From Fodinibius salicampi (lineage in GTDB: Bacteria > Bacteroidota > Rhodothermia > Balneolales > Balneolaceae), in contig NZ_BAABRS010000001.1 of the NCBI RefSeq assembly GCF_039545095.1, positions 620,001-684,000 on the forward strand: a stretch of DNA of 64,000 nt, given 5' to 3'. Shown here piece by piece: positions 1 through 64,000 of this stretch (position 1 is the first letter of the stretch; the number at the start of each line of letters is the position of its first letter). Below the pieces are notes generated by a model. That model did no database searches and was not told the origin of the DNA. It saw only the letters and a list, made by a program, of their open reading frames with translations. The translations under genes and the position numbers were made by a program.

Positions 1-1
1 G

Positions 2-610
2 GAGATCAAGGAACAAAATGGTCCCAATCCCAGTCGTAATAAACTGCAGATTCCCACGCTGTTAAAGGCGCTGGAAGAGCATGAGTTTGATGCGGCTTTT
101 GGAGGCGCGCGACGGGATGAAGAAAAAGCCCGTGCCAAAGAGCGGTTCTTTTCGCATCGCGATGAATTTGGACAGTGGGACCCCAAGAATCAGCGTCCCG
201 AGCTGTGGAATCTCTACAACGGCAAGAAAAACCACGGCGAACACTTTCGGGTATTTCCGCTAAGTAACTGGACCGAGATGGATGTGTGGCAGTATATTGC
301 TGCAGAGGAAATTGATATTCCAAGTCTCTATCTCGCACATGAACGAACGGTTGTGGAGCGCGAAGGTACCTATCTGGCGAAATCGCCTTTTATTAAGCTG
401 AATGATGATGAAGAGTATAAAGAAGAAACGGTTCGCTTCCGGACGATAGGAGATATGACCTGCACCGGGGCCTTTAAATCGGAAGCCTCTACGGTGGCCC
501 AGATTATTGAGGAGGTCGCCTCCGCGCGGATCACCGAACGGGGTAATCGTACCGATGACAAACGTGCCGAAGCCGCAATGGAAGAACGAAAGAAACAGGG
601 ATACTTTTAG
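2..610 (+). CDS. cysD: Sulfate adenylyltransferase subunit 2, CysD (5' end missing)
   Basis: CysD is the small subunit of ATP sulfurylase. With the GTPase CysN it makes adenosine 5'-phosphosulfate from ATP and sulfate in the cytoplasm, the first step of sulfate assimilation. The reading frame is open from the left edge, so the N-terminus lies outside the window; about 202 residues remain. The visible part has the family motif FGGARRDEEKARAKER followed by WDPKNQRPELWNLYN, the LSNWTEMDVWQYI stretch and the C-terminal RxxDDKRAEAAMEERKKQGYF tail typical of CysD. The partner cysN starts 475 bp downstream instead of immediately after, because another gene has been inserted between them. Identification is secure; only the start is unseen. 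Confidence 0.96.
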   Translation, partial: EIKEQNGPNPSRNKLQIPTLLKALEEHEFDAAFGGARRDEEKARAKERFFSHRDEFGQWDPKNQRPELWNLYNGKKNHGEHFRVFPLSNWTEMDVWQYIAAEEIDIPSLYLAHERTVVEREGTYLAKSPFIKLNDDEEYKEETVRFRTIGDMTCTGAFKSEASTVAQIIEEVASARITERGNRTDDKRAEAAMEERKKQGYF

Positions 611-618
611 GGCTGTTA

Positions 619-1028
619 AAAGTGTTAAGTGTAAAGTTTTAAGTAATGGCTTATCAATCTTTTGAAGATCTTAAAGTATGGAAAAGATCAACTCGCTTGT
701 CGGTTGAACTCACGAATTGTTTAGTAGAGTGCAAGGATTATGCTTTTAAAAATCAATTACTAAGATCTTCAATATCAATTCCTTCTAATATTGCGGAAGG
801 AGCAGAACGTCAATCATATAAAGAATTCCGTTATTTTCTTAATGTAGCGAAGGGGTCGGCAGCAGAACTAAGAACTCAGTTTTATATAGCAATGGAAACA
901 CAGCTAGTTGACAAAGAAGTTTGTCAAAAGATGATTGATGAGCTGAAAGAATTATCCTCAATGCTGCAAGGTTTGATTAAAAGTATATATAAGAAACTTA
1001 ACACTTAAAACTTTAAGCTTTACACTTT
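619..1028 (+). mobile_element. IVS-like insertion framed by a 26-bp inverted repeat
   Basis: A 26-bp sequence at 619-644 matches the reverse complement of 1003-1028 at 23 of 26 positions; the shared core is AAAGTTTTAAGT. The two arms exactly bracket the four-helix-bundle gene. The ATG lies 1 bp after the left arm, and the stop codon is inside the right arm. In RNA the arms would pair into a long stem with the coding region as its loop. This is the layout of intervening sequences in 23S rRNA genes, which encode the same protein family. Here the unit sits between cysD and cysN. Mobility is inference; no target duplication was identified. Confidence 0.6.
646..1008 (+). CDS. Four-helix-bundle protein (23S rRNA IVS / Avd-like family)
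   Basis: This 120-residue protein begins AYQSFEDLKVWKRSTRLSVEL and contains the family hallmark LLRSSISIPSNIAEGAERQSYKEF (around residues 39-62), followed by FLNVAKGSAAELRTQ. These are signatures of the four-helix-bundle proteins encoded inside 23S rRNA intervening sequences; the fold is also used by the accessory variability protein Avd of diversity-generating retroelements. The molecular role of the family is unknown, with nucleic-acid binding proposed. There is no reverse transcriptase nearby, so a retroelement role is unlikely here. The gene fills the space between two inverted-repeat arms and splits the cysD-cysN operon. Its base composition is more AT-rich than the flanking cys genes, which fits insertion from elsewhere. 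Confidence 0.9.
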   Translation: MAYQSFEDLKVWKRSTRLSVELTNCLVECKDYAFKNQLLRSSISIPSNIAEGAERQSYKEFRYFLNVAKGSAAELRTQFYIAMETQLVDKEVCQKMIDELKELSSMLQGLIKSIYKKLNT

Positions 1029-1085
1029 CTACAAAATAAATAACAAGTTTAAAGAAATTAATTTAAATACTCAGATTCATTTACG

Positions 1086-2378
1086 ATGAGCACCACCAAC
1101 GAAAACAGCGCCAGTAAATACTTAAATATGGATCTCCTTCGCTTTACTACGGCGGGGAGTGTGGACGACGGCAAGAGCACCCTGATCGGGCGATTGCTAT
1201 ATGATTCTAAATCCATTTTTGATGATCAAATGGAAGCCATTGAGGAGTCCAGTAAAAAGAAAGGGGATGAGTACACAAACCTGGCACTTCTGACAGATGG
1301 TCTTTCTGCCGAACGTGAGCAGGGCATTACTATTGATGTAGCCTATCGCTACTTTTCAACGCCCAACCGGAAATTCATTATTGCCGATACCCCGGGTCAC
1401 GTGCAGTATACCCGCAATATGGTAACCGGTGCTTCTACTGCTAACCTCGCGGTTATCCTGGTGGATGCCCGCAGTGGCGTAATCGAGCAGACCTGTCGCC
1501 ATTCCTTTATTTCTTCTCTGTTGCAAATTGAGCATATCGTACTCTGCGTGAATAAAATGGATCTGGTGGACTATAGTGAAAAACGCTTTAAGGAAATCCG
1601 CGAGGAATTCCGGTCCTTTTCTTCCAAACTGGACGTACCCGACATTCATTATATCCCGATAAGTGCGCTCTACGGGGATAACGTAGTGGAAAAATCGGAT
1701 AATATGCCGTGGTACGGCGGCTCCACGCTGCTTTATACCCTGGAGAATGTGCAGGTAGACAGCGATTACAATCACGTAGACAGCCGTTTCCCCGTTCAGT
1801 GGGTAACGCGACCGCAGTCTAAAGAATATCCCGATTATCGCGGCTATGCCGGTAAAGTAGCGGGCGGCGTTTTTAAGCCGGGCGATGAAATAATTGCTCT
1901 TCCATCCGGATTTACAAGTACGATTAAAACGGTGGAAACCTATCAAAAGGAGGAAGAGGAAGTCTTCCAGCCGATGTCGGTAACAATGACGTTAGAAGAT
2001 GATATTGATATCAGCCGGGGAGATATGATTGCGAAGCCGGATAATCAGCCTTCTGTAGGACAGGATATTGATCTAATGGTTTGCTGGTTGAATAAAGAAC
2101 CATTGAAACCCAATGGAAAGTACGCCATCAAGCATACTACCAAAGATGCCCGCTGCATCATAAAAGAGGTGAAATATAAAGTGAATATTAATACGCTACA
2201 CCGTGTAGAGGGTGATAAGGAGATTGGACTTAATGACATCGGACGTATCCAGATCCGTACTACTGAGCCGCTTTTTTACGACAGCTATAACCGTAACCGT
2301 ACTACTGGCAGCGTTATTTTGATTGATGAATATACAAATGAAACCGTGGGCGCCGGAATGATAGTAAAAAGGGATTGA
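1086..2378 (+). CDS. cysN: Sulfate adenylyltransferase subunit 1, CysN (GTPase)
   Basis: CysN is the large GTPase subunit of ATP sulfurylase, coupling GTP hydrolysis to adenylyl-sulfate formation by CysD. The 430-residue product has the EF-Tu-like GTPase motifs in order: SVDDGKST (G1, near residue 20), the REQGITIDVAYRYF effector region, ADTPGHVQYTRNM (G3) and NKMDLVD (G4). Two beta-barrel domains follow. There is no C-terminal APS kinase, so this is a stand-alone CysN rather than a CysNC fusion. The start ATG at 1086 gives a standard N-terminus. The gene is separated from cysD by the IVS-like insert but is still co-oriented and probably co-transcribed with it. Confidence 0.96.
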   Translation: MSTTNENSASKYLNMDLLRFTTAGSVDDGKSTLIGRLLYDSKSIFDDQMEAIEESSKKKGDEYTNLALLTDGLSAEREQGITIDVAYRYFSTPNRKFIIADTPGHVQYTRNMVTGASTANLAVILVDARSGVIEQTCRHSFISSLLQIEHIVLCVNKMDLVDYSEKRFKEIREEFRSFSSKLDVPDIHYIPISALYGDNVVEKSDNMPWYGGSTLLYTLENVQVDSDYNHVDSRFPVQWVTRPQSKEYPDYRGYAGKVAGGVFKPGDEIIALPSGFTSTIKTVETYQKEEEEVFQPMSVTMTLEDDIDISRGDMIAKPDNQPSVGQDIDLMVCWLNKEPLKPNGKYAIKHTTKDARCIIKEVKYKVNINTLHRVEGDKEIGLNDIGRIQIRTTEPLFYDSYNRNRTTGSVILIDEYTNETVGAGMIVKRD

Positions 2379-2524
2379 TAAGCTGTTCTAGGTGTTCAAA
2401 AAATAAGCTTGCCCTATTTACTTGTACATCTCTTGTTCCGTTTTTTAGTGACGATCCGCCAGTGAGTGAACCAGAAAACTGGTTAGCAGATATTGGATGG
2501 TGGATAGCAGGTCTAGGAGATCAC

Positions 2525-2568
2525 AACTGGTTCAAGTTTGTAACTTGGACCAGTTATTAGTTTTTTTC
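2525..2568 (+). terminator. Rho-independent terminator of the cys operon
   Basis: The arms at 2525-2538 (AACTGGTTCAAGTT) and 2542-2555 (AACTTGGACCAGTT) pair over 14 positions with one mismatch around a TGT loop. They are followed by ATTAG and a run of seven T. The hairpin lies about 150 bp after the cysN stop. Confidence 0.8.
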
Positions 2569-2626
2569 TTACTAGTGGGGAAGGGATGGGGCAAAAAAGA
2601 GGGAGTGGCTACTTTTATTACCTAAC

Positions 2627-2646
2627 CGCGGGAATGGATTCCCGCG
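2627..2646. repeat. REP-like palindrome, copy 1
   Basis: A perfect inverted repeat of 9-bp arms (CGCGGGAAT / ATTCCCGCG) around GG, followed by CTAGTGATAG. The same core GGGAAT(n)ATTCCCGCGCTA recurs at 22214-22239, and a related CCCGGG version occurs at 28781-28823. This points to a small interspersed palindrome family. Confidence 0.6.
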
Positions 2647-3300
2647 CTAGTGATAGATTAACTTAGTTCTGTGTCCTACCAATCCAAGCCCTGGATTCAC
2701 CTTTCTGTACCTAAACGGCTCGTTCTATTTTCAAGGCCGGAAATTAATTTTCCCCTTGTGGGAGGGTCGTAGAAAGGCTTTTGAATGCGAACTGAAGGGG
2801 GCATGGGCCCCGTGGAATGCCCATTTAGGGCCCGCTTTAGCGGATTCCATGGGGCAGGCTGAATAAATTTTGCCGACGTTCCCCGCGTCTGCGCTAACAG
2901 CCTACTGTTCATTTTTTTAATCATAAAAAAACGAACCAAAAAAATGACCGGCGATGAAAATGTTGCTGCCGTTTAGGGGCCTTCGTTAAAATCATTTAAA
3001 ACTCCTCCCGATGGTCGTCAGACAAAAATAATTTTTTACCACTACGGCCCCTGCACTTTTATCAGCAACATATTCAAAGGCCGGAGGATAGGCTACTTTG
3101 AAAGCGACAAAACTAACCCGGACCATTTCTGTTTGACGAGGGGCGGGCGGTGGCTGTTATCAACGCCACGGGCCGAAGTCCGCACCGAGGAGTTAAATGG
3201 TCCTAGCGTTTTTACGAGCCTTTTGGGGCAATGCCAAAAGGCGGAATAGAATTTAAGGGCTTGCCCGGGATAATGGATTCCTGCTTTTATTACCTGCAAT
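2647..3300. other. Non-coding island with strong predicted secondary structure
   Basis: No credible protein-coding gene is present: all frames are short, and the two longest minus-strand frames (2697-2939, 3093-3329) lack recognisable domains or ribosome sites. The DNA is instead packed with helices. Positions 2807-2855 form a three-way junction with an outer 12-bp stem (2807-2818 with 2844-2855) and two hairpins (GCCC-ATTTA-GGGC, 2819-2831; CCGC-TTTA-GCGG, 2832-2843) with no unpaired linker. Directly adjacent, AGGCTG at 2856-2861 pairs with CAGCCT at 2898-2903 and encloses GACG/CGTC at 2875-2889. A 13-bp stem with one mismatch follows at 2907-2936. Further hairpins lie at 3150-3169 (GTGGC/GCCAC) and 3218-3242 (GCCTTTTGG/CCAAAAGGC). 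This could be a structured RNA or a decayed repeat unit; the strand is unresolved. Confidence 0.5.
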
Positions 3301-3318
3301 TCAATTCTCCTAGTAAGC

Positions 3319-3466
3319 ACAGAGACCATGTCCTAGTAAGGGCAAAGACTCTGTCTTACTAAGGACAATCTCCCTGCTAAAGTATTACAAAGACTTTGTA
3401 AAGTAATGTCAGACACCTTGTAATAGTTTTACAATCTGTTTGCAATAGTAATGGCAAACACTTTCC
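3319..3466. repeat. Seven-unit degenerate dyad array, 22-23-bp period
   Basis: Seven 13-bp imperfect dyads start at 3319, 3342, 3365, 3387, 3409, 3431 and 3454, a spacing of 22 or 23 bp. The best copy is ACAAAGACTTTGT (3387-3399); others include GCAAAGACTCTGT and ACAATCTCCCTGC. The spacers mostly contain AGTAA or a close variant. The unit length and regular spacing argue for a true tandem array that has drifted. Confidence 0.6.
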
Positions 3467-3494
3467 CATATATATGAAAAATATAAACAACGCC

Positions 3495-3775
3495 CGTCAT
3501 CGCTAGGGAGCGTATCGTGCGACCACGGCCTGCCTGTGCGGAGCCATGTATTGTATATGATTACCCTTGTTATGAAAGCTTCGGTCTCTTACGCTTCATA
3601 GTATAGCCTTCGCAGCTTGGGCTTCGGCGTAGTAGGCTTTCAGCGACGTAGCCCATGGGCAGGCGATCTCCCGGAAACAGTTTGTGAATGGATAAAGGAT
3701 AATCCCAGATAGGTTGTAGTTCGTTACTAGGAGATTGCCACGTCGCCCGCAACCCACGGGCTCCTCGCAATAGAC
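3495..3775. repeat. Inverted pair of REP-type intergenic repeats
   Basis: The left end (3496-3529, GTCATCGCTAGGGAGC...GCGACCACGGC) and the right end read on the minus strand (3730-3774, TGTCTATTGCGAGGAGC...GCGACGTGGC) share the landmarks GTC, GC, AGG, AGC and GCGAC. From memory this is the common Bacteroidota intergenic motif GTCATTGCGAGGAGC...GCGACGTGGCAATC. Between them lies a GC-rich stretch (3585-3690) with several CTTCG/CGAAG turns. No coding gene is seen inside. Confidence 0.5.
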
Positions 3776-3776
3776 A

Positions 3777-4307
3777 ATAAATATAAATAATGAATGCTAA
3801 TTGATATTGTGGCGTCTCTTTCTTCCGTGATTTTCAGGGAGAACAAGTCTGACGAAGCCGTGTTTTTGGGCGTAGTTGTGCGGGATGGGTCAAAAAAAGG
3901 AGGATTACATATTAGGCATCTCGTGATTTGGTGGCTGCCGCAGTTCGTCGGAAGGGCACCCCTGATCGGGTCCATCGGGCGGCTTAATTGACCCATAATC
4001 TGTCAACCTATACCAGGATAAGCCCCCAATATCCACCATCTTCAATCTGTTATCTGCTAACCGCAAACTGCCATCCGGTATCCAACATCCGGAATGAACA
4101 ACCTTGAACCTGCAACTTTTAACATTAAACTTTTTCAGCCCAAAACCTGTAATCCGATGACCGACTACTCTCATACAACTCTCAATTCTTATAAAAATCT
4201 TCCATTTTGAAGGAACGATCCACTTCACTACATTACTACTTGTATTTTATATTATGTCATACAGAAGTAAGGGGTCCCATTAATTCAATAGTAAACGTAC
4301 GTAGCTA
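3777..4307. other. Gene-free stretch before the pilus-like cluster
   Basis: No convincing gene is present. The short frames in both directions have no recognised domain. Positions 3990-4170 are a low-complexity run of phrases like ATCCAACATCC and AACCTTGAACC, resembling the degenerate AAC-rich strings in the leaders of nrdA and prmA. The promoter of the downstream platform gene should lie in the last 100 bp, but no clear element stands out. Confidence 0.4.
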
Positions 4308-5645
4308 ATGCCACAATTTCGATTGAAGGCTATTTCGGCTCAAGGCAAACCCATGCAGACGGAGTTTGAAGCCGATAGTAAAAAACAAGCACAGAATAAG
4401 GTAAACAGGCTTTCCAGTAAAAATGGTTTTGAAGTTAAAGCCATTCAAAAGAAAGAAACCTATGTTTATAAGGTTCAGCGCGGGACCAAAGATCCGGTGC
4501 AGGGCGAGCAAGAAGCCTATTCTAAAGAAGAACTTGAGCGGGCACTCGTTAAGCTCGGTTATAAGGTACATAGTATTAATAAAAAGTGGTTCGACTGGAA
4601 GGGAGGCGTACCTAAAAAAGATGTAGTTACCTTTATCCGTCTCTGTTCCGACCTTCTGCGTCAACAGCTGAGCTTTGATGAAATTCTGGTGCTACTGCAG
4701 GACGACACCCAGAATAAACGGCTTAAAGAGGTCATACGTACCATCCAAAAAGACTTAAAGGATGGAAAAGAAGGGGAAGAAGTATACGGTAAGCATAAGG
4801 ATGTGTTTGGTGAGTTTGCGGCCTATATGTTGAGTGTGGCTTCTACCAGTGGTAATATGGCTCAGGTATTTGAAAGCACGGCCAAGTTCCTGGAGCGCGA
4901 TGCGGAATTCAAGAAAAATCTGCGCCGCTCCCTGTTGATGCCGGGAATTACCGTGTTGGCAACGCTTGGAGTACTTCTCTTTTATGTGGGATATATTTTT
5001 CCTCTCACAGCCGAATTGTTTGTGGAAATGAATATTCAACTGCCACCCATGACGGCGGCAACGCTAGAGATGAGCTATTGGCTGCAGGACAACTGGATAA
5101 TGTTGACGTTGGCTTTTGTGACACCCATTGCAGGCTTTGTGTACTTTGTATCTACTCCCAAGGGCAGGCTTTGGTTTGATAAAAATATCATAAAAGTGCC
5201 CGTAATCGGTGATTTGATGCACAAAACCAGTATTGAGATATTTTCCAGGGTTTTCTATACCCTTTACAGCGGTTCCGGTGAAAATATTGAAGTAATAAAG
5301 ATAGCTGCTGAAGCCTGCCGTAATAAGTATATGGAAAAACAGATCAAGCAGGTCGCTATCAAAATGATGTTGAAAGAGGGAGCGGGGCTGGTGGAATCGC
5401 TAAAAGCGACCGGTGTATTTACAAATACGGCTATTAGCCGGTTCAAGTTGGGGGCAGAGTCGGGGGCCCTGCGCGAAAATGCCCATCAATTGGCACAGTA
5501 TTATGAAACACAAACCACTTATAAGATGGATAAGGTGGTGGATATGATTAATCTTTTTGTCAATATTTTTATAACGATTGCCCTTATTGTTATTACTATT
5601 ATTTCTTCTGAATCGGCTATTGTACAACCTGAATCGCGCTTTTAA
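4308..5645 (+). CDS. pilC: Type IV pilus / T2SS inner-membrane platform protein (PilC/GspF family)
   Basis: This 445-residue protein is the polytopic inner-membrane platform on which assembly ATPases act in type IV pili and type II secretion. Two T2SSF domains are visible. The first, around residues 108-235, starts VTFIRLCSDLLRQQLSF and ends in the hydrophobic segment ITVLATLGVLLFYVGYIFPL. The second, around 305-440, starts TSIEIFSRVFYTLYSGSGENI and ends in VNIFITIALIVITIIS. The N-terminus is unusual: the short motif normally found once (MPQFRLKAISAQGKPMQTEFEA) is followed by a second similar copy near residues 51-92 (YVYKVQRGTKDPVQGEQEA). It is the first gene of a co-oriented run encoding the rest of the machine. 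Confidence 0.9.
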   Translation: MPQFRLKAISAQGKPMQTEFEADSKKQAQNKVNRLSSKNGFEVKAIQKKETYVYKVQRGTKDPVQGEQEAYSKEELERALVKLGYKVHSINKKWFDWKGGVPKKDVVTFIRLCSDLLRQQLSFDEILVLLQDDTQNKRLKEVIRTIQKDLKDGKEGEEVYGKHKDVFGEFAAYMLSVASTSGNMAQVFESTAKFLERDAEFKKNLRRSLLMPGITVLATLGVLLFYVGYIFPLTAELFVEMNIQLPPMTAATLEMSYWLQDNWIMLTLAFVTPIAGFVYFVSTPKGRLWFDKNIIKVPVIGDLMHKTSIEIFSRVFYTLYSGSGENIEVIKIAAEACRNKYMEKQIKQVAIKMMLKEGAGLVESLKATGVFTNTAISRFKLGAESGALRENAHQLAQYYETQTTYKMDKVVDMINLFVNIFITIALIVITIISSESAIVQPESRF

Positions 5646-5781
5646 GGGGTATGTTCGAGAAAGTGTACGGGCTGGCATTATTTAAAAGTTTTTAAAAGTA
5701 TATTTAAAATATTAGGTTTCTTTAATATCTCGGCAGTTTACCCCTGGCCGGTACAATTTCTAACGTATCTTTTTTTTACAG

Positions 5782-7557
5782 ATGGCTAATGTAAATACAC
5801 GGCAGCATATTGGGAATCTTCTGGTTGATCGGGGCGTCATAACGATCGAGCAGCTTCACGAAGCGATGGCTATACTTCGGGAAGAACCGGAAACATCTAA
5901 TCGTCGTTTAGGTCAGATTCTCTACCAGGATCTCGGTTTGAACCGGCATGAAATAATGCGGGAAATTTCTGCGATTTATGCTTTCCAGGAAGTATTTGAA
6001 GATAAAGAGAAGATAAGTCCCGAAGAGATCAAGGAGATAAAAGAGCATATCGATGATCTTCCTAATGATATCGTCGATGAGCTTGTGTACCAAAAAGCAA
6101 TTCCACTGGAAAAAAACAGGCGTTCGGTTACCGTCGCGGCTGCAGATCCTACTGATCCTGAATTACGGGGCATTATAGAGCAGCTTAATTTTAAACAGCA
6201 CGAAATTGTTTATGTTCGCTACGAGCTTATCGAACAAATGATTACCCAGGTCTATGAGCAGAAAAACGAATTCCTGGAAATGCTCGACGACCTTGATTAT
6301 GAAGAGCCTGATATTGAAGAACAGACGGAAGAGGAGGTAGATGAGGAAGAAATAGATGCCGAGATTAACCAGAGTATGCTCAACTCCCTGGTGGAGGGTT
6401 TCTTGGTGGAAGGGGTTAGAAAAGGAGTAAGTGATATTCATATTGTGCCCAGTGGAAATGCATCAACCGATATTCGTTTTCGTATTGATGGTAAATTGCA
6501 GCTCTGGCATCGCCAGGAAAAAGTGAAGCCTGAAGCTATTTCTGCGGTAGTAAAGGATAAAACCCGTAATGTAGATCGATTTGAACGAGATGCAACCCAG
6601 GATGGATTTATCCAGCGTACGGTAGATAACCATAGTATTCGTTACCGGGTTTCCATAATGCCGATGGTAGGGAAACAATTTGATAGGAAATTTGAATCTA
6701 TTGTCATACGTATACTGGATGACCGGAAGGTAATTACAGACCTCAACGTGCTGGGTCTGCAGGAGAAGGCGAAAGCTGATTTTGTAAAGGCTATTGAAAA
6801 GCCTTCGGGTATTGTGATCATTACAGGTCCTACAGGAAGTGGTAAGTCCACCACTCTGGTAGCGGCTCTCTACTATGTAAATGATCCGACGGTTAATGTA
6901 TTAACGGTAGAAGATCCGGTAGAATATCTGGTAGAAGATGCACGTCAGCTCAAAATCGGCAACGATATGAGTTTTGATCAGGCTATGCGGGGTATCTTGC
7001 GGCATGACCCGGATATTGTACTTGTGGGTGAGATTCGGGACTTGAAGACTGCAGAAATTGCGATAAAACTGGCCAATACTGGTCACCTTACCTTTTCAAC
7101 GCTGCACACAAATGATGCGCCGAGTGCTATTTCCCGGCTTTATAAAATGGGTGTGGAGCCTTTTCTGATTGCCAACGCGGTTAATTTGATTATGGCCCAG
7201 CGGCTGGTTCGTAAGCTCTGCGATAACTGTAAAGAGGAGTACAAACCACATCCGGAAACAGCCAAGGGGATAGGGTTTACGGAAGAAGAAGTCAGAGATA
7301 CTACTTTTTATCGTCCGGTTGGGTGTGATAAATGTACCAAGGGATATAAAGGGCGAACTGCTATTATGGAAGCGCTTTATTTTGATAAAAAAATCCGGAA
7401 AATGATTCTTGAATCCGGTAGTGAGATTGATGAGGCGGCTATTAAGGAACATGCAATCAAGCAGGGAATGCTTAGTTTACGGGCTTCCGGAAGGGAGCGT
7501 ATTAAAAACGGAGTTACCTCTATTGATGAAATAATGGCGATAACCATAGAAGATTAA
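5782..7557 (+). CDS. pilB: Pilus/secretion assembly ATPase (PilB/GspE family)
   Basis: This is a 591-residue hexameric ATPase that powers subunit extraction and polymerisation at the inner-membrane platform. An N-terminal GspE_N/MshEN-type region (residues 1-160) is followed by an acidic linker (about 165-195) and the catalytic core. Visible motifs are Walker A GPTGSGKST (349-357), the Asp box TVEDPVEY, Walker B HDPDIVLVGEIRD (408-420), the His box TGHLTFSTLHTND and a zinc-binding tetracysteine (C480, C483, C515, C518). All hallmarks of an active elongation ATPase are intact. It lies 136 bp after the platform gene, and its partner proteins follow downstream. Confidence 0.94.
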   Translation: MANVNTRQHIGNLLVDRGVITIEQLHEAMAILREEPETSNRRLGQILYQDLGLNRHEIMREISAIYAFQEVFEDKEKISPEEIKEIKEHIDDLPNDIVDELVYQKAIPLEKNRRSVTVAAADPTDPELRGIIEQLNFKQHEIVYVRYELIEQMITQVYEQKNEFLEMLDDLDYEEPDIEEQTEEEVDEEEIDAEINQSMLNSLVEGFLVEGVRKGVSDIHIVPSGNASTDIRFRIDGKLQLWHRQEKVKPEAISAVVKDKTRNVDRFERDATQDGFIQRTVDNHSIRYRVSIMPMVGKQFDRKFESIVIRILDDRKVITDLNVLGLQEKAKADFVKAIEKPSGIVIITGPTGSGKSTTLVAALYYVNDPTVNVLTVEDPVEYLVEDARQLKIGNDMSFDQAMRGILRHDPDIVLVGEIRDLKTAEIAIKLANTGHLTFSTLHTNDAPSAISRLYKMGVEPFLIANAVNLIMAQRLVRKLCDNCKEEYKPHPETAKGIGFTEEEVRDTTFYRPVGCDKCTKGYKGRTAIMEALYFDKKIRKMILESGSEIDEAAIKEHAIKQGMLSLRASGRERIKNGVTSIDEIMAITIED

Positions 7558-7637
7558 TAAATGAGTATGTTGGTATGCAGACTCTCAGCCGGCACAGTGA
7601 TTTGCGGGTGACCTCAATTTAAATATGAAGTTGTTCT

Positions 7638-8138
7638 ATGAACGATTTTAATCCATCACAAAAAAAGACAACACCGGATTATATCCGGCATTTTTTGAAA
7701 AATCCGCCGCTGCTATTGCAGAATTTTCATTATGAAGATAAGATGGAATTTTTGAAGATAGGATCAATTCACAATTACAGTAATGATGAAGTAGTGGTAG
7801 AAGAAAATAAGCAGGTAGATTCGGCTTACCTGGTAACACGCGGAAAGGTGGGGATATGGAAAGAAAATATTCAGCTCACTTCTTTAGGAGAGGGAGATTT
7901 TGTTGGAGAAGCATTTTTGTTTAGTCCTAACAGCCGTATAGCAAAAGTAATTTCTGAAGGTGACAGCCAATTGCTTAACTTTAAACGATATGAAACCTTA
8001 AACTTTTTTAGAAAAAGGCCGGAAAAATTATTTAATATTTTCACCCGTAATATTATCGAAATTCAACAAGCCAAGATTACAGAGACAAATAATCAGCTTA
8101 TGCAGGTAAAGAGACAGCTACTGGATAAGCATGAGTAG
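7638..8138 (+). CDS. Cyclic-nucleotide-binding (cNMP/Crp-fold) domain protein without DNA-binding domain
   Basis: A 166-residue protein whose residues 30-130 form a cNMP-binding beta-roll: GSIHNYSNDEVVVEENKQVDSAYLVTRGKVGIW, then LGEGDFVGEAFLFSPNSRIAKVISEGDSQLLNF. The phosphate-binding cassette is GEAFLFSPNSRIAKV, where classical cAMP binders have GE(L/I)AL...RxA, so ligand binding is plausible but not proven. No helix-turn-helix follows; the C-terminus is a short coiled coil (QAKITETNNQLMQVKRQLLDK). Its place between the elongation ATPase and the PilT-like ATPase suggests a regulator of the machine. The ligand is unknown. Confidence 0.8.
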   Translation: MNDFNPSQKKTTPDYIRHFLKNPPLLLQNFHYEDKMEFLKIGSIHNYSNDEVVVEENKQVDSAYLVTRGKVGIWKENIQLTSLGEGDFVGEAFLFSPNSRIAKVISEGDSQLLNFKRYETLNFFRKRPEKLFNIFTRNIIEIQQAKITETNNQLMQVKRQLLDKHE

Positions 8139-8254
8139 GGAACCTTCAATGGATTCTACTTAAAGTTGTAGCCGTAATTCTAAATAACTATACTATGAAA
8201 AGTCGTTGTGCTTTTTAAGCCATTAGTATTAATTGAGTTAGCGTAAACAAGCAT

Positions 8255-8306
8255 AAGGGAAGTTTTGTTAATTATTTTTAATAAACGTTTTAAAAATTCC
8301 CTTTTT
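8255..8306 (+). terminator. Long hairpin with T run between the cNMP gene and the PilT-like gene
   Basis: AAGGGAA at 8255-8261 pairs with TTCCCTT at 8297-8303. Inside there is partly paired AT-rich sequence, and the run continues as TTT. It may end or attenuate the platform-ATPase-cNMP transcript. The remaining 100 bp before the next start would then have to carry a new promoter. Confidence 0.5.
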
Positions 8307-8412
8307 AATGCTAAAATACATCTAACATCTGTTAGAAAGGTACCCGGGATACAGAATTGGCTTCTTTATATTATATATATAGCATAAAATCTATACATGG
8401 TAACATTTGAAT

Positions 8413-9681
8413 ATGGACGCAGGGATACAAAAAGATAAAATTAAGGATCTGATTGCTCCGATGGCAGGGAAGCTTAGCCCCAATTTAAGCGGGGTTGATC
8501 GTCATGAAACGATCGGAATTATTATTGCCAATCAGCAACCCGAGGTGCGTTCCGAGCTGAAAGGAGTATTGGATGGATTGCTTCGGAAAATGTACGATAA
8601 CGAGGCTTCCGATATTGACTTGGGGGGACCCGGTTGTAAGGGGAAAGTCTGGTATCGTATCTATGGAGACAAATCTCCTGCTAAATGGAGTCCTGAGTTT
8701 ACGCTTACTGAGACCGATTTCCTGCTTCATAATATTATGATGCCATCCCAGCGTGAGCGGCTGCTTAAAGAACGAAATCTCGATTTTTCCTATTCGTTGG
8801 AGGGAGGATCGGATGACGACAGTTTTTCCAACCGGTTTAGGGCCAATATCTATTTTGATATTGAGCACCTTGCACTGAATATGCGTAAAATTGATAATGA
8901 AATTCGTCCCTTTAAAAATCTGGAACTCCATCCGGAAGTTGCCAAAGCCTTAAGTCTGCAATACTATAAATATGGACTGACCTTGGTTACCGGTATTACA
9001 GGCTCGGGTAAGTCGGCGACTCTTGACACCATAATTGATGCCAATAATCGAACGGTAGATGCTCATATTGCGATTATCGCTTCACCGGTTGAATTGATTC
9101 ACCGACCAAAGAGATCGGTAGTACGGCATCGTGAAGTGGGAAGGGATGTTAAGTCTTTTAAAGAAGGGGCGGTGCAGTCCTTGCGTCAGGACCCCGATAT
9201 CATTGTTATTGGTGAGCTTCGTGATCCGGAAACGATTATGACTACTCTCGAGATAACAGATTCGGGTCATAAAACTTTTGGTACCTTGCACACGAGTTCT
9301 GCGATGGAAAGTATTGAGCGTATTTTGGGAGAAATTCCTGTGAATGAACAGAACAGGGTGCGTACACGTCTTGCTGATGTGCTTACCTGTGTAATCAGTC
9401 AGAAATTAGTACCCAGCCTAGATGGCAAGCGCGAGTTGGCAAAAGAAGTGTTGTTGGTAACAAGCTCCGTTAAAGCCGCCATTCGCAATAATAATGTGAA
9501 TGAAATCTATCAGATGCTGATGGAAGGAGGCAAAAAGGGTATGAATACCATGGAACAAGATTTAAAGCGTCTCTATGATGAGGGTAAAATCTCTAAAGAG
9601 GTGGCAATGAACAATGCCAACAATAAGAAGCGATTAAGTGACTTACTCTCACAGGATCAATTTGAACATATCAGTGGATAG
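8413..9681 (+). CDS. PilT/PilU-like type IV pilus ATPase
   Basis: A 422-residue P-loop ATPase of the PilT/GspE superfamily, likely the retraction or a second motor of the machine. The N-terminal PAS-like half (about 50-165) precedes Walker A GITGSGKS (194-201), Walker B DPDIIVIGELRD (260-271) and the His box SGHKTFGTLHTSSAMES. The Asp box is unusual: where PilT proteins have EDP(I/V)E this one reads ASPVELIH (223-230), replacing both acidic residues. A TTG two codons upstream (8407) is an alternative start; ATG 8413 is chosen. The next gene begins 13 bp after the stop, so the four downstream genes form one operon with it. Confidence 0.88.
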   Translation: MDAGIQKDKIKDLIAPMAGKLSPNLSGVDRHETIGIIIANQQPEVRSELKGVLDGLLRKMYDNEASDIDLGGPGCKGKVWYRIYGDKSPAKWSPEFTLTETDFLLHNIMMPSQRERLLKERNLDFSYSLEGGSDDDSFSNRFRANIYFDIEHLALNMRKIDNEIRPFKNLELHPEVAKALSLQYYKYGLTLVTGITGSGKSATLDTIIDANNRTVDAHIAIIASPVELIHRPKRSVVRHREVGRDVKSFKEGAVQSLRQDPDIIVIGELRDPETIMTTLEITDSGHKTFGTLHTSSAMESIERILGEIPVNEQNRVRTRLADVLTCVISQKLVPSLDGKRELAKEVLLVTSSVKAAIRNNNVNEIYQMLMEGGKKGMNTMEQDLKRLYDEGKISKEVAMNNANNKKRLSDLLSQDQFEHISG

Positions 9682-9694
9682 GATAACCTGACGG

Positions 9695-11365
9695 ATGTTT
9701 GGAAATAAAGAATTTACGGGAATTAGTCTGGAAAGCGACCTTCTTCGTCTCGCACGTATTGAGGTGGTTAATAATAAATTCAAAATTAAAAAACTGGATC
9801 AGTTTTCTCTTGTTGAAGAAGTCTTTTCAACGGCTCATACCGAAGATGTCCAGCAACAGGAAGAGGAGGTTGATCAGGCAGAATCGGTCTTCGGCTTTGA
9901 TGAACTTGACGATGAAGAAGAGGAAGAAGATATAAGTTTTAGCGACCTGGAGGGTGGAGAGGAAGGATTTGTCTCCGACATGGTACAAGAAACGCAGGAA
10001 GCCCAGTCCAATGACATTCTCTTATATACTGTTCTATCGGATATAAATAAAGAGACGCTTCACCTTGGGTTGAACGTACCTGCTGGTAATACCATTTATC
10101 AGATTATCAGCAATACGGACTTTAGACAGGTTGAAGAGGATGATCTGAAAGAAGATCTCGAAAATAAGTTGGAATCTATATATGGGGTGCCGCAATCACC
10201 TGATAACTATTCGTATGAGATTCGCGAAGACGGCTCGCTGCTTTTGGGATCCGTTGACGAAGAGTCGCCCACGCTCTCCATGGTAAATGCTGCCCGGGAA
10301 TATTATAGCGGCAAGCTTAAGGTAGAAGAGATCCTGGCCGATGAAATGGTACTGGTTGGACTCGTACGAATGAACTACGAGCTTGCCGAGGATGAGATAA
10401 GTTGTATTATTCAGTGTGGCAGAAAAGTGAGCCGGGTTATTTTCATGCGGGGAAAGGAAGTTTGGCTGGTCGCTCCGCTTATTAACGAAGGAACCGACAG
10501 CCGTTCCTTTTTGAATACGGTCTTTAGTAAGATATTATTCCAGCTGGATACTGGTGAGGTACCGAATCTGGATCGTATTCTGCTTGCCAATAATACCCTG
10601 GGCAATTCAGCCATAAAGTTTTTTAAGGACAACTTTCCGGATGTAATTGTTGAGAACCTTACCTTAGACGAGAAATTATTTGATTTTAGTGCGGTAAATT
10701 CTGAGTCCGTTCGTACTTTTACGACGGCTATTGGAGTAGCACTGGGAGCCTCCGGGTCGGCGACAGAAAATTTCCCTAAGCTTTCCTTTCTCCCCTCGTA
10801 TGTAAAGGAACGGCAAAAGATATTTAAGTTGCAGTGGCATGGTATGGTACTGCTGTTTCTGATATTTCTGTCTCCGATTACTTTTAACTACTTATATAAT
10901 CAGAATGTCCAAAAAATAGAAACGGCAGAACGGGAACTCACGCAGATCAATTCACAGATCACCCAGATAGAACCAATTGTTGAAAGTACCAACGAGATTA
11001 AAGATAACCTGGCAATTTTAAGGGAAAAATTGGTATTGCTGGACACTCTCTCACAAAATAGTATGGAATGGTCGGTAAAGTTTGATATCCTTAATGATGG
11101 AATTAACCAGGTTAACAATAGTTGGATTACCTCTATGTCGGAATCAGATGACGGCGTTTTTATACAAGGATATGCCCTTAATAGAAATAGAATCCCCCGC
11201 ATCGTAAATATATTTAATGATGCTACTTTGCTGAATGTAACATCCGAAGAGATACGAGAACAGGAGGTGTATAACTTTTCAATTTTAGTAAAAGGTTTTG
11301 TTGCCGATCCTTCGGTTTATTCTCCCGATTCCCCTGATGAAGTCCAAGCATTAATAGAAAATTAA
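9695..11365 (+). CDS. PilM-PilN fusion protein (pilus alignment complex)
   Basis: This 556-residue protein combines two normally separate type IV pilus proteins. Residues 1-360 resemble the actin-like cytoplasmic protein PilM: it opens GISLESDLLRLARIEVVNNKF and has a late IGVALGASG motif. A very acidic insertion (about 50-100) interrupts the N-terminal part. A single transmembrane helix follows near residues 388-406 (GMVLLFLIFLSPITFNYLY), then a periplasmic coiled coil (IETAERELTQINSQITQIEPIVE) and a small globular C-terminus, the PilN layout. A fused product would tie the cytoplasmic ring to the periplasmic alignment complex. The assignment rests on architecture and neighbours; similarity to each family is moderate. 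Confidence 0.78.
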   Translation: MFGNKEFTGISLESDLLRLARIEVVNNKFKIKKLDQFSLVEEVFSTAHTEDVQQQEEEVDQAESVFGFDELDDEEEEEDISFSDLEGGEEGFVSDMVQETQEAQSNDILLYTVLSDINKETLHLGLNVPAGNTIYQIISNTDFRQVEEDDLKEDLENKLESIYGVPQSPDNYSYEIREDGSLLLGSVDEESPTLSMVNAAREYYSGKLKVEEILADEMVLVGLVRMNYELAEDEISCIIQCGRKVSRVIFMRGKEVWLVAPLINEGTDSRSFLNTVFSKILFQLDTGEVPNLDRILLANNTLGNSAIKFFKDNFPDVIVENLTLDEKLFDFSAVNSESVRTFTTAIGVALGASGSATENFPKLSFLPSYVKERQKIFKLQWHGMVLLFLIFLSPITFNYLYNQNVQKIETAERELTQINSQITQIEPIVESTNEIKDNLAILREKLVLLDTLSQNSMEWSVKFDILNDGINQVNNSWITSMSESDDGVFIQGYALNRNRIPRIVNIFNDATLLNVTSEEIREQEVYNFSILVKGFVADPSVYSPDSPDEVQALIEN

Positions 11366-11381
11366 AATTCTGCTGTAGTAT

Positions 11382-12254
11382 ATGTCATATGCCGTTCGAA
11401 ATACACTGGTTTTACTTTTAGTGCTGCTTATATTTGTCGGCGCGGGATGGGGCTATATCTATTTTGTTCAACAACCAAAAGTTGAAGATCTGCAATCACA
11501 AGTAGCTGAAAAAAGGACAGAGCTGCAGGAAAAAAGAGCCATAGCGAATCAATATCCGACGCTTAAAAACCGTTTTGATAAAGCTACTGAATACTTTAAT
11601 AGTTATGATAAAGCACTCTATGGAAGTAGTGATGAGGATGACGTATTCGATTTTTTAAATCGTATTAATACCGGTTCCGCTGCTACCGATTTTTCCTTTT
11701 CATTTTCCGACTCTACATTTCAGGAAGAGTATGGTACACTAAATATGGAAATTACGGGGGAAGCACCATATAGTAATTTTGTGAATTTTATGCGGCAGAT
11801 TGAGCAAAGTAAGCCTTTGAACAAGGTAGATGATGTAACGGTCAATCCTATGGCAACAGAGGATTCGCACAATTTTGTCAGCTTTAGTTTTTCCCTGCAG
11901 AGTTTTTACGATCGGGTGGCCCTGTTGGGTGAGCCCTCTCTTGACGTGACCAATAATTTACAGGCTTCAATACCGAATCCTTTTTTCCCGCTTATTCGGT
12001 CCATAACAGCTAATGAAAATGGATTGCTCGATGTTGAGTCAAGCACTCTTGTGGCTGTCAGTAGCAACAGGGTTTTTATGATGAATCAAAATGATACCAT
12101 GCAACAGCTTTCACCAGGAGACCGGGTCTATTTGGGCAGACTCTCTTCTATAAATGTAGAACAGGGTGCGGCTACTTTTGAATTAAATAAAGGAGGGATT
12201 GTAGAACGCATAACTCTCCGGGTAAATAATGAAGATGGAAATCAAAGTAACTGA
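11382..12254 (+). CDS. PilO-like protein with C-terminal PilP-like domain
   Basis: A 290-residue bitopic protein: one N-terminal membrane helix (VLLLVLLIFVGAGWGYIYFV), a coiled coil (DLQSQVAEKRTELQEKR) and a ferredoxin-like periplasmic domain to about residue 185, as in PilO/GspM. The last 85 residues (LVAVSSNRVFMM...LSPGDRVYLGRLSSINVE...FELNKGGIVERITLRV) resemble the small beta domain of PilP/GspC, which contacts the N-terminal domains of the secretin. So PilO and PilP appear fused in one polypeptide, matching the PilM-PilN fusion just upstream (16-bp gap). The stop is followed after 1 bp by the preferred secretin start. Confidence 0.75.
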   Translation: MSYAVRNTLVLLLVLLIFVGAGWGYIYFVQQPKVEDLQSQVAEKRTELQEKRAIANQYPTLKNRFDKATEYFNSYDKALYGSSDEDDVFDFLNRINTGSAATDFSFSFSDSTFQEEYGTLNMEITGEAPYSNFVNFMRQIEQSKPLNKVDDVTVNPMATEDSHNFVSFSFSLQSFYDRVALLGEPSLDVTNNLQASIPNPFFPLIRSITANENGLLDVESSTLVAVSSNRVFMMNQNDTMQQLSPGDRVYLGRLSSINVEQGAATFELNKGGIVERITLRVNNEDGNQSN

Positions 12255-12255
12255 T

Positions 12256-14157
12256 ATGACTATTAGTAAAATTACAACCTCTGTACTTATAATTTTTGTA
12301 TTTTCGTGCCTAGCACCTGTGGTATTATTAGGACAGAATAGCGATCGCATGCCTGTGCGTGAATATACCAATCCCGACGAGGTTGTAACTTTTGACCGTT
12401 CCATTTCTTTTTCCCGGGCGCTGGATGTATTTAATGAATTTTCCCAGGAGTATCGGGGTAAAATGATTATTGACCGTACGGGAACAGAAGGAAATATCGG
12501 TATCTCTATTCCTTCCATGCACTGGATGGATGCTCTTGAAACTATTTTAAGGGTCAAACAGCTACGGCTTGTTGAACAAGAGGAGTTTTATGAAATCGTA
12601 TTTCCCAGAGAAGGAGCCACAACGGGGGGGCAGGCTACTGCCAGTGGAGAAGATGGAGAAGGGCCTGCCGCAACTATCGATACCCGGGAAGTACGGATTA
12701 ATGCTATCTTTTTCGAGGGCAACAGGCGCGCGCTTCAGGAAGTGGGAGTCGACTGGTCTACCTTAACGAATAATGTTCCTGATAATGTTGGTTCTTTTGT
12801 AAATGAACAACAAGGCGGCCAGGGTGGTGGAGGAGGCGGCCAGGGAGGACAGGGTGGACAAAGTCAGGGGCAGCTACCTGCCGGTGACGATTTTATCGGT
12901 CCCTTCGTTTCGGTTAACTCCAAAGGTGCACAGGATGTATCCCAGAATGTATTTAATTCCTTGATTAACCTGGGCGAAATTGGCAATACCGGGATACGGG
13001 TACAGGCCTTGTTTAGTGCTTTTGAAGCGGATAACCTGGGCGAAATATTAGCCTCACCTACAATAAAGGTTGTTGATGGTCAGGAAGGAAGAATTCAGGT
13101 AGGACAGGACTTTTCCATTAAACAGCGTGATTTCGCCGGTAATGTGGTGGAAGAATTTTTTAGCGTTGGTACTATTCTTACGGTCACACCACAAATTATT
13201 ACCCATAACGATACTACTTTTATTCATCTGGACATTGATGCTGAACGTTCTTCAGCTCAACCTGATCCCGTGAGTACTATTATCAACAAACAGCAGGCAG
13301 AAACAGAAGCGCTGCTCTTGGATGACGAGGCAACGATCCTAGCCGGTTTGTACAGAACTGAGAAAACAGAAGTACGGCGGGGTGTGCCCATATTGAAGGA
13401 TCTTCCCCCATGGTTTTTTGGTCTGAAATACTTGTTTGGATATAATTCGCAGGATTATCAGATGAGGGAACTGGTAGTGTTACTGCAAGCATCTATTGAG
13501 CCTTCTATTCAGGACCGGTATGATAAACCGGATACCAGAAATAAATTTGAAATTATTCAGGATGAACGCGATCGATTCCGTCAGGATATCAGGGACAGTC
13601 AGCGCGAATTAAATAATGAAGGCGTGATGGATGACCTGGAGGGCAAAAATACCGAAGATCCCGATTCCTTAACGGAAGATACAGAGCAGCCGGAACCGGA
13701 AGATAATTATGACAAGAATCAGGAAAGAGACTCACCTGATGAACAACGTTCTGAGAACCAAGTGCAGCAGGAGAAGGAGGAAACACCTAGAGTTAGGGAT
13801 CCGGAAGTGGAGGTTAAATCGGTAGAGATCGCAATGGATGAAGAGGAGGATCGCGATGACCAAAATAAAACGGATACTTCGGTAACCGAAGAGGAAACAG
13901 ACACACCGGCACGTTCTGAATCTACAGAGGCCGAATATTACATTATTGCCGGTTCGTTTAGTGTCCAGCAAAATGCTGTGGATCTGCAGAACGAGTTGCA
14001 AAATAAGGGATATAACTCAACTATTATTCAGAAGTCAGGTTCCTCAATGCAAATGGTTACTTTTGGAGGCTATGACGATTTTGGAGTGGCGCAATCTCAG
14101 CTAAGCGAGATCCAGACGAATGAAAATCCGGATGCGTGGCTTTATCGCAGCAATTAA
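12256..14157 (+). CDS. pilQ: Secretin (PilQ/GspD family) with C-terminal SPOR domain
   Basis: Outer-membrane secretin channel of the pilus/secretion machine, 633 residues from the ATG at 12256. That start gives a clean signal peptide (TISKITTSVLIIFVFSCLAPVVLLGQ); an upstream ATG at 12229 would overlap the preceding gene by 26 bp. After an STN-like N-domain (about 40-115) comes a glycine/glutamine-rich linker (about 180-208). The secretin domain (about 210-420) has the signature GVPILKDLPPWFFGLKYLFG and ends RELVVLLQASI. A 120-residue highly acidic linker leads to a SPOR domain (about 560-633, EYYIIAGSFSVQQNAVDLQNEL...). SPOR domains bind denuded peptidoglycan in the periplasm. This fusion is unusual for a secretin and could anchor the channel to the wall or to division sites. 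Confidence 0.88.
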   Translation: MTISKITTSVLIIFVFSCLAPVVLLGQNSDRMPVREYTNPDEVVTFDRSISFSRALDVFNEFSQEYRGKMIIDRTGTEGNIGISIPSMHWMDALETILRVKQLRLVEQEEFYEIVFPREGATTGGQATASGEDGEGPAATIDTREVRINAIFFEGNRRALQEVGVDWSTLTNNVPDNVGSFVNEQQGGQGGGGGGQGGQGGQSQGQLPAGDDFIGPFVSVNSKGAQDVSQNVFNSLINLGEIGNTGIRVQALFSAFEADNLGEILASPTIKVVDGQEGRIQVGQDFSIKQRDFAGNVVEEFFSVGTILTVTPQIITHNDTTFIHLDIDAERSSAQPDPVSTIINKQQAETEALLLDDEATILAGLYRTEKTEVRRGVPILKDLPPWFFGLKYLFGYNSQDYQMRELVVLLQASIEPSIQDRYDKPDTRNKFEIIQDERDRFRQDIRDSQRELNNEGVMDDLEGKNTEDPDSLTEDTEQPEPEDNYDKNQERDSPDEQRSENQVQQEKEETPRVRDPEVEVKSVEIAMDEEEDRDDQNKTDTSVTEEETDTPARSESTEAEYYIIAGSFSVQQNAVDLQNELQNKGYNSTIIQKSGSSMQMVTFGGYDDFGVAQSQLSEIQTNENPDAWLYRSN

Positions 14158-15251
14158 GAAAAGGATATTATTTCTTCCTGACTTTTCAGGAGTCGGTAGC
14201 GTCCCAAAAGATTTGCTGTTAGACAGGAGTGAACCGGTAAGACCATCAGTGTATCGCCTATAGCAAAGCGATCAAAAGTTGTATCTGAACATTGTATGAT
14301 GCCGTGCTCTTGGGAGAGTTTCATAAGATAGGTGTCATTGTCCATAATCTTCCATCCGTTATTCTCCTTTTCCGCTATCCATCCATAATGTTTAAGTCCG
14401 TTAATGGTTTCCAGCACTTCCTTAGAGAAGTGGATAGCGCCTCCGTAGATCGCGATCTGATTGCGATCAGGGTAACGGTCAACTATAGGGCAGGTGACCG
14501 CTGTCGCTATATCTGAGACCTTACAGCTGCCAATTTGATACTGCATCAGATCATAGAAGACAAAATTACCGGGACTTATAGCATCAATGGAGTCAAAATT
14601 TGTACACTTCGAGCAGCATGGAGTATCACCAATACAAACCTCATAAGATGAGGTAGAATCTGAAACAATTGAGCGTAACTGCTTTATTTTCCAAGCAACA
14701 GTTTGATGGATGTTCTGAATTTCCTCCATAGAGCGGGCATTATAGGAGTGACCCGGGTGGGAATAAAACCCTTTCCAGCTGAGTTTATCCACACCTTTTA
14801 AGACATTTAGGAGTTGATTAATTGTTGATATATCCTCAGTGGGTATCCCGGTTCGTTTGGATCCGGTATCAATTTCAATATAGCAGTCAACATCCGCTGT
14901 AAGCTTTTTTTGGAGTTGTTGTGCGGTGAAAGTGGAATTTACCAATAAGGTCAACCTTACCTTTTCCGCCAAGTCGTTGATAGTTTCTATCTCTGTTAAG
15001 TTTACAGGAAAGGCAATGGTAATATCGCTCCACCCATTTTCGGCAAAATAATTTGCCATAGTCACTGAGGAGACGGTTATCGCTTCTACTCCCTCCGCTT
15101 TGAACCAATCCCCGATGTGAGCCGATTGATGAGTCTTCATATGGGGTTTAAAAGTCAGATTATGTTTCTGTGCCTTTTGAGACATCCGCTTTATATTGGC
15201 GTGGGCAATATCTTCATCAAGCAGAAGGGTAGGTTTTGTTATTGGATGCAT
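14154..15251 (-). CDS. D-serine dehydratase / D-threonine aldolase-type PLP enzyme
   Basis: A 365-residue cytoplasmic enzyme with an alanine-racemase-type N-terminal barrel and a D-ser_dehydrat C-terminal domain. The PLP lysine is in FKPHMKTHQS (near residue 39), and WKGFYSHPGHSYN and the GDTPCCS stretch line the barrel. The C-terminal VLPVHSC supplies the His and Cys zinc ligands used in eukaryote-type D-serine dehydratase and D-threonine aldolase. The substrate is probably a D-hydroxy amino acid, but which one cannot be told from sequence. It is a single gene, convergent with the secretin gene and overlapping its end by 4 bp. Confidence 0.85.
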   Translation of the reverse strand: MHPITKPTLLLDEDIAHANIKRMSQKAQKHNLTFKPHMKTHQSAHIGDWFKAEGVEAITVSSVTMANYFAENGWSDITIAFPVNLTEIETINDLAEKVRLTLLVNSTFTAQQLQKKLTADVDCYIEIDTGSKRTGIPTEDISTINQLLNVLKGVDKLSWKGFYSHPGHSYNARSMEEIQNIHQTVAWKIKQLRSIVSDSTSSYEVCIGDTPCCSKCTNFDSIDAISPGNFVFYDLMQYQIGSCKVSDIATAVTCPIVDRYPDRNQIAIYGGAIHFSKEVLETINGLKHYGWIAEKENNGWKIMDNDTYLMKLSQEHGIIQCSDTTFDRFAIGDTLMVLPVHSCLTANLLGRYRLLKSQEEIISFS

Positions 15252-15302
15252 ATATAAAGTTGAATTAAAGTTCTTTGTGAGCTTTTAAATAATTAAGGAA
15301 GG

Positions 15303-16553
15303 TTATTGATTCTGCATACCCTCAGCTACCTTATTGACCTGCTCCCAAACCCGAAAAATATTACCGGATGCAATTTTCTGTACATCTTCTTCGCTGTATC
15401 CACGATCGAGGAGTTCGTCAAAGAGATTGGGATAGGAAGATACGTCTTTCAATCCGGTGGGAAGAGTATTGCCCACGCCATCGTAATCGGAACCTAATCC
15501 CACGTGTTCAATACCAACAAGTTCCACTACGTAATCTATATGATCGGCTGCCTTTTCTACGGTACTGTACTGAAAGTTCTCTTCGAAATAGGTTTCACTA
15601 AATTCTTGAGCTTCCTTACTGCCGGGCTCCAGTCCCCGTTCTTCGATTTTCTCCTCAATTTCAGTTCGTACTCTCGTACTGCTCTTATTTGAGGTACTAT
15701 CAAGGAATGTGGAGCCGAAATTAATCATGATCACACCATTATTTTCAGCCAGACGCGTAATCAGGGTATCGCTCATGTTTCGCTCAAACCCGGGGGTGAA
15801 ATGTCGGACGGATGAATGGGTTGCCACCACCGGAGCCTGAGTTACCTCCATCACGTCAAAGAACGCTTCGTCCGTTATATGAGATACATCTACCATCATC
15901 CCTACACGGTTCATCTCCTGGACGACTTCCCTTCCAAAATCACTGAGTCCATTGTGAGTGTCTTCTGTAGTATCGTAGGAAGAATCGCTTATTTTATTAT
16001 CCCGGGAATGGGCCAGCGTTATGTAGCGAATACCCCGATCGTAGAAATACCGGATATTGGAGAGGTCCGTCCCTATGGGAGCCCCGTTTTCCATTCCCGT
16101 GGGAAGAGCGATTAATCCCTCATCAACGTGTTGCCTGATTTCTTCGGGAGAAGTAGCGATTGCAAACTTTTTCGGATGGTCATTTGCTATTCCCTGAACC
16201 ATATTGATTAAGCTATCGGCCACGGCTTTGGCTCCACCGGTTTCCTGGTATCGTACCGGAATATAAATGGACATAAACGGGGCATCCAGGCCACCTTCCT
16301 TTGCTCTCGGATAATCGAAGTCACCGCTCTGGGTAGAATCAGAAATATCTTCCCAGTTATTTCGCAGTCGATAAGGGACATCAATATGACCGTCTACAAT
16401 AATATATTTCTGAGCTAACTCTTTCCCGCTTGGTGGAGTAGGTTCTTTAGCCTGTGATTCCGTTTGGGGTTGTTTTTGGGAATCAGGAGAGGTACAGCCC
16501 AGACTAATAGCTATCGCTATAACAAATAGTGCCAGTTTTTTGAAAAGCTTCAT
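15303..16553 (-). CDS. Membrane dipeptidase lipoprotein (peptidase M19 family)
   Basis: A 416-residue secreted zinc dipeptidase. The N-terminus MKLFKKLALFVIAIAISLGC is a lipoprotein signal with lipobox LGC. The M19 metal sites are intact: DGHIDVPYR (HxD, near residue 56), MENGAPIG (bridging Glu), VDVSHITDEAF and ATHSSVRHF (His ligands) and GLGSDYDG (catalytic Asp). The family hydrolyses dipeptides, including some with a D-residue. This enzyme probably acts in the periplasm on peptides or wall fragments. It lies about 50 bp upstream, in transcription order, of the D-amino-acid enzyme gene, so the two may be co-transcribed and functionally linked. That link is inference. Confidence 0.92.
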   Translation of the reverse strand: MKLFKKLALFVIAIAISLGCTSPDSQKQPQTESQAKEPTPPSGKELAQKYIIVDGHIDVPYRLRNNWEDISDSTQSGDFDYPRAKEGGLDAPFMSIYIPVRYQETGGAKAVADSLINMVQGIANDHPKKFAIATSPEEIRQHVDEGLIALPTGMENGAPIGTDLSNIRYFYDRGIRYITLAHSRDNKISDSSYDTTEDTHNGLSDFGREVVQEMNRVGMMVDVSHITDEAFFDVMEVTQAPVVATHSSVRHFTPGFERNMSDTLITRLAENNGVIMINFGSTFLDSTSNKSSTRVRTEIEEKIEERGLEPGSKEAQEFSETYFEENFQYSTVEKAADHIDYVVELVGIEHVGLGSDYDGVGNTLPTGLKDVSSYPNLFDELLDRGYSEEDVQKIASGNIFRVWEQVNKVAEGMQNQ

Positions 16554-16698
16554 GACCCGGGATTTTGTTAAAAAGTTTGAATATAAGATTGAGGAAATAA
16601 TAATTGCTTTGCAAATCTTATCAAATATTTTACAACATTTGGATGATAAGTACTTTATCCTTTATTGAATCCTGAAAAGATAGGCAATAGGTTATTTG

Positions 16699-17955
16699 AT
16701 GAGCAACGTCCAATACTTTTTATTCTTTCCGCTATTGATAGTCTTTCTTTTCTTTCATCTTGAAAGTTGTGACGAAAAAAAGAGGCATAAGGGAGGACTA
16801 AAAAATGATCCCCATATTACCAAAATATATAGAGGAATTGAAGTTGATTCTATAGAAGCAAATATACGTTCGCTGAGAAATTATCATACTCAGGATGATA
16901 TAGATGCTGTCCGTCATTGGATATATGATACTTTTAAAAGATACGAGGAGGCATCCGATCATAATCTGAAGGTATCTTATACCTATAGAAGTGAAGAGGA
17001 AGACTCGGCAGAGATTGTCAATATAGCAGCTATTTTACCAGGGACTCAGCTCGAAAGCAAAGAAAGGATGTACGTGGTAAGCGGACTGTATGATGCCGCT
17101 CAATCAGATAACAAGAATGATATCCGCCATATTCCTAATATGGGTGTTATTATGGAGCTGGTACGGACGATGTCTGAGCATGAATTTGATGCTACTCTTG
17201 TTTTTTTAATTTCAGTGGACAGAAAGAAAAACCGTACCGGGACAGCGCATTTTATTAAGGGAATCCAGAAATATAACCTGCATATCGCAGGCTTAGTTTT
17301 AAATGATTTAGCCAGCTACAAGCATAGGGCCAATAAGTACAAAAACGAAGTCCGGATATCGGTACCGCGGATATCTGGCGGAGAAAACCAAAACACCAAT
17401 AATGACCTCCAGTCGCGAGAGCTGGGACAATATTTTTATGAAATGTCCGAACAGTTTGTACCGCATATTTCTGTTGAGGTAGTGGAAAGGGAAGATACGG
17501 AAAGAGAATTATTTGCGGATTTCAATGAATATCCTGTAGTACGATTGGATCCCCCCGGACAGGAGGACCGAGAAAGGGAAGAAGTTCCGCCTGCAAATGC
17601 GGCACGCTACGTTGACTATAACTATCTTCATCAGGTTGTTAAATTAAATGCTGCCGTACTCAGTACCTTGGCAAATGCACCTGCCGGACCAAGTGAGGTG
17701 CGCGCTGACATTGCCCAGTCGGATGATAATATTAGCTTGCAATGGGAGCCGAATAACGAACCTGATTTAAAAGGATATGAAGTTGTCTGGAGAGCAATGG
17801 ATGAACCCTATTGGACAGATTCTGAGTTTGTCGGTGATACCACAGCCTTTACCTTAAAAGGAGTTTCAACAGAAGACCTTTTTTTCGGAGTCCGTGCTGT
17901 TGATCGCTATGATCATAAAAGCCCGGCCGCATTCCCTATGTCAATTCAAGATTAG
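16699..17955 (+). CDS. M28-like peptidase homologue lacking metal ligands, with C-terminal FN3 domain
   Basis: A 418-residue probable lipoprotein (hydrophobic N-terminus ending LESC, Cys24). The body follows the M28 aminopeptidase fold, but catalytic positions are changed. The usual GHYDS is GLYDA (129-133), the conserved GAxDDxSG is RHIPNMGV (143-150), and the catalytic EE of the (A/D)xEExG motif is VDRKKNRTG (173-181). The late regions also lack the expected H/D. A fibronectin type III-like domain closes the protein (about 325-418, PSEVRADIAQSDDNISLQWEP). The fold and FN3 tail match active Bacteroidota M28 proteins, so this is probably a non-catalytic paralogue used for binding. The ATG at 16699 is preferred over the TTG at 16696. 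Confidence 0.75.
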   Translation: MSNVQYFLFFPLLIVFLFFHLESCDEKKRHKGGLKNDPHITKIYRGIEVDSIEANIRSLRNYHTQDDIDAVRHWIYDTFKRYEEASDHNLKVSYTYRSEEEDSAEIVNIAAILPGTQLESKERMYVVSGLYDAAQSDNKNDIRHIPNMGVIMELVRTMSEHEFDATLVFLISVDRKKNRTGTAHFIKGIQKYNLHIAGLVLNDLASYKHRANKYKNEVRISVPRISGGENQNTNNDLQSRELGQYFYEMSEQFVPHISVEVVEREDTERELFADFNEYPVVRLDPPGQEDREREEVPPANAARYVDYNYLHQVVKLNAAVLSTLANAPAGPSEVRADIAQSDDNISLQWEPNNEPDLKGYEVVWRAMDEPYWTDSEFVGDTTAFTLKGVSTEDLFFGVRAVDRYDHKSPAAFPMSIQD

Positions 17956-18470
17956 GTGGTGGTCTTACTATTATATTCTTGCTGCTCCTCATCAATCCAT
18001 TTCCGAACCTCAGATAATTCGTCTTGTTTAAATAAGAGCGGCCGCCCCCGGTATTTGATTAGAGGAGATTTATGCTGTTCTTCTTTAAAGTTGACTTTGA
18101 GTATGGCCGATTGCGGATGCAAATAGTGGGTCCAAAAGGGGAGGTCATTGGACGTAGGCAGGATCGATTGAATCGCAGAGCGATCGAACTGTTCGTTTAG
18201 CACTTCCTTTTCGTTTTGGACATAGGAGATTAGCAGATATTTGGAGTTAAAACTGAGTTCTACTTCCATAGGCGATTCCATAAGTTTTAACGTACCAAAG
18301 ACGGTAAGCGTAAAAAATATAAAGGTAACCAACCGAAGTATCCCTATCCACAGAGGATCGGGGATATTCCAGAACAGGATAAAAAACAGGATGGTTAACA
18401 TTGCAGAAGCAAAAGTGCCTTTACGCCATATATCATGGCGTTGCTCATATATTATCATTGATCTGTCCAT
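17952..18470 (-). CDS. Hypothetical two-helix membrane protein
   Basis: A 172-residue protein with two membrane helices near residues 20-60 (FASAMLTILFFILFWNIPDPLWIGILRLVTFIFFTLTVFGTL), followed by a soluble beta-rich region that could be PH-like (STKYLLISYVQNEKEVLNEQF ... LLFKQDELSEVRKWIDEEQQ). No family is recognised. The arrangement of two helices plus a small cytoplasmic domain resembles PH-domain membrane proteins. It converges on the upstream gene, overlapping its stop by 4 bp. Confidence 0.7.
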   Translation of the reverse strand: MDRSMIIYEQRHDIWRKGTFASAMLTILFFILFWNIPDPLWIGILRLVTFIFFTLTVFGTLKLMESPMEVELSFNSKYLLISYVQNEKEVLNEQFDRSAIQSILPTSNDLPFWTHYLHPQSAILKVNFKEEQHKSPLIKYRGRPLLFKQDELSEVRKWIDEEQQEYNSKTTT

Positions 18471-18548
18471 AAAAAGCCATGTATTTCTTTATTTACCCGT
18501 ACCCCTATAAGATAGCTGATAGCTTTTAAAGGAAAAAATGACCTTTAT

Positions 18549-18579
18549 TTTGGAAATAACCCCTAAGAGCTATAATTTG
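18549..18579 (+). promoter_or_regulatory. Candidate promoter for the small membrane protein gene
   Basis: TTTG at 18549-18552 and TATAATTTG at 18571-18579, about 18 bp apart, resemble the Bacteroidota -33/-7 pair. The start codon follows 30 bp downstream. The -7 box fits the TAnnTTTG consensus imperfectly. Confidence 0.4.
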
Positions 18580-18608
18580 ATTTAAAAGGCCAACAAATAG
18601 GAGTCGTT

Positions 18609-18752
18609 ATGGATAAGAAAAAAGTTCAGAAAAAGAAAGAGATGTCAGATGAACAGGCAATAGCGGTTTCTGTACTACTCATTGGCGCTGGTGCTGCAGC
18701 TGCAATTTATGCGCTTGTTCTTCTCTTTAATTATTTCTTTCCCGGATTTTAG
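18609..18752 (+). CDS. 47-residue single-helix membrane protein
   Basis: A short gene with good initiation features: AGGAG lies 6-10 bp before the ATG, and a promoter-like sequence is upstream. The product has a highly basic N-terminus (MDKKKVQKKKEMSDEQ), one membrane helix rich in small residues (AIAVSVLLIGAGAAAAIYALVLLF) and the end NYFFPGF. No family is recognised. The strong ribosome site and clean helix support a real small protein; a role as a membrane-complex subunit is possible but unproven. Confidence 0.6.
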   Translation: MDKKKVQKKKEMSDEQAIAVSVLLIGAGAAAAIYALVLLFNYFFPGF

Positions 18753-18845
18753 TTTTGGGAGGCATCTAACGGTATCAAAATTCCGGAAAATTTTAAAGAA
18801 GCCACATCGCAAATCATATAATTCCATGCAGTATTTTAAATCCTT

Positions 18846-19400
18846 TTAAAAATACTGCTTTAGAAAATGACCGGCTTCCGGATGGTCTAATTCCTTTGCC
18901 CTGAGAAAGTCTTCCCGTGCATTATCCATTTGTTCCCGGAGCATATAGCTGCATCCCCGATTAAAATGAGCATTGGCAAAGTCATGATCTAATTGAATTG
19001 CCCGGCTGAAACATTCGATTGCTTTTTTATGATTTGAATGTTGATTGGCAGCAATGAGCCCCAACCCATAGTGAGCCAGGGCATTGTTATCATCGAGGGC
19101 AACTGATTTTTTGAAATATTTTTCAGCCCTTTCTGCTTTATTCAGGCTCATATAATAGCTGCCGGCAATTTGATGCAGCTCACTATCCTCAGGGACCTGC
19201 TTTAAAGCAAACTGTAGGAATTCCTCTGTTTCCTGGTTCTTCTCCCTGTCAATTTTAATTATGAGCTTATTTTTGAGCGCCTTTTTATGACCGGGTTCTC
19301 TGTTAAGTACCTGGTTGAAAAGACGCAGCGCCTGTTCGTAGTTCTTTTTCCGGAGGAAAGACTCCCCGCGGTTGTAAATACGTTCTGTTCGTTGTCCCAT
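18846..19400 (-). CDS. Tetratricopeptide-repeat protein
   Basis: A 184-residue protein made of TPR units: AESFLRKKNYEQALRLFNQVLNREPGHKKAL-type motifs recur about every 34 residues (for example ELHQIAGSYYMSLNKAERAEKYF, ALAHYGLGLIAANQHSNHKKAIECF, ANAHFNRGCSYMLREQMDNAREDF). There is no signal peptide, so it is probably cytoplasmic. TPR proteins mediate protein-protein contacts; no partner is suggested by the neighbours. Confidence 0.85.
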   Translation of the reverse strand: MGQRTERIYNRGESFLRKKNYEQALRLFNQVLNREPGHKKALKNKLIIKIDREKNQETEEFLQFALKQVPEDSELHQIAGSYYMSLNKAERAEKYFKKSVALDDNNALAHYGLGLIAANQHSNHKKAIECFSRAIQLDHDFANAHFNRGCSYMLREQMDNAREDFLRAKELDHPEAGHFLKQYF

Positions 19401-19441
19401 TAATTTGTTTTGAGTGTGATATTACTAAAGAATAGCAGCTA

Positions 19442-19483
19442 AAAAATAAAAAGGCTGCCTATTGGTCGTAAAATAGACAGCCT
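19442..19483 (-). terminator. Terminator of the DUF1508 gene
   Basis: Read on the minus strand, AGGCTG (19483-19478) pairs with CAGCCT (19457-19452). The inner stem is weaker, and the run that follows is TTTTTATTTTTT. The hairpin lies just after the small minus-strand gene. Confidence 0.6.
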
Positions 19484-19506
19484 CGTTTAATGCGTTTTAA
19501 AATGGC

Positions 19507-19683
19507 CTAATAGGAATTGCTGCGAGTATAACTGGTGCAATTACCATTTTCTTTGCCATCTTTCTTACATTCTTCTTTGTCCTCAAATCCGCCATTGGAG
19601 TACGCTTCTATATCGCCGTTTTTGGCTGTTCTTCGCCATCTCCATTCTCCTTTGGCATCTTTATAAATTTCACATCTAGGCAT
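19507..19683 (-). CDS. Small DUF1508/YegP-like protein
   Basis: A 58-residue protein beginning MPRCEIYKDAKGEWRWRRTAKNGD. The pattern EIYKD-x-GEWRWR-x-AxNG...SNGGFEDKEEC is the DUF1508 (YegP) core: a short beta-beta-alpha module in which an aromatic/Arg strand is followed by an asparagine-glycine turn. The function is unknown in the family. The C-terminus (GKENGNCTSYTRSNSY) departs from the usual ending and carries an extra Cys. A terminator follows immediately, which supports a real transcript. Confidence 0.65.
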   Translation of the reverse strand: MPRCEIYKDAKGEWRWRRTAKNGDIEAYSNGGFEDKEECKKDGKENGNCTSYTRSNSY

Positions 19684-19834
19684 AAAAAGTGCTGTTCTTT
19701 TGGGTTATGTATTGACAATCATGCTTTTTAAAAAATAAACTGCATATATCTATTTACAAAAAAAATGTCTGTTTAATTCCGTGTTTTTGACAAACTAAAG
19801 CGTAATCCTAAACTATCCACTGATAGGGCATCTT

Positions 19835-20041
19835 TTAAGGTAGAAGCTTGAAATTATAATCCACATTTTCCTTTACTTCTATTCTTGGCAGATCTACCTG
19901 GGTATCGTTTTCTTCGGCCTCCTTCAAAAGAGCTTGGTGAAAATCTTTGGAAAGCAAAAGCCGGTGGTACTCAGTTCCTTCTTCGTAAATATAATCTGTA
20001 ATTGCATCACGCAGTCGGTTCATCTTTTCCATAACATTCAA
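19835..20041 (-). CDS. Hypothetical 68-residue protein
   Basis: A small, mostly helical, acidic protein (MEKMNRLRDAITDYIYEEGTEYHRLLLSKDFHQALLKEAEENDT) ending in a short strand-like segment. No family is recognised. There is no strong ribosome site; a second Met (codon 4) could be the start. Amphipathic helices and lack of low-complexity sequence make it more likely real than chance. Confidence 0.5.
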   Translation of the reverse strand: MNVMEKMNRLRDAITDYIYEEGTEYHRLLLSKDFHQALLKEAEENDTQVDLPRIEVKENVDYNFKLLP

Positions 20042-20087
20042 TGGGTTAGATTAATTTTCTATCAGTTCTGTTACTAATGTAAAGAGG

Positions 20088-20129
20088 TTCGAGCGTTAAA
20101 TCAGCCTTCCCTGCGATTTAACGCTCGAA
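20088..20129. repeat. Perfect 15-bp inverted repeat between two minus-strand genes
   Basis: The arms TTCGAGCGTTAAATC (20088-20102) and GATTTAACGCTCGAA (20115-20129) are perfectly complementary around a 12-base loop. No clear T run follows on either strand, so it may be a weak terminator of the DUF1080 gene or an mRNA stability element. Confidence 0.55.
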
Positions 20130-20139
20130 TAGTATTGAT

Positions 20140-20784
<645 letters not shown>

Positions 20785-20891
20785 AATAGTTTAATATGCC
20801 TTATAAGTTCGTGTTATACTTTCCCATCAAGGGACAAGCGGTTTATTAATAGCTACCTTACCATACGCATTTTAACCCGTTCCTTCAACTT

Positions 20892-20919
20892 GTAATATCC
20901 TTGTAGAGGATTCTTACAG
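20892..20919 (-). promoter_or_regulatory. Shared upstream dyad motif, copy A
   Basis: On the plus strand the element begins GTAATATCCTT and ends GATTCTTACAG. Near-identical ends at similar distance from minus-strand starts occur at 22022-22052 and 51692-51722. This copy is 108 bp upstream of the DUF1080 start. Confidence 0.45.
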
Positions 20920-20981
20920 GCCGAGAGGGGCAGTATACCCCTACTAATAATGCTCACTGCCATGGGAATGATATTCTAAAA

Positions 20982-21087
20982 GTTATTAGTATAACTTTCT
21001 CACTGTTATACTAATAACACTACCTATGTTACCCTAATAACTGTAATACTGTTATCTAAATAACTCTGTGTAAGTTATACTGATAAC
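20982..21087. repeat. Five 14-bp dyads at exact 23-bp period
   Basis: Five imperfect palindromes of the form GTTAnnnnnATAAC start at 20982, 21005, 21028, 21051 and 21074: GTTATTAGTATAAC, GTTATACTAATAAC, GTTACCCTAATAAC, GTTATCTAAATAAC and GTTATACTGATAAC. Each is separated by exactly 9 bp of unrelated sequence. Degenerate flanking units may extend it on both sides (near 20943 and 21094). The exact phasing with non-conserved spacers looks like a series of binding sites on one DNA face. It lies between the DUF1080 gene and the 3' end of the DUF4469 gene. Confidence 0.7.
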
Positions 21088-21177
21088 AGTGAAGTTACGT
21101 CGGTTAGGGGGAACGTTACGCAGAATTACAAAGGATAATTCATTCAATATCCTACTAAAGCAAAGGCGGGAGGAGGA

Positions 21178-21876
21178 TCAGGCTAGCTGGAGTTTAGTAT
21201 CAAGTCTTCCCGATCGAATTTCGGATGAGCTGTGCATTATTGCCCGTATTTCTAGCCGGTAACTGTCAGCCGTGAGGGTATCGGGAATGGCAAAGATCAG
21301 CTCTTTGGGCATATTCCGGATGAATCTGTTTACGCGAATCTCTGTACCGTCATGGCTGATAAAGAATACCCCTTGCTGTTTGTCATCCGGATCTGTTTTT
21401 AAACGGTAACCACGGACGATAGCGATGCTTCCGGGGGTGAGCAATTCGTTTTTCGTATCGGAATCCACATCTAAAAACCGGGTGATGGCGGGGCGGGGAA
21501 TATGTCCGTTTACTTTTTCCAGTCGAAGCTTTCCGGGAAGGGTTTTTAAACGCAGCCCACAGTTACAGTTGATATGCAACTGGTGGCGACTAGGATCGAA
21601 GTAATCTTCATGATCTTTAAAAATACCCGAGATAGACAGGCTGATATTCATCAGGGGAGTATCAATACGGTGGCCGCGGGAAAGAGCACGTTCAATGGCC
21701 GCTTCATAGTTTTCGAGCGTGGCCAGTGCATCGGCTTTAGTTATCGTTGATCCCCGGCTGATCATTTCATCAATAATATCTTCCATCGAAAGGCTTTTCC
21801 CGTGCCGGACGATAGCCCGGTGGTCGTTCGGTTTATTGGTCAGATGGTTGGGGTAAAGGGCGTAGGTAATGGGCAT
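21178..21876 (-). CDS. HU-like DNA-binding domain protein with DUF4469
   Basis: A 232-residue protein of a Bacteroidota family that joins an N-terminal HU/IHF-like module to a C-terminal Ig-like DUF4469 domain. The first part (YALYPNHLTNKPNDHRAIVRHGKSLSMEDIIDEMISRGSTITKADALATLENYEAAIERALSRGHRIDTPLMNISLSISGIF) is the HU-like region. LTPGSIAIVRGYRLKTDPDDKQQGVFFI begins the Ig-like part. DNA binding is inferred from the fold; the biological role is not known. It lies beside the 23-bp dyad array, an attractive but untested binding target. Confidence 0.85.
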   Translation of the reverse strand: MPITYALYPNHLTNKPNDHRAIVRHGKSLSMEDIIDEMISRGSTITKADALATLENYEAAIERALSRGHRIDTPLMNISLSISGIFKDHEDYFDPSRHQLHINCNCGLRLKTLPGKLRLEKVNGHIPRPAITRFLDVDSDTKNELLTPGSIAIVRGYRLKTDPDDKQQGVFFISHDGTEIRVNRFIRNMPKELIFAIPDTLTADSYRLEIRAIMHSSSEIRSGRLDTKLQLA

Positions 21877-21924
21877 AGCTTTTTGTTTGTTTTGAACGTT
21901 TATGGGTTGTAATAAATCACCCGT

Positions 21925-21950
21925 GTCATTCTGAATTTATTTCAAGCTCT
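21925..21950 (+). repeat. Fragment of a common Bacteroidota intergenic repeat
   Basis: GTCATTCTGAATTTATTTCA followed by AGCTCT matches, from memory, the widespread GTCATTCTGAA(T/C)TTATTTCAGAATCT repeat. Only one arm is present, so it looks like a decayed copy in the gap upstream of metE. Confidence 0.4.
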
Positions 21951-22021
21951 GGAGGCGTTAGTATCTGCAATAAATGCTGAAATGGTTTGCATGATATAGT
22001 AGTTATGCTCTTTCTCAATAA

Positions 22022-22052
22022 GTAAGATCCTTTTGGAGGGGAATCCTTACAG
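22022..22052 (-). promoter_or_regulatory. Shared upstream dyad motif, copy B
   Basis: A 31-bp element with ends GTAAGATCC and AATCCTTACAG, followed by T6. It is 146 bp upstream of the DUF4469 start. An 18-base string of it (AATCCTTACAGATTTTTT) is identical at 51712-51729. Confidence 0.5.
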
Positions 22053-22213
22053 ATTTTTTGGCCCATATCGGGATTCTGTTAAACCTGTTTATTCAGGAGG
22101 TTATTGATAGGACAGGTTGCCAATCCGTTTGGACTGGTTAACAACTCGTCCTGTAAAGCGACCCAGGGCTATAAGTGTTTATAAATAACTGGGTAAAAGG
22201 GACAGGAAATAAG

Positions 22214-22239
22214 TAGCGCGGGAATTAATTCCCGCGCTA
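22214..22239. repeat. REP-like palindrome, copy 2 (perfect, 26 bp)
   Basis: A perfect 26-bp palindrome centred on AATT with arms TAGCGCGGGAATT. It has the same GGGAAT/ATTCCCGCG core as 2627-2646 and lies in the gap before the metE riboswitch. Confidence 0.65.
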
Positions 22240-22446
22240 TTGACTCATACATATAGCTGTTTCAAGTTTACAATGCAGACCCACAACAGAACCTACTGAT
22301 TATAACTATGCACACTGGTTTTCCATGAAACCACTTTGGTGCCATTTATACATCGAAACTTTCCTCCGGAATGTTAACAACTTAGGCTAAATGTGGAAAA
22401 GTAATCGTTGACAATGAACGCCGAAGCTGTTTTCTTAAAAGTAAGA

Positions 22447-22628
22447 TTTAAAGGTGTCCCGACCACGGTCGGGGTGAAAAGGGAATCCGGTGATTCCTGA
22501 GAAGGAGAATCCGGAGCTGTTCCCGCAACTGTAATCCGATAGATTTCTTTGTTAAGCCACTGTCTCAGCCCCAAAAGAGATGGGAAGGATCAAGGAAATT
22601 TCGGTAAGCCAGGAGACCTGCCTTTAAA
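22447..22628 (+). ncRNA. Cobalamin (B12) riboswitch
   Basis: The conserved AdoCbl/MeCbl aptamer parts appear in order. The P1 strand TTTAAAGG (22447-22454) pairs with CCTTTAAA (22621-22628). AAAAGGGAATCCGGTG, AATCCGGAGCTGTTCCCGCAACTGTAA and GCCACTG follow, and GGTAAGCCAGGAGACCTGCC contains the B12 box. It sits 157 bp before metE, whose product makes methionine without B12. The expected action is repression of metE when cobalamin is plentiful. Confidence 0.95.
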
Positions 22629-22636
22629 TTGAGTAA

Positions 22637-22754
22637 ACGAGGCCTTCGGGAGTTAAGGCGTTGTTGAAAGACAGGAACGGCGTAGGTCTTCATTATGGTT
22701 TATGTGATATTTTTTATCTCCTGTCTTATCAACGTTTTAGCGTTCTCACCTCGT
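22637..22754 (+). promoter_or_regulatory. Riboswitch expression-platform hairpin
   Basis: ACGAGG (22637-22642) pairs with CCTCGT (22749-22754). Inside it GTTGAAAGACAGGA (22663-22676) pairs with TCCTGTCTTATCAAC (22719-22733) with one bulge. The long hairpin links the aptamer to the metE leader and probably switches between forms. There is no terminator T run after it, so control may act at translation. Confidence 0.5.
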
Positions 22755-22784
22755 ATAATTATAAGCTAAAACAAGGTATTACTC

Positions 22785-25112
22785 ATGCTTACTCACAACC
22801 TCGGATACCCGCGGATAGGTATCAACAGAGATCTTAAAAAAGTCGTAGAATCTTATTGGAAAGGCGATATCAGTAAATCAAAACTGGTGGAATCCACCGA
22901 AGCCCTTCGGGTGATGCACTGGACCAAACAGAAAGAAGCCGGCATAGACTGGGTGCCGTCGAATGATTTCTCACTCTATGACCAAGTGCTGGATACGGCG
23001 CTGCTGGTGGGGGCTATCCCGGAGCGCTACCAGGAGTTGTATGACCAGGAGAATGACAAAATCCTGAGCTATCCCATTGATACTTATTTTGCCATGGCAC
23101 GGGGCATACAGGATGAAGATCATGACATCTCGGCCATGGAGATGACCAAATGGTTCAATACTAATTATCACTACATCGTCCCGGAGTTTTCGGCCGATCA
23201 GACCTTCCAATGTCTTTCATCAAAAATATTTGACGAGTACGAGGAAGCCAAAGCCGTGGGCGTAATTACAAAGCCCGTGCTTATTGGTCCGGTCAGCTTC
23301 TTGCTGCTGGGCAAGGAAAAGGAGGGAGGCGGTGATTTTCACCGCCTAGACCTGCTAGATAAGCTGCTGCCTGTATACCAGGAAATTTTGGATAAGCTCG
23401 AGCGGATGGGCGTCGAGTGGGTGCAGATCGAAGAGCCGTTTCTTTCTCTGGACCTTGATGGAAAAGTCAAGAAGGCCTATCGGAAAGCCTATCAAAAACT
23501 GGATGAAGACCTGGGAGAATTAAACTTGCTGCTGACGACCTATTTTGAGGGTCTCGGTGAAAATTCGGATCTGGCGTGCGAACTACCGTCAGACGGCCTT
23601 CATATCGATCTGGTAGAAGATCAGAATCAGCTGGAAGTGGTGCTTGATAAAATGAATGGGGAGCAAGTGCTTTCCCTGGGATTGATCAACGGACGGAATA
23701 TCTGGAAAGCAGATCTTGAAAAAGCAGCAGAGATTATTGACCAGGCTGAGGAAGCAATTGGAAGCGACCGGCTTTGGATAGCACCTTCGTGCTCGCTGCT
23801 GCACTGTCCGGTGGATCTGGAGCAGGAAACGGATGAGACGGCGCTGCCTGCCGAGGTCAAGCGCTGGATGGCTTTTGCCAACCAGAAACTGGACGAGCTG
23901 TCCCTGATGAAGAAGCTCGCAGAGGATTCGTTGACAGACGAAGAGCAGGAACTTGTAAGGGCGCACCAGGCAGATCTGGCTGACAAAGGAGAGTCAGCGC
24001 TGGTGCATAATCCCGATGTGCAGGAGCGCATAGAGAATCTGGATGATGGTATCCTACACCGCGACCATCCCTACAGAGAACGAAAAAAGGTACAGCAGAA
24101 ACATCTGGATCTGCCGGACCTGTTCCCCGCTACCACCATTGGGTCCTTCCCGCAAACTAAAGAAGTCCGGCAGTGGCGAGCGGATTACAGAAAGGGAAAG
24201 TTATCCTGGGAAGAGTACGAACAGCATATCAAAGAGGCGATTGATAAACTGATCCAAAAACAGGAAGAGATTGGCTTGGACTTGCTGGTCCACGGTGAAT
24301 TCGAGCGCAATGATATGGTAGAATATTTCGGTGAGCAGTTTGCCGGATTCGCTTTTACCCGCAACGGCTGGGTGCAAAGCTATGGCACCCGCGGGGTAAA
24401 GCCGCCCATCATTTATGGCGATATCCACCGTCCGGAAGCCATCACTGTCAAATGGTCCTCGTACGCCCAGTCCCAAACTGACCAGCCGGTCAAAGGAATG
24501 CTCACGGGTCCGGTAACCATCCTGCAATGGTCCTTTCCGCGCGACGACCAGCCCTGGTCTGAAACCGCTAAGCAGATTGCCCTGGCCATCCGCGATGAAG
24601 TAAAAGACCTGGAGGAAGCCGGCATACAGGCTATCCAGATTGATGAACCCGCTTTCCGGGAAGGGTTGCCATTGCGGCGTGACGATTGGGATCGTTATCT
24701 GGAATGGGCGGTAGATGCCTTCCGCATGGCTTCTACGGTGGTAGAGGACCAAACACAGATCCACACTCATATGTGCTACTCGGAGTTTAATGATGTGATC
24801 GAACATATTGCCCGCTTGGATGCGGATGTGATCTCTATGGAGACTTCCCGTTCCCAGATGGAGCTGCTGGATGCCTTTGTGGAGTTCGAATATCCCAATG
24901 AAATAGGTCCGGGTGTCTACGATATCCATTCTCCGCGGGTGCCTTCAACCGACGAGATGGTCGCGCTGCTGGAAAAGGCTGCGGATGTACTTGAGCCTGA
25001 ACAGATCTGGGTAAACCCCGACTGTGGACTTAAAACCAGAGGCTGGGAAGAGACGCTGCCGTCGCTGGAAAATATGGTGGAAGCAGCCCGCCTGATGCGG
25101 GATAAAGTATAA
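22785..25112 (+). CDS. metE: B12-independent methionine synthase MetE
   Basis: This enzyme transfers the methyl group of 5-methyltetrahydropteroyl-glutamate directly to homocysteine, the last step of methionine synthesis, without cobalamin. The 775-residue length is standard for the double-barrel family. The N-terminal signature LGYPRIGINRDLKKVVESYWKG is present. The C-terminal barrel has TTIGSFPQT, QIDEPAFREG and the zinc ligands in HTHMCYSEF and VNPDCGLKTRGWEE. Expression is expected to be controlled by the cobalamin riboswitch just upstream, implying that the cell also has or obtains B12 and a MetH. Only a weak ribosome site (AAGGT) precedes the ATG. Confidence 0.97.
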   Translation: MLTHNLGYPRIGINRDLKKVVESYWKGDISKSKLVESTEALRVMHWTKQKEAGIDWVPSNDFSLYDQVLDTALLVGAIPERYQELYDQENDKILSYPIDTYFAMARGIQDEDHDISAMEMTKWFNTNYHYIVPEFSADQTFQCLSSKIFDEYEEAKAVGVITKPVLIGPVSFLLLGKEKEGGGDFHRLDLLDKLLPVYQEILDKLERMGVEWVQIEEPFLSLDLDGKVKKAYRKAYQKLDEDLGELNLLLTTYFEGLGENSDLACELPSDGLHIDLVEDQNQLEVVLDKMNGEQVLSLGLINGRNIWKADLEKAAEIIDQAEEAIGSDRLWIAPSCSLLHCPVDLEQETDETALPAEVKRWMAFANQKLDELSLMKKLAEDSLTDEEQELVRAHQADLADKGESALVHNPDVQERIENLDDGILHRDHPYRERKKVQQKHLDLPDLFPATTIGSFPQTKEVRQWRADYRKGKLSWEEYEQHIKEAIDKLIQKQEEIGLDLLVHGEFERNDMVEYFGEQFAGFAFTRNGWVQSYGTRGVKPPIIYGDIHRPEAITVKWSSYAQSQTDQPVKGMLTGPVTILQWSFPRDDQPWSETAKQIALAIRDEVKDLEEAGIQAIQIDEPAFREGLPLRRDDWDRYLEWAVDAFRMASTVVEDQTQIHTHMCYSEFNDVIEHIARLDADVISMETSRSQMELLDAFVEFEYPNEIGPGVYDIHSPRVPSTDEMVALLEKAADVLEPEQIWVNPDCGLKTRGWEETLPSLENMVEAARLMRDKV

Positions 25113-25166
25113 AATTTTAATCTATACGGACGTAGCATACTACGTCCCGACAAAATCTATTTATTT

Positions 25167-26153
25167 ATGAACAACAAACTAATAGGACGCACTTCAGTAC
25201 GTGATAATATTAAACTCAGTGAAGATCCCTCATATCCCATTTTCAAGGAGCTCTACGAAAAACAAAAAAAAGCGATCTGGTTTCCGGAGGAGCTGAATAT
25301 CCAGCAGGATGCGCTTGACTATCACTCGCTTTCGGATGATGAAAAGGATCTCTTTGATACGGCTGTGGGCTACTTCTGCTCCTCGGAGCTGCTGGTACAG
25401 AATGTGCTGGTAAACTCCTTCTTTCCGCTGCTCACCGATCCACACGCCAAGATGAGCTTCAGCACGCAGCTGTTTATGGAGAATATCCACAGCGATTTCT
25501 TTGAGATTGTGCTGCAGTCATTCGGTATGGACCGCGAGAAGATGTACGATGTAGCCTTTGATGACCCCATCCTGCGCAAAAAGCAGTCGCTGATTGTGGA
25601 TGAGATCGACAAGATCAGCTATGAGAAGATCGATCCGGAAACGCTTGAAGGACAGAAGCAGGTCCTGCGGGCCATTTTACTGAATAACATTATCCTGGAA
25701 GGGATTTTCTTTTACTCCTCTTTTGCACATTTCTTCGCCCTCAAAGATATGGCCAAGATGAAGAATGTGGTCTCCGGGGTAGAACTGGTGCTGATTGACG
25801 AGTCGTTGCACCTGCAGAACGGTATTGAGGCAATCCTGATTATGCTGGATGAAAATCCGGAGATTGTGGAAGATACCGAGTACGTGCAGGATATACGGGA
25901 CATCATTTTGGAGGGAACCGCCCTGGAAATAGAATACGTGAAACATAAGTTCGGAGACCGTACGATCCTGGGAATTTCTTACGGTGAACTGGAGCGCTAC
26001 CTGAAGTATATCACCGACCGGCGCCTGCAGGAATTGGGTTTTCAGCAGGAGTTCCACATCAACGAAAATCCCCTGCGATTCCTACAGAAGGAAGATGTAA
26101 AGAAGCTGATCAACTTCTTTGAGGTATCCTCAACCGAATATACGAACTATTGA
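25167..26153 (+). CDS. nrdB: Ribonucleotide reductase small subunit NrdB, class Ic-like
   Basis: The ferritin-fold R2 subunit (328 residues) houses the metal-radical cofactor of class I ribonucleotide reductase, which makes deoxynucleotides. The metal ligands are E74 (SSELLVQ), E105 and H108 (MENIHS), then the later Glu in LEGIFFYSSF and the Glu/His of LIDESLHLQ. Two positions differ from class Ia: the first ligand is Glu instead of Asp, and the radical tyrosine position (H108+4) is Phe112. Both changes are the signature of class Ic R2 such as that of Chlamydia, which uses a Mn/Fe cofactor and no tyrosyl radical. nrdA follows. Confidence 0.92.
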   Translation: MNNKLIGRTSVRDNIKLSEDPSYPIFKELYEKQKKAIWFPEELNIQQDALDYHSLSDDEKDLFDTAVGYFCSSELLVQNVLVNSFFPLLTDPHAKMSFSTQLFMENIHSDFFEIVLQSFGMDREKMYDVAFDDPILRKKQSLIVDEIDKISYEKIDPETLEGQKQVLRAILLNNIILEGIFFYSSFAHFFALKDMAKMKNVVSGVELVLIDESLHLQNGIEAILIMLDENPEIVEDTEYVQDIRDIILEGTALEIEYVKHKFGDRTILGISYGELERYLKYITDRRLQELGFQQEFHINENPLRFLQKEDVKKLINFFEVSSTEYTNY

Positions 26154-26355
26154 TATAGCACCCTATAGATATTGTAAAGACCACTTTCAAAGAGCAAGCA
26201 GTCTATTAACCCTTTATAAGGTAACCCCCACAGTTGACAGGAAATGATACTACCGGGCAAAAAAGCTCGGTGGAGACAAAACCCTTGACAAGTGGCAACG
26301 AGTAGGGGCTGTGCGGATTAACCTTCAATATTTAACCTTTCAACCTTTCAACACT
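26154..26355 (+). promoter_or_regulatory. Long nrdB-nrdA spacer with possible RNA structure
   Basis: CACAG at 26229-26233 can pair with CTGTG at 26309-26313. Inside, CCGGGC-AAAAAA-GCTCGG (26254-26271) forms a hairpin with one wobble pair, and CTTGACAAG is a small palindrome (near 26284-26292). The last 30 bp are a pyrimidine-rich string (AACCTTTCAACCTTTCAACA) directly before the ATG. No known riboswitch class is recognised. Confidence 0.35.
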
Positions 26356-28767
26356 ATGAAAAGAACTGTCATAAAGCGCGACGGAACGGAAGAACCGTTC
26401 AGAACACAGAAAATTATTAACGCCATTTTTGAAATTATAGAAGGACTGGAGGTAGAGGACGACTACGAGCTGGTCTTTCTGATCATGAAAGAACTGGACC
26501 TAAAAGTCCCGGAGCGGGTGTCCACCGAAGAGCTCGACCGGCTGGTGCTGAAGGCTATAGAACAGCTCATTCCTAAACACCCGGTCTACGATACCCTGGC
26601 CACAAGGCAGTTGTTGAAGCTCATTAACAAGCGAATTGACCGGCGACTGGATAGCTTCCGGGAATACCTGAAAAAAGGATTTGAACAGGAGCTGCTGCAT
26701 GAACGGCTCAAAGCGTTCGATTTTGATCTTCTGGAGCAGTCGGTCAACTTTGAGCGGGACAGCCTGCTTGGTTATTTTGGCTTAACGACCATGAATGACC
26801 GTTATCTGATGAAAAACCGCGATGGTGAGGTCATGGAGAAACCGCAATGGTTTTTTATGCGGGTGGCCATGGGCATCGGTAATTCCAACGAGGAGATCGT
26901 CAAGATCTACAACAAGCTTTCAAAGCTGGAGTACCTGCATTCCACGCCAACATTGTTTAATTCGGGTACCGTTACCTCGCAATATTCTTCCTGCTATGTG
27001 AGCGTTATCGATGACTCCTTGGATTCGATTATGGACAAGGCACGCGAGACGGCATTCCTGGCCAAATATGCCGGGGGTGTGGGGACGGATGTCAGTCGTA
27101 TCCGGGCTACGGGTTCGAATATTGCTTCGCTGAATGCACCCTCATCCGGGGCCATTCCCTTTATAAAGATCTTTGATACGCTGGTTAACTCCATCCAGCA
27201 GGGGGGACGCCGCCGCAGCTCGCAGGTAATCTCCATGCAGCCCTGGCACCTGGATATCGATGGTTTCCTGGATCTGCGGGAAACCACGGGCAACGCCTAT
27301 TTTAGGACACCATCGCTCAACACGAGCTTATGGATGCCCGACGAAATGATGCGTCGAATTGACCAGGGAGAGCCGATCTACCTGTTTGATCCCGGTGAGT
27401 GTTCCGAACTGGTAGATGCCACAGGCGATGACTTCAAAAAGAAATATGAGCAGCGTATTGAGCAGGCCGAAGTCAATGAGTTGGAGCAATTTAGGAAACT
27501 GGACAGCCAGGATTTTTTCAAGAAGTATCTCTTCAAGCTGGCGAAAACAGGTCACCCGTGGCTGATCTTTAAAGATGAGCACAACCGCCATAACCCGTGT
27601 CCGGAGTATAGCGTGATCAACAGCTCCAACCTATGTACCGAGATCTCCATTCCCAATCGTCCTGACTCTACGGCTGTTTGTACGCTGGCATCGGTGAACC
27701 TCTCGAAACATGTGAAAGAGGACCTGAGTGATATCGACTGGGAAAAGCTGGAAGATACGCTCGAAACAATGACCCGGGGATTGGATAATATCCTGGATAA
27801 GAATTTTTATCCCTCCGAGGCTGCAGAGCGTAATACAATGGACTTGCGTCCCTTGGGTATCGGACTCATGGGTTTTGCGGAGGCCCTGATCGACCTAGAA
27901 ATTGCCTATGACTCTGAAGAAGCCGTTATGTTGGCCCGGAAACTGGGAGCCTTCATGCGGAAGATTGCCTACCGTACCTCGCAGGAGCTGGCCGAAGAGC
28001 GCGGGGCATTCAGGCATTACCAAGAGATGGAAGAGCAGGGTAAAGGGTATGATTACCCGCCACGCCGCAATGCCGTACTATTAGCAATTGCGCCAACTGC
28101 GTCGATCTCCATTATCACCGGTACAACCTCGTCCATCGACAGTTATTTCAGTAATCTTTATTCCCGCGATACTCTTTCCGGCAAGCATATCGTTATTAAC
28201 CGTCAGCTGATTGAGGACCTGGAAGAAAAAAGAAAGTGGAGCGATGAGATCGCCGATGCCATAAAGGCCAATAACGGCTCGGTGCAGTATATCGATGAGC
28301 TTGATGGCGTTATTGACAAAGAGTTGTATAAGACCGCCTATGAGATCCATCCCAAGCGGCAGATTGATATCGCGGCGGCTTTCCAAGAATCCATCGATCA
28401 GGCCGTGTCCAAATCGCTGTACATTGATGAGCACTTGCGTGACAACATGGAGGAGATCTATCTTTATGCTTGGGAAAAGAAGCTGAAGTCCACCTATTAC
28501 TGCTTCATTGACAAGGTAGTAAAAGGGGAGAAGTACACCGAGAAAGTAAATAAAAGGGGATCGCGCAAAGGGTTCGGAGCCTCATCTCCATCTGAAAACG
28601 ATGGGGCGAAACAGAAAACCGATCCGGTAGAAGAAGATAAGGCAGAACTAGAGGCCAAAGCACGGGAAAAATTTGGTGATGAGGTCGTAGATGAAGCACT
28701 CGAAGCCAATGCCGACTCGTGTCCCACGGACCCGATGCTGCGGCGGATTTGTCCGGCGTGTGAATAG
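26356..28767 (+). CDS. nrdA: Ribonucleotide reductase large subunit NrdA
   Basis: Catalytic alpha subunit of class I ribonucleotide reductase, reducing ribonucleoside diphosphates with the radical supplied by NrdB. From the ATG at 26356 it has 803 residues. An upstream GTG frame extension (26311) encodes only leader-like sequence, so it was not used. An N-terminal ATP-cone (KRTVIKRDGTEEPFRTQKIINAIFEI) gives allosteric activity control. The core has STPTLFNSGT and SSCYV with a catalytic Cys, the NLCTEI stretch (Cys), NSSNLCTEISIP and PTASISIITGTTSSIDS. The C-terminus ends SCPTDPMLRRICPACE, with the CxxC redox pair that delivers electrons from thioredoxin. Confidence 0.95.
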   Translation: MKRTVIKRDGTEEPFRTQKIINAIFEIIEGLEVEDDYELVFLIMKELDLKVPERVSTEELDRLVLKAIEQLIPKHPVYDTLATRQLLKLINKRIDRRLDSFREYLKKGFEQELLHERLKAFDFDLLEQSVNFERDSLLGYFGLTTMNDRYLMKNRDGEVMEKPQWFFMRVAMGIGNSNEEIVKIYNKLSKLEYLHSTPTLFNSGTVTSQYSSCYVSVIDDSLDSIMDKARETAFLAKYAGGVGTDVSRIRATGSNIASLNAPSSGAIPFIKIFDTLVNSIQQGGRRRSSQVISMQPWHLDIDGFLDLRETTGNAYFRTPSLNTSLWMPDEMMRRIDQGEPIYLFDPGECSELVDATGDDFKKKYEQRIEQAEVNELEQFRKLDSQDFFKKYLFKLAKTGHPWLIFKDEHNRHNPCPEYSVINSSNLCTEISIPNRPDSTAVCTLASVNLSKHVKEDLSDIDWEKLEDTLETMTRGLDNILDKNFYPSEAAERNTMDLRPLGIGLMGFAEALIDLEIAYDSEEAVMLARKLGAFMRKIAYRTSQELAEERGAFRHYQEMEEQGKGYDYPPRRNAVLLAIAPTASISIITGTTSSIDSYFSNLYSRDTLSGKHIVINRQLIEDLEEKRKWSDEIADAIKANNGSVQYIDELDGVIDKELYKTAYEIHPKRQIDIAAAFQESIDQAVSKSLYIDEHLRDNMEEIYLYAWEKKLKSTYYCFIDKVVKGEKYTEKVNKRGSRKGFGASSPSENDGAKQKTDPVEEDKAELEAKAREKFGDEVVDEALEANADSCPTDPMLRRICPACE

Positions 28768-28780
28768 TAAATATTTCAAA

Positions 28781-28823
28781 ATATATCAATAGCCCGGGAA
28801 TACATCCCGGGCTATTGATATAT
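28781..28823. repeat. 19-bp perfect inverted repeat after nrdA (REP-like/terminator)
   Basis: The arms ATATATCAATAGCCCGGGA (28781-28799) and 28805-28823 are perfectly complementary around ATACA. The position 14 bp after the nrdA stop suggests a terminator, but no T run follows. The GC core and the CTATTGA ending resemble the palindromes at 2627 and 22214, so it may be the same repeat family. Confidence 0.65.
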
Positions 28824-28926
28824 AGTAATGCTAATCTGTTAAAAGTTTAAATATTTTTTATAAATCTGTAATTGATTAATATACAATTGGTTATAGGAAA
28901 TACTTAAACTAACTATTAGATCTGTT

Positions 28927-29232
28927 TTATCCCCGAATCAACCAGGCACCCGGCGGTACGTTGCGAGAGAGCGTGTAGCAGTCACCGGGTGGAGGCTGGT
29001 GGCCAGGTGGAGTATTGGGATACCAGATTCTGCAGCTTCCGGGAGGCGGCATATGTCCGGGAGGTACTTTTCCAACGCCTTTCCGATGGTCAGGTCTCCG
29101 CTCATGTTTTTCTACAGCTACCCCGCCTCTTTCTCCTTCAAGGATAAGAAGTCCATGGGAGCAGCCAGAAAGTAAAACCGTGACCGTAATAATGAACAGT
29201 ACTTTTAAAAGGTAACTTAGCTGGTTTTTCAT
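28927..29232 (-). CDS. Small proline-rich lipoprotein (PPPGxC repeats)
   Basis: A 101-residue lipoprotein: signal MKNQLSYLLKVLFIITVTVLLSGC with lipobox LSGC. The mature part carries two near-repeats, VPPGHMPPPGSCRIWYPN and TPPGHQPPPGDCYTL, then VPPGAW. This PPGxxPPPGxC pattern is a recurrent small envelope protein family in Bacteroidota and Proteobacteria with no assigned function. The two repeat cysteines may form a disulfide. The likely location is the periplasmic face of a membrane. Confidence 0.75.
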   Translation of the reverse strand: MKNQLSYLLKVLFIITVTVLLSGCSHGLLILEGERGGVAVEKHERRPDHRKGVGKVPPGHMPPPGSCRIWYPNTPPGHQPPPGDCYTLSRNVPPGAWLIRG

Positions 29233-29315
29233 AATATGGCGTTCTCATTGCGATTTATTTCAATAAGAACAGACAAATACCCGTTTTAAATAGCATGTTT
29301 GTGCTAAATCACCTT

Positions 29316-31217
29316 TCAGGCGCGTTCGGCCAGTTCAAACCAGCGGCTGGTTTTCTTTTCTATTTTGGCGTTGAGTTTTTCGTATTGTTTTGATTTCTCC
29401 TGCAATTCGTCGTGACTAAGTTTTCCGCTGCTTATTTCAGTTTCAAGCGCTTCCTTTTTCTGCTCAAGTTTTGCAATATTTTCTTCCAATTTGTTATACT
29501 CCCGGCGTTCATTATAGCTGAGCCTTTGTTCATCGGTGGATGAGGATGAATGATTTTGAGCAGAGGAATCTGTTTCTTGTTTTGGTTCCGGGGAGGATGT
29601 AGATGAAGAGGATAATTGTTCTTCCAAGATCTGTTCTCTGTACTCTTCGTATGTACCGTGGTGATCCCTTATTTGCCCTTCACCTTCAAAAATAAAATAG
29701 TGATCAACTAGCTTATCCATGAAAAAGCGATCATGTGAGACGATGATCAAGCATCCTTCAAAATCCAGGAGAAACTCCTCTAATTTATTAAGGGTCAGCA
29801 GATCAAGATCATTAGTGGGTTCATCCAAAATGAGAAAGTTAGGGTTTTGGATAAGTACTAACATTAGTGCCAGCCGGCGTTTTTCGCCACCGCTAAGCTT
29901 GCGCACATGTGTATATTGCATTTCAGAGGTGAACATAAAGTGCTCAAGAAAACGGGAGGCCGTAATTTTTTTGCCGTTGGCCAGTTTAATAATTTTAGCC
30001 TCGTTCTGAATAATATCGATGACCCGTTCATCTTCATCAAACTCCAGTCCCTGCTGTTCATAATGGCCAAATACGACGGTTTTACCGGTTCGTATTTTTC
30101 CGGAATCCGCCTGCTCTTTTCCGGTAATCATATCTAGGAAGGTGCTTTTACCGGCCCCGTTTTCGCCAATTATCCCGATACGCTCTCCCTCTTCAAAAGT
30201 GTAATAGAAGCTATCCAGTATTTTATTGTCATCAAACTTTTTGGAAACATTTTTAAGTTCTAAAATTTTACCTCCAAGCCGTGGCATATCAATACTCAAG
30301 CGCAATTCCGGATCTTTGGGTCCGGTTTCGGTTTTATCCTTTAGTTCCTTGAAATCATCAATACGGGATTTAGATTTAGTGGTCCGGGCTTTGGGTGAGC
30401 GGCGCATCCATTCGAGCTCTTTTTTGAAGAGTTGCTGGGCTTTGTGAGCTTCTTTGCGTTCAATTTCTCTTCGCTCCGAACGCTTCTCCAGAAAATACTG
30501 ATAGTTGCCTTTATGATGGTATAGTTTGCCTCCTTCCAGTTCGAGGATGTGGTCGCAAATCCGATCCAGAAAGTAACGATCGTGGGTGACCATCAAAAGT
30601 GTTCTGTTGGTACTAATGAGATATTCCTCTAACCACTCGATCATGGCAATATCCAGGTGGTTTGTGGGTTCATCAAGGATAAGAAGATCCGGATTATCGA
30701 GGAGCACAAAAGCAAGGGCCACACGTTTGCGTTCTCCACCGGAGAGGGTGGCGATGGATTGGTCAAGATTGTGAATATTAAGCTTGCTCAGAATCTTTTC
30801 CATGCGCTGCTCATAATCCCAGGCGCCGACGGTATCCATGGCCTCAGAAGCACGTTCAAACTTTTTCCGGTTCTCTTCATTGTAATCTTCTGCCTGTTGT
30901 TCAGCGGCTTGGTGGTATTGCTGTATTATTTCAACGGTTTGATTGTCATTTTGAGCAATGAATTCCCTGATCGTCAGGTTTTCATCCAGATTGGGATCCT
31001 GTTCCAGAAATCCGATTCGTATATCATTTTGGACCATTACTTTTCCACCGTCGGGCTGTTCCTCGCCGGCCAGAATTTTCAAAAGGGTAGATTTGCCGGT
31101 CCCGTTCTCCGCAATAAGAGCTGTTTTATCTCCTTCGGTAATACCGAACGACAGTCCTTGAAAAAGTACTTTTGGACCATAATTTTTAGATAGATTTTCC
31201 GTAGAAAGATAGGTCAT
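29316..31217 (-). CDS. ABC-F family ATPase (Uup-like)
   Basis: A soluble protein of 633 residues with two ABC ATPase domains and no membrane helices. The first domain has LIAENGTGKST, LSGGERKRVALA and LLILDEPTNHLDI; the second has IIGENGAGKST, LSGGEKRRLALM and FLILDEPTNDLDL. Between them is the basic linker (KTETGPKDPE region; YQYFLEKRSER). A C-terminal coiled coil (about 565-633, YNKLEENIAKLEQKKEALETEI) is typical of Uup/EttA-like ABC-F proteins that act on ribosomes or branched nucleic acids. Uup is the closest layout. It is monocistronic as far as can be seen. Confidence 0.92.
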   Translation of the reverse strand: MTYLSTENLSKNYGPKVLFQGLSFGITEGDKTALIAENGTGKSTLLKILAGEEQPDGGKVMVQNDIRIGFLEQDPNLDENLTIREFIAQNDNQTVEIIQQYHQAAEQQAEDYNEENRKKFERASEAMDTVGAWDYEQRMEKILSKLNIHNLDQSIATLSGGERKRVALAFVLLDNPDLLILDEPTNHLDIAMIEWLEEYLISTNRTLLMVTHDRYFLDRICDHILELEGGKLYHHKGNYQYFLEKRSERREIERKEAHKAQQLFKKELEWMRRSPKARTTKSKSRIDDFKELKDKTETGPKDPELRLSIDMPRLGGKILELKNVSKKFDDNKILDSFYYTFEEGERIGIIGENGAGKSTFLDMITGKEQADSGKIRTGKTVVFGHYEQQGLEFDEDERVIDIIQNEAKIIKLANGKKITASRFLEHFMFTSEMQYTHVRKLSGGEKRRLALMLVLIQNPNFLILDEPTNDLDLLTLNKLEEFLLDFEGCLIIVSHDRFFMDKLVDHYFIFEGEGQIRDHHGTYEEYREQILEEQLSSSSTSSPEPKQETDSSAQNHSSSSTDEQRLSYNERREYNKLEENIAKLEQKKEALETEISSGKLSHDELQEKSKQYEKLNAKIEKKTSRWFELAERA

Positions 31218-31326
31218 AAATTACTTAATAGTCATTTATCGGATTATAAAATTTTGAAAGAGATCTCTGTTTGATTCCTTAGCGGCTGAGAATTTTTGCG
31301 AGAATAACAGCCTGAATATTATAAGC

Positions 31327-32256
31327 TTATTCAATCGAATTCTCATACATTTTTTCACCAGCAGTGATTGCTACTGACAGCTGATTTTCCAGGGGTGGGA
31401 GGGGACATGTTGCGTAGTCGGTAAACACACAGGGAGGATTATAAGCCTTATTAAAATCAATAGAGGTAACACTATTTTTGTTCGGAGTGTTTATATAGAG
31501 ATACCTTCCGCCATCGTAGGTGGATTTACCATTGGTTTTATCTCCCAGGATGATGAAAAACTCTTCGTCATTATCCGGATGACCTAACGGTGCTAACTGA
31601 TATTCTTGGTCATTAATGGTAAAATGAAGGGTTCCGTATAGTGAATCTTGGTAGCTTTCACCAAGTATATCAGGAATAGTAACAGTGCGGGGAGACTCAA
31701 AACGTTCAAAGGTTGCTTTTATATTCCATTTACGATCAACGGGAAAGCGATCAATGCCATCGAAGGTTGAAAAATTAGGATGTTTGGTATCTTTGAGACG
31801 CAGGTAGTAATCCCCCCGCCTTTCTATGATATACCAGATAAAATCATTGTGCCTTAGTTTGGTGGGAGCTTGCTCTCCCTGGACCTGGAGGTCAATTTCA
31901 GAAATGGTATCTCCTTCTGAACTTACTGAAGCTTCGGGATCCGCAAAAAAGGTCAGGGAATCCTCCTTGCGTATAATAGTTCCGATATATGGAGCTACTC
32001 TGTCAGGAAGAATAATATCATTGGTGGAGTCAGCCCCGACGGCATGTTCCCCCTTTTCAATTCTGTATAGTCCGGCCAGGCTTAGCCAGCTGTCTTCTTC
32101 CTGCAGAGATTCAATGCGTTGTTTGTGCCATTCATTAATAGTTTGAAAGTATTCTTCATCACTCATACGATCCTGCTCTGTACTGCAGGAAATAATAATA
32201 CATAACCCCAAAAAAGGCATGACCTTATAGAGGATAGATACGATTTGAAGAAACAT
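31327..32256 (-). CDS. DUF1684 lipoprotein
   Basis: A 309-residue probable lipoprotein (hydrophobic segment ending CIIISC). The DUF1684 domain is seen in SWLSLAGLYRIEKGEHAVGADSTNDIILP, FPVDRKWNIKATFERFESPRTVTIPDILGE and the C-terminal GGRYLYINTPNKNSVTSIDFNKAYNPPCVFTDYATCPLPP. The family is widespread but of unknown function. An internal Met (codon 13) could be the true start and would give a shorter signal peptide. Confidence 0.85.
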   Translation of the reverse strand: MFLQIVSILYKVMPFLGLCIIISCSTEQDRMSDEEYFQTINEWHKQRIESLQEEDSWLSLAGLYRIEKGEHAVGADSTNDIILPDRVAPYIGTIIRKEDSLTFFADPEASVSSEGDTISEIDLQVQGEQAPTKLRHNDFIWYIIERRGDYYLRLKDTKHPNFSTFDGIDRFPVDRKWNIKATFERFESPRTVTIPDILGESYQDSLYGTLHFTINDQEYQLAPLGHPDNDEEFFIILGDKTNGKSTYDGGRYLYINTPNKNSVTSIDFNKAYNPPCVFTDYATCPLPPLENQLSVAITAGEKMYENSIE

Positions 32257-32279
32257 CGGAGATAGATTTGCCTACATCG

Positions 32280-33113
32280 TTAAAGATTTTCAGGGACATG
32301 AACGAGCATTGGAACATGGGTATGATAGGTCAGTTCTTGTGTATTGTTGGCCCAAAGCAGTGTTCTCAAAAATACTTTTTTATACCGGATGAGGATAATC
32401 AGAGATACCGGATATTCTTCGAGGAAGCTCGAAACCCCTTTGGAAAATCGTTCTGCTTCAAGGTGATGGAATTCGAGTTTTGAATAATCGATCTCCTCTT
32501 TTATTAAATCTTTAAATCCTCTGAAGCGGATATCAGTATCCATATCCTTCTCTTCGGAAACATGAAGCACATGAACTTCCGCATCAAAAATGCTGGCCAG
32601 AAAGACGGTCGATTTAAGCGCTTCCATATCCTTGGACCGGAAATCCGTAGCAAAAAGGAAACGATCGAGATAGGGCTTCTTACTGTTAATAGGCACGGTC
32701 ATGACCGGAATTTCTGAATCAAGAATGACATCAGACGTGACATTCCCGTAAAGAATACGTTTTAAGCTGGATTCCCCCTTAGTGCCCATAACCAAAAGAT
32801 CAGCCCCTATTTCATCGGCCTTTTGATTGATAACCCCATAAGGCTTACCTCTTTCAATGTGATATTCAATATTCAGATGTTCGAAGTCGGATGCTGCTTC
32901 CGCTATGAGCTCCTCAAAATGCTCTTCGGCTTTTTCAATAAGAGCATCTACTGTTTCTTCAACGCGGGTTGCAAAATCATACGGCTCTTCAATAGCATGT
33001 AATAAATGTAGTTCTGCGTCGGCTTGAGCTGCTATTTTAACGGCGTAGGTATAAGCCTGGGCGGCATCCTCTGTAAAATCCGTTGGAAATAAAATTGTTT
33101 TTAAATGATCCAT
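32280..33113 (-). CDS. Tandem universal stress protein (two UspA domains)
   Basis: A 277-residue cytoplasmic protein with two UspA domains. The first (1-143) has the ATP-binding motif MGTKGESSLKRILYGNVTSDVI (GxxG-9x-G[S/T] type). The second (about 150-277) ends with LRTLLWANNTQELTYHTHVPMLVHVP and lacks a clear ATP loop, so only one half may bind nucleotide. Such proteins help survival under stress. No regulator is adjacent. Confidence 0.88.
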   Translation of the reverse strand: MDHLKTILFPTDFTEDAAQAYTYAVKIAAQADAELHLLHAIEEPYDFATRVEETVDALIEKAEEHFEELIAEAASDFEHLNIEYHIERGKPYGVINQKADEIGADLLVMGTKGESSLKRILYGNVTSDVILDSEIPVMTVPINSKKPYLDRFLFATDFRSKDMEALKSTVFLASIFDAEVHVLHVSEEKDMDTDIRFRGFKDLIKEEIDYSKLEFHHLEAERFSKGVSSFLEEYPVSLIILIRYKKVFLRTLLWANNTQELTYHTHVPMLVHVPENL

Positions 33114-33234
33114 CTTCTCGATTTTTTGAATGGTTGTGTTGCTAAATTACACTTCCATTAATAGTAAATAAAGTAAGTAGAATAATTTTTTGCTATGGTA
33201 TCCCATTTAGCTCCCGTGTTCCAAAAGAATCTGT

Positions 33235-33846
33235 TTAATTGATCTCCAGATCAATAGATACCTCTTTGTATGTTTTATAAAAGAGTGGAACCATAAGAGC
33301 TGCAATATAACAAATGATACCAATAGCAACGAATGTGAAAGCAACTGTTCGGTCATATTGCAATGCATCTAATTGGAATAACAAGTTGTACCAGTCATGG
33401 GCCTCTTCACCCAGGTTGCCAATAAGTGGTAGTTGACGTTCACTTGCATCGGCCGCATATCCGGCTACGTCCATCCAGCTGAATCCTAACAAACAAAATG
33501 ATAGCTGAACTCCAATGCTTTTTCTGTTAATCCAGCAAAATATTAAAATAGCCAGAGGTAGTAATATCTGGAATAAAGAACCTCCTAAAATAGTGATAAA
33601 CCGGAAACCAAAAATACCGAAGAATGTATGTCCCGCTTCATGAGTAATGAGCAAGAAGGTATCTATAAACAGGTGAACAATATTGAGTGGAAAAGGATAG
33701 GAATAGTTAACTGAAAAAAAGATGTTGAAACGAAGTGCCCAGTACATCTGATGGATAGAATAGATAATGAAGGGGAGAATAAGGAATGAGGCCCACCATT
33801 TTTTAAAAAATGCAGCTGTTATTTTTTTTAGTCTCTCAGTTTGCAT
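33235..33846 (-). CDS. Membrane protein with HEAGH zinc motif (M50-like)
   Basis: A 203-residue polytopic protein with about five membrane helices. The segment FIDTFLLITHEAGHTFFGIFGFRF places a HExxH-type motif (HEAGH) inside a hydrophobic helix, as in site-2 proteases and the M50B-like family. A distant Asp expected for M50 could be one of the Asp residues near LLGFSWMDVAGYAADASE. It is therefore a candidate intramembrane metalloprotease or a family member of unknown role; the family assignment is tentative. Confidence 0.7.
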   Translation of the reverse strand: MQTERLKKITAAFFKKWWASFLILPFIIYSIHQMYWALRFNIFFSVNYSYPFPLNIVHLFIDTFLLITHEAGHTFFGIFGFRFITILGGSLFQILLPLAILIFCWINRKSIGVQLSFCLLGFSWMDVAGYAADASERQLPLIGNLGEEAHDWYNLLFQLDALQYDRTVAFTFVAIGIICYIAALMVPLFYKTYKEVSIDLEIN

Positions 33847-33884
33847 GCCATTTATCTTATTTTAATCTGATCCCTTCTCATATA

Positions 33885-34910
33885 TCAATTATCCATCAGA
33901 TCCCGAAAGGTGTCTTTGCCTTTTAAAAAATAATCCCACACCAGACGAACGGGAAGGATAGTAGGGGGATCTGATTGCTGTTTGCGGCTTTGTTGCAGGT
34001 TTTGCCTCTTCTCATGAGTAACCGTGAATTCTGTCCAGAAATGATAGTGGGCTTTGGCTATAGCAATAAATTCATTCCAATTACCTGTTAAAAGGGAACG
34101 CAAGCCTGCAATGATATCCAGTAGATATCTTCCCCAAAAGCGCGTGATCAGGCTTTCTGTACTACAGTTCTTCCAAAGCATTTTTAAGCTGTTGCGATAA
34201 TTGTAATAGAGCTTTCGCGGAGAATCCATCGGAAGGGATCCGCCACCAAGGTGATAGATCATGCTATCGGGACAATAACGAACCTTATAGCCGGCATTCC
34301 ATACCCGCCAGCATAGATCGATTTCTTCCATATGAAATTCGAAATCCTCATCAAATCCCCCATGTTCTTCGAATATTTCTTTTCGGATGGCCAGGGCGGC
34401 TCCGCTGGCCCAAAGAATCTCCTGTTCATCATCATATTGGCCTTTATCCATCTCGATCGTGTCAAAAACTCGTCCCCTGCAAAACGGGTAGCCATATTTA
34501 TCCAGATATCCACCTGCCGCTCCTGCATATTCAAAGTATTCGGGCTGTCTGTCAGATCGCAACTTGGGTTGTACGGCTGCCGTTCTGGAATTTTTAAAGC
34601 AGTTGGATAAGCCATTCAGCCAGTCCGGCTCTACGCGAACGTCATTGTTAAGGAAAACAAGAATTTCTCCATTTGCATAGGAAACGGCCCGGTTATTACC
34701 CCCGCAGTATCCATAATTTTTATCCAGAGAGGCAATCTTAATATTAGGGTACTGTTCCTGCACCCAATTTTTTGATCCGTCAGTGGATGCATTATCTGCC
34801 AAAATTATTTCATAGTCCGGATAGTTGGTCGCTGTAACACTCGGAAGATATTCCTGTAGATGATGTAAGGCATTCCAGGAAACGATAATTATGCTAAAAG
34901 AGGGCAACAT
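33885..34910 (-). CDS. Family 2 glycosyltransferase
   Basis: A 341-residue GT-A enzyme. It starts with SFSIIIVSWNALHHLQEYLPSVTATNYPDYEIILADNASTDGS, the GT2 nucleotide-binding pattern. LVFLNNDVRVEPDWL provides the DxD-like motif (NDV). ASGAALAIRKEIFEEHGGFDEDFEFHMEEIDLCWRVW contains the acceptor ExDLCWR signature of rhamnosyltransferase-like GT2 enzymes, and IYHLGGGS follows. It probably adds a sugar to a cell-surface glycan; donor and acceptor are unknown. There is no neighbouring glycan cluster. Confidence 0.9.
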   Translation of the reverse strand: MLPSFSIIIVSWNALHHLQEYLPSVTATNYPDYEIILADNASTDGSKNWVQEQYPNIKIASLDKNYGYCGGNNRAVSYANGEILVFLNNDVRVEPDWLNGLSNCFKNSRTAAVQPKLRSDRQPEYFEYAGAAGGYLDKYGYPFCRGRVFDTIEMDKGQYDDEQEILWASGAALAIRKEIFEEHGGFDEDFEFHMEEIDLCWRVWNAGYKVRYCPDSMIYHLGGGSLPMDSPRKLYYNYRNSLKMLWKNCSTESLITRFWGRYLLDIIAGLRSLLTGNWNEFIAIAKAHYHFWTEFTVTHEKRQNLQQSRKQQSDPPTILPVRLVWDYFLKGKDTFRDLMDN

Positions 34911-35082
34911 AAATAATTTAGATAAAGATAAAATGTTTTGATTGCCAGCGTTAACGTTTTAATCTGCTAAGAAAGAGTTGAAGGTAGTAATTAAATAGTA
35001 AAGATCGAATAAGTGTCATGCATGGGAAAAGGTGGAAATCTATTTTTCAATTGATGTAATTTTTACTGATACTGAAACTTTG

Positions 35083-35090
35083 TACATTTG
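35083..35090 (+). promoter_or_regulatory. Candidate -7 box TACATTTG
   Basis: The octamer fits the Bacteroidota TAnnTTTG consensus and lies 40 bp before the phosphoesterase start. The -33 region is only TTTT-like (35060-35064). Confidence 0.4.
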
Positions 35091-35129
35091 GTAGTGTTTT
35101 GATTGTATAGATGAAAATGAAGAAGGAGC

Positions 35130-35627
35130 ATGATTAAGGTTGGCCTAATTTCGGATACACATAATTACCTTGATCCTCAGGTAGCGGAATATTTTGCAGA
35201 TCGTGATGAAATATGGCACGCCGGGGATTTTGGAACTATTGGCATCGCTGAACAACTCAAATCCATTGCACCATTAACCGGGGTTTATGGTAATATCGAT
35301 GGAAATAAAATTCGTCAGGAATATCCGAAGCACCAACGGTTTGAACGACAGGGGATTGATATTTGGATGACCCATATTGGAGGAACACTGGGGCGATATT
35401 GTTTGCCAATCCGGGAAGAGATGGAGAAAAGTCCCCCGGATGTTTTTATTTGCGGCCATTCGCATATTTTAAAAGTCGGACGGGATCAGGAAAAGAACAG
35501 GATGCTTTTTATAAACCCTGGGGCTGCGGGCAGATATGGCGCTCAAATATACAGAACCTGCATTCGATTTACGATAGACGAAGGGAAACTCCAGGATATG
35601 GAGGTTATTAATTTAGGACATACCTAA
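35130..35627 (+). CDS. YfcE/MJ0936-type metallophosphoesterase
   Basis: A 165-residue calcineurin-like phosphoesterase. Metal-binding motifs are present: LISDTHNYLD (DxH), HAGDFG (GD), YGNIDGN (GNxD), MTHIGG and CGHSHILK (GHSH). The short length places it in the YfcE-like phosphodiesterase group, often active on cyclic or bis-phosphate esters; the cellular substrate is unknown. Cytoplasmic. Confidence 0.92.
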   Translation: MIKVGLISDTHNYLDPQVAEYFADRDEIWHAGDFGTIGIAEQLKSIAPLTGVYGNIDGNKIRQEYPKHQRFERQGIDIWMTHIGGTLGRYCLPIREEMEKSPPDVFICGHSHILKVGRDQEKNRMLFINPGAAGRYGAQIYRTCIRFTIDEGKLQDMEVINLGHT

Positions 35628-35630
35628 ATT

Positions 35631-35658
35631 AATGGTTGGATATCCTGAGCTAACCATT
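35631..35658. terminator. Convergent-gene hairpin
   Basis: AATGGTT (35631-35637) pairs with AACCATT (35652-35658) in the 36-bp gap between convergent genes; the loop contains GGATATCC. The downstream sequence is CAGTTTTATTC, a weak T run. Confidence 0.45.
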
Positions 35659-35663
35659 CAGTT

Positions 35664-37136
35664 TTATTCATATCTTTGAATAAGTTCAAAAGCGTGAAAT
35701 GCAGAGAGGGTAACCAAGGGGATTCCTCCTCCGGGATGGGTACTTCCGCCCACCAAATAAAGGCCATCTATTGAACGTGATTTATTGGCCGGCCGCAGAA
35801 AAGCGGCTAACTTGCTATTGGAAGAGGTTCCGTAAATACTCCCCTTGTTACTGCGATATTTCGAGTAAAAATCCCGGGGAGTAATTGTTTGGGAAAACCG
35901 GATGTGGTCGTTAAGGTTTGTTAGTCCCCGTTGGCTTAGCTCATTAATAAGAAAATTTTGGTATTGGGATTCTTTTTCTTCCCAGTGATATGCATTGCTT
36001 AAGTAGGGTGCATTTACTAATACAAACAGGTTCGATCCACCCGGGGGGGCATGATCCGGATCCGAATGCGACGTATTTGCAATGTAAATTGTGGGATCAT
36101 CAGGCATTATTTTTTGGTTAAATATCTGATGGAATTCCCTTTTATAATTGCTTGAGAAGAAAATATTGTGATGCGTGAGCTGTTCATATTGTTTATCAAG
36201 TCCAAGCAGTAATACAAATCCAGAGCAGGAGGGTTCGGCTTGTTCTATTTTTGTTCGGTTCAGCCAAGAGGAATCAGCAGTATTGAGCAGGTTCAGGTAG
36301 GTTTCACAGGCATCGGCATTGGAAATGACTATATCAGCTGGATAAAACTCTTGGTTATCACCTTCTACTCCTGATGCTCTTTTTCCTTGTAACCGGATGC
36401 GCCGTATCGGTGTATTGGTAGCTATATTAACGCCTAATTTTGTAGCAAGAGCATGCAAAGCTTTTATGAGAGCATACATACCATTTTTGATATAGTATCC
36501 GCCCAGGCTAAGTTCCACATGCGGTATGACATTTAGGGTTGCAGGGGCCTGATAGGGAGAGGAACCGTTATAGGTTGTAAACCGCTTAAAGAATTTTTTA
36601 AGTTCAGAAGATGTAAACTGGGTATCAACGCTTTCGGCAACAGTTTGAAAAGCATCGATGTGTAAAAAATCGGTTAATTTGAGAGAACTTAAATCTGTTA
36701 TCCCGTAAAGGGGATTGAAGAGAAAGGAATCTTTGGTTTTTTGATACAGATCCTGTGAATGATTCATGAAATCCTGGTAGACTTCAACATCTCCCTGAGC
36801 AAATTCTTTTATCTGGGAAATATTGGCAGCCGAATCCTGGTAGCAGTCAAATTGGGTACCGTTTTTATAGAAATATCGACAAATCGGATTTACTGTTTCG
36901 ATAGTAAGAAATTCCTGAAGCTTGTATCCACACCTTTCAAAGAGAGATTCAAGAATAAAAGGCATCGTCAAGAGTGAAGGTCCAGTATCAAAACGAAACC
37001 CTCCGGTTTGAACCTCATTTATTTTACCCCCGATGGCATCGTTTTTTTCCAGGATAGTAATATCGTGTCCTTGGGAAGCCAATAGGCATGCAATGGATAA
37101 GCCGCCAAGTCCGGATCCAATAACAATAACTTTCAT
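35664..37136 (-). CDS. CrtI/CrtD-type carotenoid desaturase (FAD amine-oxidase fold)
   Basis: A 490-residue FAD oxidoreductase of the phytoene-desaturase family. The N-terminal FAD loop is VIGSGLGGLSIACLLASQGHDITILEKNDAIGGKI, followed by FRFDTGPSLLTMP. The C-terminal bacterial carotenoid desaturase signature is GLYLVGGSTHPGGGIPLVTLSAFHA. The exact substrate (phytoene, a hydroxy-carotene or another polyene) cannot be told. It is the last gene of a three-gene operon with SRPBCC and SDR/DUF2867 proteins. No phytoene synthase is in the window. Confidence 0.88.
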   Translation of the reverse strand: MKVIVIGSGLGGLSIACLLASQGHDITILEKNDAIGGKINEVQTGGFRFDTGPSLLTMPFILESLFERCGYKLQEFLTIETVNPICRYFYKNGTQFDCYQDSAANISQIKEFAQGDVEVYQDFMNHSQDLYQKTKDSFLFNPLYGITDLSSLKLTDFLHIDAFQTVAESVDTQFTSSELKKFFKRFTTYNGSSPYQAPATLNVIPHVELSLGGYYIKNGMYALIKALHALATKLGVNIATNTPIRRIRLQGKRASGVEGDNQEFYPADIVISNADACETYLNLLNTADSSWLNRTKIEQAEPSCSGFVLLLGLDKQYEQLTHHNIFFSSNYKREFHQIFNQKIMPDDPTIYIANTSHSDPDHAPPGGSNLFVLVNAPYLSNAYHWEEKESQYQNFLINELSQRGLTNLNDHIRFSQTITPRDFYSKYRSNKGSIYGTSSNSKLAAFLRPANKSRSIDGLYLVGGSTHPGGGIPLVTLSAFHAFELIQRYE

Positions 37137-37192
37137 AAACAGGACAGAATTGAAAAAGTTAAGGTGTGAGGGGTAAAATACAGCTAATAATA

Positions 37193-37651
37193 CTATTTAA
37201 AATATTGATCCACGACTTGCTCGCGATAATCAAAAATTTCCTGCAATTTATTTTTTATGAATAACTTGTTAGCCAGCACTCCCAATGGTCCCAAAGGGGG
37301 CTGATAGGTTACGACATCTTTCATTTTAACTCCATCTTCTACCGGCTCAATATGATGCTCATGATGCCAGATATTATAAGGACCAATACGTTGTTCATCT
37401 ACAAAAAACTTCTTCTCTCTAAGATGTGTTATTTCTGTTACCCAATCGGTTTTTAACCCCAAAAAGGGACTCACTTTATAACTGATAATCATTCCTTCAT
37501 ACATCTTTTCGGGCAGTTCTGCAGAGGTGATATCGAAGCCCATATAATCCGGAGTAATTTTACTAAGATTCCGGGGAGTCGAAATAAAATTCCAGACCTC
37601 GGAGATATCTGAGGGAATAACCTGTGTACGTTTTAGCTGGTAAAAAGCCAT
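37193..37651 (-). CDS. SRPBCC (START-like) domain protein
   Basis: A 152-residue single-domain protein: FYQLKRTQVIPSDISEVWNFISTPRNLSKITPDYMGF at the start, IWHHEHHIEPVEDGVKMKDVVTYQPPLGPLG in the middle and a C-terminal helix. This is the SRPBCC helix-grip fold, which binds hydrophobic ligands. Its gene follows the SDR/DUF2867 gene by only 7 bp and precedes the carotenoid desaturase, so the ligand may be a polyene or lipid intermediate. That is inference. Confidence 0.85.
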   Translation of the reverse strand: MAFYQLKRTQVIPSDISEVWNFISTPRNLSKITPDYMGFDITSAELPEKMYEGMIISYKVSPFLGLKTDWVTEITHLREKKFFVDEQRIGPYNIWHHEHHIEPVEDGVKMKDVVTYQPPLGPLGVLANKLFIKNKLQEIFDYREQVVDQYFK

Positions 37652-37658
37652 TTTTTTA

Positions 37659-39092
37659 TTAATGATTTGAGGAAGGAGCTGAAATGTTTTGAATCATGCC
37701 TTTGAAAATGAATGCATGAACAGGAAGCAGGGCATACCAGTAAAGTCGTCCCCATAAACCCAATGGACGAAAAGTTGCGGTCTGGTAAAGCACGTTGTCT
37801 TTAATTTTGAATTCCAGCCAGGCTTCACCAGGTAGTTTCATTTCGGCATAAAGCAATAGTCGTTTTTCTGACTTATCTGCATAGAGAACCCGCCAGAAGT
37901 CAAGAGAATCGCCAGCTGATATATTGGTATTGCTTTTACGTCCCCGCCTCAATCCGACACCTCCAACCACTTTGTCAACAAAGCCACGCAAGGCCCAAAG
38001 ACTATCACCGTAGTACCAACCGGTTTCACCCCCGATGGACCAAACTCGGTTAAGGACCATTTGTTCATCATTTATATGTTCTTGTTGTTTATCCTTGAAA
38101 CAGCCATAAGAGGGCACCTCAATCAAATTCGATATGCCTTCCTTCAATACCTCACTTGAACGAGCATCGGTCCAGCTGGATAATACTTCCTGCTGTTCTA
38201 TCTTGTCAAAAGCCATGCGAATAGCTTCTTTGTAAGAAATAGGAGTTATACTCAGCAACTCCTGCAGATTGTTTTCGCCGCATACCACTTCTACCTTCAT
38301 GCTATTGACTAAGTTAACGGCCAGCCTATAGGAGGTAGAAGTAACGAAATAAAGCCAGTACGAGGAAAGCTTTGGTGTCATTACCGGGACACTGATAATC
38401 GTACGTTTCAGATTTCGAACTTCAGCAAATTGGAGCAGCATCTGCTTATAAGTCAGAATTTCTGGTCCGCCGATGTCAAAGCTTTTATCAAATGTTTCGG
38501 GATGGTTAAGCACTCGCTTCAGGTACGTAATCACATTACGGATAGCGATGGGTTGTGTTCGGGTACTTAGCCATTTGGGAGCTATCATAACCGGTAGTTT
38601 TTCAACCAAATCGCGGATAATTTCAAAGGATGCGCTGCCGGACCCCACAATAATTCCTGCCCGAAGGGTGGTCAGGTAAAAAGAGCCAGAAGATAAAATT
38701 TCCTCAACCTTCTTGCGTGAGCGTAAATGTTTGGAAAGGTTATCACTGTTAATAATTCCACTTAGGTACACAACCTGTTCAACCTGGGTATGTTCCAGTT
38801 GGTTTACAAAGTTTGTAGCGGCTTGCTGTTCAAGGACTTCAAAATCTTCGCTTTGGGATGACATTGAATGAACCAAATAATAAGCTGCATCAATTTTTTT
38901 AGGTATTGCATCAAGTGTGGAGGCATCCAATAAATCAATACTAATAACTTCCACTTGGTCTGCCGGGTATTGGGAGGTATTAAAACGTTTTTTGTCTCTT
39001 GTGCAGCAAATAACATGGTGACCTTCGTCAAGAAGCACAGGAAGCAGCCTTTTGCCAATATAGCCGGTAGCACCGGTAAGCAGTATATTCAT
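37659..39092 (-). CDS. NAD(P)-binding epimerase-like protein with C-terminal DUF2867
   Basis: A 477-residue two-domain protein. Residues 1-290 are an atypical SDR with the nucleotide loop ILLTGATGYIGKRLLP and the family phrase AAYYLVHSMSSQSEDFEVLEQQAA. Residues 330-477 are DUF2867 (WSIGGETGWYYGDSLWALRGFVDKVVGGVGLRRGRK, LLLYAEMKLPGEAWLEFKIKDN). The function of this fusion is unknown. It heads a tight operon with an SRPBCC protein and a CrtI-type desaturase, suggesting lipid or pigment metabolism. Confidence 0.87.
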   Translation of the reverse strand: MNILLTGATGYIGKRLLPVLLDEGHHVICCTRDKKRFNTSQYPADQVEVISIDLLDASTLDAIPKKIDAAYYLVHSMSSQSEDFEVLEQQAATNFVNQLEHTQVEQVVYLSGIINSDNLSKHLRSRKKVEEILSSGSFYLTTLRAGIIVGSGSASFEIIRDLVEKLPVMIAPKWLSTRTQPIAIRNVITYLKRVLNHPETFDKSFDIGGPEILTYKQMLLQFAEVRNLKRTIISVPVMTPKLSSYWLYFVTSTSYRLAVNLVNSMKVEVVCGENNLQELLSITPISYKEAIRMAFDKIEQQEVLSSWTDARSSEVLKEGISNLIEVPSYGCFKDKQQEHINDEQMVLNRVWSIGGETGWYYGDSLWALRGFVDKVVGGVGLRRGRKSNTNISAGDSLDFWRVLYADKSEKRLLLYAEMKLPGEAWLEFKIKDNVLYQTATFRPLGLWGRLYWYALLPVHAFIFKGMIQNISAPSSNH

Positions 39093-39353
39093 AATTACAT
39101 ATATCCGAATTAAATATTAAGCCCCCTTCCTAAACATACAGTCTTTTAAGTAGGATAATATATAGTTTTTGAACCGGCGATAGAGTTATAATTGACAAGA
39201 GATAAGAAAACGATATTTAGCCATCGCTTTGACTGGCTCTTAACGACATTTTATTGCTTTATCGTTCCTGCTAATTAGGAATATTTGTTATACATTTAAC
39301 ACCCAAAACTTATTGCCGTTAATTTTGACACTCTAAATTTTAAGACCGGAACT
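39093..39353. other. Divergent intergenic region
   Basis: This 261-bp AT-rich gap separates divergent genes. TTTTGACACTCTAAATTTTAAG just before the lactonase start could hold a promoter, but no element is convincing. Confidence 0.3.
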
Positions 39354-40493
39354 ATGAGAAAGATTTTGTGCTTTGCTGTAATGTCAATGCTCCTCATATT
39401 TTATCCAGCCTCAATATTGGGACAATCCTCCTCTTTTTATTTGTTTGTAGGGACCTACACCTCCGGGGAAAGCGAGGGAATTTACGTGTATGAATTTAAT
39501 GCTGAAACGGGAGAGGCCAATTATATCAGTAAAGTATCAGGGGTGGAGAATCCCTCATATATAGCAATCTCTCCGGATGACAACTATGTTTATGCAGTAA
39601 ATGAGACAGGGGCTGAGAACGGAGGGTCGGTAAGTGCTTTTTCTTTTGACAAAGCCAAAGGAGAACTTAAATTCCTGAATAAAAAGTCAAGCAGGGGAGG
39701 CCATCCCTGCTATGTGTCGGTGGACCAAACCGGGCGCTGGGCTTTTGCCGGTAACTACAGCGGAGGATCACTATCTATGCTTCCTATTGCCGAGGATGGA
39801 AGCCTGCAGGAAGCTAAGGCATATTTTGAACACAGCGGAAGCAGCGTTAATAAAAACCGCCAGGAACGTCCCCATGTACATTGTACTTATGTGGCCCCGG
39901 ACAATGAACATGTTCTGGTTGCTGATTTGGGGACAGACCAAGTTAAAAGTTACAGATTTAATGCATCAAAAGGTGAACTGGCCCCCTTAGAATCTGGCGT
40001 CTATGAAGCCGAACCCGGATCGGGGCCGCGTCACATAACTTTCCATCCGGAAGGCGACTTTGCCTACCTGATTAATGAACTTAATGGAACTATTGATGCT
40101 TTTACTTTTGAAGCCGGGAAACTTAATAAAATTCAGCAGGTTTCTACACTTCCGGAAAATTATGAGGGGGTTGTTTCCGGTGCAGACATTCAGCTCTCTC
40201 CGGATGGAAAATTTCTTTATGCCTCAAACAGGGAAGATCTGAATAACATCGTTATTTATTCAGTGAATCAGGAAAATGGTCAGTTATCGTATGTTGGGAA
40301 GCAGAATTCAGGTGGAATCCATCCGCGGAATTTTATGATTGATCCTACCGGTCAATACCTGTTGGTTGCTAATCGAAATACAGACAATGTGGTAGTATTC
40401 AAAAGAGATAAGGAATCCGGCATGTTGACTAAAACAGGGAATGAATTTGAAATATCGATGCCGGTATGCCTTAAAATGATGTCTGTGGATTAA
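39354..40493 (+). CDS. Secreted lactonase-family beta-propeller protein
   Basis: A 379-residue protein with a signal peptide (MRKILCFAVMSMLLIFYPASILGQ) and a seven-bladed propeller of the 6-phosphogluconolactonase (YbhE/Pgl) family. Typical phrases are FVGTYTSGESEGIYVYEFNAETGE, NPSYIAISPDDNYVYAVNE, GGHPCYVSVDQTGRWAFAGNYSGGSLSMLPI, RPHVHCTYVAPDN and GSGPRHITFHPEGDFAYLINEL. Export makes a role in the cytoplasmic pentose phosphate route unlikely; a sugar-lactone substrate in the periplasm is more probable. Confidence 0.9.
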   Translation: MRKILCFAVMSMLLIFYPASILGQSSSFYLFVGTYTSGESEGIYVYEFNAETGEANYISKVSGVENPSYIAISPDDNYVYAVNETGAENGGSVSAFSFDKAKGELKFLNKKSSRGGHPCYVSVDQTGRWAFAGNYSGGSLSMLPIAEDGSLQEAKAYFEHSGSSVNKNRQERPHVHCTYVAPDNEHVLVADLGTDQVKSYRFNASKGELAPLESGVYEAEPGSGPRHITFHPEGDFAYLINELNGTIDAFTFEAGKLNKIQQVSTLPENYEGVVSGADIQLSPDGKFLYASNREDLNNIVIYSVNQENGQLSYVGKQNSGGIHPRNFMIDPTGQYLLVANRNTDNVVVFKRDKESGMLTKTGNEFEISMPVCLKMMSVD

Positions 40494-40509
40494 TGGCAAG
40501 CGACCTTAT

Positions 40510-41211
40510 TTAACTTGGGCTACTGAAAAAACGGTTTAGAAGCTTTCGGGTTGTATGGTGATTTTCTTCAAAGTGAGGGGCATTTAACATAGTGACCGGA
40601 GATTGGATAAAGGGACCGTCACTTCTTTTAAGTTCATTGTTGCTATGTTGGATTAGTTCATCGAGTCCGTCTTTTGTTATTTCAAGATGGAACTGCAGCC
40701 CCATAATTTGCTCATCCACTAAAAAGCCCTGATTAGCACATCCTTTACTGGAAGCCAGGGAAAGAGCTCCCCCAGGCAAGCTAAATTGATCTCCGTGCCA
40801 GTGAAGTACGATTTGATTGGTCGGCAGAAAATCCAATAAGCGGTGATTCCGAGCTGATTCGTTCCAATTGAGCGGAAACCAGCCGATCTCTTTTTGGTTC
40901 ATGGAATTGACCTCTGCTCCCAGTACATCCGCAATAAGCTGGGCTCCCAGGCAGATACCCAGTACTTTTATTCCTCGATCAATACAATTGTTAATAAATC
41001 GTTTTTCTTTTTTAAGCCAGGGATATCGTTTGGCGTCATAAACACCCATTGGACCACCCATGACAACTAATCCGTCAATTTCCCGGGGAGGAGGGAGTTC
41101 CTCATCTTCATACAAACGGGTACGAGTTAACGAAATATTATTATTTTTACTCCAGGAGCGAATAATACCGGGTCCTTCAAAGGGAACGTGTTGCAAATAG
41201 TGTAATCTCAC
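40510..41211 (-). CDS. Class I glutamine amidotransferase-like protein
   Basis: A 233-residue protein with the GATase1 fold as in GMP synthase. The nucleophile elbow GICLGAQLIADVLGA holds the catalytic Cys, and MGLQFHLEITKDG holds the His of the triad. GGPMGVYDAKRYPWL is also typical. No synthase domain is fused. Stand-alone members can hydrolyse gamma-glutamyl compounds; the partner is unknown. Confidence 0.88.
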   Translation of the reverse strand: MRLHYLQHVPFEGPGIIRSWSKNNNISLTRTRLYEDEELPPPREIDGLVVMGGPMGVYDAKRYPWLKKEKRFINNCIDRGIKVLGICLGAQLIADVLGAEVNSMNQKEIGWFPLNWNESARNHRLLDFLPTNQIVLHWHGDQFSLPGGALSLASSKGCANQGFLVDEQIMGLQFHLEITKDGLDELIQHSNNELKRSDGPFIQSPVTMLNAPHFEENHHTTRKLLNRFFSSPS

Positions 41212-41250
41212 AATGATGCAATAGTTATAAATATAATCAGAATAAGTAAT

Positions 41251-42657
41251 CTAGTTCTTTAACCGAAGTTTTGCGACTGTTTCTATGTGGTAGGTTTGAG
41301 GAAACATATCAACCGGCTGTAGTTCTTCTATGTCATAAACCTCACTCATCTTTTCTAAGTCGCGGGCCATAGTAGAGCTGTTGCAGCTGACATAAACTAA
41401 CTTTGGCACTTTTAATTTATTGATATTTTCGACCACATCCGGATGCATACCTGCCCTTGGGGGATCCGTGATCAGGCAGTCGGGAGCACCATACTTTTTG
41501 GTGATTAATTCGCCAAATACATGCTGCATATCTCCCTGCTGAAAATCTACATTATCAACATCATTGGATTCGGCATTTTTGCGTGCATTTTTTATGGCTA
41601 CATTTGATAGTTCTATGCCTAGCAGGTTCTTAGCCTTTTCACTTAAAAACAGACTAAGGGTTCCTACGCCACAATAAAGATCATACACCGTATCGTCAGG
41701 CTGAATATCCGCATATTTTTTTGCTACTTCATAAAGCTCTTCGGCCTGTCGGGTATTCGTTTGGAAAAAAGCGTTTGCATCAATCTTAAAGTGATAGGAA
41801 CCTATTCTATCTGTAATATAACCAGGTCCGTAAAGGACCTTTTCATAACGTCCAACTGCGGTAGGGTTTTTACGATCGTTAATATTATTGATGACGGTTG
41901 TAATTTCAGGAAATTCATTAACAAGCGCTTCAGAAAGTGGAGATACTATTTCGGAATCATCTTTCAGAGTTACGAGATTTACCATCAAATCATCCGTATG
42001 ATATGAATTTCGGATAACTACATTGCGCATATAGCCCTTATGATCGATAGTATCGTAGGGGGGAACATCGTGATTAATGCACCAGGTGCGGACAAAATCC
42101 AGAATTTTATAGGAAATGGGGTGCTGTAAATGGCAATCCTGAATATTCAATACCTTGTCGAAACGTCCCGGTACATGAAGGCCAGCAGCAAAGCAATGGT
42201 CGTCCACATATTCATCCCGGTTGATTTCTTCCGGGCTCAACCAGCGGCGGTGGCCTATGGAATACTCCATTTTATTTCTATAATAAAAGGGCTGATCGCA
42301 GCCAATAGTATCATTGATATCAATATTGTCAAATCCCCCGATACGCTCCATGTGATCCCGCACTTGCTCTTTCTTAAACTCCAGCTGGTAATCGTAATCC
42401 ACATGCTGCCAGCTACACCCTCCACAAACACGAGCATGCTGACATTTGGGTTCAATACGGCGCGGACCTTCTTCCAGTACTTCCAATAGCTTCCCTTCAC
42501 GGTAATTCTTTTTACTTTTTGTAATACGTGCCCGAATGCGATCTCCGGGTGTAGTATTAGGTACAAAAACAGCCAATCCGTCTACTTTAGCTATTCCTTT
42601 TCCTTCGAAAGCAACACCTTCGATTGTTAATTCTGTTTCCGTTCCCTTTTTAAGCAT
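41251..42657 (-). CDS. rlmD: 23S rRNA (uracil-5-)-methyltransferase RlmD
   Basis: A 468-residue class of RumA/RlmD enzymes that methylate uracil-C5 in 23S rRNA using SAM. An N-terminal TRAM domain (GTETELTIEGVAFEGKGIAKVDGLAVFVPNTTPGD) is followed by the iron-sulfur cluster cysteines CQHARVCGGCSWQH. The SAM site is VYDLYCGVGTLSLFLSEKAKNLLGIELS. The catalytic motif LITDPPRAGMHPDV and the nucleophile VYVSCNSSTMARDL follow. RlmD or its paralogue RlmCD acts on U1939 (or U747); which of them cannot be decided. Confidence 0.94.
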   Translation of the reverse strand: MLKKGTETELTIEGVAFEGKGIAKVDGLAVFVPNTTPGDRIRARITKSKKNYREGKLLEVLEEGPRRIEPKCQHARVCGGCSWQHVDYDYQLEFKKEQVRDHMERIGGFDNIDINDTIGCDQPFYYRNKMEYSIGHRRWLSPEEINRDEYVDDHCFAAGLHVPGRFDKVLNIQDCHLQHPISYKILDFVRTWCINHDVPPYDTIDHKGYMRNVVIRNSYHTDDLMVNLVTLKDDSEIVSPLSEALVNEFPEITTVINNINDRKNPTAVGRYEKVLYGPGYITDRIGSYHFKIDANAFFQTNTRQAEELYEVAKKYADIQPDDTVYDLYCGVGTLSLFLSEKAKNLLGIELSNVAIKNARKNAESNDVDNVDFQQGDMQHVFGELITKKYGAPDCLITDPPRAGMHPDVVENINKLKVPKLVYVSCNSSTMARDLEKMSEVYDIEELQPVDMFPQTYHIETVAKLRLKN

Positions 42658-42782
42658 TTTTTTGAATGATTAGATAAGCCTCTTTTGTAAATCCGGAAAA
42701 ACTGGAAAGATAAAAGTATCCGGAAAAAGCTTTGTGATTAAAAATAATTAGAAATAGACACGCAGCTATTGCCTGAGTTTAT

Positions 42783-43331
42783 TTACAGGTGCTCATTTTC
42801 TTGTTGATCGATATAAGTCTCGAACTGTAGAGCAAGTGCCTGTTTAGCCCCGCTTTGTTTTTTGAGTTCATTTGTTACCAGTTCGAGTTGTTTCATGGCT
42901 ACCATGGCAAGTGTCTCCATGAACTTTACGGCAATAACAGGATGGCGCTTCTTTAAAGTTTCAAAGTCAGGCTTAAAGAATCCCATGAGCGTGCAGTCTG
43001 TCAGGCATTTAACGGTTGATATACGTCGTATTTCATATCCTATTGACAAAGCGCCAAAGCTTTCCGGCGCTTCGATAGTATAAGATTGATCCAAATCCTG
43101 ACGCTCTTCTTCATTCTCTATGATAAGTTGAACTTGTCCTTCTTCGATAAAGTACATACCGGTTCCGGGATCTCCCTGGTAATAAATGTATTCATTTTTC
43201 TTGTATTTTCTACGGTGACAGTAGTGGAGGAATTCGGATCGTTCCAGCAGGCTAAGGTTTTGTAAAAAACGGGAATTGAAAATAATGTCCGATCGCTCTT
43301 TTATTTTTTTAAACCGACTTAAATTTAACAT
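42783..43331 (-). CDS. Cyclic-nucleotide-binding domain protein
   Basis: A 182-residue protein with a cNMP-binding domain (about 20-130: LLERSEFLHYCHRRKYKKNEYIYYQGDPGTGMYFIEEGQVQLI ... YTIEAPESFGALSIGYEIRRISTVKCLTDC) and a C-terminal helical segment. No helix-turn-helix is evident. The open frame extends to 43496, overlapping the Omp85 gene, but the ATG at 43331 is the likely start because the domain begins just after it. It follows the Omp85 gene on the same strand. Together with 7638-8138 it makes two stand-alone cNMP proteins in the window. Confidence 0.78.
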   Translation of the reverse strand: MLNLSRFKKIKERSDIIFNSRFLQNLSLLERSEFLHYCHRRKYKKNEYIYYQGDPGTGMYFIEEGQVQLIIENEEERQDLDQSYTIEAPESFGALSIGYEIRRISTVKCLTDCTLMGFFKPDFETLKKRHPVIAVKFMETLAMVAMKQLELVTNELKKQSGAKQALALQFETYIDQQENEHL

Positions 43332-43404
43332 AATAAAAAATTTAGGATTAATAATAGCTACCCGCGCCCGTCTGGTATCTATTAATATATAAAAATGATC
43401 TTTG

Positions 43405-45816
43405 TTAGAAAGAGTGGCCAATACCGAAGCTAAAGTACAGCTTTTTATTGTTAAACCAACCTTCTTGTAGATCATGGACCCGGAAAGCGAAGTCAAACCG
43501 TATTACAATATATTCCCAGTCGATTCGAAGTCCCGCACCCGAACCGACCGCAATTTGGCGGTAAAAGTTATCGAATTTGAATTTACCCATTTCCAGGATT
43601 TCCTGCTGCGTTAGATTTGTCTGGGAATTGTTATCTTGAGCTGAGGGGAATTCTGTGCGAGGACCATACCAGATATTACCAGCATCAGTAAACCATGCGG
43701 CTATCCAGTTAGAGGAAAGGAAGTCCGTAAATAAGCGCTGCCGGACTTCAGACTGGGCAAGCAGTTTAATTTCCCCTCCATTAATGGTTACATCCTCAAG
43801 TGGAATAGATCCCGGCCCCAAACTGTAAAAGCTCCATCCCCGGATATCATTGGCACCTCCAGCATAATAACGCTGATTGAGCGGAACCGAGTTACTGTTT
43901 CCATACGGAAGTGCGACTCCCAGAAATCCCCGATAAGCAAATACCCCATTGTTTGAAATTGGAATATAGCGACGATAGTCGGCTGTTCCCTTAAAAAAGC
44001 GACTATAAGCCAGACTGTTTTGGCTGGAAGGAAAGATGGGGGGCAGGTTTCCCTCCAGGGTATTCGGGGTGACAATGAAGCGATCAGTTAGATAGGGAAT
44101 GTTACCTCCTATAGCAGCAGAATATTCACTGAAATACCCAAAATTTCGTTTAATGAGGTCCGTGCGCCTACTTTGAAAGGTATATCGCAGGATAGAAGAT
44201 ACTTGGGGTCGGAAATCCTCCAGAATCCGCTCATACTCAAATGAGTCTTCTCCAAATTCTTGCTGTAAAGATTCCCTAAACCGCCTTGAAGGGGTCGTAT
44301 CTAAGAGGTCCAGTTCAACAAGATCAAGGAAACTGGAAAATCGATCGTTGTGTTTTACTTCATAGCGCAAGTTGAAGCGAATATCGGAATTGATATCAAA
44401 CAATAGCTGATCGGAACGACTAAAAGAAAGCCCATAGACAGTTTGGGCATTCGAAAATGAGGGATAGTTATCTAAAAAAGCAAAAGGAAAATTCAGGCGG
44501 GGCAGGGAGTATTCCAATCGAGAGTCAAAACTCTGGAAAAAGCCTCCCTGAACAGATTGAGTCGAATCGGAATCGGGAGAGATATCCCGTACGGTTTCAG
44601 AACTTACGTATTCAAAACTTCCATTCAAGCTCAGCTGCAGATTTTCAGCTTTTCCAAAAAGATTATTATTTGTGTAGGTTAATCCTGCACCCGATCCAAA
44701 ACCATACCGGCGCATCCCAAAGAAATTTAAATTTACAGAGTGTTTGGGACGGCTTTTAAGTGAAAACATCACCGGTAGTTCATTTCCGGAATAATCGGGT
44801 AGAGAACCGTCTTCACTGAGGCCAAATTGCTGTACGTTGAGCATGCCCAGGTTCTGGAATTCGTTAACGGTACGGATATAGAGTGAATTATCAAATGTCT
44901 CGCCGGGTTTGAATAGAATTTGATCTGTTAAAAGGCTGTATTTTGTTTGTGCAGAAGGTGCTTTATGAAGGAAAATTTTTCTTCCGGCTGTGAGTTCTGA
45001 GTGCTGAACCGTATCCTTTTGGGTGAGATTGCTTTCCTCTTCTGGTCCCGCAAGACTAATATGAACATCACCAAAGGTGTATTTGCGTCCGGGATTAATA
45101 GTAAAAAGAGCGTCAAGCTGATGTCTGTTTTCGGGATCTCTCTTCATCAGAACTGAAACCGAATCATTTTGGATAGCCGCAAAGCCATTATTTTTTAAAA
45201 AGGTAATGATGCGGTTGCGTTCCTCGGTAAGGCTATTTTCCAAATAACGTTGGTTATGTGTAAAAGTGGTATCATTAATCTTTTCCCGGGTTAGTGAGCT
45301 TTCTTCGTAAAACTCCTGGATTTTTGTAGAGTCTTCGAGAGCAGGCATGCCCGTGTAGCTTATCGTTTTTATGGTAGAGGGATTCCCTTCGTCAATTAAA
45401 AAAGAAACTTCTACCCGGTTTTCTTTAAACTCAACAATATTGGTATCAACAGAAGCCTCTAAAAAGCCAATTGACTGATAATATCGTCTGATTCGTTCAA
45501 TATCATTCCCAACAGTTTCCCGATTAAGATAGGAGGGAGCCTCTCCGAATTTTTTTGTCAGTTGCCAGATAAAATACCACGGTGTAAAACGAGGTATGCC
45601 CAAAAATTCCCGGTTGGTTTGTGTGCGTATAAGGGTCTCAAGTGTATTGTTATTTACATTATCATTGCCTGCAAAACGTATAATACGGACGACATTATCC
45701 GTGGTATCGCTTGATGCGGTATCGGTTTGACCAATGGCAGGAGATGCCATAGCTATAACTAAGAAAATGGCAAGCAATAACGAGAATAGCTTGCAGCGAG
45801 CGATAGAGTAACCCAA
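43405..45816 (-). CDS. Outer membrane Omp85/BamA-TamA family protein
   Basis: An 803-residue outer-membrane protein. A signal peptide (ARCKLFSLLLAIFLVIAMASPAIGQ) precedes POTRA-like repeats (about 30-330; VVRIIRFAGNDNVNNNTLETLIRT, VEVSFLIDEGNPSTIKTISYTG) and a C-terminal 16-strand barrel (VNLNFFGMRRYGFGSGAGLTYTNNNLFG ... LRIDWEYIVIRFDFAF ... KLYFSFGIGHSF, with terminal Phe). Such proteins insert barrel proteins or export lipids. The first ATG in frame (45870) lies inside the upstream terminator hairpin, so a TTG at 45816, directly before the signal peptide, is proposed. No chaperone gene is adjacent. Confidence 0.85.
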   Translation of the reverse strand: MGYSIARCKLFSLLLAIFLVIAMASPAIGQTDTASSDTTDNVVRIIRFAGNDNVNNNTLETLIRTQTNREFLGIPRFTPWYFIWQLTKKFGEAPSYLNRETVGNDIERIRRYYQSIGFLEASVDTNIVEFKENRVEVSFLIDEGNPSTIKTISYTGMPALEDSTKIQEFYEESSLTREKINDTTFTHNQRYLENSLTEERNRIITFLKNNGFAAIQNDSVSVLMKRDPENRHQLDALFTINPGRKYTFGDVHISLAGPEEESNLTQKDTVQHSELTAGRKIFLHKAPSAQTKYSLLTDQILFKPGETFDNSLYIRTVNEFQNLGMLNVQQFGLSEDGSLPDYSGNELPVMFSLKSRPKHSVNLNFFGMRRYGFGSGAGLTYTNNNLFGKAENLQLSLNGSFEYVSSETVRDISPDSDSTQSVQGGFFQSFDSRLEYSLPRLNFPFAFLDNYPSFSNAQTVYGLSFSRSDQLLFDINSDIRFNLRYEVKHNDRFSSFLDLVELDLLDTTPSRRFRESLQQEFGEDSFEYERILEDFRPQVSSILRYTFQSRRTDLIKRNFGYFSEYSAAIGGNIPYLTDRFIVTPNTLEGNLPPIFPSSQNSLAYSRFFKGTADYRRYIPISNNGVFAYRGFLGVALPYGNSNSVPLNQRYYAGGANDIRGWSFYSLGPGSIPLEDVTINGGEIKLLAQSEVRQRLFTDFLSSNWIAAWFTDAGNIWYGPRTEFPSAQDNNSQTNLTQQEILEMGKFKFDNFYRQIAVGSGAGLRIDWEYIVIRFDFAFRVHDLQEGWFNNKKLYFSFGIGHSF

Positions 45817-45837
45817 AAGATTGTTTATTGAAAGTTC

Positions 45838-45875
45838 ATAAAAAACGGTTGCATGAAAAAAATCATGCAACCGTT
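45838..45875 (-). terminator. Strong terminator after the DUF2795 gene
   Basis: The 12-bp arms AACGGTTGCATG (45844-45855) and CATGCAACCGTT (45864-45875) pair around A7T. Read on the minus strand the hairpin is followed by TTTTTTAT. It ends the DUF2795 transcript and decides against an Omp85 start at 45870. Confidence 0.85.
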
Positions 45876-45905
45876 CCTAATACAGATAATTCCTACATCA
45901 GAGGT

Positions 45906-46160
45906 CTAAACGTCGTCGTAGTCAAATCCTTCATCTTCTTCATTATGGAAGAAATCCTCCTTTCCGATATAGTCGGGCCAGATGTCTTCCATGTCTTCAT
46001 AGACAACATCTTCGCCCTCTTCGATTTCTTCCAGGTCATGTAAATTATCGAGTACCTGCTGGGGAGCGCCATTTCGCACTGCCCACTCAATTAGTTCTTC
46101 TCTGGTTGCAGGAAAAGGGGCATCGTCTAAAACGGCTGCTAATTCAACGGTCCAAATCAT
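45906..46160 (-). CDS. DUF2795 domain protein
   Basis: An 84-residue acidic protein. MIWTVELAAVLDDAPFPATREELIEWAVRNGAPQQVLDNLHDLEE matches the DUF2795 core, a small helical domain. The acidic tail (EDVVYEDMEDIWPDYIGKEDFFHNEEDEGFDYDDV) is typical of Bacteroidota members. The function is unknown. It is followed by a strong terminator, so it is a separate short transcript. Confidence 0.88.
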   Translation of the reverse strand: MIWTVELAAVLDDAPFPATREELIEWAVRNGAPQQVLDNLHDLEEIEEGEDVVYEDMEDIWPDYIGKEDFFHNEEDEGFDYDDV

Positions 46161-46350
46161 AAATATAATAAGTTATTTTTTATTGCTTATAAATTTCTCT
46201 AAATGCTAACAAATGTTTCACACATTAAATTCAACTCAATTTTTAACGGAAATGCAATTATTTTTTTCTATCTAACACTCAAAGATCTATAAAATTATTA
46301 TTATCTTACCTGTGCTTAATCTATAAACTTAATTTAGCGAGGAATATTAT

Positions 46351-46587
46351 ATGGGAAGTTTCGGCGGAATGGAAATATTAATCGTATTAATGGTTATTTT
46401 GCTGTTTTTTGGCGCAAAACGCATTCCAGAACTGGCTCGCGGTATTGGTCAGGGTATGAATGAGTTTCGTAAAGCTTCGGATCAAATCAAGCAAGAGCTT
46501 GAACAAGGAGAAAAAGAAGGGCTTGGATCAGAAGCAACTAAAAATAAGAGTAAAGAAGAAGCCAAAGCACAAAAGAGCCAAGATTAA
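46351..46587 (+). CDS. tatA: Twin-arginine translocase subunit TatA/E
   Basis: A 78-residue protein with the TatA fold: a short membrane helix (GGMEILIVLMVILLFFGAKRIPELARGIGQGM), an amphipathic helix (NEFRKASDQIKQELEQ) and a charged tail. It forms the protein-conducting part of the Tat pathway for folded proteins. GAGGAA precedes the start. tatC is not in the window. gatA follows 20 bp downstream and is likely co-transcribed. Confidence 0.93.
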   Translation: MGSFGGMEILIVLMVILLFFGAKRIPELARGIGQGMNEFRKASDQIKQELEQGEKEGLGSEATKNKSKEEAKAQKSQD

Positions 46588-46607
46588 TATAAAAATCGAA
46601 TATATCG

Positions 46608-48140
46608 TTGAGTTTTTCAGATTATAGTCAGGTCCGAACTGCCTTAGAAAGTGGAGATACAACTGTAACCGAAATTGTACAACATTATCTGCAGAATATT
46701 GAAGAGCGGAATGATGAAGTTAATGCTCTTGTAAGCTATGATGAGCAGGAAGCCTTAGACAGGGCTCAGAAAATACAGTCAAAAATTGATGAGGGCACGG
46801 CCGGACGGTTAGCCGGTATGGTCATAGGCATTAAAGACTTGATCTGCGAAAAAGGAAAGCAGGCAACCTGTGCCTCAAATATTCTATCTGACTTTGAAAG
46901 TATTTATGATTCTACCGCTGTTAAACGCCTAAGGAATGAAGATGCTCTCCTGTTGGGAAGATTGAACATGGATGAATTTGCCATGGGATCTTCAACCGAA
47001 AATTCTATCTATGGCCCTACGCGAAATCCTGTGGATACATCAAAAGTATCAGGAGGTTCATCTGGTGGTAGTGCCGCTGCGGTTGCCGCTGATTTTTGTA
47101 CAGCGGCTCTGGGTACTGATACCGGTGGGTCTATCAGGCAGCCTGCTTCTTATTGTGGTGTCGTAGGCCTGAAGCCTACTTATGGTAGAGTATCACGCCA
47201 CGGACTTATTGCGTATGCGTCTTCTTTTGATTGTATCGGTCCGCTTACACATTCTGTAAAAGATGCGGCACTACTACTGGAAATTCTCGCTGGATTTGAT
47301 GAAAACGATAATACAACTTCCAGCAGAACGGTCCCTGACTATCAGCAGTTTGCTGAAAATCCAGATGCGAATATCCGCATTGGAGTTCCTGAGGAATACT
47401 TTGGGGATGGATTGGATGAAGAAATAAAAGCTGGCATTCAGGAACAATTGAATGAGCTGGAGCAGGATGGAGCAGAGTTAGTTCCTATCCATTTGCCGCA
47501 TATGAAATATGGTATCGCGACCTACTATATCCTGGCTACTGCAGAAGCTTCGAGCAATCTTGCGCGATATGACGGTATTCGATACGGTCATCGTGCAGAT
47601 ATAGAAGAAGTGGAACAAGAACTAAAGAAGGAAAAGGATGCTCTAAAAGAGCAGATAGAGCTTGCCGAAGGGGATAAGAAAGTGAAGCTGGGTGCAGAAC
47701 TTGAGGACGTAGACAGCTCCCTGATCCGTCTTTATAAAAAGAGTCGTACCGAAGGTTTCGGTACAGAGGTTAAACGTCGCATTATGCTGGGTACATACGT
47801 ATTAAGTGCAGGATATTACGATGCTTATTATGCTAAGGCACAAAAAGTGCGTCGTCTCATAAAGCAGGACTTTACGGACGCTTTTGAAAATGTGGATGTC
47901 ATTGTTTCACCTACGGCACCAACTACCGCATTTGATGTGGGAGCTGATATTGATAACCCGGTACAGATGTACTTAAATGATATCTATACTATTTCCGCCA
48001 ACTTGGCGGGTATTTGTAGTATCAATATTCCGGCGGGCACTCATTCCAATGGCTTGCCTTATGGAATGCAACTTATGGCCAATACTTTTGAAGAGGGAAA
48101 GCTATTTAATGCGGCCCGATTAGTTGAGCAGCTGGATTAG
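46608..48140 (+). CDS. gatA: Asp/Glu-tRNA amidotransferase subunit GatA
   Basis: This subunit converts mischarged Glu-tRNAGln and/or Asp-tRNAAsn by amidation, releasing ammonia from glutamine. The 510-residue amidase has the Ser-cisSer-Lys site: GIKDLI (Lys), VSGGSSGGSAAAVAADFC (cis-Ser) and LGTDTGGSIRQPASYCGVVGLKPTYGRVSRHG (catalytic Ser). The start is a TTG at 46608, since no ATG lies near. GatB and GatC are not in the window. It shares an operon with tatA. Confidence 0.95.
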   Translation: MSFSDYSQVRTALESGDTTVTEIVQHYLQNIEERNDEVNALVSYDEQEALDRAQKIQSKIDEGTAGRLAGMVIGIKDLICEKGKQATCASNILSDFESIYDSTAVKRLRNEDALLLGRLNMDEFAMGSSTENSIYGPTRNPVDTSKVSGGSSGGSAAAVAADFCTAALGTDTGGSIRQPASYCGVVGLKPTYGRVSRHGLIAYASSFDCIGPLTHSVKDAALLLEILAGFDENDNTTSSRTVPDYQQFAENPDANIRIGVPEEYFGDGLDEEIKAGIQEQLNELEQDGAELVPIHLPHMKYGIATYYILATAEASSNLARYDGIRYGHRADIEEVEQELKKEKDALKEQIELAEGDKKVKLGAELEDVDSSLIRLYKKSRTEGFGTEVKRRIMLGTYVLSAGYYDAYYAKAQKVRRLIKQDFTDAFENVDVIVSPTAPTTAFDVGADIDNPVQMYLNDIYTISANLAGICSINIPAGTHSNGLPYGMQLMANTFEEGKLFNAARLVEQLD

Positions 48141-48339
48141 CTTGGAAAATAGCTGCAGATAATGCCTTAAAAGATGGTCAGGCTGTTATTTTATAAGAAG
48201 TTAAAAAGTAGGAAAGTAATAATATGTGGGGCAATGGCAGCCTAATCTTATTTTCCTTAAAAACTGAGCCATGTTTTTTAAGCTCAAAGGGTAGTTTGTT
48301 TATTCTAGTTTACCGTTAAATTAAATTTTAACATCAATT

Positions 48340-49107
48340 ATGAAGAATAGGCTTTCAAATAAATGGGCGATTATTACCGGAGCTACCTCGGGTATAGGAG
48401 AAGCTACAGCCTATGCATTTGGGGAATCAGGATGCAACCTTATATTGACAGGGAGACGTCAACAGCGCCTGGATGAAATCGCCGATACGTTACGATCAGA
48501 TTATAATATTGAGGTTGAAATAGCTGCATTTGATATTAGGGATGCAGATGCTTGCAGGAGTATGGTGGAAGGATTATCCAATCCAATTGATATTCTGGTT
48601 AATAACGCAGGCCTTGCTAAAGGGGTCGAAGGAGTCTATGATGCGGATCTTGAGGACTGGAATTTAATGATTGATACCAATATTAAGGGGCTTATGACCA
48701 TGACGCGTCTTATTTCTCCCAAAATGAAGAAGCTAGACCGGGGACATATTATCAATATAGGATCTATTGCGAGCCACGAGAGTTATCCCGGGGGCTCTAT
48801 CTATTGTGCAACAAAGCATGCTGTTAAAGCTTTTACAGAAGCTACAAAAAAAGATCTGCATGGTACCAAAGTGCGAGTAAGTATGGTTTCGCCCGGACTG
48901 GTGGACACCGAATTTAGTGTGGTTCGATATGATGGAGATAAAAGTCAGGCCGATCAGGTCTATGAAGACATGCAGCCTCTTGTTGCCGAAGATATTGCAG
49001 AAGTGATTCATTTTACGGCTAATCGTCCTCCTCACGTAAATATCATGGATACTATCGTTTTTCCTGTTGATCAGTCTTCCGCAACCATGGTGCATTATGA
49101 TGACTAA
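48340..49107 (+). CDS. SDR-family NAD(P)-dependent oxidoreductase (YdfG-like)
   Basis: A 255-residue classical short-chain dehydrogenase. It has TGATSGIGEATA (cofactor loop), VNNAGLAKG, INIGSIASHE (Ser), and YCATKHAVKAFTE (Tyr-x3-Lys). An RR after the cofactor strand (LTGRRQQRL) suggests NADPH. The closest groups are YdfG/serine-3-dehydrogenase-like enzymes acting on 3-hydroxy acids. It overlaps the next start by 11 bp, so the two form an operon. Confidence 0.9.
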   Translation: MKNRLSNKWAIITGATSGIGEATAYAFGESGCNLILTGRRQQRLDEIADTLRSDYNIEVEIAAFDIRDADACRSMVEGLSNPIDILVNNAGLAKGVEGVYDADLEDWNLMIDTNIKGLMTMTRLISPKMKKLDRGHIINIGSIASHESYPGGSIYCATKHAVKAFTEATKKDLHGTKVRVSMVSPGLVDTEFSVVRYDGDKSQADQVYEDMQPLVAEDIAEVIHFTANRPPHVNIMDTIVFPVDQSSATMVHYDD

Positions 49108-50074
49108 TAGAAGTCTGTTGATACCATTCTTACTAACAAGTCTCCTTCTTTTCGGATGCAATGATACCGAAAAAATTCGATTGAATTTTGAAGAGCAGGG
49201 GCGGACAGTTCCCAACTTTTCAGCAGACAGTGCTTATCATTTTATTGAGCAACAGGTGAGCTTTGGGCCTCGCAATCCCAACTCCGAAGGACACCGCAAA
49301 ACTGCTCAATACCTTTTGGATAAGCTATCGTCATATGCTGGCGAAGAGCTGGTATTTGCCCAATCGTTTAGTGAAGAGGGATATGAGGGGGATACCCTTA
49401 ACCTTAAGAATATTATAGCCTCTTTTAATCCGGCGGCTACTGATCGTATTTTTCTCTGCGCGCATTGGGATACCCGTCCCCGCGCGGATAAAGATCCTGA
49501 AAACCCCGATCAACCTATTTTAGGAGCGGATGATGGGGGGAGCGGAGTGGGCGTGCTTCTGGAGCTTGCCCGGATATTTAGTGAACACAGACCTCCAATA
49601 GGGGTTGATATTGTGTTATTTGACGGAGAAGATTATGGTAAGCAGGGAGAGACTGATCGTTATTTTTTGGGGTCACGCTACTGGTCTAATAATCCACCCG
49701 TCGAGGGATATTCACCACGGTTTGGTATTTTACTGGATATGGTTGGCGGTGAGGGAGCTGTATTCCCCAAGGAACAGTATTCTATGAATTATGCCCCTGC
49801 ATTGGTAAATGAATTGTGGTCCATTGCCGAGGAAAAAGGATATGGAGAGCTATTTATCGATCAAAGGGGAAATGCCATTTCTGATGATCACGTGGTAGTG
49901 AATCGGATTTTGGGAATTCCTACGGTTGATATCATCCATCATCATCCGGATCGGGAGGGACTAGGATTTGCTCCTTACTGGCACACCCACAATGATGATA
50001 TGGATATTATTGATCCCCAAACTCTGCAAGCTGTAGGAGATATCCTAACCGAGTTGATTTATAATCGCATTTAG
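49097..50074 (+). CDS. M28 peptidase / glutaminyl cyclase-like lipoprotein
   Basis: A 325-residue lipoprotein with lipobox LLFGC (Cys21). Its zinc ligands are intact: CAHWDTRP (H123, D125), GADDGGSG (D145/146), DGEDYG (E178) and the late IHHHPDREGLGFAPYWHTHNDDMD. The length and the HWDTRP form fit glutaminyl-peptide cyclotransferase-like M28 members. The start at 49097 gives a good signal peptide; an upstream non-ATG extension to 49067 does not. It is active by sequence, in contrast to the paralogue at 16699. Confidence 0.9.
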   Translation: MMTNRSLLIPFLLTSLLLFGCNDTEKIRLNFEEQGRTVPNFSADSAYHFIEQQVSFGPRNPNSEGHRKTAQYLLDKLSSYAGEELVFAQSFSEEGYEGDTLNLKNIIASFNPAATDRIFLCAHWDTRPRADKDPENPDQPILGADDGGSGVGVLLELARIFSEHRPPIGVDIVLFDGEDYGKQGETDRYFLGSRYWSNNPPVEGYSPRFGILLDMVGGEGAVFPKEQYSMNYAPALVNELWSIAEEKGYGELFIDQRGNAISDDHVVVNRILGIPTVDIIHHHPDREGLGFAPYWHTHNDDMDIIDPQTLQAVGDILTELIYNRI

Positions 50075-50092
50075 GTAACTGATTGAAAATTT

Positions 50093-50116
50093 ACAGTTGA
50101 AAAATTCTTCAACTGT
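50093..50116 (+). promoter_or_regulatory. Hairpin in the prmA leader
   Basis: ACAGTTGAA (50093-50101) and TTCAACTGT (50108-50116) pair around 6 bases, followed by an AAC/TTC-rich string up to the ATG. No T run, so it may be structural rather than a terminator. Confidence 0.4.
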
Positions 50117-50146
50117 CAACTTGTTACTTTCAACCTCAAACGTTCT

Positions 50147-50983
50147 ATGAAATATATCAAACTCGTAATTAGCTTAGCTGATGAATACCAGGAGACGCTG
50201 ATTGCCGAGCTTTTTGATATGGGTTTTGATGGATTTGAACAGCTGGAAGACCAAATTATAACCTATACTGCCAAAGAGAACTTTAGTGTAGGGGATCGCG
50301 AACGTATGGATCAGCTTTTAGCCGGCTTCCCGGGGAAGGGATTCATAGAATCGGAAGAGATTGTAGCCGATCAAAACTGGAATGAGCAGTGGGAGGAAAC
50401 GATTAGCGCACAGACCATCGGACGCTTTTATGTAAAACCTACCTGGGATAACAGTACTGTTCCACCGGATAAAATATTGCTTGAAATAGATCCCAAGATG
50501 TCCTTCGGTACGGGATACCACGAAACTACGCGTTTAATGTTACGGCTTCTACCGGATGTGTTAGAGAAGGGAGATCACGTTATCGACGCCGGTACCGGCA
50601 CGGGAATACTGTCTATAGCGGCAATTAAGCTGGGCGCCGAATCGGCCTTTGCTTTTGATATTGATGAATGGAGTATTAACAATACCTTGGAAAATATTAT
50701 ACTCAACGGGGTAGGGAAGAAAATGATCGTTAGAGAAGGATCCTCGGAAGTTATTCCTGAAGGGGACCAAGCGGATGTCATACTGGCCAATATCCAAAAG
50801 AATATTATTATGGATCTCTTGCCGGACTTTATTGATTCTTTAAAAGAAGATGGAGATATCCTTCTTTCCGGATTGTTGGAAGAGGATAAGGAAGAAGTCG
50901 TTAAAAAGCTGCAGTCTCGAAAATTGGAAATAGTGGATACCCGACAGGAAAACGAATGGATTGCCATTCATGCTCGTCGTTAA
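50147..50983 (+). CDS. prmA: Ribosomal protein L11 methyltransferase PrmA
   Basis: A 278-residue SAM-dependent enzyme that trimethylates ribosomal protein L11. It has an N-terminal substrate-binding domain (MKYIKLVISLADEYQETLIAELFDMGFDGFEQ) and a catalytic domain with MSFGTGYHETTRLML, DAGTGTGILSIAAIKLGA (SAM loop) and LANIQKNIIMDLLPDF. A leader hairpin precedes it. Confidence 0.94.
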   Translation: MKYIKLVISLADEYQETLIAELFDMGFDGFEQLEDQIITYTAKENFSVGDRERMDQLLAGFPGKGFIESEEIVADQNWNEQWEETISAQTIGRFYVKPTWDNSTVPPDKILLEIDPKMSFGTGYHETTRLMLRLLPDVLEKGDHVIDAGTGTGILSIAAIKLGAESAFAFDIDEWSINNTLENIILNGVGKKMIVREGSSEVIPEGDQADVILANIQKNIIMDLLPDFIDSLKEDGDILLSGLLEEDKEEVVKKLQSRKLEIVDTRQENEWIAIHARR

Positions 50984-51057
50984 TACATACTGACGAACAC
51001 TTTGTTGTAGTAATTCAGTGTTGAGAGGCTTTACAAAGCTTAGTGTTTATTTAAATA

Positions 51058-51089
51058 AAGAAAGCCCCGCTATAAAACGGGGCTTTGAA
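51058..51089. terminator. Bidirectional terminator
   Basis: AAAGCCCCG (51061-51069) pairs with CGGGGCTTT (51078-51086). It is T-rich on the minus-strand side. It lies between convergent prmA and the barrel gene. Confidence 0.85.
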
Positions 51090-51112
51090 CATTACTGATC
51101 TAATATTAATTA

Positions 51113-51610
51113 TTAGATGTTAAAGCGAAGTCCTGCAGAGAGGGCCAGCTGATCAGCATTGCCGAGCACATATTTGAGCTCTGTATAGACATTGGCAAAG
51201 TCAACATCAAACTCAGCACCGCCTCCAAGGTTCAAACCTACCTCAGAGCTAGACCCTGAAGCTGATCCAAACTCACCAAAATCAACACTAAAAGACATGG
51301 TAGCATAGTTAAGACCACCCAATCCATATACTTTCATACCTTCTTCAGCAAGGAAATCATAGTGAACATTGGCGTTTAATTCCCACCAGTCAAAATTTTC
51401 CGGGAAATAAATAGCAAAATCAGCAGCTCCACTTATTTCTGGAGTGAAGGCATATTTACCACCAGCCTGTATCCCTATAGCTTCTACTTCAGTACCATAA
51501 ATTAATCCACCGCCGACTAGAATGTCAGAAGATTCCTGAGCATAACTATTTGAATTAAAGGTGAACATCAAACCGAAAAGAACGCAGCTTGTAAGTATTA
51601 GTTTTTTCAT
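51113..51610 (-). CDS. Small outer-membrane beta-barrel protein
   Basis: A 165-residue secreted protein. A signal peptide (MKKLILTSCVLFGLMFTFNSNSYAQ) is followed by alternating strands (GGLIYGTEVEAIGIQAGGKYAFTPEISGAADFAIYF ... NVHYDFLAEEGMKVYGLGGLNYA ... SEVGLNLGGGAEFDV ... LALSAGLRFNI), consistent with an eight-stranded OmpA/OmpW-like barrel. No function is predicted. The shared dyad motif (51692-51722) is 82 bp upstream and may regulate it. Confidence 0.85.
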   Translation of the reverse strand: MKKLILTSCVLFGLMFTFNSNSYAQESSDILVGGGLIYGTEVEAIGIQAGGKYAFTPEISGAADFAIYFPENFDWWELNANVHYDFLAEEGMKVYGLGGLNYATMSFSVDFGEFGSASGSSSEVGLNLGGGAEFDVDFANVYTELKYVLGNADQLALSAGLRFNI

Positions 51611-51691
51611 TTTTTATTGTTGGTTAGTTTATGTTTGTTTTGAGTTAGCGTCTGATGACGTTTTTTAAAGATCCTTAGGTTTAAACTGTAA

Positions 51692-51722
51692 GTAAGTACT
51701 ATTAGAAGCCCAATCCTTACAG
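51692..51722 (-). promoter_or_regulatory. Shared upstream dyad motif, copy C
   Basis: A 31-bp element with ends GTAAGTACTATTAG and AATCCTTACAG, the same length as copy B at 22022. It lies upstream of the barrel gene on the minus strand. Confidence 0.5.
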
Positions 51723-51839
51723 ATTTTTTTCTGTTACATTATGTATACGTAAGCGCTGAGATAATTAGCTCATTTTTTTCTATGTTTTAGAATGGGAATA
51801 AAGCGGCACTTTCACTAAGTTTAGGCCCTAAAGTAAAAT

Positions 51840-51847
51840 TATATTTG
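51840..51847 (+). promoter_or_regulatory. Candidate -7 box TATATTTG
   Basis: A perfect match to TAnnTTTG 12 bp before the sigma-factor start codon. TTTA near 51818 could be the -33 box at about 19-bp spacing. Confidence 0.45.
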
Positions 51848-51859
51848 TCAGTTTAAGGA

Positions 51860-52498
51860 ATGTCGGATTCTACGAGTCGTAATACGTCAACATCAGATGC
51901 ACCTCGGGAGAACGCTTCGGAGAGCAGTTTGGAGGACGATGTCTTAGTACAGGAAGCCAGAGAAGGGGACGAACATTCTTATAAAAGGCTGGTTAATAAA
52001 TATGAGCGTGCCCTATATTATCATATCCTAAAGATGGTGAAGAATAAGGAACAAGTAGAAGATCTGGTACAGGAAGCCTTTGTAAAAGCCTTCGATAACT
52101 TAGAGAGTTATAACACTAATTATGCTTTTTCTACCTGGCTTTATCGCATAGCAACTAATCACACAATTGATTACCTGCGAAAGAAAAAGCTTCAGACTCT
52201 TTCCATTGACAAGCCGCGCAAAACAAAAAGCGGTGAGATGGAGATGCAGCTGGAAGATCATTCAGCCCAGACCGATCGCAGTATTATCCGAAAACAGCGG
52301 CAGAATATAGTACAGGATGCAATTGATGAGTTGCCGGCAAAATATCGAAAGGTGATCCAGTTACGGCATATGGAAGAAAAAAGTTACCAGGAGATATCGG
52401 AAGAATTGGGTAAGCCTTTAGGCACAGTAAAGGCCCATATATTCAGAGCCCGAGAGATGCTCTACAAGTCACTTAAGGATAAGCGAGGACAATTCTAA
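51860..52498 (+). CDS. ECF-type RNA polymerase sigma factor
   Basis: A 212-residue sigma-70-family factor. A polar N-terminal extension (1-30) precedes region 2 (YKRLVNKYERALYYHILKMVKNKEQVEDLVQEAFVKAFDNL, FSTWLYRIATNHTIDYLRKKK) and region 4 (LPAKYRKVIQLRHMEEKSYQEISEELGKPLGTVKAHIFRARE). Regions 1.1 and 3 are absent, the ECF layout. No anti-sigma factor gene is adjacent, and the stimulus is unknown. Confidence 0.93.
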   Translation: MSDSTSRNTSTSDAPRENASESSLEDDVLVQEAREGDEHSYKRLVNKYERALYYHILKMVKNKEQVEDLVQEAFVKAFDNLESYNTNYAFSTWLYRIATNHTIDYLRKKKLQTLSIDKPRKTKSGEMEMQLEDHSAQTDRSIIRKQRQNIVQDAIDELPAKYRKVIQLRHMEEKSYQEISEELGKPLGTVKAHIFRAREMLYKSLKDKRGQF

Positions 52499-52563
52499 GA
52501 TCGGACTCCTATTTTAGTTTACTGTGTAAGAAAAGACCTTACTGAGTTATAAGTTTATAGGTA

Positions 52564-53529
52564 TCATTTAACAGTTACGGCATTCGTTTGACGGCTATTC
52601 TCGGCCACGGCCTCAACGGTATCTTTAAATTTATTGAATTTAGCCCGGCGTATGGGCGTCCCTTCAAAAAGCTCATTGTACTGCTCGATGTCCAGCTCTT
52701 CCCAAAAACCAATATCTTTATCCAATAACTTTTTCCGGGGATTCAGGTCTTCCATGCTTCCATATTGCGCGTCCCTGTTCCACGGACATACATCCTGACA
52801 GATATCACAACCGAAAAGCCATTCGCCAACATCGGAACGCTGCTCTTCGGGAATTTCATCCTTGAGTTCAATATTCAGGTAGGAGATACACTTGGTCGCA
52901 TCCACACGATAGGGTTCATAAATGGCATTCGTGGGACAAGCATCGATGCACCGGGTGCAACTGCCGCAGTGGTCCGTTACCGGCTGGTCGTAATTGAATT
53001 CAACGTCGATGATCATCTCACCAATAAAGAAAAAAGAACCCATATTCTTATTGAGAAGCAGGGAGTTTTTGCCCCTCCATCCGAGTCCGGCACGAATAGC
53101 CCAATCCCGGTCTAAAACTGGAGCCGAGTCGACAAATACGCGTCCACTCACCTCGGCTCCTACAATCTCTTCTGTTTTTTTAAACAGCTTTCTGAGCTTC
53201 TTTTTATAGATTTTATGATAATCGCGCCCCTGGGCATATTTCGCAATTTTTGGGGCGTTTTTTTGCTGTTGTCGCTCGTGATCGGGGTGAAAGTAACTCC
53301 CGATCACGGAAACAACTGACTTAGCCCCTGGAACTAGTTTGGTGGGATCCACCCGCTTATCGAGATGGTTTTCCATCCATTGCATACTGCCGTGCCGTCC
53401 CTGGTTAAGCCACTCGCGGAGCCGCCGTTCTTCGGTCTCCAGTCGGCCTGCCTTGGCAAACCCACAGGCATTAAATCCGAGCCGAAGTGCCACCTCTCGT
53501 ACTTTCCGGGTATGTTTGTATCGACTCAT
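52564..53529 (-). CDS. queG: Epoxyqueuosine reductase QueG
   Basis: A 321-residue cobalamin-dependent enzyme of tRNA queuosine synthesis that reduces epoxyqueuosine to queuosine. The two 4Fe-4S motifs are CGSCTRCIDACPTNAI and CDICQDVCPWN. The N-terminal part has the B12-binding pattern (YFHPDHERQ, VFVDSAPVLDRDWAIRAGLGWRGKNSLLLN). It is shorter than E. coli QueG because it lacks the C-terminal HEAT-like extension. Dependence on B12 is consistent with the cobalamin riboswitch elsewhere in the window. Confidence 0.95.
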   Translation of the reverse strand: MSRYKHTRKVREVALRLGFNACGFAKAGRLETEERRLREWLNQGRHGSMQWMENHLDKRVDPTKLVPGAKSVVSVIGSYFHPDHERQQQKNAPKIAKYAQGRDYHKIYKKKLRKLFKKTEEIVGAEVSGRVFVDSAPVLDRDWAIRAGLGWRGKNSLLLNKNMGSFFFIGEMIIDVEFNYDQPVTDHCGSCTRCIDACPTNAIYEPYRVDATKCISYLNIELKDEIPEEQRSDVGEWLFGCDICQDVCPWNRDAQYGSMEDLNPRKKLLDKDIGFWEELDIEQYNELFEGTPIRRAKFNKFKDTVEAVAENSRQTNAVTVK

Positions 53530-53669
53530 GGATGGTAACCAATGGATTATTAATTATTTTGTTACAGACCCTTCAGAACACTTTCGTAACAGCGATGGAG
53601 AATGGAAACTGATACTCCCTTGTAAAGTAACGTTTAAAACAGCGATTGGAAAATTACTACTGTATCTGG

Positions 53670-54353
53670 TTAAAGCTCTTTGGCATTGACTTCCGATATC
53701 CTTCCATTTTTGAGCTTTAGGGTCCGATAGGGATATTGTTTCACCGTATCATAATCGTGAGTAACCATAAGCACGGCCATTCCCCGGTTATTAATGCGTT
53801 CCAGAAGCTCCATGATGGAGGCAGAAGCCTCCGGATCAAGGTTGCCGGTAGGCTCATCGGCAAGCAGGATGCGAGGCTCATTAGCCAGGGAGCGGGCAAT
53901 AACCACGCGCTGCTTTTCACCGCCGGATAGATCATTGGGCATATTTTTTCGCTTGTGACTGAGTCCCACCATCCCCAATACCTCGAGCACTCGCTGTTTT
54001 ATATAGCTATTTTTAGCGCCTGTGACCTGCATGGAAAAGGCAACATTTTCATAGACCGTTCGGTCGGGCAGCAGCTGGAAATCCTGAAAGACAATACCCA
54101 GTCGGCGGCGCAGGTAGGGGACTTCCTTTTTGGACATGGTGGTAACATTATAGTCAGCTACTTGTACATGACCGGTATCGGGGACTAAATCCCGATAGAT
54201 AAGGCGGAGAAAGGAACTTTTTCCTGCACCGGTCTGACCAATAAGGTAGGCAAATTCCCCATTACCAAGGGTGAAATTTACCTTTTCGAGTACTGTTTGC
54301 CGGTCGTAGGTAACCGTGACGTTATTAAAATCTATGACTGAATGCTTGGACAT
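53670..54353 (-). CDS. ftsE: Cell-division ABC ATPase FtsE
   Basis: A 227-residue ABC ATPase. Motifs are Walker A GQTGAGKSS, Q-loop FQDFQLLPDRTVYENVAF, signature LSGGEKQRVVIARSLANEPRILLADEPTGNLD, and the H-switch VTHDYD. The pattern is closest to FtsE, which with FtsX controls peptidoglycan hydrolases during division. ftsX is not adjacent; the gene overlaps the methyltransferase gene upstream by 22 bp. Confidence 0.9.
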   Translation of the reverse strand: MSKHSVIDFNNVTVTYDRQTVLEKVNFTLGNGEFAYLIGQTGAGKSSFLRLIYRDLVPDTGHVQVADYNVTTMSKKEVPYLRRRLGIVFQDFQLLPDRTVYENVAFSMQVTGAKNSYIKQRVLEVLGMVGLSHKRKNMPNDLSGGEKQRVVIARSLANEPRILLADEPTGNLDPEASASIMELLERINNRGMAVLMVTHDYDTVKQYPYRTLKLKNGRISEVNAKEL

Positions 54354-55120
54354 TGTAAAACCATTGTTATTCTTAAACTTTCATCATGTGCCTCGTCAAA
54401 TTCAAAGCCGTCATATTGGGCTTTGATTTCATAATCCGTTTGAGCGATAATATCATGCATTTGACGTAAAGTATAAATCTTTTGGCGATGAGTTTCCCGA
54501 AATTCTTTTAGGATCGTTTTGCCGTCTTCTGCCAGTTGCTGAATCTGAAACTCATTGACATGAATCTGTTCTTCCTTATTATAGCGACTGCTTCTGTAGA
54601 AACGAAAATTATTATTAGTTATTCCCTGTTCGTTATGCAGGTAGCTGATTGCTTCTTCAGAATTAATAGGAGTGGTAAAGTCAAATATCAGAAGGCTTTG
54701 GGGGGTAAGCAGTTTTTTGCATTCAGAAAGAAAGCGAAGAACCTCATCAGTAGTATGTAGATAGTTAATACTGTCAAAAACAGCGAAAACCACATCAAAT
54801 TTTTCCGACATTGTGATGTCAAGAAAATCCATCACTGAAAACGTAGCATTGCACATGCGCAGTTTATTTTTAAGCCGGGCTTTCTCAATCATCTGGGAAG
54901 ACATATCTGTGCCCCAGATTTCGTAACATTCCAGTTCATCAAGGGAAAGGGCAAGCGACCCTGTTCCGCAGGCCAATTCCATGATTTTTTTCGGATCAGG
55001 ATGATGCTGAAGCATAAGCGCATCGATATAATCTGCCCAGAGATCGTAATCAACCTCTGACATCACCTCGTCGTAAATTTCAGCCAGTTTGGTATAAACC
55101 CCTTTTTCTATAGCAGCCAT
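54332..55120 (-). CDS. Class I SAM-dependent methyltransferase
   Basis: A 262-residue Rossmann methyltransferase: motif I KIMELACGTGSLALSLDELECYEIWGTDMS, then LRMCNATFSVMDFLDI and FDVVFAVFDSINYLHTTDEV. The C-terminal half has the beta-rich region typical of the Methyltransf_25 group. The target is unknown. It is encoded between pdxA (2-bp gap) and ftsE. Confidence 0.88.
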   Translation of the reverse strand: MAAIEKGVYTKLAEIYDEVMSEVDYDLWADYIDALMLQHHPDPKKIMELACGTGSLALSLDELECYEIWGTDMSSQMIEKARLKNKLRMCNATFSVMDFLDITMSEKFDVVFAVFDSINYLHTTDEVLRFLSECKKLLTPQSLLIFDFTTPINSEEAISYLHNEQGITNNNFRFYRSSRYNKEEQIHVNEFQIQQLAEDGKTILKEFRETHRQKIYTLRQMHDIIAQTDYEIKAQYDGFEFDEAHDESLRITMVLQCPSIQS

Positions 55121-55122
55121 AA

Positions 55123-56115
55123 TTACTGTGCTTTCTGTTTGCGATTCGCTGAAAGCTGGCGGGCCAATGAAAATGCCTGTTCAAATGAAGAGGGATTTGC
55201 TTTTCCCTTTCCTGCAATGTCAAAAGCGGTACCATGATCAGGGGAGGTGCGCACAATGGGAAGTCCCGCTGTAAAGTTAACGCCGGCGCCGAAGGAGAGG
55301 GCTTTAAAAGGAACCAGCCCCTGATCGTGATACATCGCCAAAATACCATCGCACTCCTCATACTTTTTATTTCCAAAAAAACCGTCGGCGGCATAAGGTC
55401 CCGAAACATTGATAGAAAGTTCCTGTGCCTTTTGTATGGCTGGGGAAATGATATCCTGTTCTTCTTTACCAATAATGCCTCCATCTCCGGCATGTGGATT
55501 AAGTCCGAATACGGCTATACGTGGCCGGGCTATATTAAAATCCCGTTGCAAGCTGCTATTCATAATGCGTAAATATCGGGTGATGGAATCTTCAGTGATA
55601 TTCTGCGGAACATCGGCAATGGGAATATGCACACTAGCCAGCCCCACTCGTAGGTTATCATTGACCAGCATCATCATAAAGTCATCAGTATGGGTATGCT
55701 CAGCCAGAAATTCCGTATGTCCGGGAATATGATATCCAGCGAGGTTCACAGCCTCTTTGGAAATAGGGGCGGTCACAAGAGCATCGGCCAGACCAGTGTT
55801 ACAAAGTTCAATGCCTTTTTCAACGGCCTGCATGGCACACTTGCCCGCTTTTTGGCTCAGTTTTCCCGGTTCAATATTGATATCATCATAACACTCCAAC
55901 ACGTTAACCTTTCCGGGTTGTATTTCATCAATAGTTCGAACATTTTGGCGGGGCAGGGGGATGTCCAAGAGCTCACTATAAAAGTCAATCACTCTTTGGG
56001 AGGACAAAATGATAACCGTATCATTTTGTGACTTTCGCTTGTTTAAGCACTTCAAAATCACTTCGGGACCAATTCCGTTATAGTCGCCGCTGCTAATAGC
56101 AATGCGATGGCTCAT
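55123..56115 (-). CDS. pdxA: 4-hydroxythreonine-4-phosphate dehydrogenase PdxA
   Basis: A 330-residue enzyme of pyridoxal-phosphate synthesis that oxidises 4-phosphohydroxy-L-threonine. Family phrases are ISSGDYNGIGPEVILKCL, DALVTAPISKEAVNLAGYHIPGHTEFLAEHT (metal His), FGLNPHAGDGGIIGKEE, DGILAMYHDQGLVPFK (metal His) and GLPIVRTSPDHGTAFDIAGKG. It opens an operon with a methyltransferase and ftsE. Confidence 0.95.
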   Translation of the reverse strand: MSHRIAISSGDYNGIGPEVILKCLNKRKSQNDTVIILSSQRVIDFYSELLDIPLPRQNVRTIDEIQPGKVNVLECYDDINIEPGKLSQKAGKCAMQAVEKGIELCNTGLADALVTAPISKEAVNLAGYHIPGHTEFLAEHTHTDDFMMMLVNDNLRVGLASVHIPIADVPQNITEDSITRYLRIMNSSLQRDFNIARPRIAVFGLNPHAGDGGIIGKEEQDIISPAIQKAQELSINVSGPYAADGFFGNKKYEECDGILAMYHDQGLVPFKALSFGAGVNFTAGLPIVRTSPDHGTAFDIAGKGKANPSSFEQAFSLARQLSANRKQKAQ

Positions 56116-56146
56116 AGATATGGGTACGATAAATTAAAAATCAAAA

Positions 56147-57559
56147 TTAGTTGGTTTTTAATCGGAAATCTCCAAATCCCGAGGTAGCCTCAAACACAAA
56201 GTTTCGGTTTGGATAGGTCCATATCTCAACGGTAGCACCCTTGGTCGGGTATTTACGCTGGATATTGTCCGGGGGACCATATTTTATATATATTTCTCCC
56301 TGGTCGCTATTATACCCGATAGTATTTTCGGTAGTAAAATTTTCATAGGCATAATCAACCCGCCGATAATATTCGGCCATTAGCTCATTATATTCGGTTT
56401 TTGGCGTAGGATCTTTTTCTCCCCAGAAGTCCCGGAATTTGCGCTCTCGCTCTCTTTGTGAGCCGCTTGAAAGACGGTCAATAGTTTCTTTATCCGTGAT
56501 ATACTGAAGCATATCGATGGCTACGTCAAGGCTCAAAAGGCTGCGTGGCATGTCTATCCAGAGAGAACGGAAGGAGGATTGTACCGCTCTCTTATCGCTA
56601 TTCTTTTCTTTAACCTGCAGGTTAAAGGTGGTATTGGGGAAGGTACTATTGGGAATGTTGACCAGGGCGTACGCAAAACCATTGGAATCTTCCTGAAGAT
56701 GGAGCGTATTTGTACCCTGACCGGATTTTAGGACGGGACGAATATTCCGGTAAATATTATCTTCGGAAATTGTTTTAGAAAAGAGCTGTTGAATATTAGT
56801 AGTATCATTCTTTGACCTTTCTGTCTCAAAAATAGTCATTGTATAGTCGACATCCTGCTTGTAATCAGGAATATAAACGAGTGCGTGAAAATCTTTGCCG
56901 TACTGCACATTTTGTCCCATGCCCAACAGGTTAAAAGTGATATTGCCCCCTTGGTTAGAAACCTCCTTACCAAAATAGACCGCTCCCTGCTTCATATCCC
57001 GGTAAGACTGAATACGTGAGGTTCTGACACGGGAAAATTGGGTCTCTTTGCTATCTCCTCTGTTCATTTGCAGAATATAGCTATAGATGCCGGGCGAGAG
57101 TGATACATTCATGCTTCCGCTAATAAAGTTCCGTTCCGACTGTGTTTCCTCGTAAGTGGAAGTATAGGCCGTATCTCTCCAAAATGATCTTTCTATAGAT
57201 TCCAGCCGCTCTACAGAGATATCCTGATCGTTTCTTTTGAGCTGCTCTTCAGTAGCATTAAAAACCTCCATATTCATGCTCACAGGGCTATAAAAAGAGT
57301 GATCTTCAGCCGTTTGTCCCGACTTTGGAAGCTTTTTAAACGGTAAATATTGGTAGGAGATACTGAAAACCGCAGCAAATTTAACCGATTGATCCGTTTC
57401 ACCGGGTAGTACCATAAAGTCAGTATAAACAGGAGAACGCTGTTGTTGAATTCTGAGGTCGCGATAATTAAGGTTTCGTTGTGCTATAACTTCAGAAACG
57501 AGGCTAAAGCACAGAAATCCACAAAGCAACAACGAGAATAAACGGGTAGATACTTTCAT
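56147..57559 (-). CDS. GWxTD domain secreted protein
   Basis: A 470-residue exported protein (signal MKVSTRLFSLLLCGFLCFSLVSEVIAQ). The C-terminal GWxTD-family region includes RERERKFRDFWGEKDPTPKTEYNELMAEYYRRVDYAYENF and the later GEIYIKYGPPDNIQRKYP ... VEIWTYPNRNFVFEATSGFGDFRL. The N-terminal part is beta-rich. The family is frequent in Bacteroidota and of unknown function; it is probably envelope-associated. It lies 31 bp upstream of pdxA on the same strand. Confidence 0.88.
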   Translation of the reverse strand: MKVSTRLFSLLLCGFLCFSLVSEVIAQRNLNYRDLRIQQQRSPVYTDFMVLPGETDQSVKFAAVFSISYQYLPFKKLPKSGQTAEDHSFYSPVSMNMEVFNATEEQLKRNDQDISVERLESIERSFWRDTAYTSTYEETQSERNFISGSMNVSLSPGIYSYILQMNRGDSKETQFSRVRTSRIQSYRDMKQGAVYFGKEVSNQGGNITFNLLGMGQNVQYGKDFHALVYIPDYKQDVDYTMTIFETERSKNDTTNIQQLFSKTISEDNIYRNIRPVLKSGQGTNTLHLQEDSNGFAYALVNIPNSTFPNTTFNLQVKEKNSDKRAVQSSFRSLWIDMPRSLLSLDVAIDMLQYITDKETIDRLSSGSQRERERKFRDFWGEKDPTPKTEYNELMAEYYRRVDYAYENFTTENTIGYNSDQGEIYIKYGPPDNIQRKYPTKGATVEIWTYPNRNFVFEATSGFGDFRLKTN

Positions 57560-57701
57560 AGAAAATCAGCTTTTTAATAAGTACTGTCAATAGTAAGATA
57601 CTTACTATTAGATTAATATAGGGGATCCCTTTTGGGATTGCTAAAAATCGTTATTTTGAAAACGAAAATAATCGGCCAACTAGTATAAAAAATAAGATTC
57701 T

Positions 57702-59336
57702 ATGAGTAATAACGATTCCACACCATCCACAGAGCAGGATTTACATTCACTCATTCAGGAAATTAATAAAACAGAGGCTGAAATAAAGAAAGGAGGAGGA
57801 GAAAAACGTATTAAAAAGCAGCATGACAAAGGGAAGCTGACGGCCCGGGAGCGCATTGACAGGCTTGTTGACGAGGAGAGTTCTTTCCGGGAACTAGGCT
57901 TGTGGGCCGGCCACCAGATGTATGAGGAAGAGGGGGGATGTCCCGCCGGTGGTGTTGTGGTGGGCATCGGATCCGTATCCGGCAGGGATTGCGTGCTGGT
58001 GGCTAATGATGCCACGGTTAAGGCAGGTGCCTGGTTCCCAATCACCGCCAAAAAAAACCTCCGGGCCCAGGAGATTGCTCTCGAGAACCATTTGCCTATT
58101 ATCTACTTGGTCGACTCGGCCGGTGTATATCTGCCTATGCAGGATGAAATATTTCCGGATAAAGAGCATTTTGGCAGAATTTTTAGAAATAATGCGAAGA
58201 TAAGTGCCGAAGGTATTCCCCAGATTGCGGCCATTATGGGCAGTTGTGTAGCCGGAGGGGCCTACTTGCCTATTATGAGCGACGAGGCTTTAATTGTGGA
58301 CGGTACCGGGAGTGTATTTTTGGCCGGAAGCTATCTGGTTAAAGCCGCTATTGGGGAGGAGGTTGATAACGAGACGCTGGGAGGAGCCACCACCCATACG
58401 GAAATCAGCGGGGTCACTGATTATAAGATGAAAGACGACGAGGAATGCCTGAGTACTGTGCGGGATCTGGTGGATAAACTGGGACCTTTTGATACCGCTG
58501 GATTTAATCGCAAAGAGTCGGTAGGACCCTCTCGTGATGTAACGGAAATTCTGGATGCCTTTCCCGACGATCGTTCCAAACCGTACGATATGCATAATGT
58601 GCTGGAATGCATTGTGGATGAGGACTCCTTCACCGAGTATAAGAAAGGATACGGCCAAACACTGATTACCGGCTTTGCTCGAGTAGACGGGTGGAGTGTA
58701 GGCATTGTGGCCAACCAGCGAAAGGTCACCCGCACCCAAAAAGGGGAAATGCAGGTGGGGGGAGTCATTTATTCAGACTCAGCCGACAAGGCTGCTCGAT
58801 TTATCATGAACTGTAATCAAAAGAAAATTCCGATTGTATTTCTGCAGGATGTCACCGGATTTATGATTGGCAAGCGAAGTGAACACGGGGGCATCATCAA
58901 AGATGGGGCCAAGATGGTGAATGCCGTATCCAACAGTACGGTCCCCAAAATCACCATTGTAGTGGGTAATAGTTACGGAGCCGGCAACTATGCCATGTGC
59001 GGACGTGCATATGATCCTCGTTTCATTTATGCCTGGCCCTCGGCCCGAATAGCCGTTATGGGCGGTACGCAGGCCGCCAAGGTGTTGACCCAAATACGGG
59101 TTTCTTCCCTTGAAAAGCAGGGCAAGGAAATCACTGAAGAGGAAGAGCTGGAAATTATGAAAGAGATCAGCGAGAGTTATGAGGAACAAACAGACGTACG
59201 CTACGCCGCTGCCCGGCTCTGGGTGGATGGCATCATCAATCCAATAAAAACGCGACAGCGCATATCAGAGTCTATTCGGTATGCCAACCATAATCCCGAT
59301 ATCGAAGATTTTAAAACCGGGGTTATGCAAGTTTAA
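57702..59336 (+). CDS. Acyl-CoA carboxylase beta subunit (methylcrotonyl-CoA carboxylase-like)
   Basis: A 544-residue carboxyltransferase. It carries the crotonase-fold motifs of the N-terminal half (GLWAGHQMYEEEGGCPAGGVVVGIGSVSG, PIIYLVDSAGVYLPMQDEIFPD, IMGSCVAGGAYLPIMSDEALIV). The C-terminal half (FLQDVTGFMIGKRSEHGGIIKDGAKMVNAVSN, SYGAGNYAMCGRAYDPRFIYAWPSARIAVMGG) follows. The GVYLPMQ/HFGRIF phrases fit the methylcrotonyl-CoA (leucine catabolism) group better than propionyl-CoA. No biotin subunit is adjacent. Confidence 0.92.
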   Translation: MSNNDSTPSTEQDLHSLIQEINKTEAEIKKGGGEKRIKKQHDKGKLTARERIDRLVDEESSFRELGLWAGHQMYEEEGGCPAGGVVVGIGSVSGRDCVLVANDATVKAGAWFPITAKKNLRAQEIALENHLPIIYLVDSAGVYLPMQDEIFPDKEHFGRIFRNNAKISAEGIPQIAAIMGSCVAGGAYLPIMSDEALIVDGTGSVFLAGSYLVKAAIGEEVDNETLGGATTHTEISGVTDYKMKDDEECLSTVRDLVDKLGPFDTAGFNRKESVGPSRDVTEILDAFPDDRSKPYDMHNVLECIVDEDSFTEYKKGYGQTLITGFARVDGWSVGIVANQRKVTRTQKGEMQVGGVIYSDSADKAARFIMNCNQKKIPIVFLQDVTGFMIGKRSEHGGIIKDGAKMVNAVSNSTVPKITIVVGNSYGAGNYAMCGRAYDPRFIYAWPSARIAVMGGTQAAKVLTQIRVSSLEKQGKEITEEEELEIMKEISESYEEQTDVRYAAARLWVDGIINPIKTRQRISESIRYANHNPDIEDFKTGVMQV

Positions 59337-59495
59337 GCACAGTTAACTGTTATTCTGTTCACTGATCACTGTATCTCCTTTACATATTTTATCTTTTGTG
59401 GTCTTTAAAATTATTATCAAAATTCTCTTATTGATCAATTGGAAAATAGATATTCATTCAGCCAAAAGTAACTCTACAACCAATAAAATACCGCT

Positions 59496-60800
59496 ATGAA
59501 ATTAGTACGTACCTTTTGTATGTGTATTGTCCTTTTGACGGCAATCAGCTTACAGGGATGGTCACAGTCGGCTCCGGCCGAGGCTTTTGATAATGTGATT
59601 ATCCACACGGCAGACGGACAGGTTATTAAAAATGGCACTATTGTCTGGCGCGATGGATTGATTCGTGCGGTCGGAGAGGACGTAGCTATCCCTTTTGATG
59701 CTTATGTGCACGACGGAGGGGACAGCCTGCATGTGTATCCCGGATTTATTGACGGACTTGCATTCTGGGGAAGTCCCGATGATAACGGAAACCGGGGTCG
59801 GCCGGAAGAGCCGGGCAATCCGTCCTATGAACGGGCCGGAATCCAGCCTCATCTTCACCCGGGTAACGAAATGAAGGCGAATGATAAGGCCCTAAAGGAA
59901 GCAACCAAACACGGTTTTACTACAGCAGCATTGGGATTAAAAGGTCAGATGCTGCCGGGCCAAGTTGACCTTTTCTTCATCAATGGAGAACAAACCGAAG
60001 ACCAGCTGCTGGAAGAGGGAATCGGAATATTGGCCCAGTTTGAGGAAGCGAATGGCACTGCTTACCCATCTACCACTATGGCACTGATGGTTCAGTTCCG
60101 TCAGCTTTTTTATGATGCCCAAGCCCAGAAGGAACAGCAGGAGTATTACGCCTCGGTTTCGTCTGATTATCCCCCTCCCAGAAAAGAAAAAGTGCTGGAG
60201 GCGCTTTACCCGGTGATGCAAAAGGAACAGCCCTTCTATTTTGTGGCGGACGGCAAAGAGAATATTGAACGGTTGTTTTGGCTGCAGGATGAATTGGACT
60301 TCAAGGCAGTTTTGGTTTCCGGGAAAGAAGCCTATAAAAAGGCTGCTGAGTTGAATGAGCGCAATATCCCTGTACTTGCCACGGTTGACCTTCCCGATAA
60401 ACCCGAGTGGCTGAAAGAGGATTACGAAGAAACAGAGGAGATAACCGAAGAGAGGGAAGCCTTCCGGGAAAAACAAGAAGCGGCTTACCGGGAACAGGTG
60501 CAAAATATAAAGACGTTGCAGAAAGCTGGGGTCCGTGTTGGATATGCCTCAAACGGACTAAAGTTGAAAGACATTCAAAAGAACCTGACCATTCTGAAAG
60601 AGGACGGAGGTCTGAACAATAGTCAAATTCTTAAACTCATTACGCAGTCAACTGCTGATATCCTCGATTACGGTCAGCGACTGGGAGACCTTAAAGAGGG
60701 ACGGGTCGCCAGTTTTACGGTCTTTGATAAGCCTTTCCTGGAAGAGGAAGCAAAAAGCGTCTATTCCATTATTAATGGGAAGCTTACCGAGGTTGAATAG
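59496..60800 (+). CDS. Amidohydrolase-fold protein lacking metal ligands (triplet member 1)
   Basis: A 434-residue exported protein (signal MKLVRTFCMCIVLLTAISLQGWSQ) with the composite beta and TIM-barrel layout of amidohydrolases (VYPGFID, TADILDYGQRLGDLKEGRVASFTVFDKP). The metal-binding HxH is absent: after YPGFID the sequence is GLAFWG (87-92). Later His and Asp ligands are not apparent. It is probably not a hydrolase on its own and may assemble with the active neighbour. Confidence 0.82.
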   Translation: MKLVRTFCMCIVLLTAISLQGWSQSAPAEAFDNVIIHTADGQVIKNGTIVWRDGLIRAVGEDVAIPFDAYVHDGGDSLHVYPGFIDGLAFWGSPDDNGNRGRPEEPGNPSYERAGIQPHLHPGNEMKANDKALKEATKHGFTTAALGLKGQMLPGQVDLFFINGEQTEDQLLEEGIGILAQFEEANGTAYPSTTMALMVQFRQLFYDAQAQKEQQEYYASVSSDYPPPRKEKVLEALYPVMQKEQPFYFVADGKENIERLFWLQDELDFKAVLVSGKEAYKKAAELNERNIPVLATVDLPDKPEWLKEDYEETEEITEEREAFREKQEAAYREQVQNIKTLQKAGVRVGYASNGLKLKDIQKNLTILKEDGGLNNSQILKLITQSTADILDYGQRLGDLKEGRVASFTVFDKPFLEEEAKSVYSIINGKLTEVE

Positions 60801-60830
60801 AAATTTTCTAAACAGTTTTGATCTAGAATT

Positions 60831-62228
60831 ATGAAGAAGTTTATACTACTTAGCTGTATTGTGTTGTTAGTATTGGGGCACAATGGTTATGCCCAGGAAA
60901 AAGGATCGGTTCTTATTACGAATGGAACGGTAATCACGATTACCGATGGAACCAAAGAAAATACGGACGTTCTTATTGAGGAGGGTATCATTACTGAAAT
61001 CAGGGAGGGAATAGAAGCGCCGGATGGTGTAGAGACTATTGATGCCTCCGGAAAGTATGTGATGCCCGGGATTGTTGACGCCCATTCACACATCGCAGCC
61101 GAGGATGTGAATGAGTGGACACACCCGGTTACGGCCGAAGTATCCATGGAGGAATCTATTGATCCCAATGACATAAACATGTATTGGGCACTAGCCGGCG
61201 GCGTAACCAGTATTCACCTGATGCACGGATCAGCCAATGTAATCGGGGGACAAAATGAGACTCTGAAACTCCGGTATGGGGCGGATATGGATGCCCTAAG
61301 GTTTGACGGAGCCCCGCGGACCATCAAGTTTGCACTTGGAGAAAACCCGACACGGGTCCACGGACAGAATTTTAATGTTCAGCCGCGTACGCGTATGGGA
61401 GTTGAGCAGGTGATTCGCGATCATTTTGAGGAAGCATTGGATTATAAGCGTAACCGACAGCAATACCTTGAGGCCAAGGAGGCCTATGAAAGCGGTAACA
61501 GGGATAATCCACCGGTGCCGGTAGCCCGTAATGCTCGAATGGAGGTGCTCGTCGATATCCTGGAAGGAGAGATATGGGTGCATTGTCATTCGTACCGGGC
61601 GGATGAAATTATGATGCTGATGCGCGTTTTCGATGATTACGGTATCGAAAATTATACTTTCCAGCATGCAAATGAGGCTTATAAAATAGCACCCGAGCTT
61701 CGGAAGAATAATGCCTATACCTCGGTATTTTCCGATTGGTGGGCTTATAAGTTCGAGGTGTACTACTCAACGGCGTATAACGCTTCCATTCTTAATGAAA
61801 ATGGAGTTAAAAACAGCATCAACTCCGACAGTGGTGAGCTTATTCGTCACCTTAATCACGAGGCGGCCAAGACGGTACACTACGGCGAAACCTCCAAAGA
61901 GGACGCCCTGAAGATGATTACCATCAATCCCGCTGAACAGCTTGGTATAGATGATAAGGTGGGCAGCATTGAAGAGGGCAAGCACGGAGATGTAGCTATC
62001 TGGAGCGGCCATCCGCTGAGTATCTACAGTATCGCTGAAAAAACTTTTGTGGACGGGAAGAAGTACTTTGACCGCGAAGAAGATCCCGATGATATGCGGG
62101 TGAAGATAGATCCGGAAACCGACTATGACGAGGCTTCACGCCGCTGGTATGAGGAAAGCGGTCGGCATGGAGACAGTTGCCTGCGAGGCGCTGAGATCCG
62201 CTTTAATGAAAACGGAATGGAGCTTTAG
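60831..62228 (+). CDS. Secreted amidohydrolase (metal site intact; triplet member 2)
   Basis: A 465-residue exported enzyme (signal ending GHNGYAQ). The metal ligands of the amidohydrolase superfamily are all seen: VDAHSHI (H85, H87), WVHCHSY (H251/H253), FQHANEAY (H279) and NSDSGE (D333). The C-terminal INPAEQLGIDDKVGSIEEGKHGDVAIWSGHPL is typical of the imidazolonepropionase-like group. It probably hydrolyses an amide or lactam in the periplasm; the substrate is unknown. It starts 30 bp after member 1 and is followed 45 bp later by member 3. Confidence 0.9.
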   Translation: MKKFILLSCIVLLVLGHNGYAQEKGSVLITNGTVITITDGTKENTDVLIEEGIITEIREGIEAPDGVETIDASGKYVMPGIVDAHSHIAAEDVNEWTHPVTAEVSMEESIDPNDINMYWALAGGVTSIHLMHGSANVIGGQNETLKLRYGADMDALRFDGAPRTIKFALGENPTRVHGQNFNVQPRTRMGVEQVIRDHFEEALDYKRNRQQYLEAKEAYESGNRDNPPVPVARNARMEVLVDILEGEIWVHCHSYRADEIMMLMRVFDDYGIENYTFQHANEAYKIAPELRKNNAYTSVFSDWWAYKFEVYYSTAYNASILNENGVKNSINSDSGELIRHLNHEAAKTVHYGETSKEDALKMITINPAEQLGIDDKVGSIEEGKHGDVAIWSGHPLSIYSIAEKTFVDGKKYFDREEDPDDMRVKIDPETDYDEASRRWYEESGRHGDSCLRGAEIRFNENGMEL

Positions 62229-62273
62229 AAGCAGATAGATATGCGAATCCAAATTACGAGATATACAGAAATA

Positions 62274-63596
62274 ATGATGAAGTATTATAAGCGAATTTAT
62301 ACGGGCTGTGTGTTGCTGCTTTTGATTGCAGCAGGCGCACAGGCACAAATTACTGAGAAAGCGGAATTCGGTAAGTTTGCCATTACCAATGCTACCATCC
62401 ATACGGTTTCTGATGGTGTTATTGAAAATGGCGTTGTTCTCATTAACGGTGAAAAGATCGAATTTGTAGGTAAGAATGCGAAGATAACTACCGAATATCA
62501 GCGTATTAATGCAGAAGGAAAACATCTGTATCCGGGCTTTATGGATTCTGGTACCCAACTCGGACTCCAGGAAATCGGGGCCGTGGAGGTGACTAACGAT
62601 CAGGCTGAGCTGGGGGCTTATAATCCGCATGTGCGTGCTTTTACGGCTATCAATCCCAGCAGCGCAAGTATTCCGGTAACGCGCGTGAATGGGGTCACGC
62701 ACGTCATTTCTCTGCCTGTATCGGGACGGCTGTCCGGGAAGGCTACGCTTATTGATCTTTATGGCTATTCGCCTGATTCCATGGCGGTAAGTCCCAATGC
62801 CGGGCTGCACCTGAATTGGCCTTCGGCTCAGAAAGGTGGTTCGTGGGACGATCGCAGTGATGAGAAGGTTCAAGAGGAGTATGAAGAGGATCTGAAAGAA
62901 CTGAATGAGTTTTGGGAGAAGGCGGTTTTTTATGACAAGATGGTATCCGCTTACGAAGAAGACCCTTCTAACAAAGAACAGCCGGATGCGGATAAAAAAA
63001 TGGAGGCGATGCGGGAGGTGCTTAGCGGGGACGTTCCGGTCGTCATATCCGTAGATCGAAAACAGGATATCCTGAATGCCATTGAATGGACACAGAAGCA
63101 TCCGGATGTTCGTTTCATATTAGCCGGCGTCAAGGAAGGGTGGCGCGTAGCGGATGAAATTGCTGAGTCCGGATTGCCGGCACTGGTTGCCACGCTGTAT
63201 ACCCCGGAACGCGATTACGATAACTATCAGCGTCCGTACCAAAATCCGGGGATGCTGCACGAAGCGGGAGTGAAGGTGGCCATTGCCACCGGAGAAGTGG
63301 AGAATGTACGAAATGCCCCGTACCATGCCGGGTACGCGGCTACCTATGGACTTGGAAAGGAGGAAGCGCTGAAGGCTATTACGCTAAATGCAGCTGAAAT
63401 TTTTGGAGTGGAGGATAAGCTGGGCAGTATTGAGGCCGGAAAGCAGGCTAATCTTTTTCTGTCGGATGGAGATCCCTTTGAGCCGATGAGTCAGATTGAG
63501 CAGGTGTTTATTCGCGGATATAAGATACCGATGGTGAGTCGCCACACCCAGCTCAATGACGAATACCTTGACCGCGGAGCAGAGTCAACCAATTAA
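62274..63596 (+). CDS. Amidohydrolase-fold protein lacking HxH (triplet member 3)
   Basis: A 440-residue exported protein. The start at 62274 gives MMKYYKRIYTGCVLLLLIAAGAQAQ as signal; an upstream ATG at 62241 is an alternative. The amidohydrolase tail (LNAAEIFGVEDKLGSIEAGKQANLFLSDGDPFEP) is clear. The metal motif is lost: after YPGFMD the sequence is SGTQLG (92-97) instead of xHxH. It is like member 1 in this respect. Confidence 0.85.
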   Translation: MMKYYKRIYTGCVLLLLIAAGAQAQITEKAEFGKFAITNATIHTVSDGVIENGVVLINGEKIEFVGKNAKITTEYQRINAEGKHLYPGFMDSGTQLGLQEIGAVEVTNDQAELGAYNPHVRAFTAINPSSASIPVTRVNGVTHVISLPVSGRLSGKATLIDLYGYSPDSMAVSPNAGLHLNWPSAQKGGSWDDRSDEKVQEEYEEDLKELNEFWEKAVFYDKMVSAYEEDPSNKEQPDADKKMEAMREVLSGDVPVVISVDRKQDILNAIEWTQKHPDVRFILAGVKEGWRVADEIAESGLPALVATLYTPERDYDNYQRPYQNPGMLHEAGVKVAIATGEVENVRNAPYHAGYAATYGLGKEEALKAITLNAAEIFGVEDKLGSIEAGKQANLFLSDGDPFEPMSQIEQVFIRGYKIPMVSRHTQLNDEYLDRGAESTN

Positions 63597-63615
63597 TGAT
63601 ATTAAGGATCTGCAA

Positions 63616-63651
63616 TAATAAAGGCGTGAGGATATTCCCACGCCTTTATTA
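63616..63651. terminator. Bidirectional terminator
   Basis: TAATAAAGGCGTG (63616-63628) pairs with CACGCCTTTATTA (63639-63651) between the convergent amidohydrolase and carbonic anhydrase genes. A/T-rich arms serve both directions. Confidence 0.8.
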
Positions 63652-63678
63652 GAATACTTACTTGGTGGGATATGAAAG

Positions 63679-64000
63679 TTATCCCGTTGATTTTACAGAG
63701 ACATCCAGATCCTTTAGCCGTCCATTCTCGAGATTATAGATCCAGCCGTGAACCGTTAAATTATCTCGCTGCTCCCAGGCGTCGGTAACAATATTCGTCT
63801 CTGCTATATTTTTTACTTGCTCCTGCACGTTTAGCTCACAGAGGAGATCATGCTTTTCGTCAAATGACAGGACCTGCAGCTGATCGCTGTGCAAGCGGGC
63901 CACATCCCGGATATATTCGAGCCAGTTATCAATAAGGCCCAGTTTCTGATCCTCAAGGGCTGCCTTAACGCCGCCGCATCCGTAGTGACCACATACTACA
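63679..64000 (-). CDS. Beta-class carbonic anhydrase (N-terminal part missing)
   Basis: The minus-strand frame is open to the right edge. About 107 residues are visible, beginning VVCGHYGCGGVKAALEDQKLGLIDNWLEYIRDVARLHS. CGHYGCGG holds two of the zinc ligands (His and Cys). The C-terminus includes LCELNVQEQVKNIAETNIVTDAW and LTVHGWIYNLENGRLKDLDV, characteristic of beta-carbonic anhydrases, which interconvert CO2 and bicarbonate. The N-terminal zinc Cys and the start lie outside the window. Confidence 0.93.
   Translation of the reverse strand, partial: VVCGHYGCGGVKAALEDQKLGLIDNWLEYIRDVARLHSDQLQVLSFDEKHDLLCELNVQEQVKNIAETNIVTDAWEQRDNLTVHGWIYNLENGRLKDLDVSVKSTG

Follow-up and report, generated by a model that had tools for sequence, protein, structure and literature searches.

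A dispersed double-hairpin palindrome in Fodinibius that looks like a very small mobile DNA element

What kind of sequence occupies the densely folded interval found between two genes of Fodinibius salicampi? The window considered here is a stretch of 64,000 nucleotides (C1:620001-684000 of the 3.94-Mb genome), and the interval lies inside a 1.9-kb gap in which no convincing gene was recognised when the open reading frames were read by eye. From the reading of the frames, this gap is bordered on one side by a gene resembling that of the sulfate adenylyltransferase large subunit (1086-2378) and on the other by a PilC/GspF-like gene (4308-5645). An earlier note, made from the letters of the window, described positions 2807-2936 as a gap-free three-way junction followed by further stacked helices, and offered a structured RNA, a cruciform or part of a palindromic mobile element as possible readings. 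Below, genomes, contigs and loci are given by G, C and L numbers where they must be told apart (G000 is the own genome and G007 is that of F. salsisoli).

The junction itself folds as the note had drawn it. On the plus strand, the 5′ arm (2807-2818, GCCCCGTGGAAT) pairs with the 3′ arm (2844-2855, ATTCCATGGGGC) in a 12-bp outer stem that encloses, with zero linker bases, two 4-bp hairpins: P2, of the G type (2819-2831, GCCC-ATTTA-GGGC), and P3, of the C type (2832-2843, CCGC-TTTA-GCGG). The single wobble of the junction is a G-U on the plus strand, at 2812/2850. Folded as RNA, the 49 bases reach a minimum free energy of -32.6 kcal/mol (z -5.5), and folded as DNA, one of -18.8 kcal/mol (z -5.4); in neither case was any of 200 shuffles equally stable. 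Thus, the claim that such a density of helices is unlikely by chance holds for the 49-base junction (z about -5.5), but the wider stretch from 2795 to 2925 is far less exceptional, its z value being -2.4 for the plus strand, matched by 2/200 shuffles, and -1.6 for the minus strand, matched by 14/200.

The idea of one stacked structure does not survive comparison with related sequences, from which the interval is best described as a mosaic, with a junction, a truncated repeat and a pseudoknot of three different origins. To the left of the junction there is a piece of another dispersed repeat (2706-2803, plus strand, CCCCCTT..AAGGGGGC), which provides the left flank and shows 71-82% similarity to copies in L081, L082, L254 and L078, whose continuation differs. 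To its right, the body of a class-I pseudoknot repeat is represented by a truncated 5′ portion (2854-2897, plus strand, GGCTGAATAAATT..CGCTAA), which matches L121 and L101 at 82% and L038 at 79% and has no pseudoknot to its left. The two halves of the next helix in the note, AGGCTG (2856-2861) and CAGCCT (2898-2903), are both present on the plus strand, but their pairing is probably fortuitous, because it spans the truncated end of this other repeat, whose matches reach no further than 2897 and leave out the 3′ half. The last helix, a 13-bp stem with one mismatch (2907-2919/2924-2936), is real, but it is stem 1 of an H-type pseudoknot (2907-2948, probably on the minus strand; stem 2 at 2921-2924/2944-2947) that belongs to a separate repeat family and is followed by its own class-I body (2949-3084, with no strand assigned, CGGCGATGAAAATGTTGCTG..CAGCAACATATTCAAAGGCCGG). 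Its mismatch is an A·C, which is a G·U on the minus strand, as the note had said, and this inner pair recurs in 57 of the 67 forward-read pseudoknot cores. Additional dispersed repeats are found in the gap at 2495-2685, 3098-3252 and 3290-3475, with several copies in clusters of the own genome (C2:210-216k, 275-285k and 308-314k; C4:273-276k).

The neighbouring pseudoknot repeat (2907-3084 in the window; L156, L157, L158, L160 and others) carries its pseudoknot at one end, has alternative bodies and is patchily distributed across the phylum. Bodies of class I end in GCCGG, and those of class II, of about 160 bp (G021), end in GGACCCC. The pseudoknot is laid out as GTTC(C)A-T-tract, a loop, A-tract-C(G)GAAC, a C-A-tract and a tail complementary to the loop; for instance, CGACG/CGTCG, GTCAC/GTGAC and CTTGATC/GATCAAG are observed as loop and tail. 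A Watson-Crick helix of at least 4 bp joins loop and tail in 36 of 60 distinct pairs, while after exchange of the tails the mean was 6.6 and the highest count 15 (0/3000 exchanges reached 36). Triple-helix linkers are a feature of known pseudoknots and, by analogy, the U-rich linker of the minus strand could lie along the U-A stem in that way. The pattern occurs in 9 of 12 genomes of the genus (none with the reversed pattern as a control) and in 25 of the 394 genomes of a phylum sample (4 with the reversed pattern); six of these 25 belong to the genus, and the full core is readable in 10 of the other 19, some of the rest being unlike the motif. One IMG/VR viral contig has two copies of the motif, and in L125 and L041 a further small repeat (around CACTACTATGCC..GGCTTCGTAGCAC) is nested in pseudoknot repeats. 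As candidate partners of this repeat, TnpB (PF07282, above the cut-off in 0 of 15 genomes, with one weak match in G020) and a reverse transcriptase (PF00078, absent from G000, though matched in 10 of the 15 genomes) were rejected.

When the own genome was searched with positions 2780-2940, a second place was found for the junction at 84% identity, where both hairpins have other letters and are still paired. Sequence comparison indicates that the junction is a member of a palindromic family whose copies are dispersed in Fodinibius and one neighbouring genus. Twenty-three long copies were collected, which share the arm TGGAAT/ATTCCA with single changes (TGGAAT being near-invariant across the family), and the ends of the element read CCC(T/C)(T)GTGGAAT...ATTCCAC(A)AGGG, the outer stem of 10-12 bp representing terminal inverted repeats. 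Two forms are observed: a long one of 47-55 bp, with the two abutting hairpins, and a short one of about 31 bp, where GAGCTC replaces the hairpins. By comparison with the 22 other long copies and by its fold, the window copy is a long form with 47 bp between the family boundaries CCCC...GGGG (2808-2854, plus strand), oriented as the family consensus, that is, with the G-type hairpin first.

A covariance model built from five copies and run on 58 relatives gave matches with E<=1 in 10 of them, two of which were weak (E 0.03 and 0.5). Counting both strands, the model matched the own genome 14 times and that of F. salsisoli 26 times, the latter corresponding to 20 distinct places, weak and short forms included. 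A pattern of the arms that is blind to the hairpins (TGGAAT-N20-44-ATTCCA-N2-3-GG), used on 13 genomes with the reversed pattern as a control, matched G000 16 times and G007 27 times if overlapping readings are counted (0 and 1 for the control, respectively), and the others 0-13 times, mostly by chance as judged by eye (control 0-4). Among the 19 sites where the arms were matched on both strands, 15 have two abutting hairpins, two have one hairpin and two are probably due to chance. One clear copy is found in another genus of the same family (G013). As for the short form, a loose pattern matches 35 of 97 genomes, and only stretches with a GAGCTC-like core and the arms were retained, plus L203, giving nine accepted copies in G000, G007 and G008. 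A scan with one genome per species gave six short-form stretches, two of them from F. salsisoli. Of the others, L297 was rejected for its location in a long frame, and L293 and L298 because the arms are absent or the contig ends. Around position 4146 of L296, a groundwater Bacteroidetes MAG, there is a near-match with close arms (CCCGGTGGAAT..ATTCCACAGGG, inside a RecF-like frame as read by eye), which may be a genuine copy or chance. Phages and plasmids searched with positions 2795-2945 gave no match, and no description of the element was found among the open-access PMC papers listed by the searches, a literal motif search included.

Several observations make the family look mobile. Exact 4-bp direct repeats were found just outside the arms in 14 of 32 copies (23 long and nine short; L195 is without a definable boundary), and all are of the type CNNG: CAGG in seven copies, CCGG and CCTG in two each, and CTGG, CTTG and CCAG in one each. 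When the right flanks were swapped among copies, a mean of 4.3 and a maximum of 11 such repeats were obtained in 5000 trials, 14 never being reached; for real and shuffled flanks alike, a few boundary offsets were allowed and the best one was taken. The other 18 copies, including that of the window, have no exact 4-bp repeat, and some of the 14 have their target repeat in common and, hence, are not independent.

Additionally, two comparisons with unoccupied targets support a duplication of the target. When the site of L069 was rejoined with a single CCGG, the result aligned with no gap to uninterrupted pseudoknot repeats in what were counted as four other places of the same genome and one of G011; for the other 18 of the 19 junctions, no match spanning the joint was found among the loci compared. 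The target GGAGGA-CAGG-AGGATTG carries the element in L170, L172 and L190, and it is uninterrupted in L002, L036, L184 and L053, the last with a single changed letter. The occupied and unoccupied sites compared here belong to repeats and are not orthologous loci of sister strains; several copies suggest a preference for targets inside other palindromic repeats. A further copy (L178, in G003) is found in frame near the end of a gene resembling an NADPH-dependent F420 reductase (E 3.5e-26 with the npdG model, under the cut-off of that model), where it adds 57 bp (53 plus CTGG), that is, 19 residues. Without the insertion, the end of this gene would be DDWLAGWKILRN, and a Deinococcus homologue (37% identical, in a single distant comparison) ends in SSSWKFLA.

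The window copy differs in its surroundings. Its flanks come from two different repeats, the dispersed repeat at 2706-2803 on the left and the pseudoknot-repeat body at 2854-2897 on the right, and its 4-bp flanks agree in two of four letters at best, with no direct repeat. Consequently, this copy probably sits on a recombination junction, and the simplest account would be a recombination between two copies that had been inserted in different repeats. A related case is seen in G007:C9, where a long form (L184) and a short form (L203), separated by 3 kb, are flanked by the same repeat, an arrangement that a swap of the inner part could produce.

Considering the dispersed copies, the direct repeats, the unoccupied targets and the in-frame insertion, the palindromic mobile element is, among the three readings originally offered, the one that gained support. 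We estimate a probability of roughly 0.8 that positions 2808-2854 hold a non-autonomous mobile DNA element of very small size, in which a conserved outer palindrome surrounds either two hairpins or a GAGCTC core. Such an element would be mobilised in trans at the DNA level, by an enzyme for which its ends or the folded T shape are the recognition signal. The hairpins would stay paired while their letters drift, either by selection on the fold or by template-switch correction between the arms in single-stranded DNA, and later recombination between copies could have given rise to the hybrid flanks of the window copy.

Known systems share some of these characteristics. Bacterial MITEs are short, non-coding, dispersed sequences with terminal inverted repeats that duplicate their target, although 31-55 bp would be very small for a MITE. 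The Fodinibius element is likewise dispersed and has terminal inverted repeats and a fixed 4-bp duplication (14/32 copies) but, in contrast to MITEs, no partner insertion sequence with the same ends was found in 8 genomes, and its inner hairpins change letters and yet pair. The search for a partner used the 12-bp end, allowing one mismatch, with the matches read by eye; no transposase lying between two such ends was seen, and partners with shorter shared ends would be missed. An inverted pair at insertion-sequence distance in G003:C34 was taken as chance, since the frame between the ends reads as MscS-like and not as a transposase. Rickettsia palindromic elements can insert in frame into protein genes, and the 57-bp insertion of G003 resembles them in behaviour, in this one case. 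These elements are longer (about 100-150 bp) and their host is unrelated; moreover, only three of the 30 placed Fodinibius copies are in predicted frames, with one clear gene insertion. The inverted terminal repeat of AAV has the same T-shaped topology (A-B-B′-C-C′-A′), an analogy of shape only. An AAV-like flip/flop, in which the hairpins would change their orientation within the outer stem, was suspected from L068 and L069; it could not be shown once 19 copies had been set in a common orientation, and the idea was dropped.

In behaviour, the closest likeness appears to be with the GC clusters of yeast mitochondria and the double-hairpin elements of fungal mitochondria. The former are 42-nt, palindromic sequences with constrained stems and short flanking direct repeats that merge and shuffle (PMC4478555), and the latter have been suggested to be mobile hairpins of fungal mtDNA (mentioned in PMC5910586). 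Like GC42 and the double-hairpin elements of Allomyces, the Fodinibius element keeps its fold over its sequence, has short direct repeats and would shuffle units (as judged from the flanks of one copy); unlike them, it is found in the chromosome of a bacterium, with 4-bp CNNG repeats and a fixed outer stem that makes a three-way junction. It might be a bacterial counterpart of these elements, which would spread through recombination, capture of hairpins or copying assisted by an endonuclease, with no classical transposase, a reading that we consider rather doubtful. The size, the constraint on the fold and the direct repeats are as in GC42, which also merges and shuffles its units (PMC4478555), and the hybrid flanks of the window copy, the pair L184/L203 and the failure to find a partner transposase in 8 genomes would all fit it. 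By contrast, the CNNG repeats and the targets with a single 4-mer look like integration at a staggered cut, and the mitochondrial mechanism is itself unsettled (PMC4478555).

A broader version of the mobile-element reading may be put forward tentatively. It would be a new kind of minimal mobile DNA of bacteria, where the T-shaped fold, and not the sequence, is the cargo and the probable recognition signal. Some enzyme would integrate it with a 4-bp CNNG stagger, preferring sites at the base of hairpins within other repeats, and the element would act as a recombination node that shuffles such repeats, in parallel to the mitochondrial double-hairpin elements. The family gives an example of a probably mobile DNA element whose fold is kept over its sequence. 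The spread of very small palindromes is an old question, raised by mitochondrial GC clusters and Rickettsia palindromes; now that 23 long copies and unoccupied targets are available and a host, F. salsisoli, is in culture, it becomes testable in a bacterium.

A different possibility is that the T shape is transcribed and acts in RNA, for instance in end protection, in termination or as an sRNA, or as a cis-regulatory structure. The stability of the RNA fold and the covariation of the hairpins agree with this reading. The earlier note had proposed a covariance analysis and had counted the lack of covarying pairs against its own reading, and strong covariation is what was found. The 23 long copies were placed in one orientation and compared with 5000 shuffles; degenerate or one-hairpin copies (G000:C3:292205, L010, L047, G007:C15:2006, G007:C40:273321 and G005:C1:589332) and other weak model matches were left aside, while copies with hairpin mismatches, such as L173, L178, L193, L200, L202 and some others, were kept. 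In P2, 104 of 114 cells are paired, with 8 double-sided changes, and in P3, 124 of 131, with 27 double-sided changes; in both hairpins, 0/5000 shuffles were as good, for copies gathered in part by structure-aware tools and, hence, biased toward well-paired ones. The pairing of the inner arm (155/161 cells, matched by 2398 of the 5000 shuffles) is uninformative because the arm is near-constant.

Strong covariation alone, however, is no proof of RNA. A structured RNA would be expected to gather G·U pairs on its own strand. The stems of the 23 copies, taken together, hold 17 G·T against 11 A·C cells (binomial p 0.34), which favours neither strand. The absence of a strand bias would fit a cruciform or hairpin at the DNA level. 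In P3, most changes are from one Watson-Crick pair to another (27 double-sided changes versus 4 G·T cells), which would suit correction templated by the opposite arm in single-stranded DNA as well as selection on the DNA fold. The context of the copies is compatible with a role at 3′ ends: among the 30 of 32 copies that could be placed, 9 are convergent, 9 tandem, 1 divergent, 3 inside predicted frames and 8 unclassed, so that convergent and tandem neighbours account for 18 of the 19 copies with both neighbours classed. A TTTT is found within about 15 nt of an end in 6 of the 23 long copies, but not nearby in the other 17, several copies lie inside other repeats and one is in a coding frame. 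Since the wobbles have no strand bias and no Rfam match was found (only one at chance level, at 3341-3448, E 5), an RNA role for the junction is without support, and we regard it as unlikely.

Slightly less probable still is a palindrome of the REP/REPIN type, whose single-stranded hairpins would be the substrate by which a RAYT (Y1/HUH) transposase moves it. Recognition of hairpins would account for the conservation of the fold, Y1_Tnp genes were found in 4 of the 5 genomes searched, and the copy number is high in some genomes, as in REP palindromes, which are small (20-40 bp) and high-copy (PMC3733652). However, none of 15 Y1_Tnp loci in G000, G003, G007 and G013 was flanked by the palindrome of the element, and G011 has a copy but no Y1_Tnp match. 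The nearest approach is in L215, where a copy is about 1.5 kb from the Y1_Tnp gene, at the edge of the locus. RAYT-like genes in L216, L217, L220 and L223 are flanked by palindromes of their own, on both sides in L216 and L217. Moreover, by eye, the GTAG/CGTC tags of REP sequences given in PMC3733652 are not seen at the ends of the Fodinibius element. The 4-bp direct repeats are a further difference; to our knowledge, HUH transposition is not expected to yield 4-bp target duplications. Returning to a DNA element moved in trans, the moving enzyme may recognise less sequence than was searched for, or the fold, or be absent from these assemblies.

A chance fold in GC-rich junk, to which the mosaic of broken repeats and the only moderate excess of the wider stretch over shuffles might point, can be dismissed, as it is refuted by 22 further copies with the same architecture and by the 0/200 shuffles for the 49 bases.

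Elsewhere in the window, a cobalamin riboswitch is recognised at 22435-22639 (117.5 bits). A small ORF resembling a four-helix bundle (of the S23 type, by eye) lies at 646-1008, between the genes for both sulfate adenylyltransferase subunits, and an ORF that resembles it by eye is found in L081, at 19486-19851.
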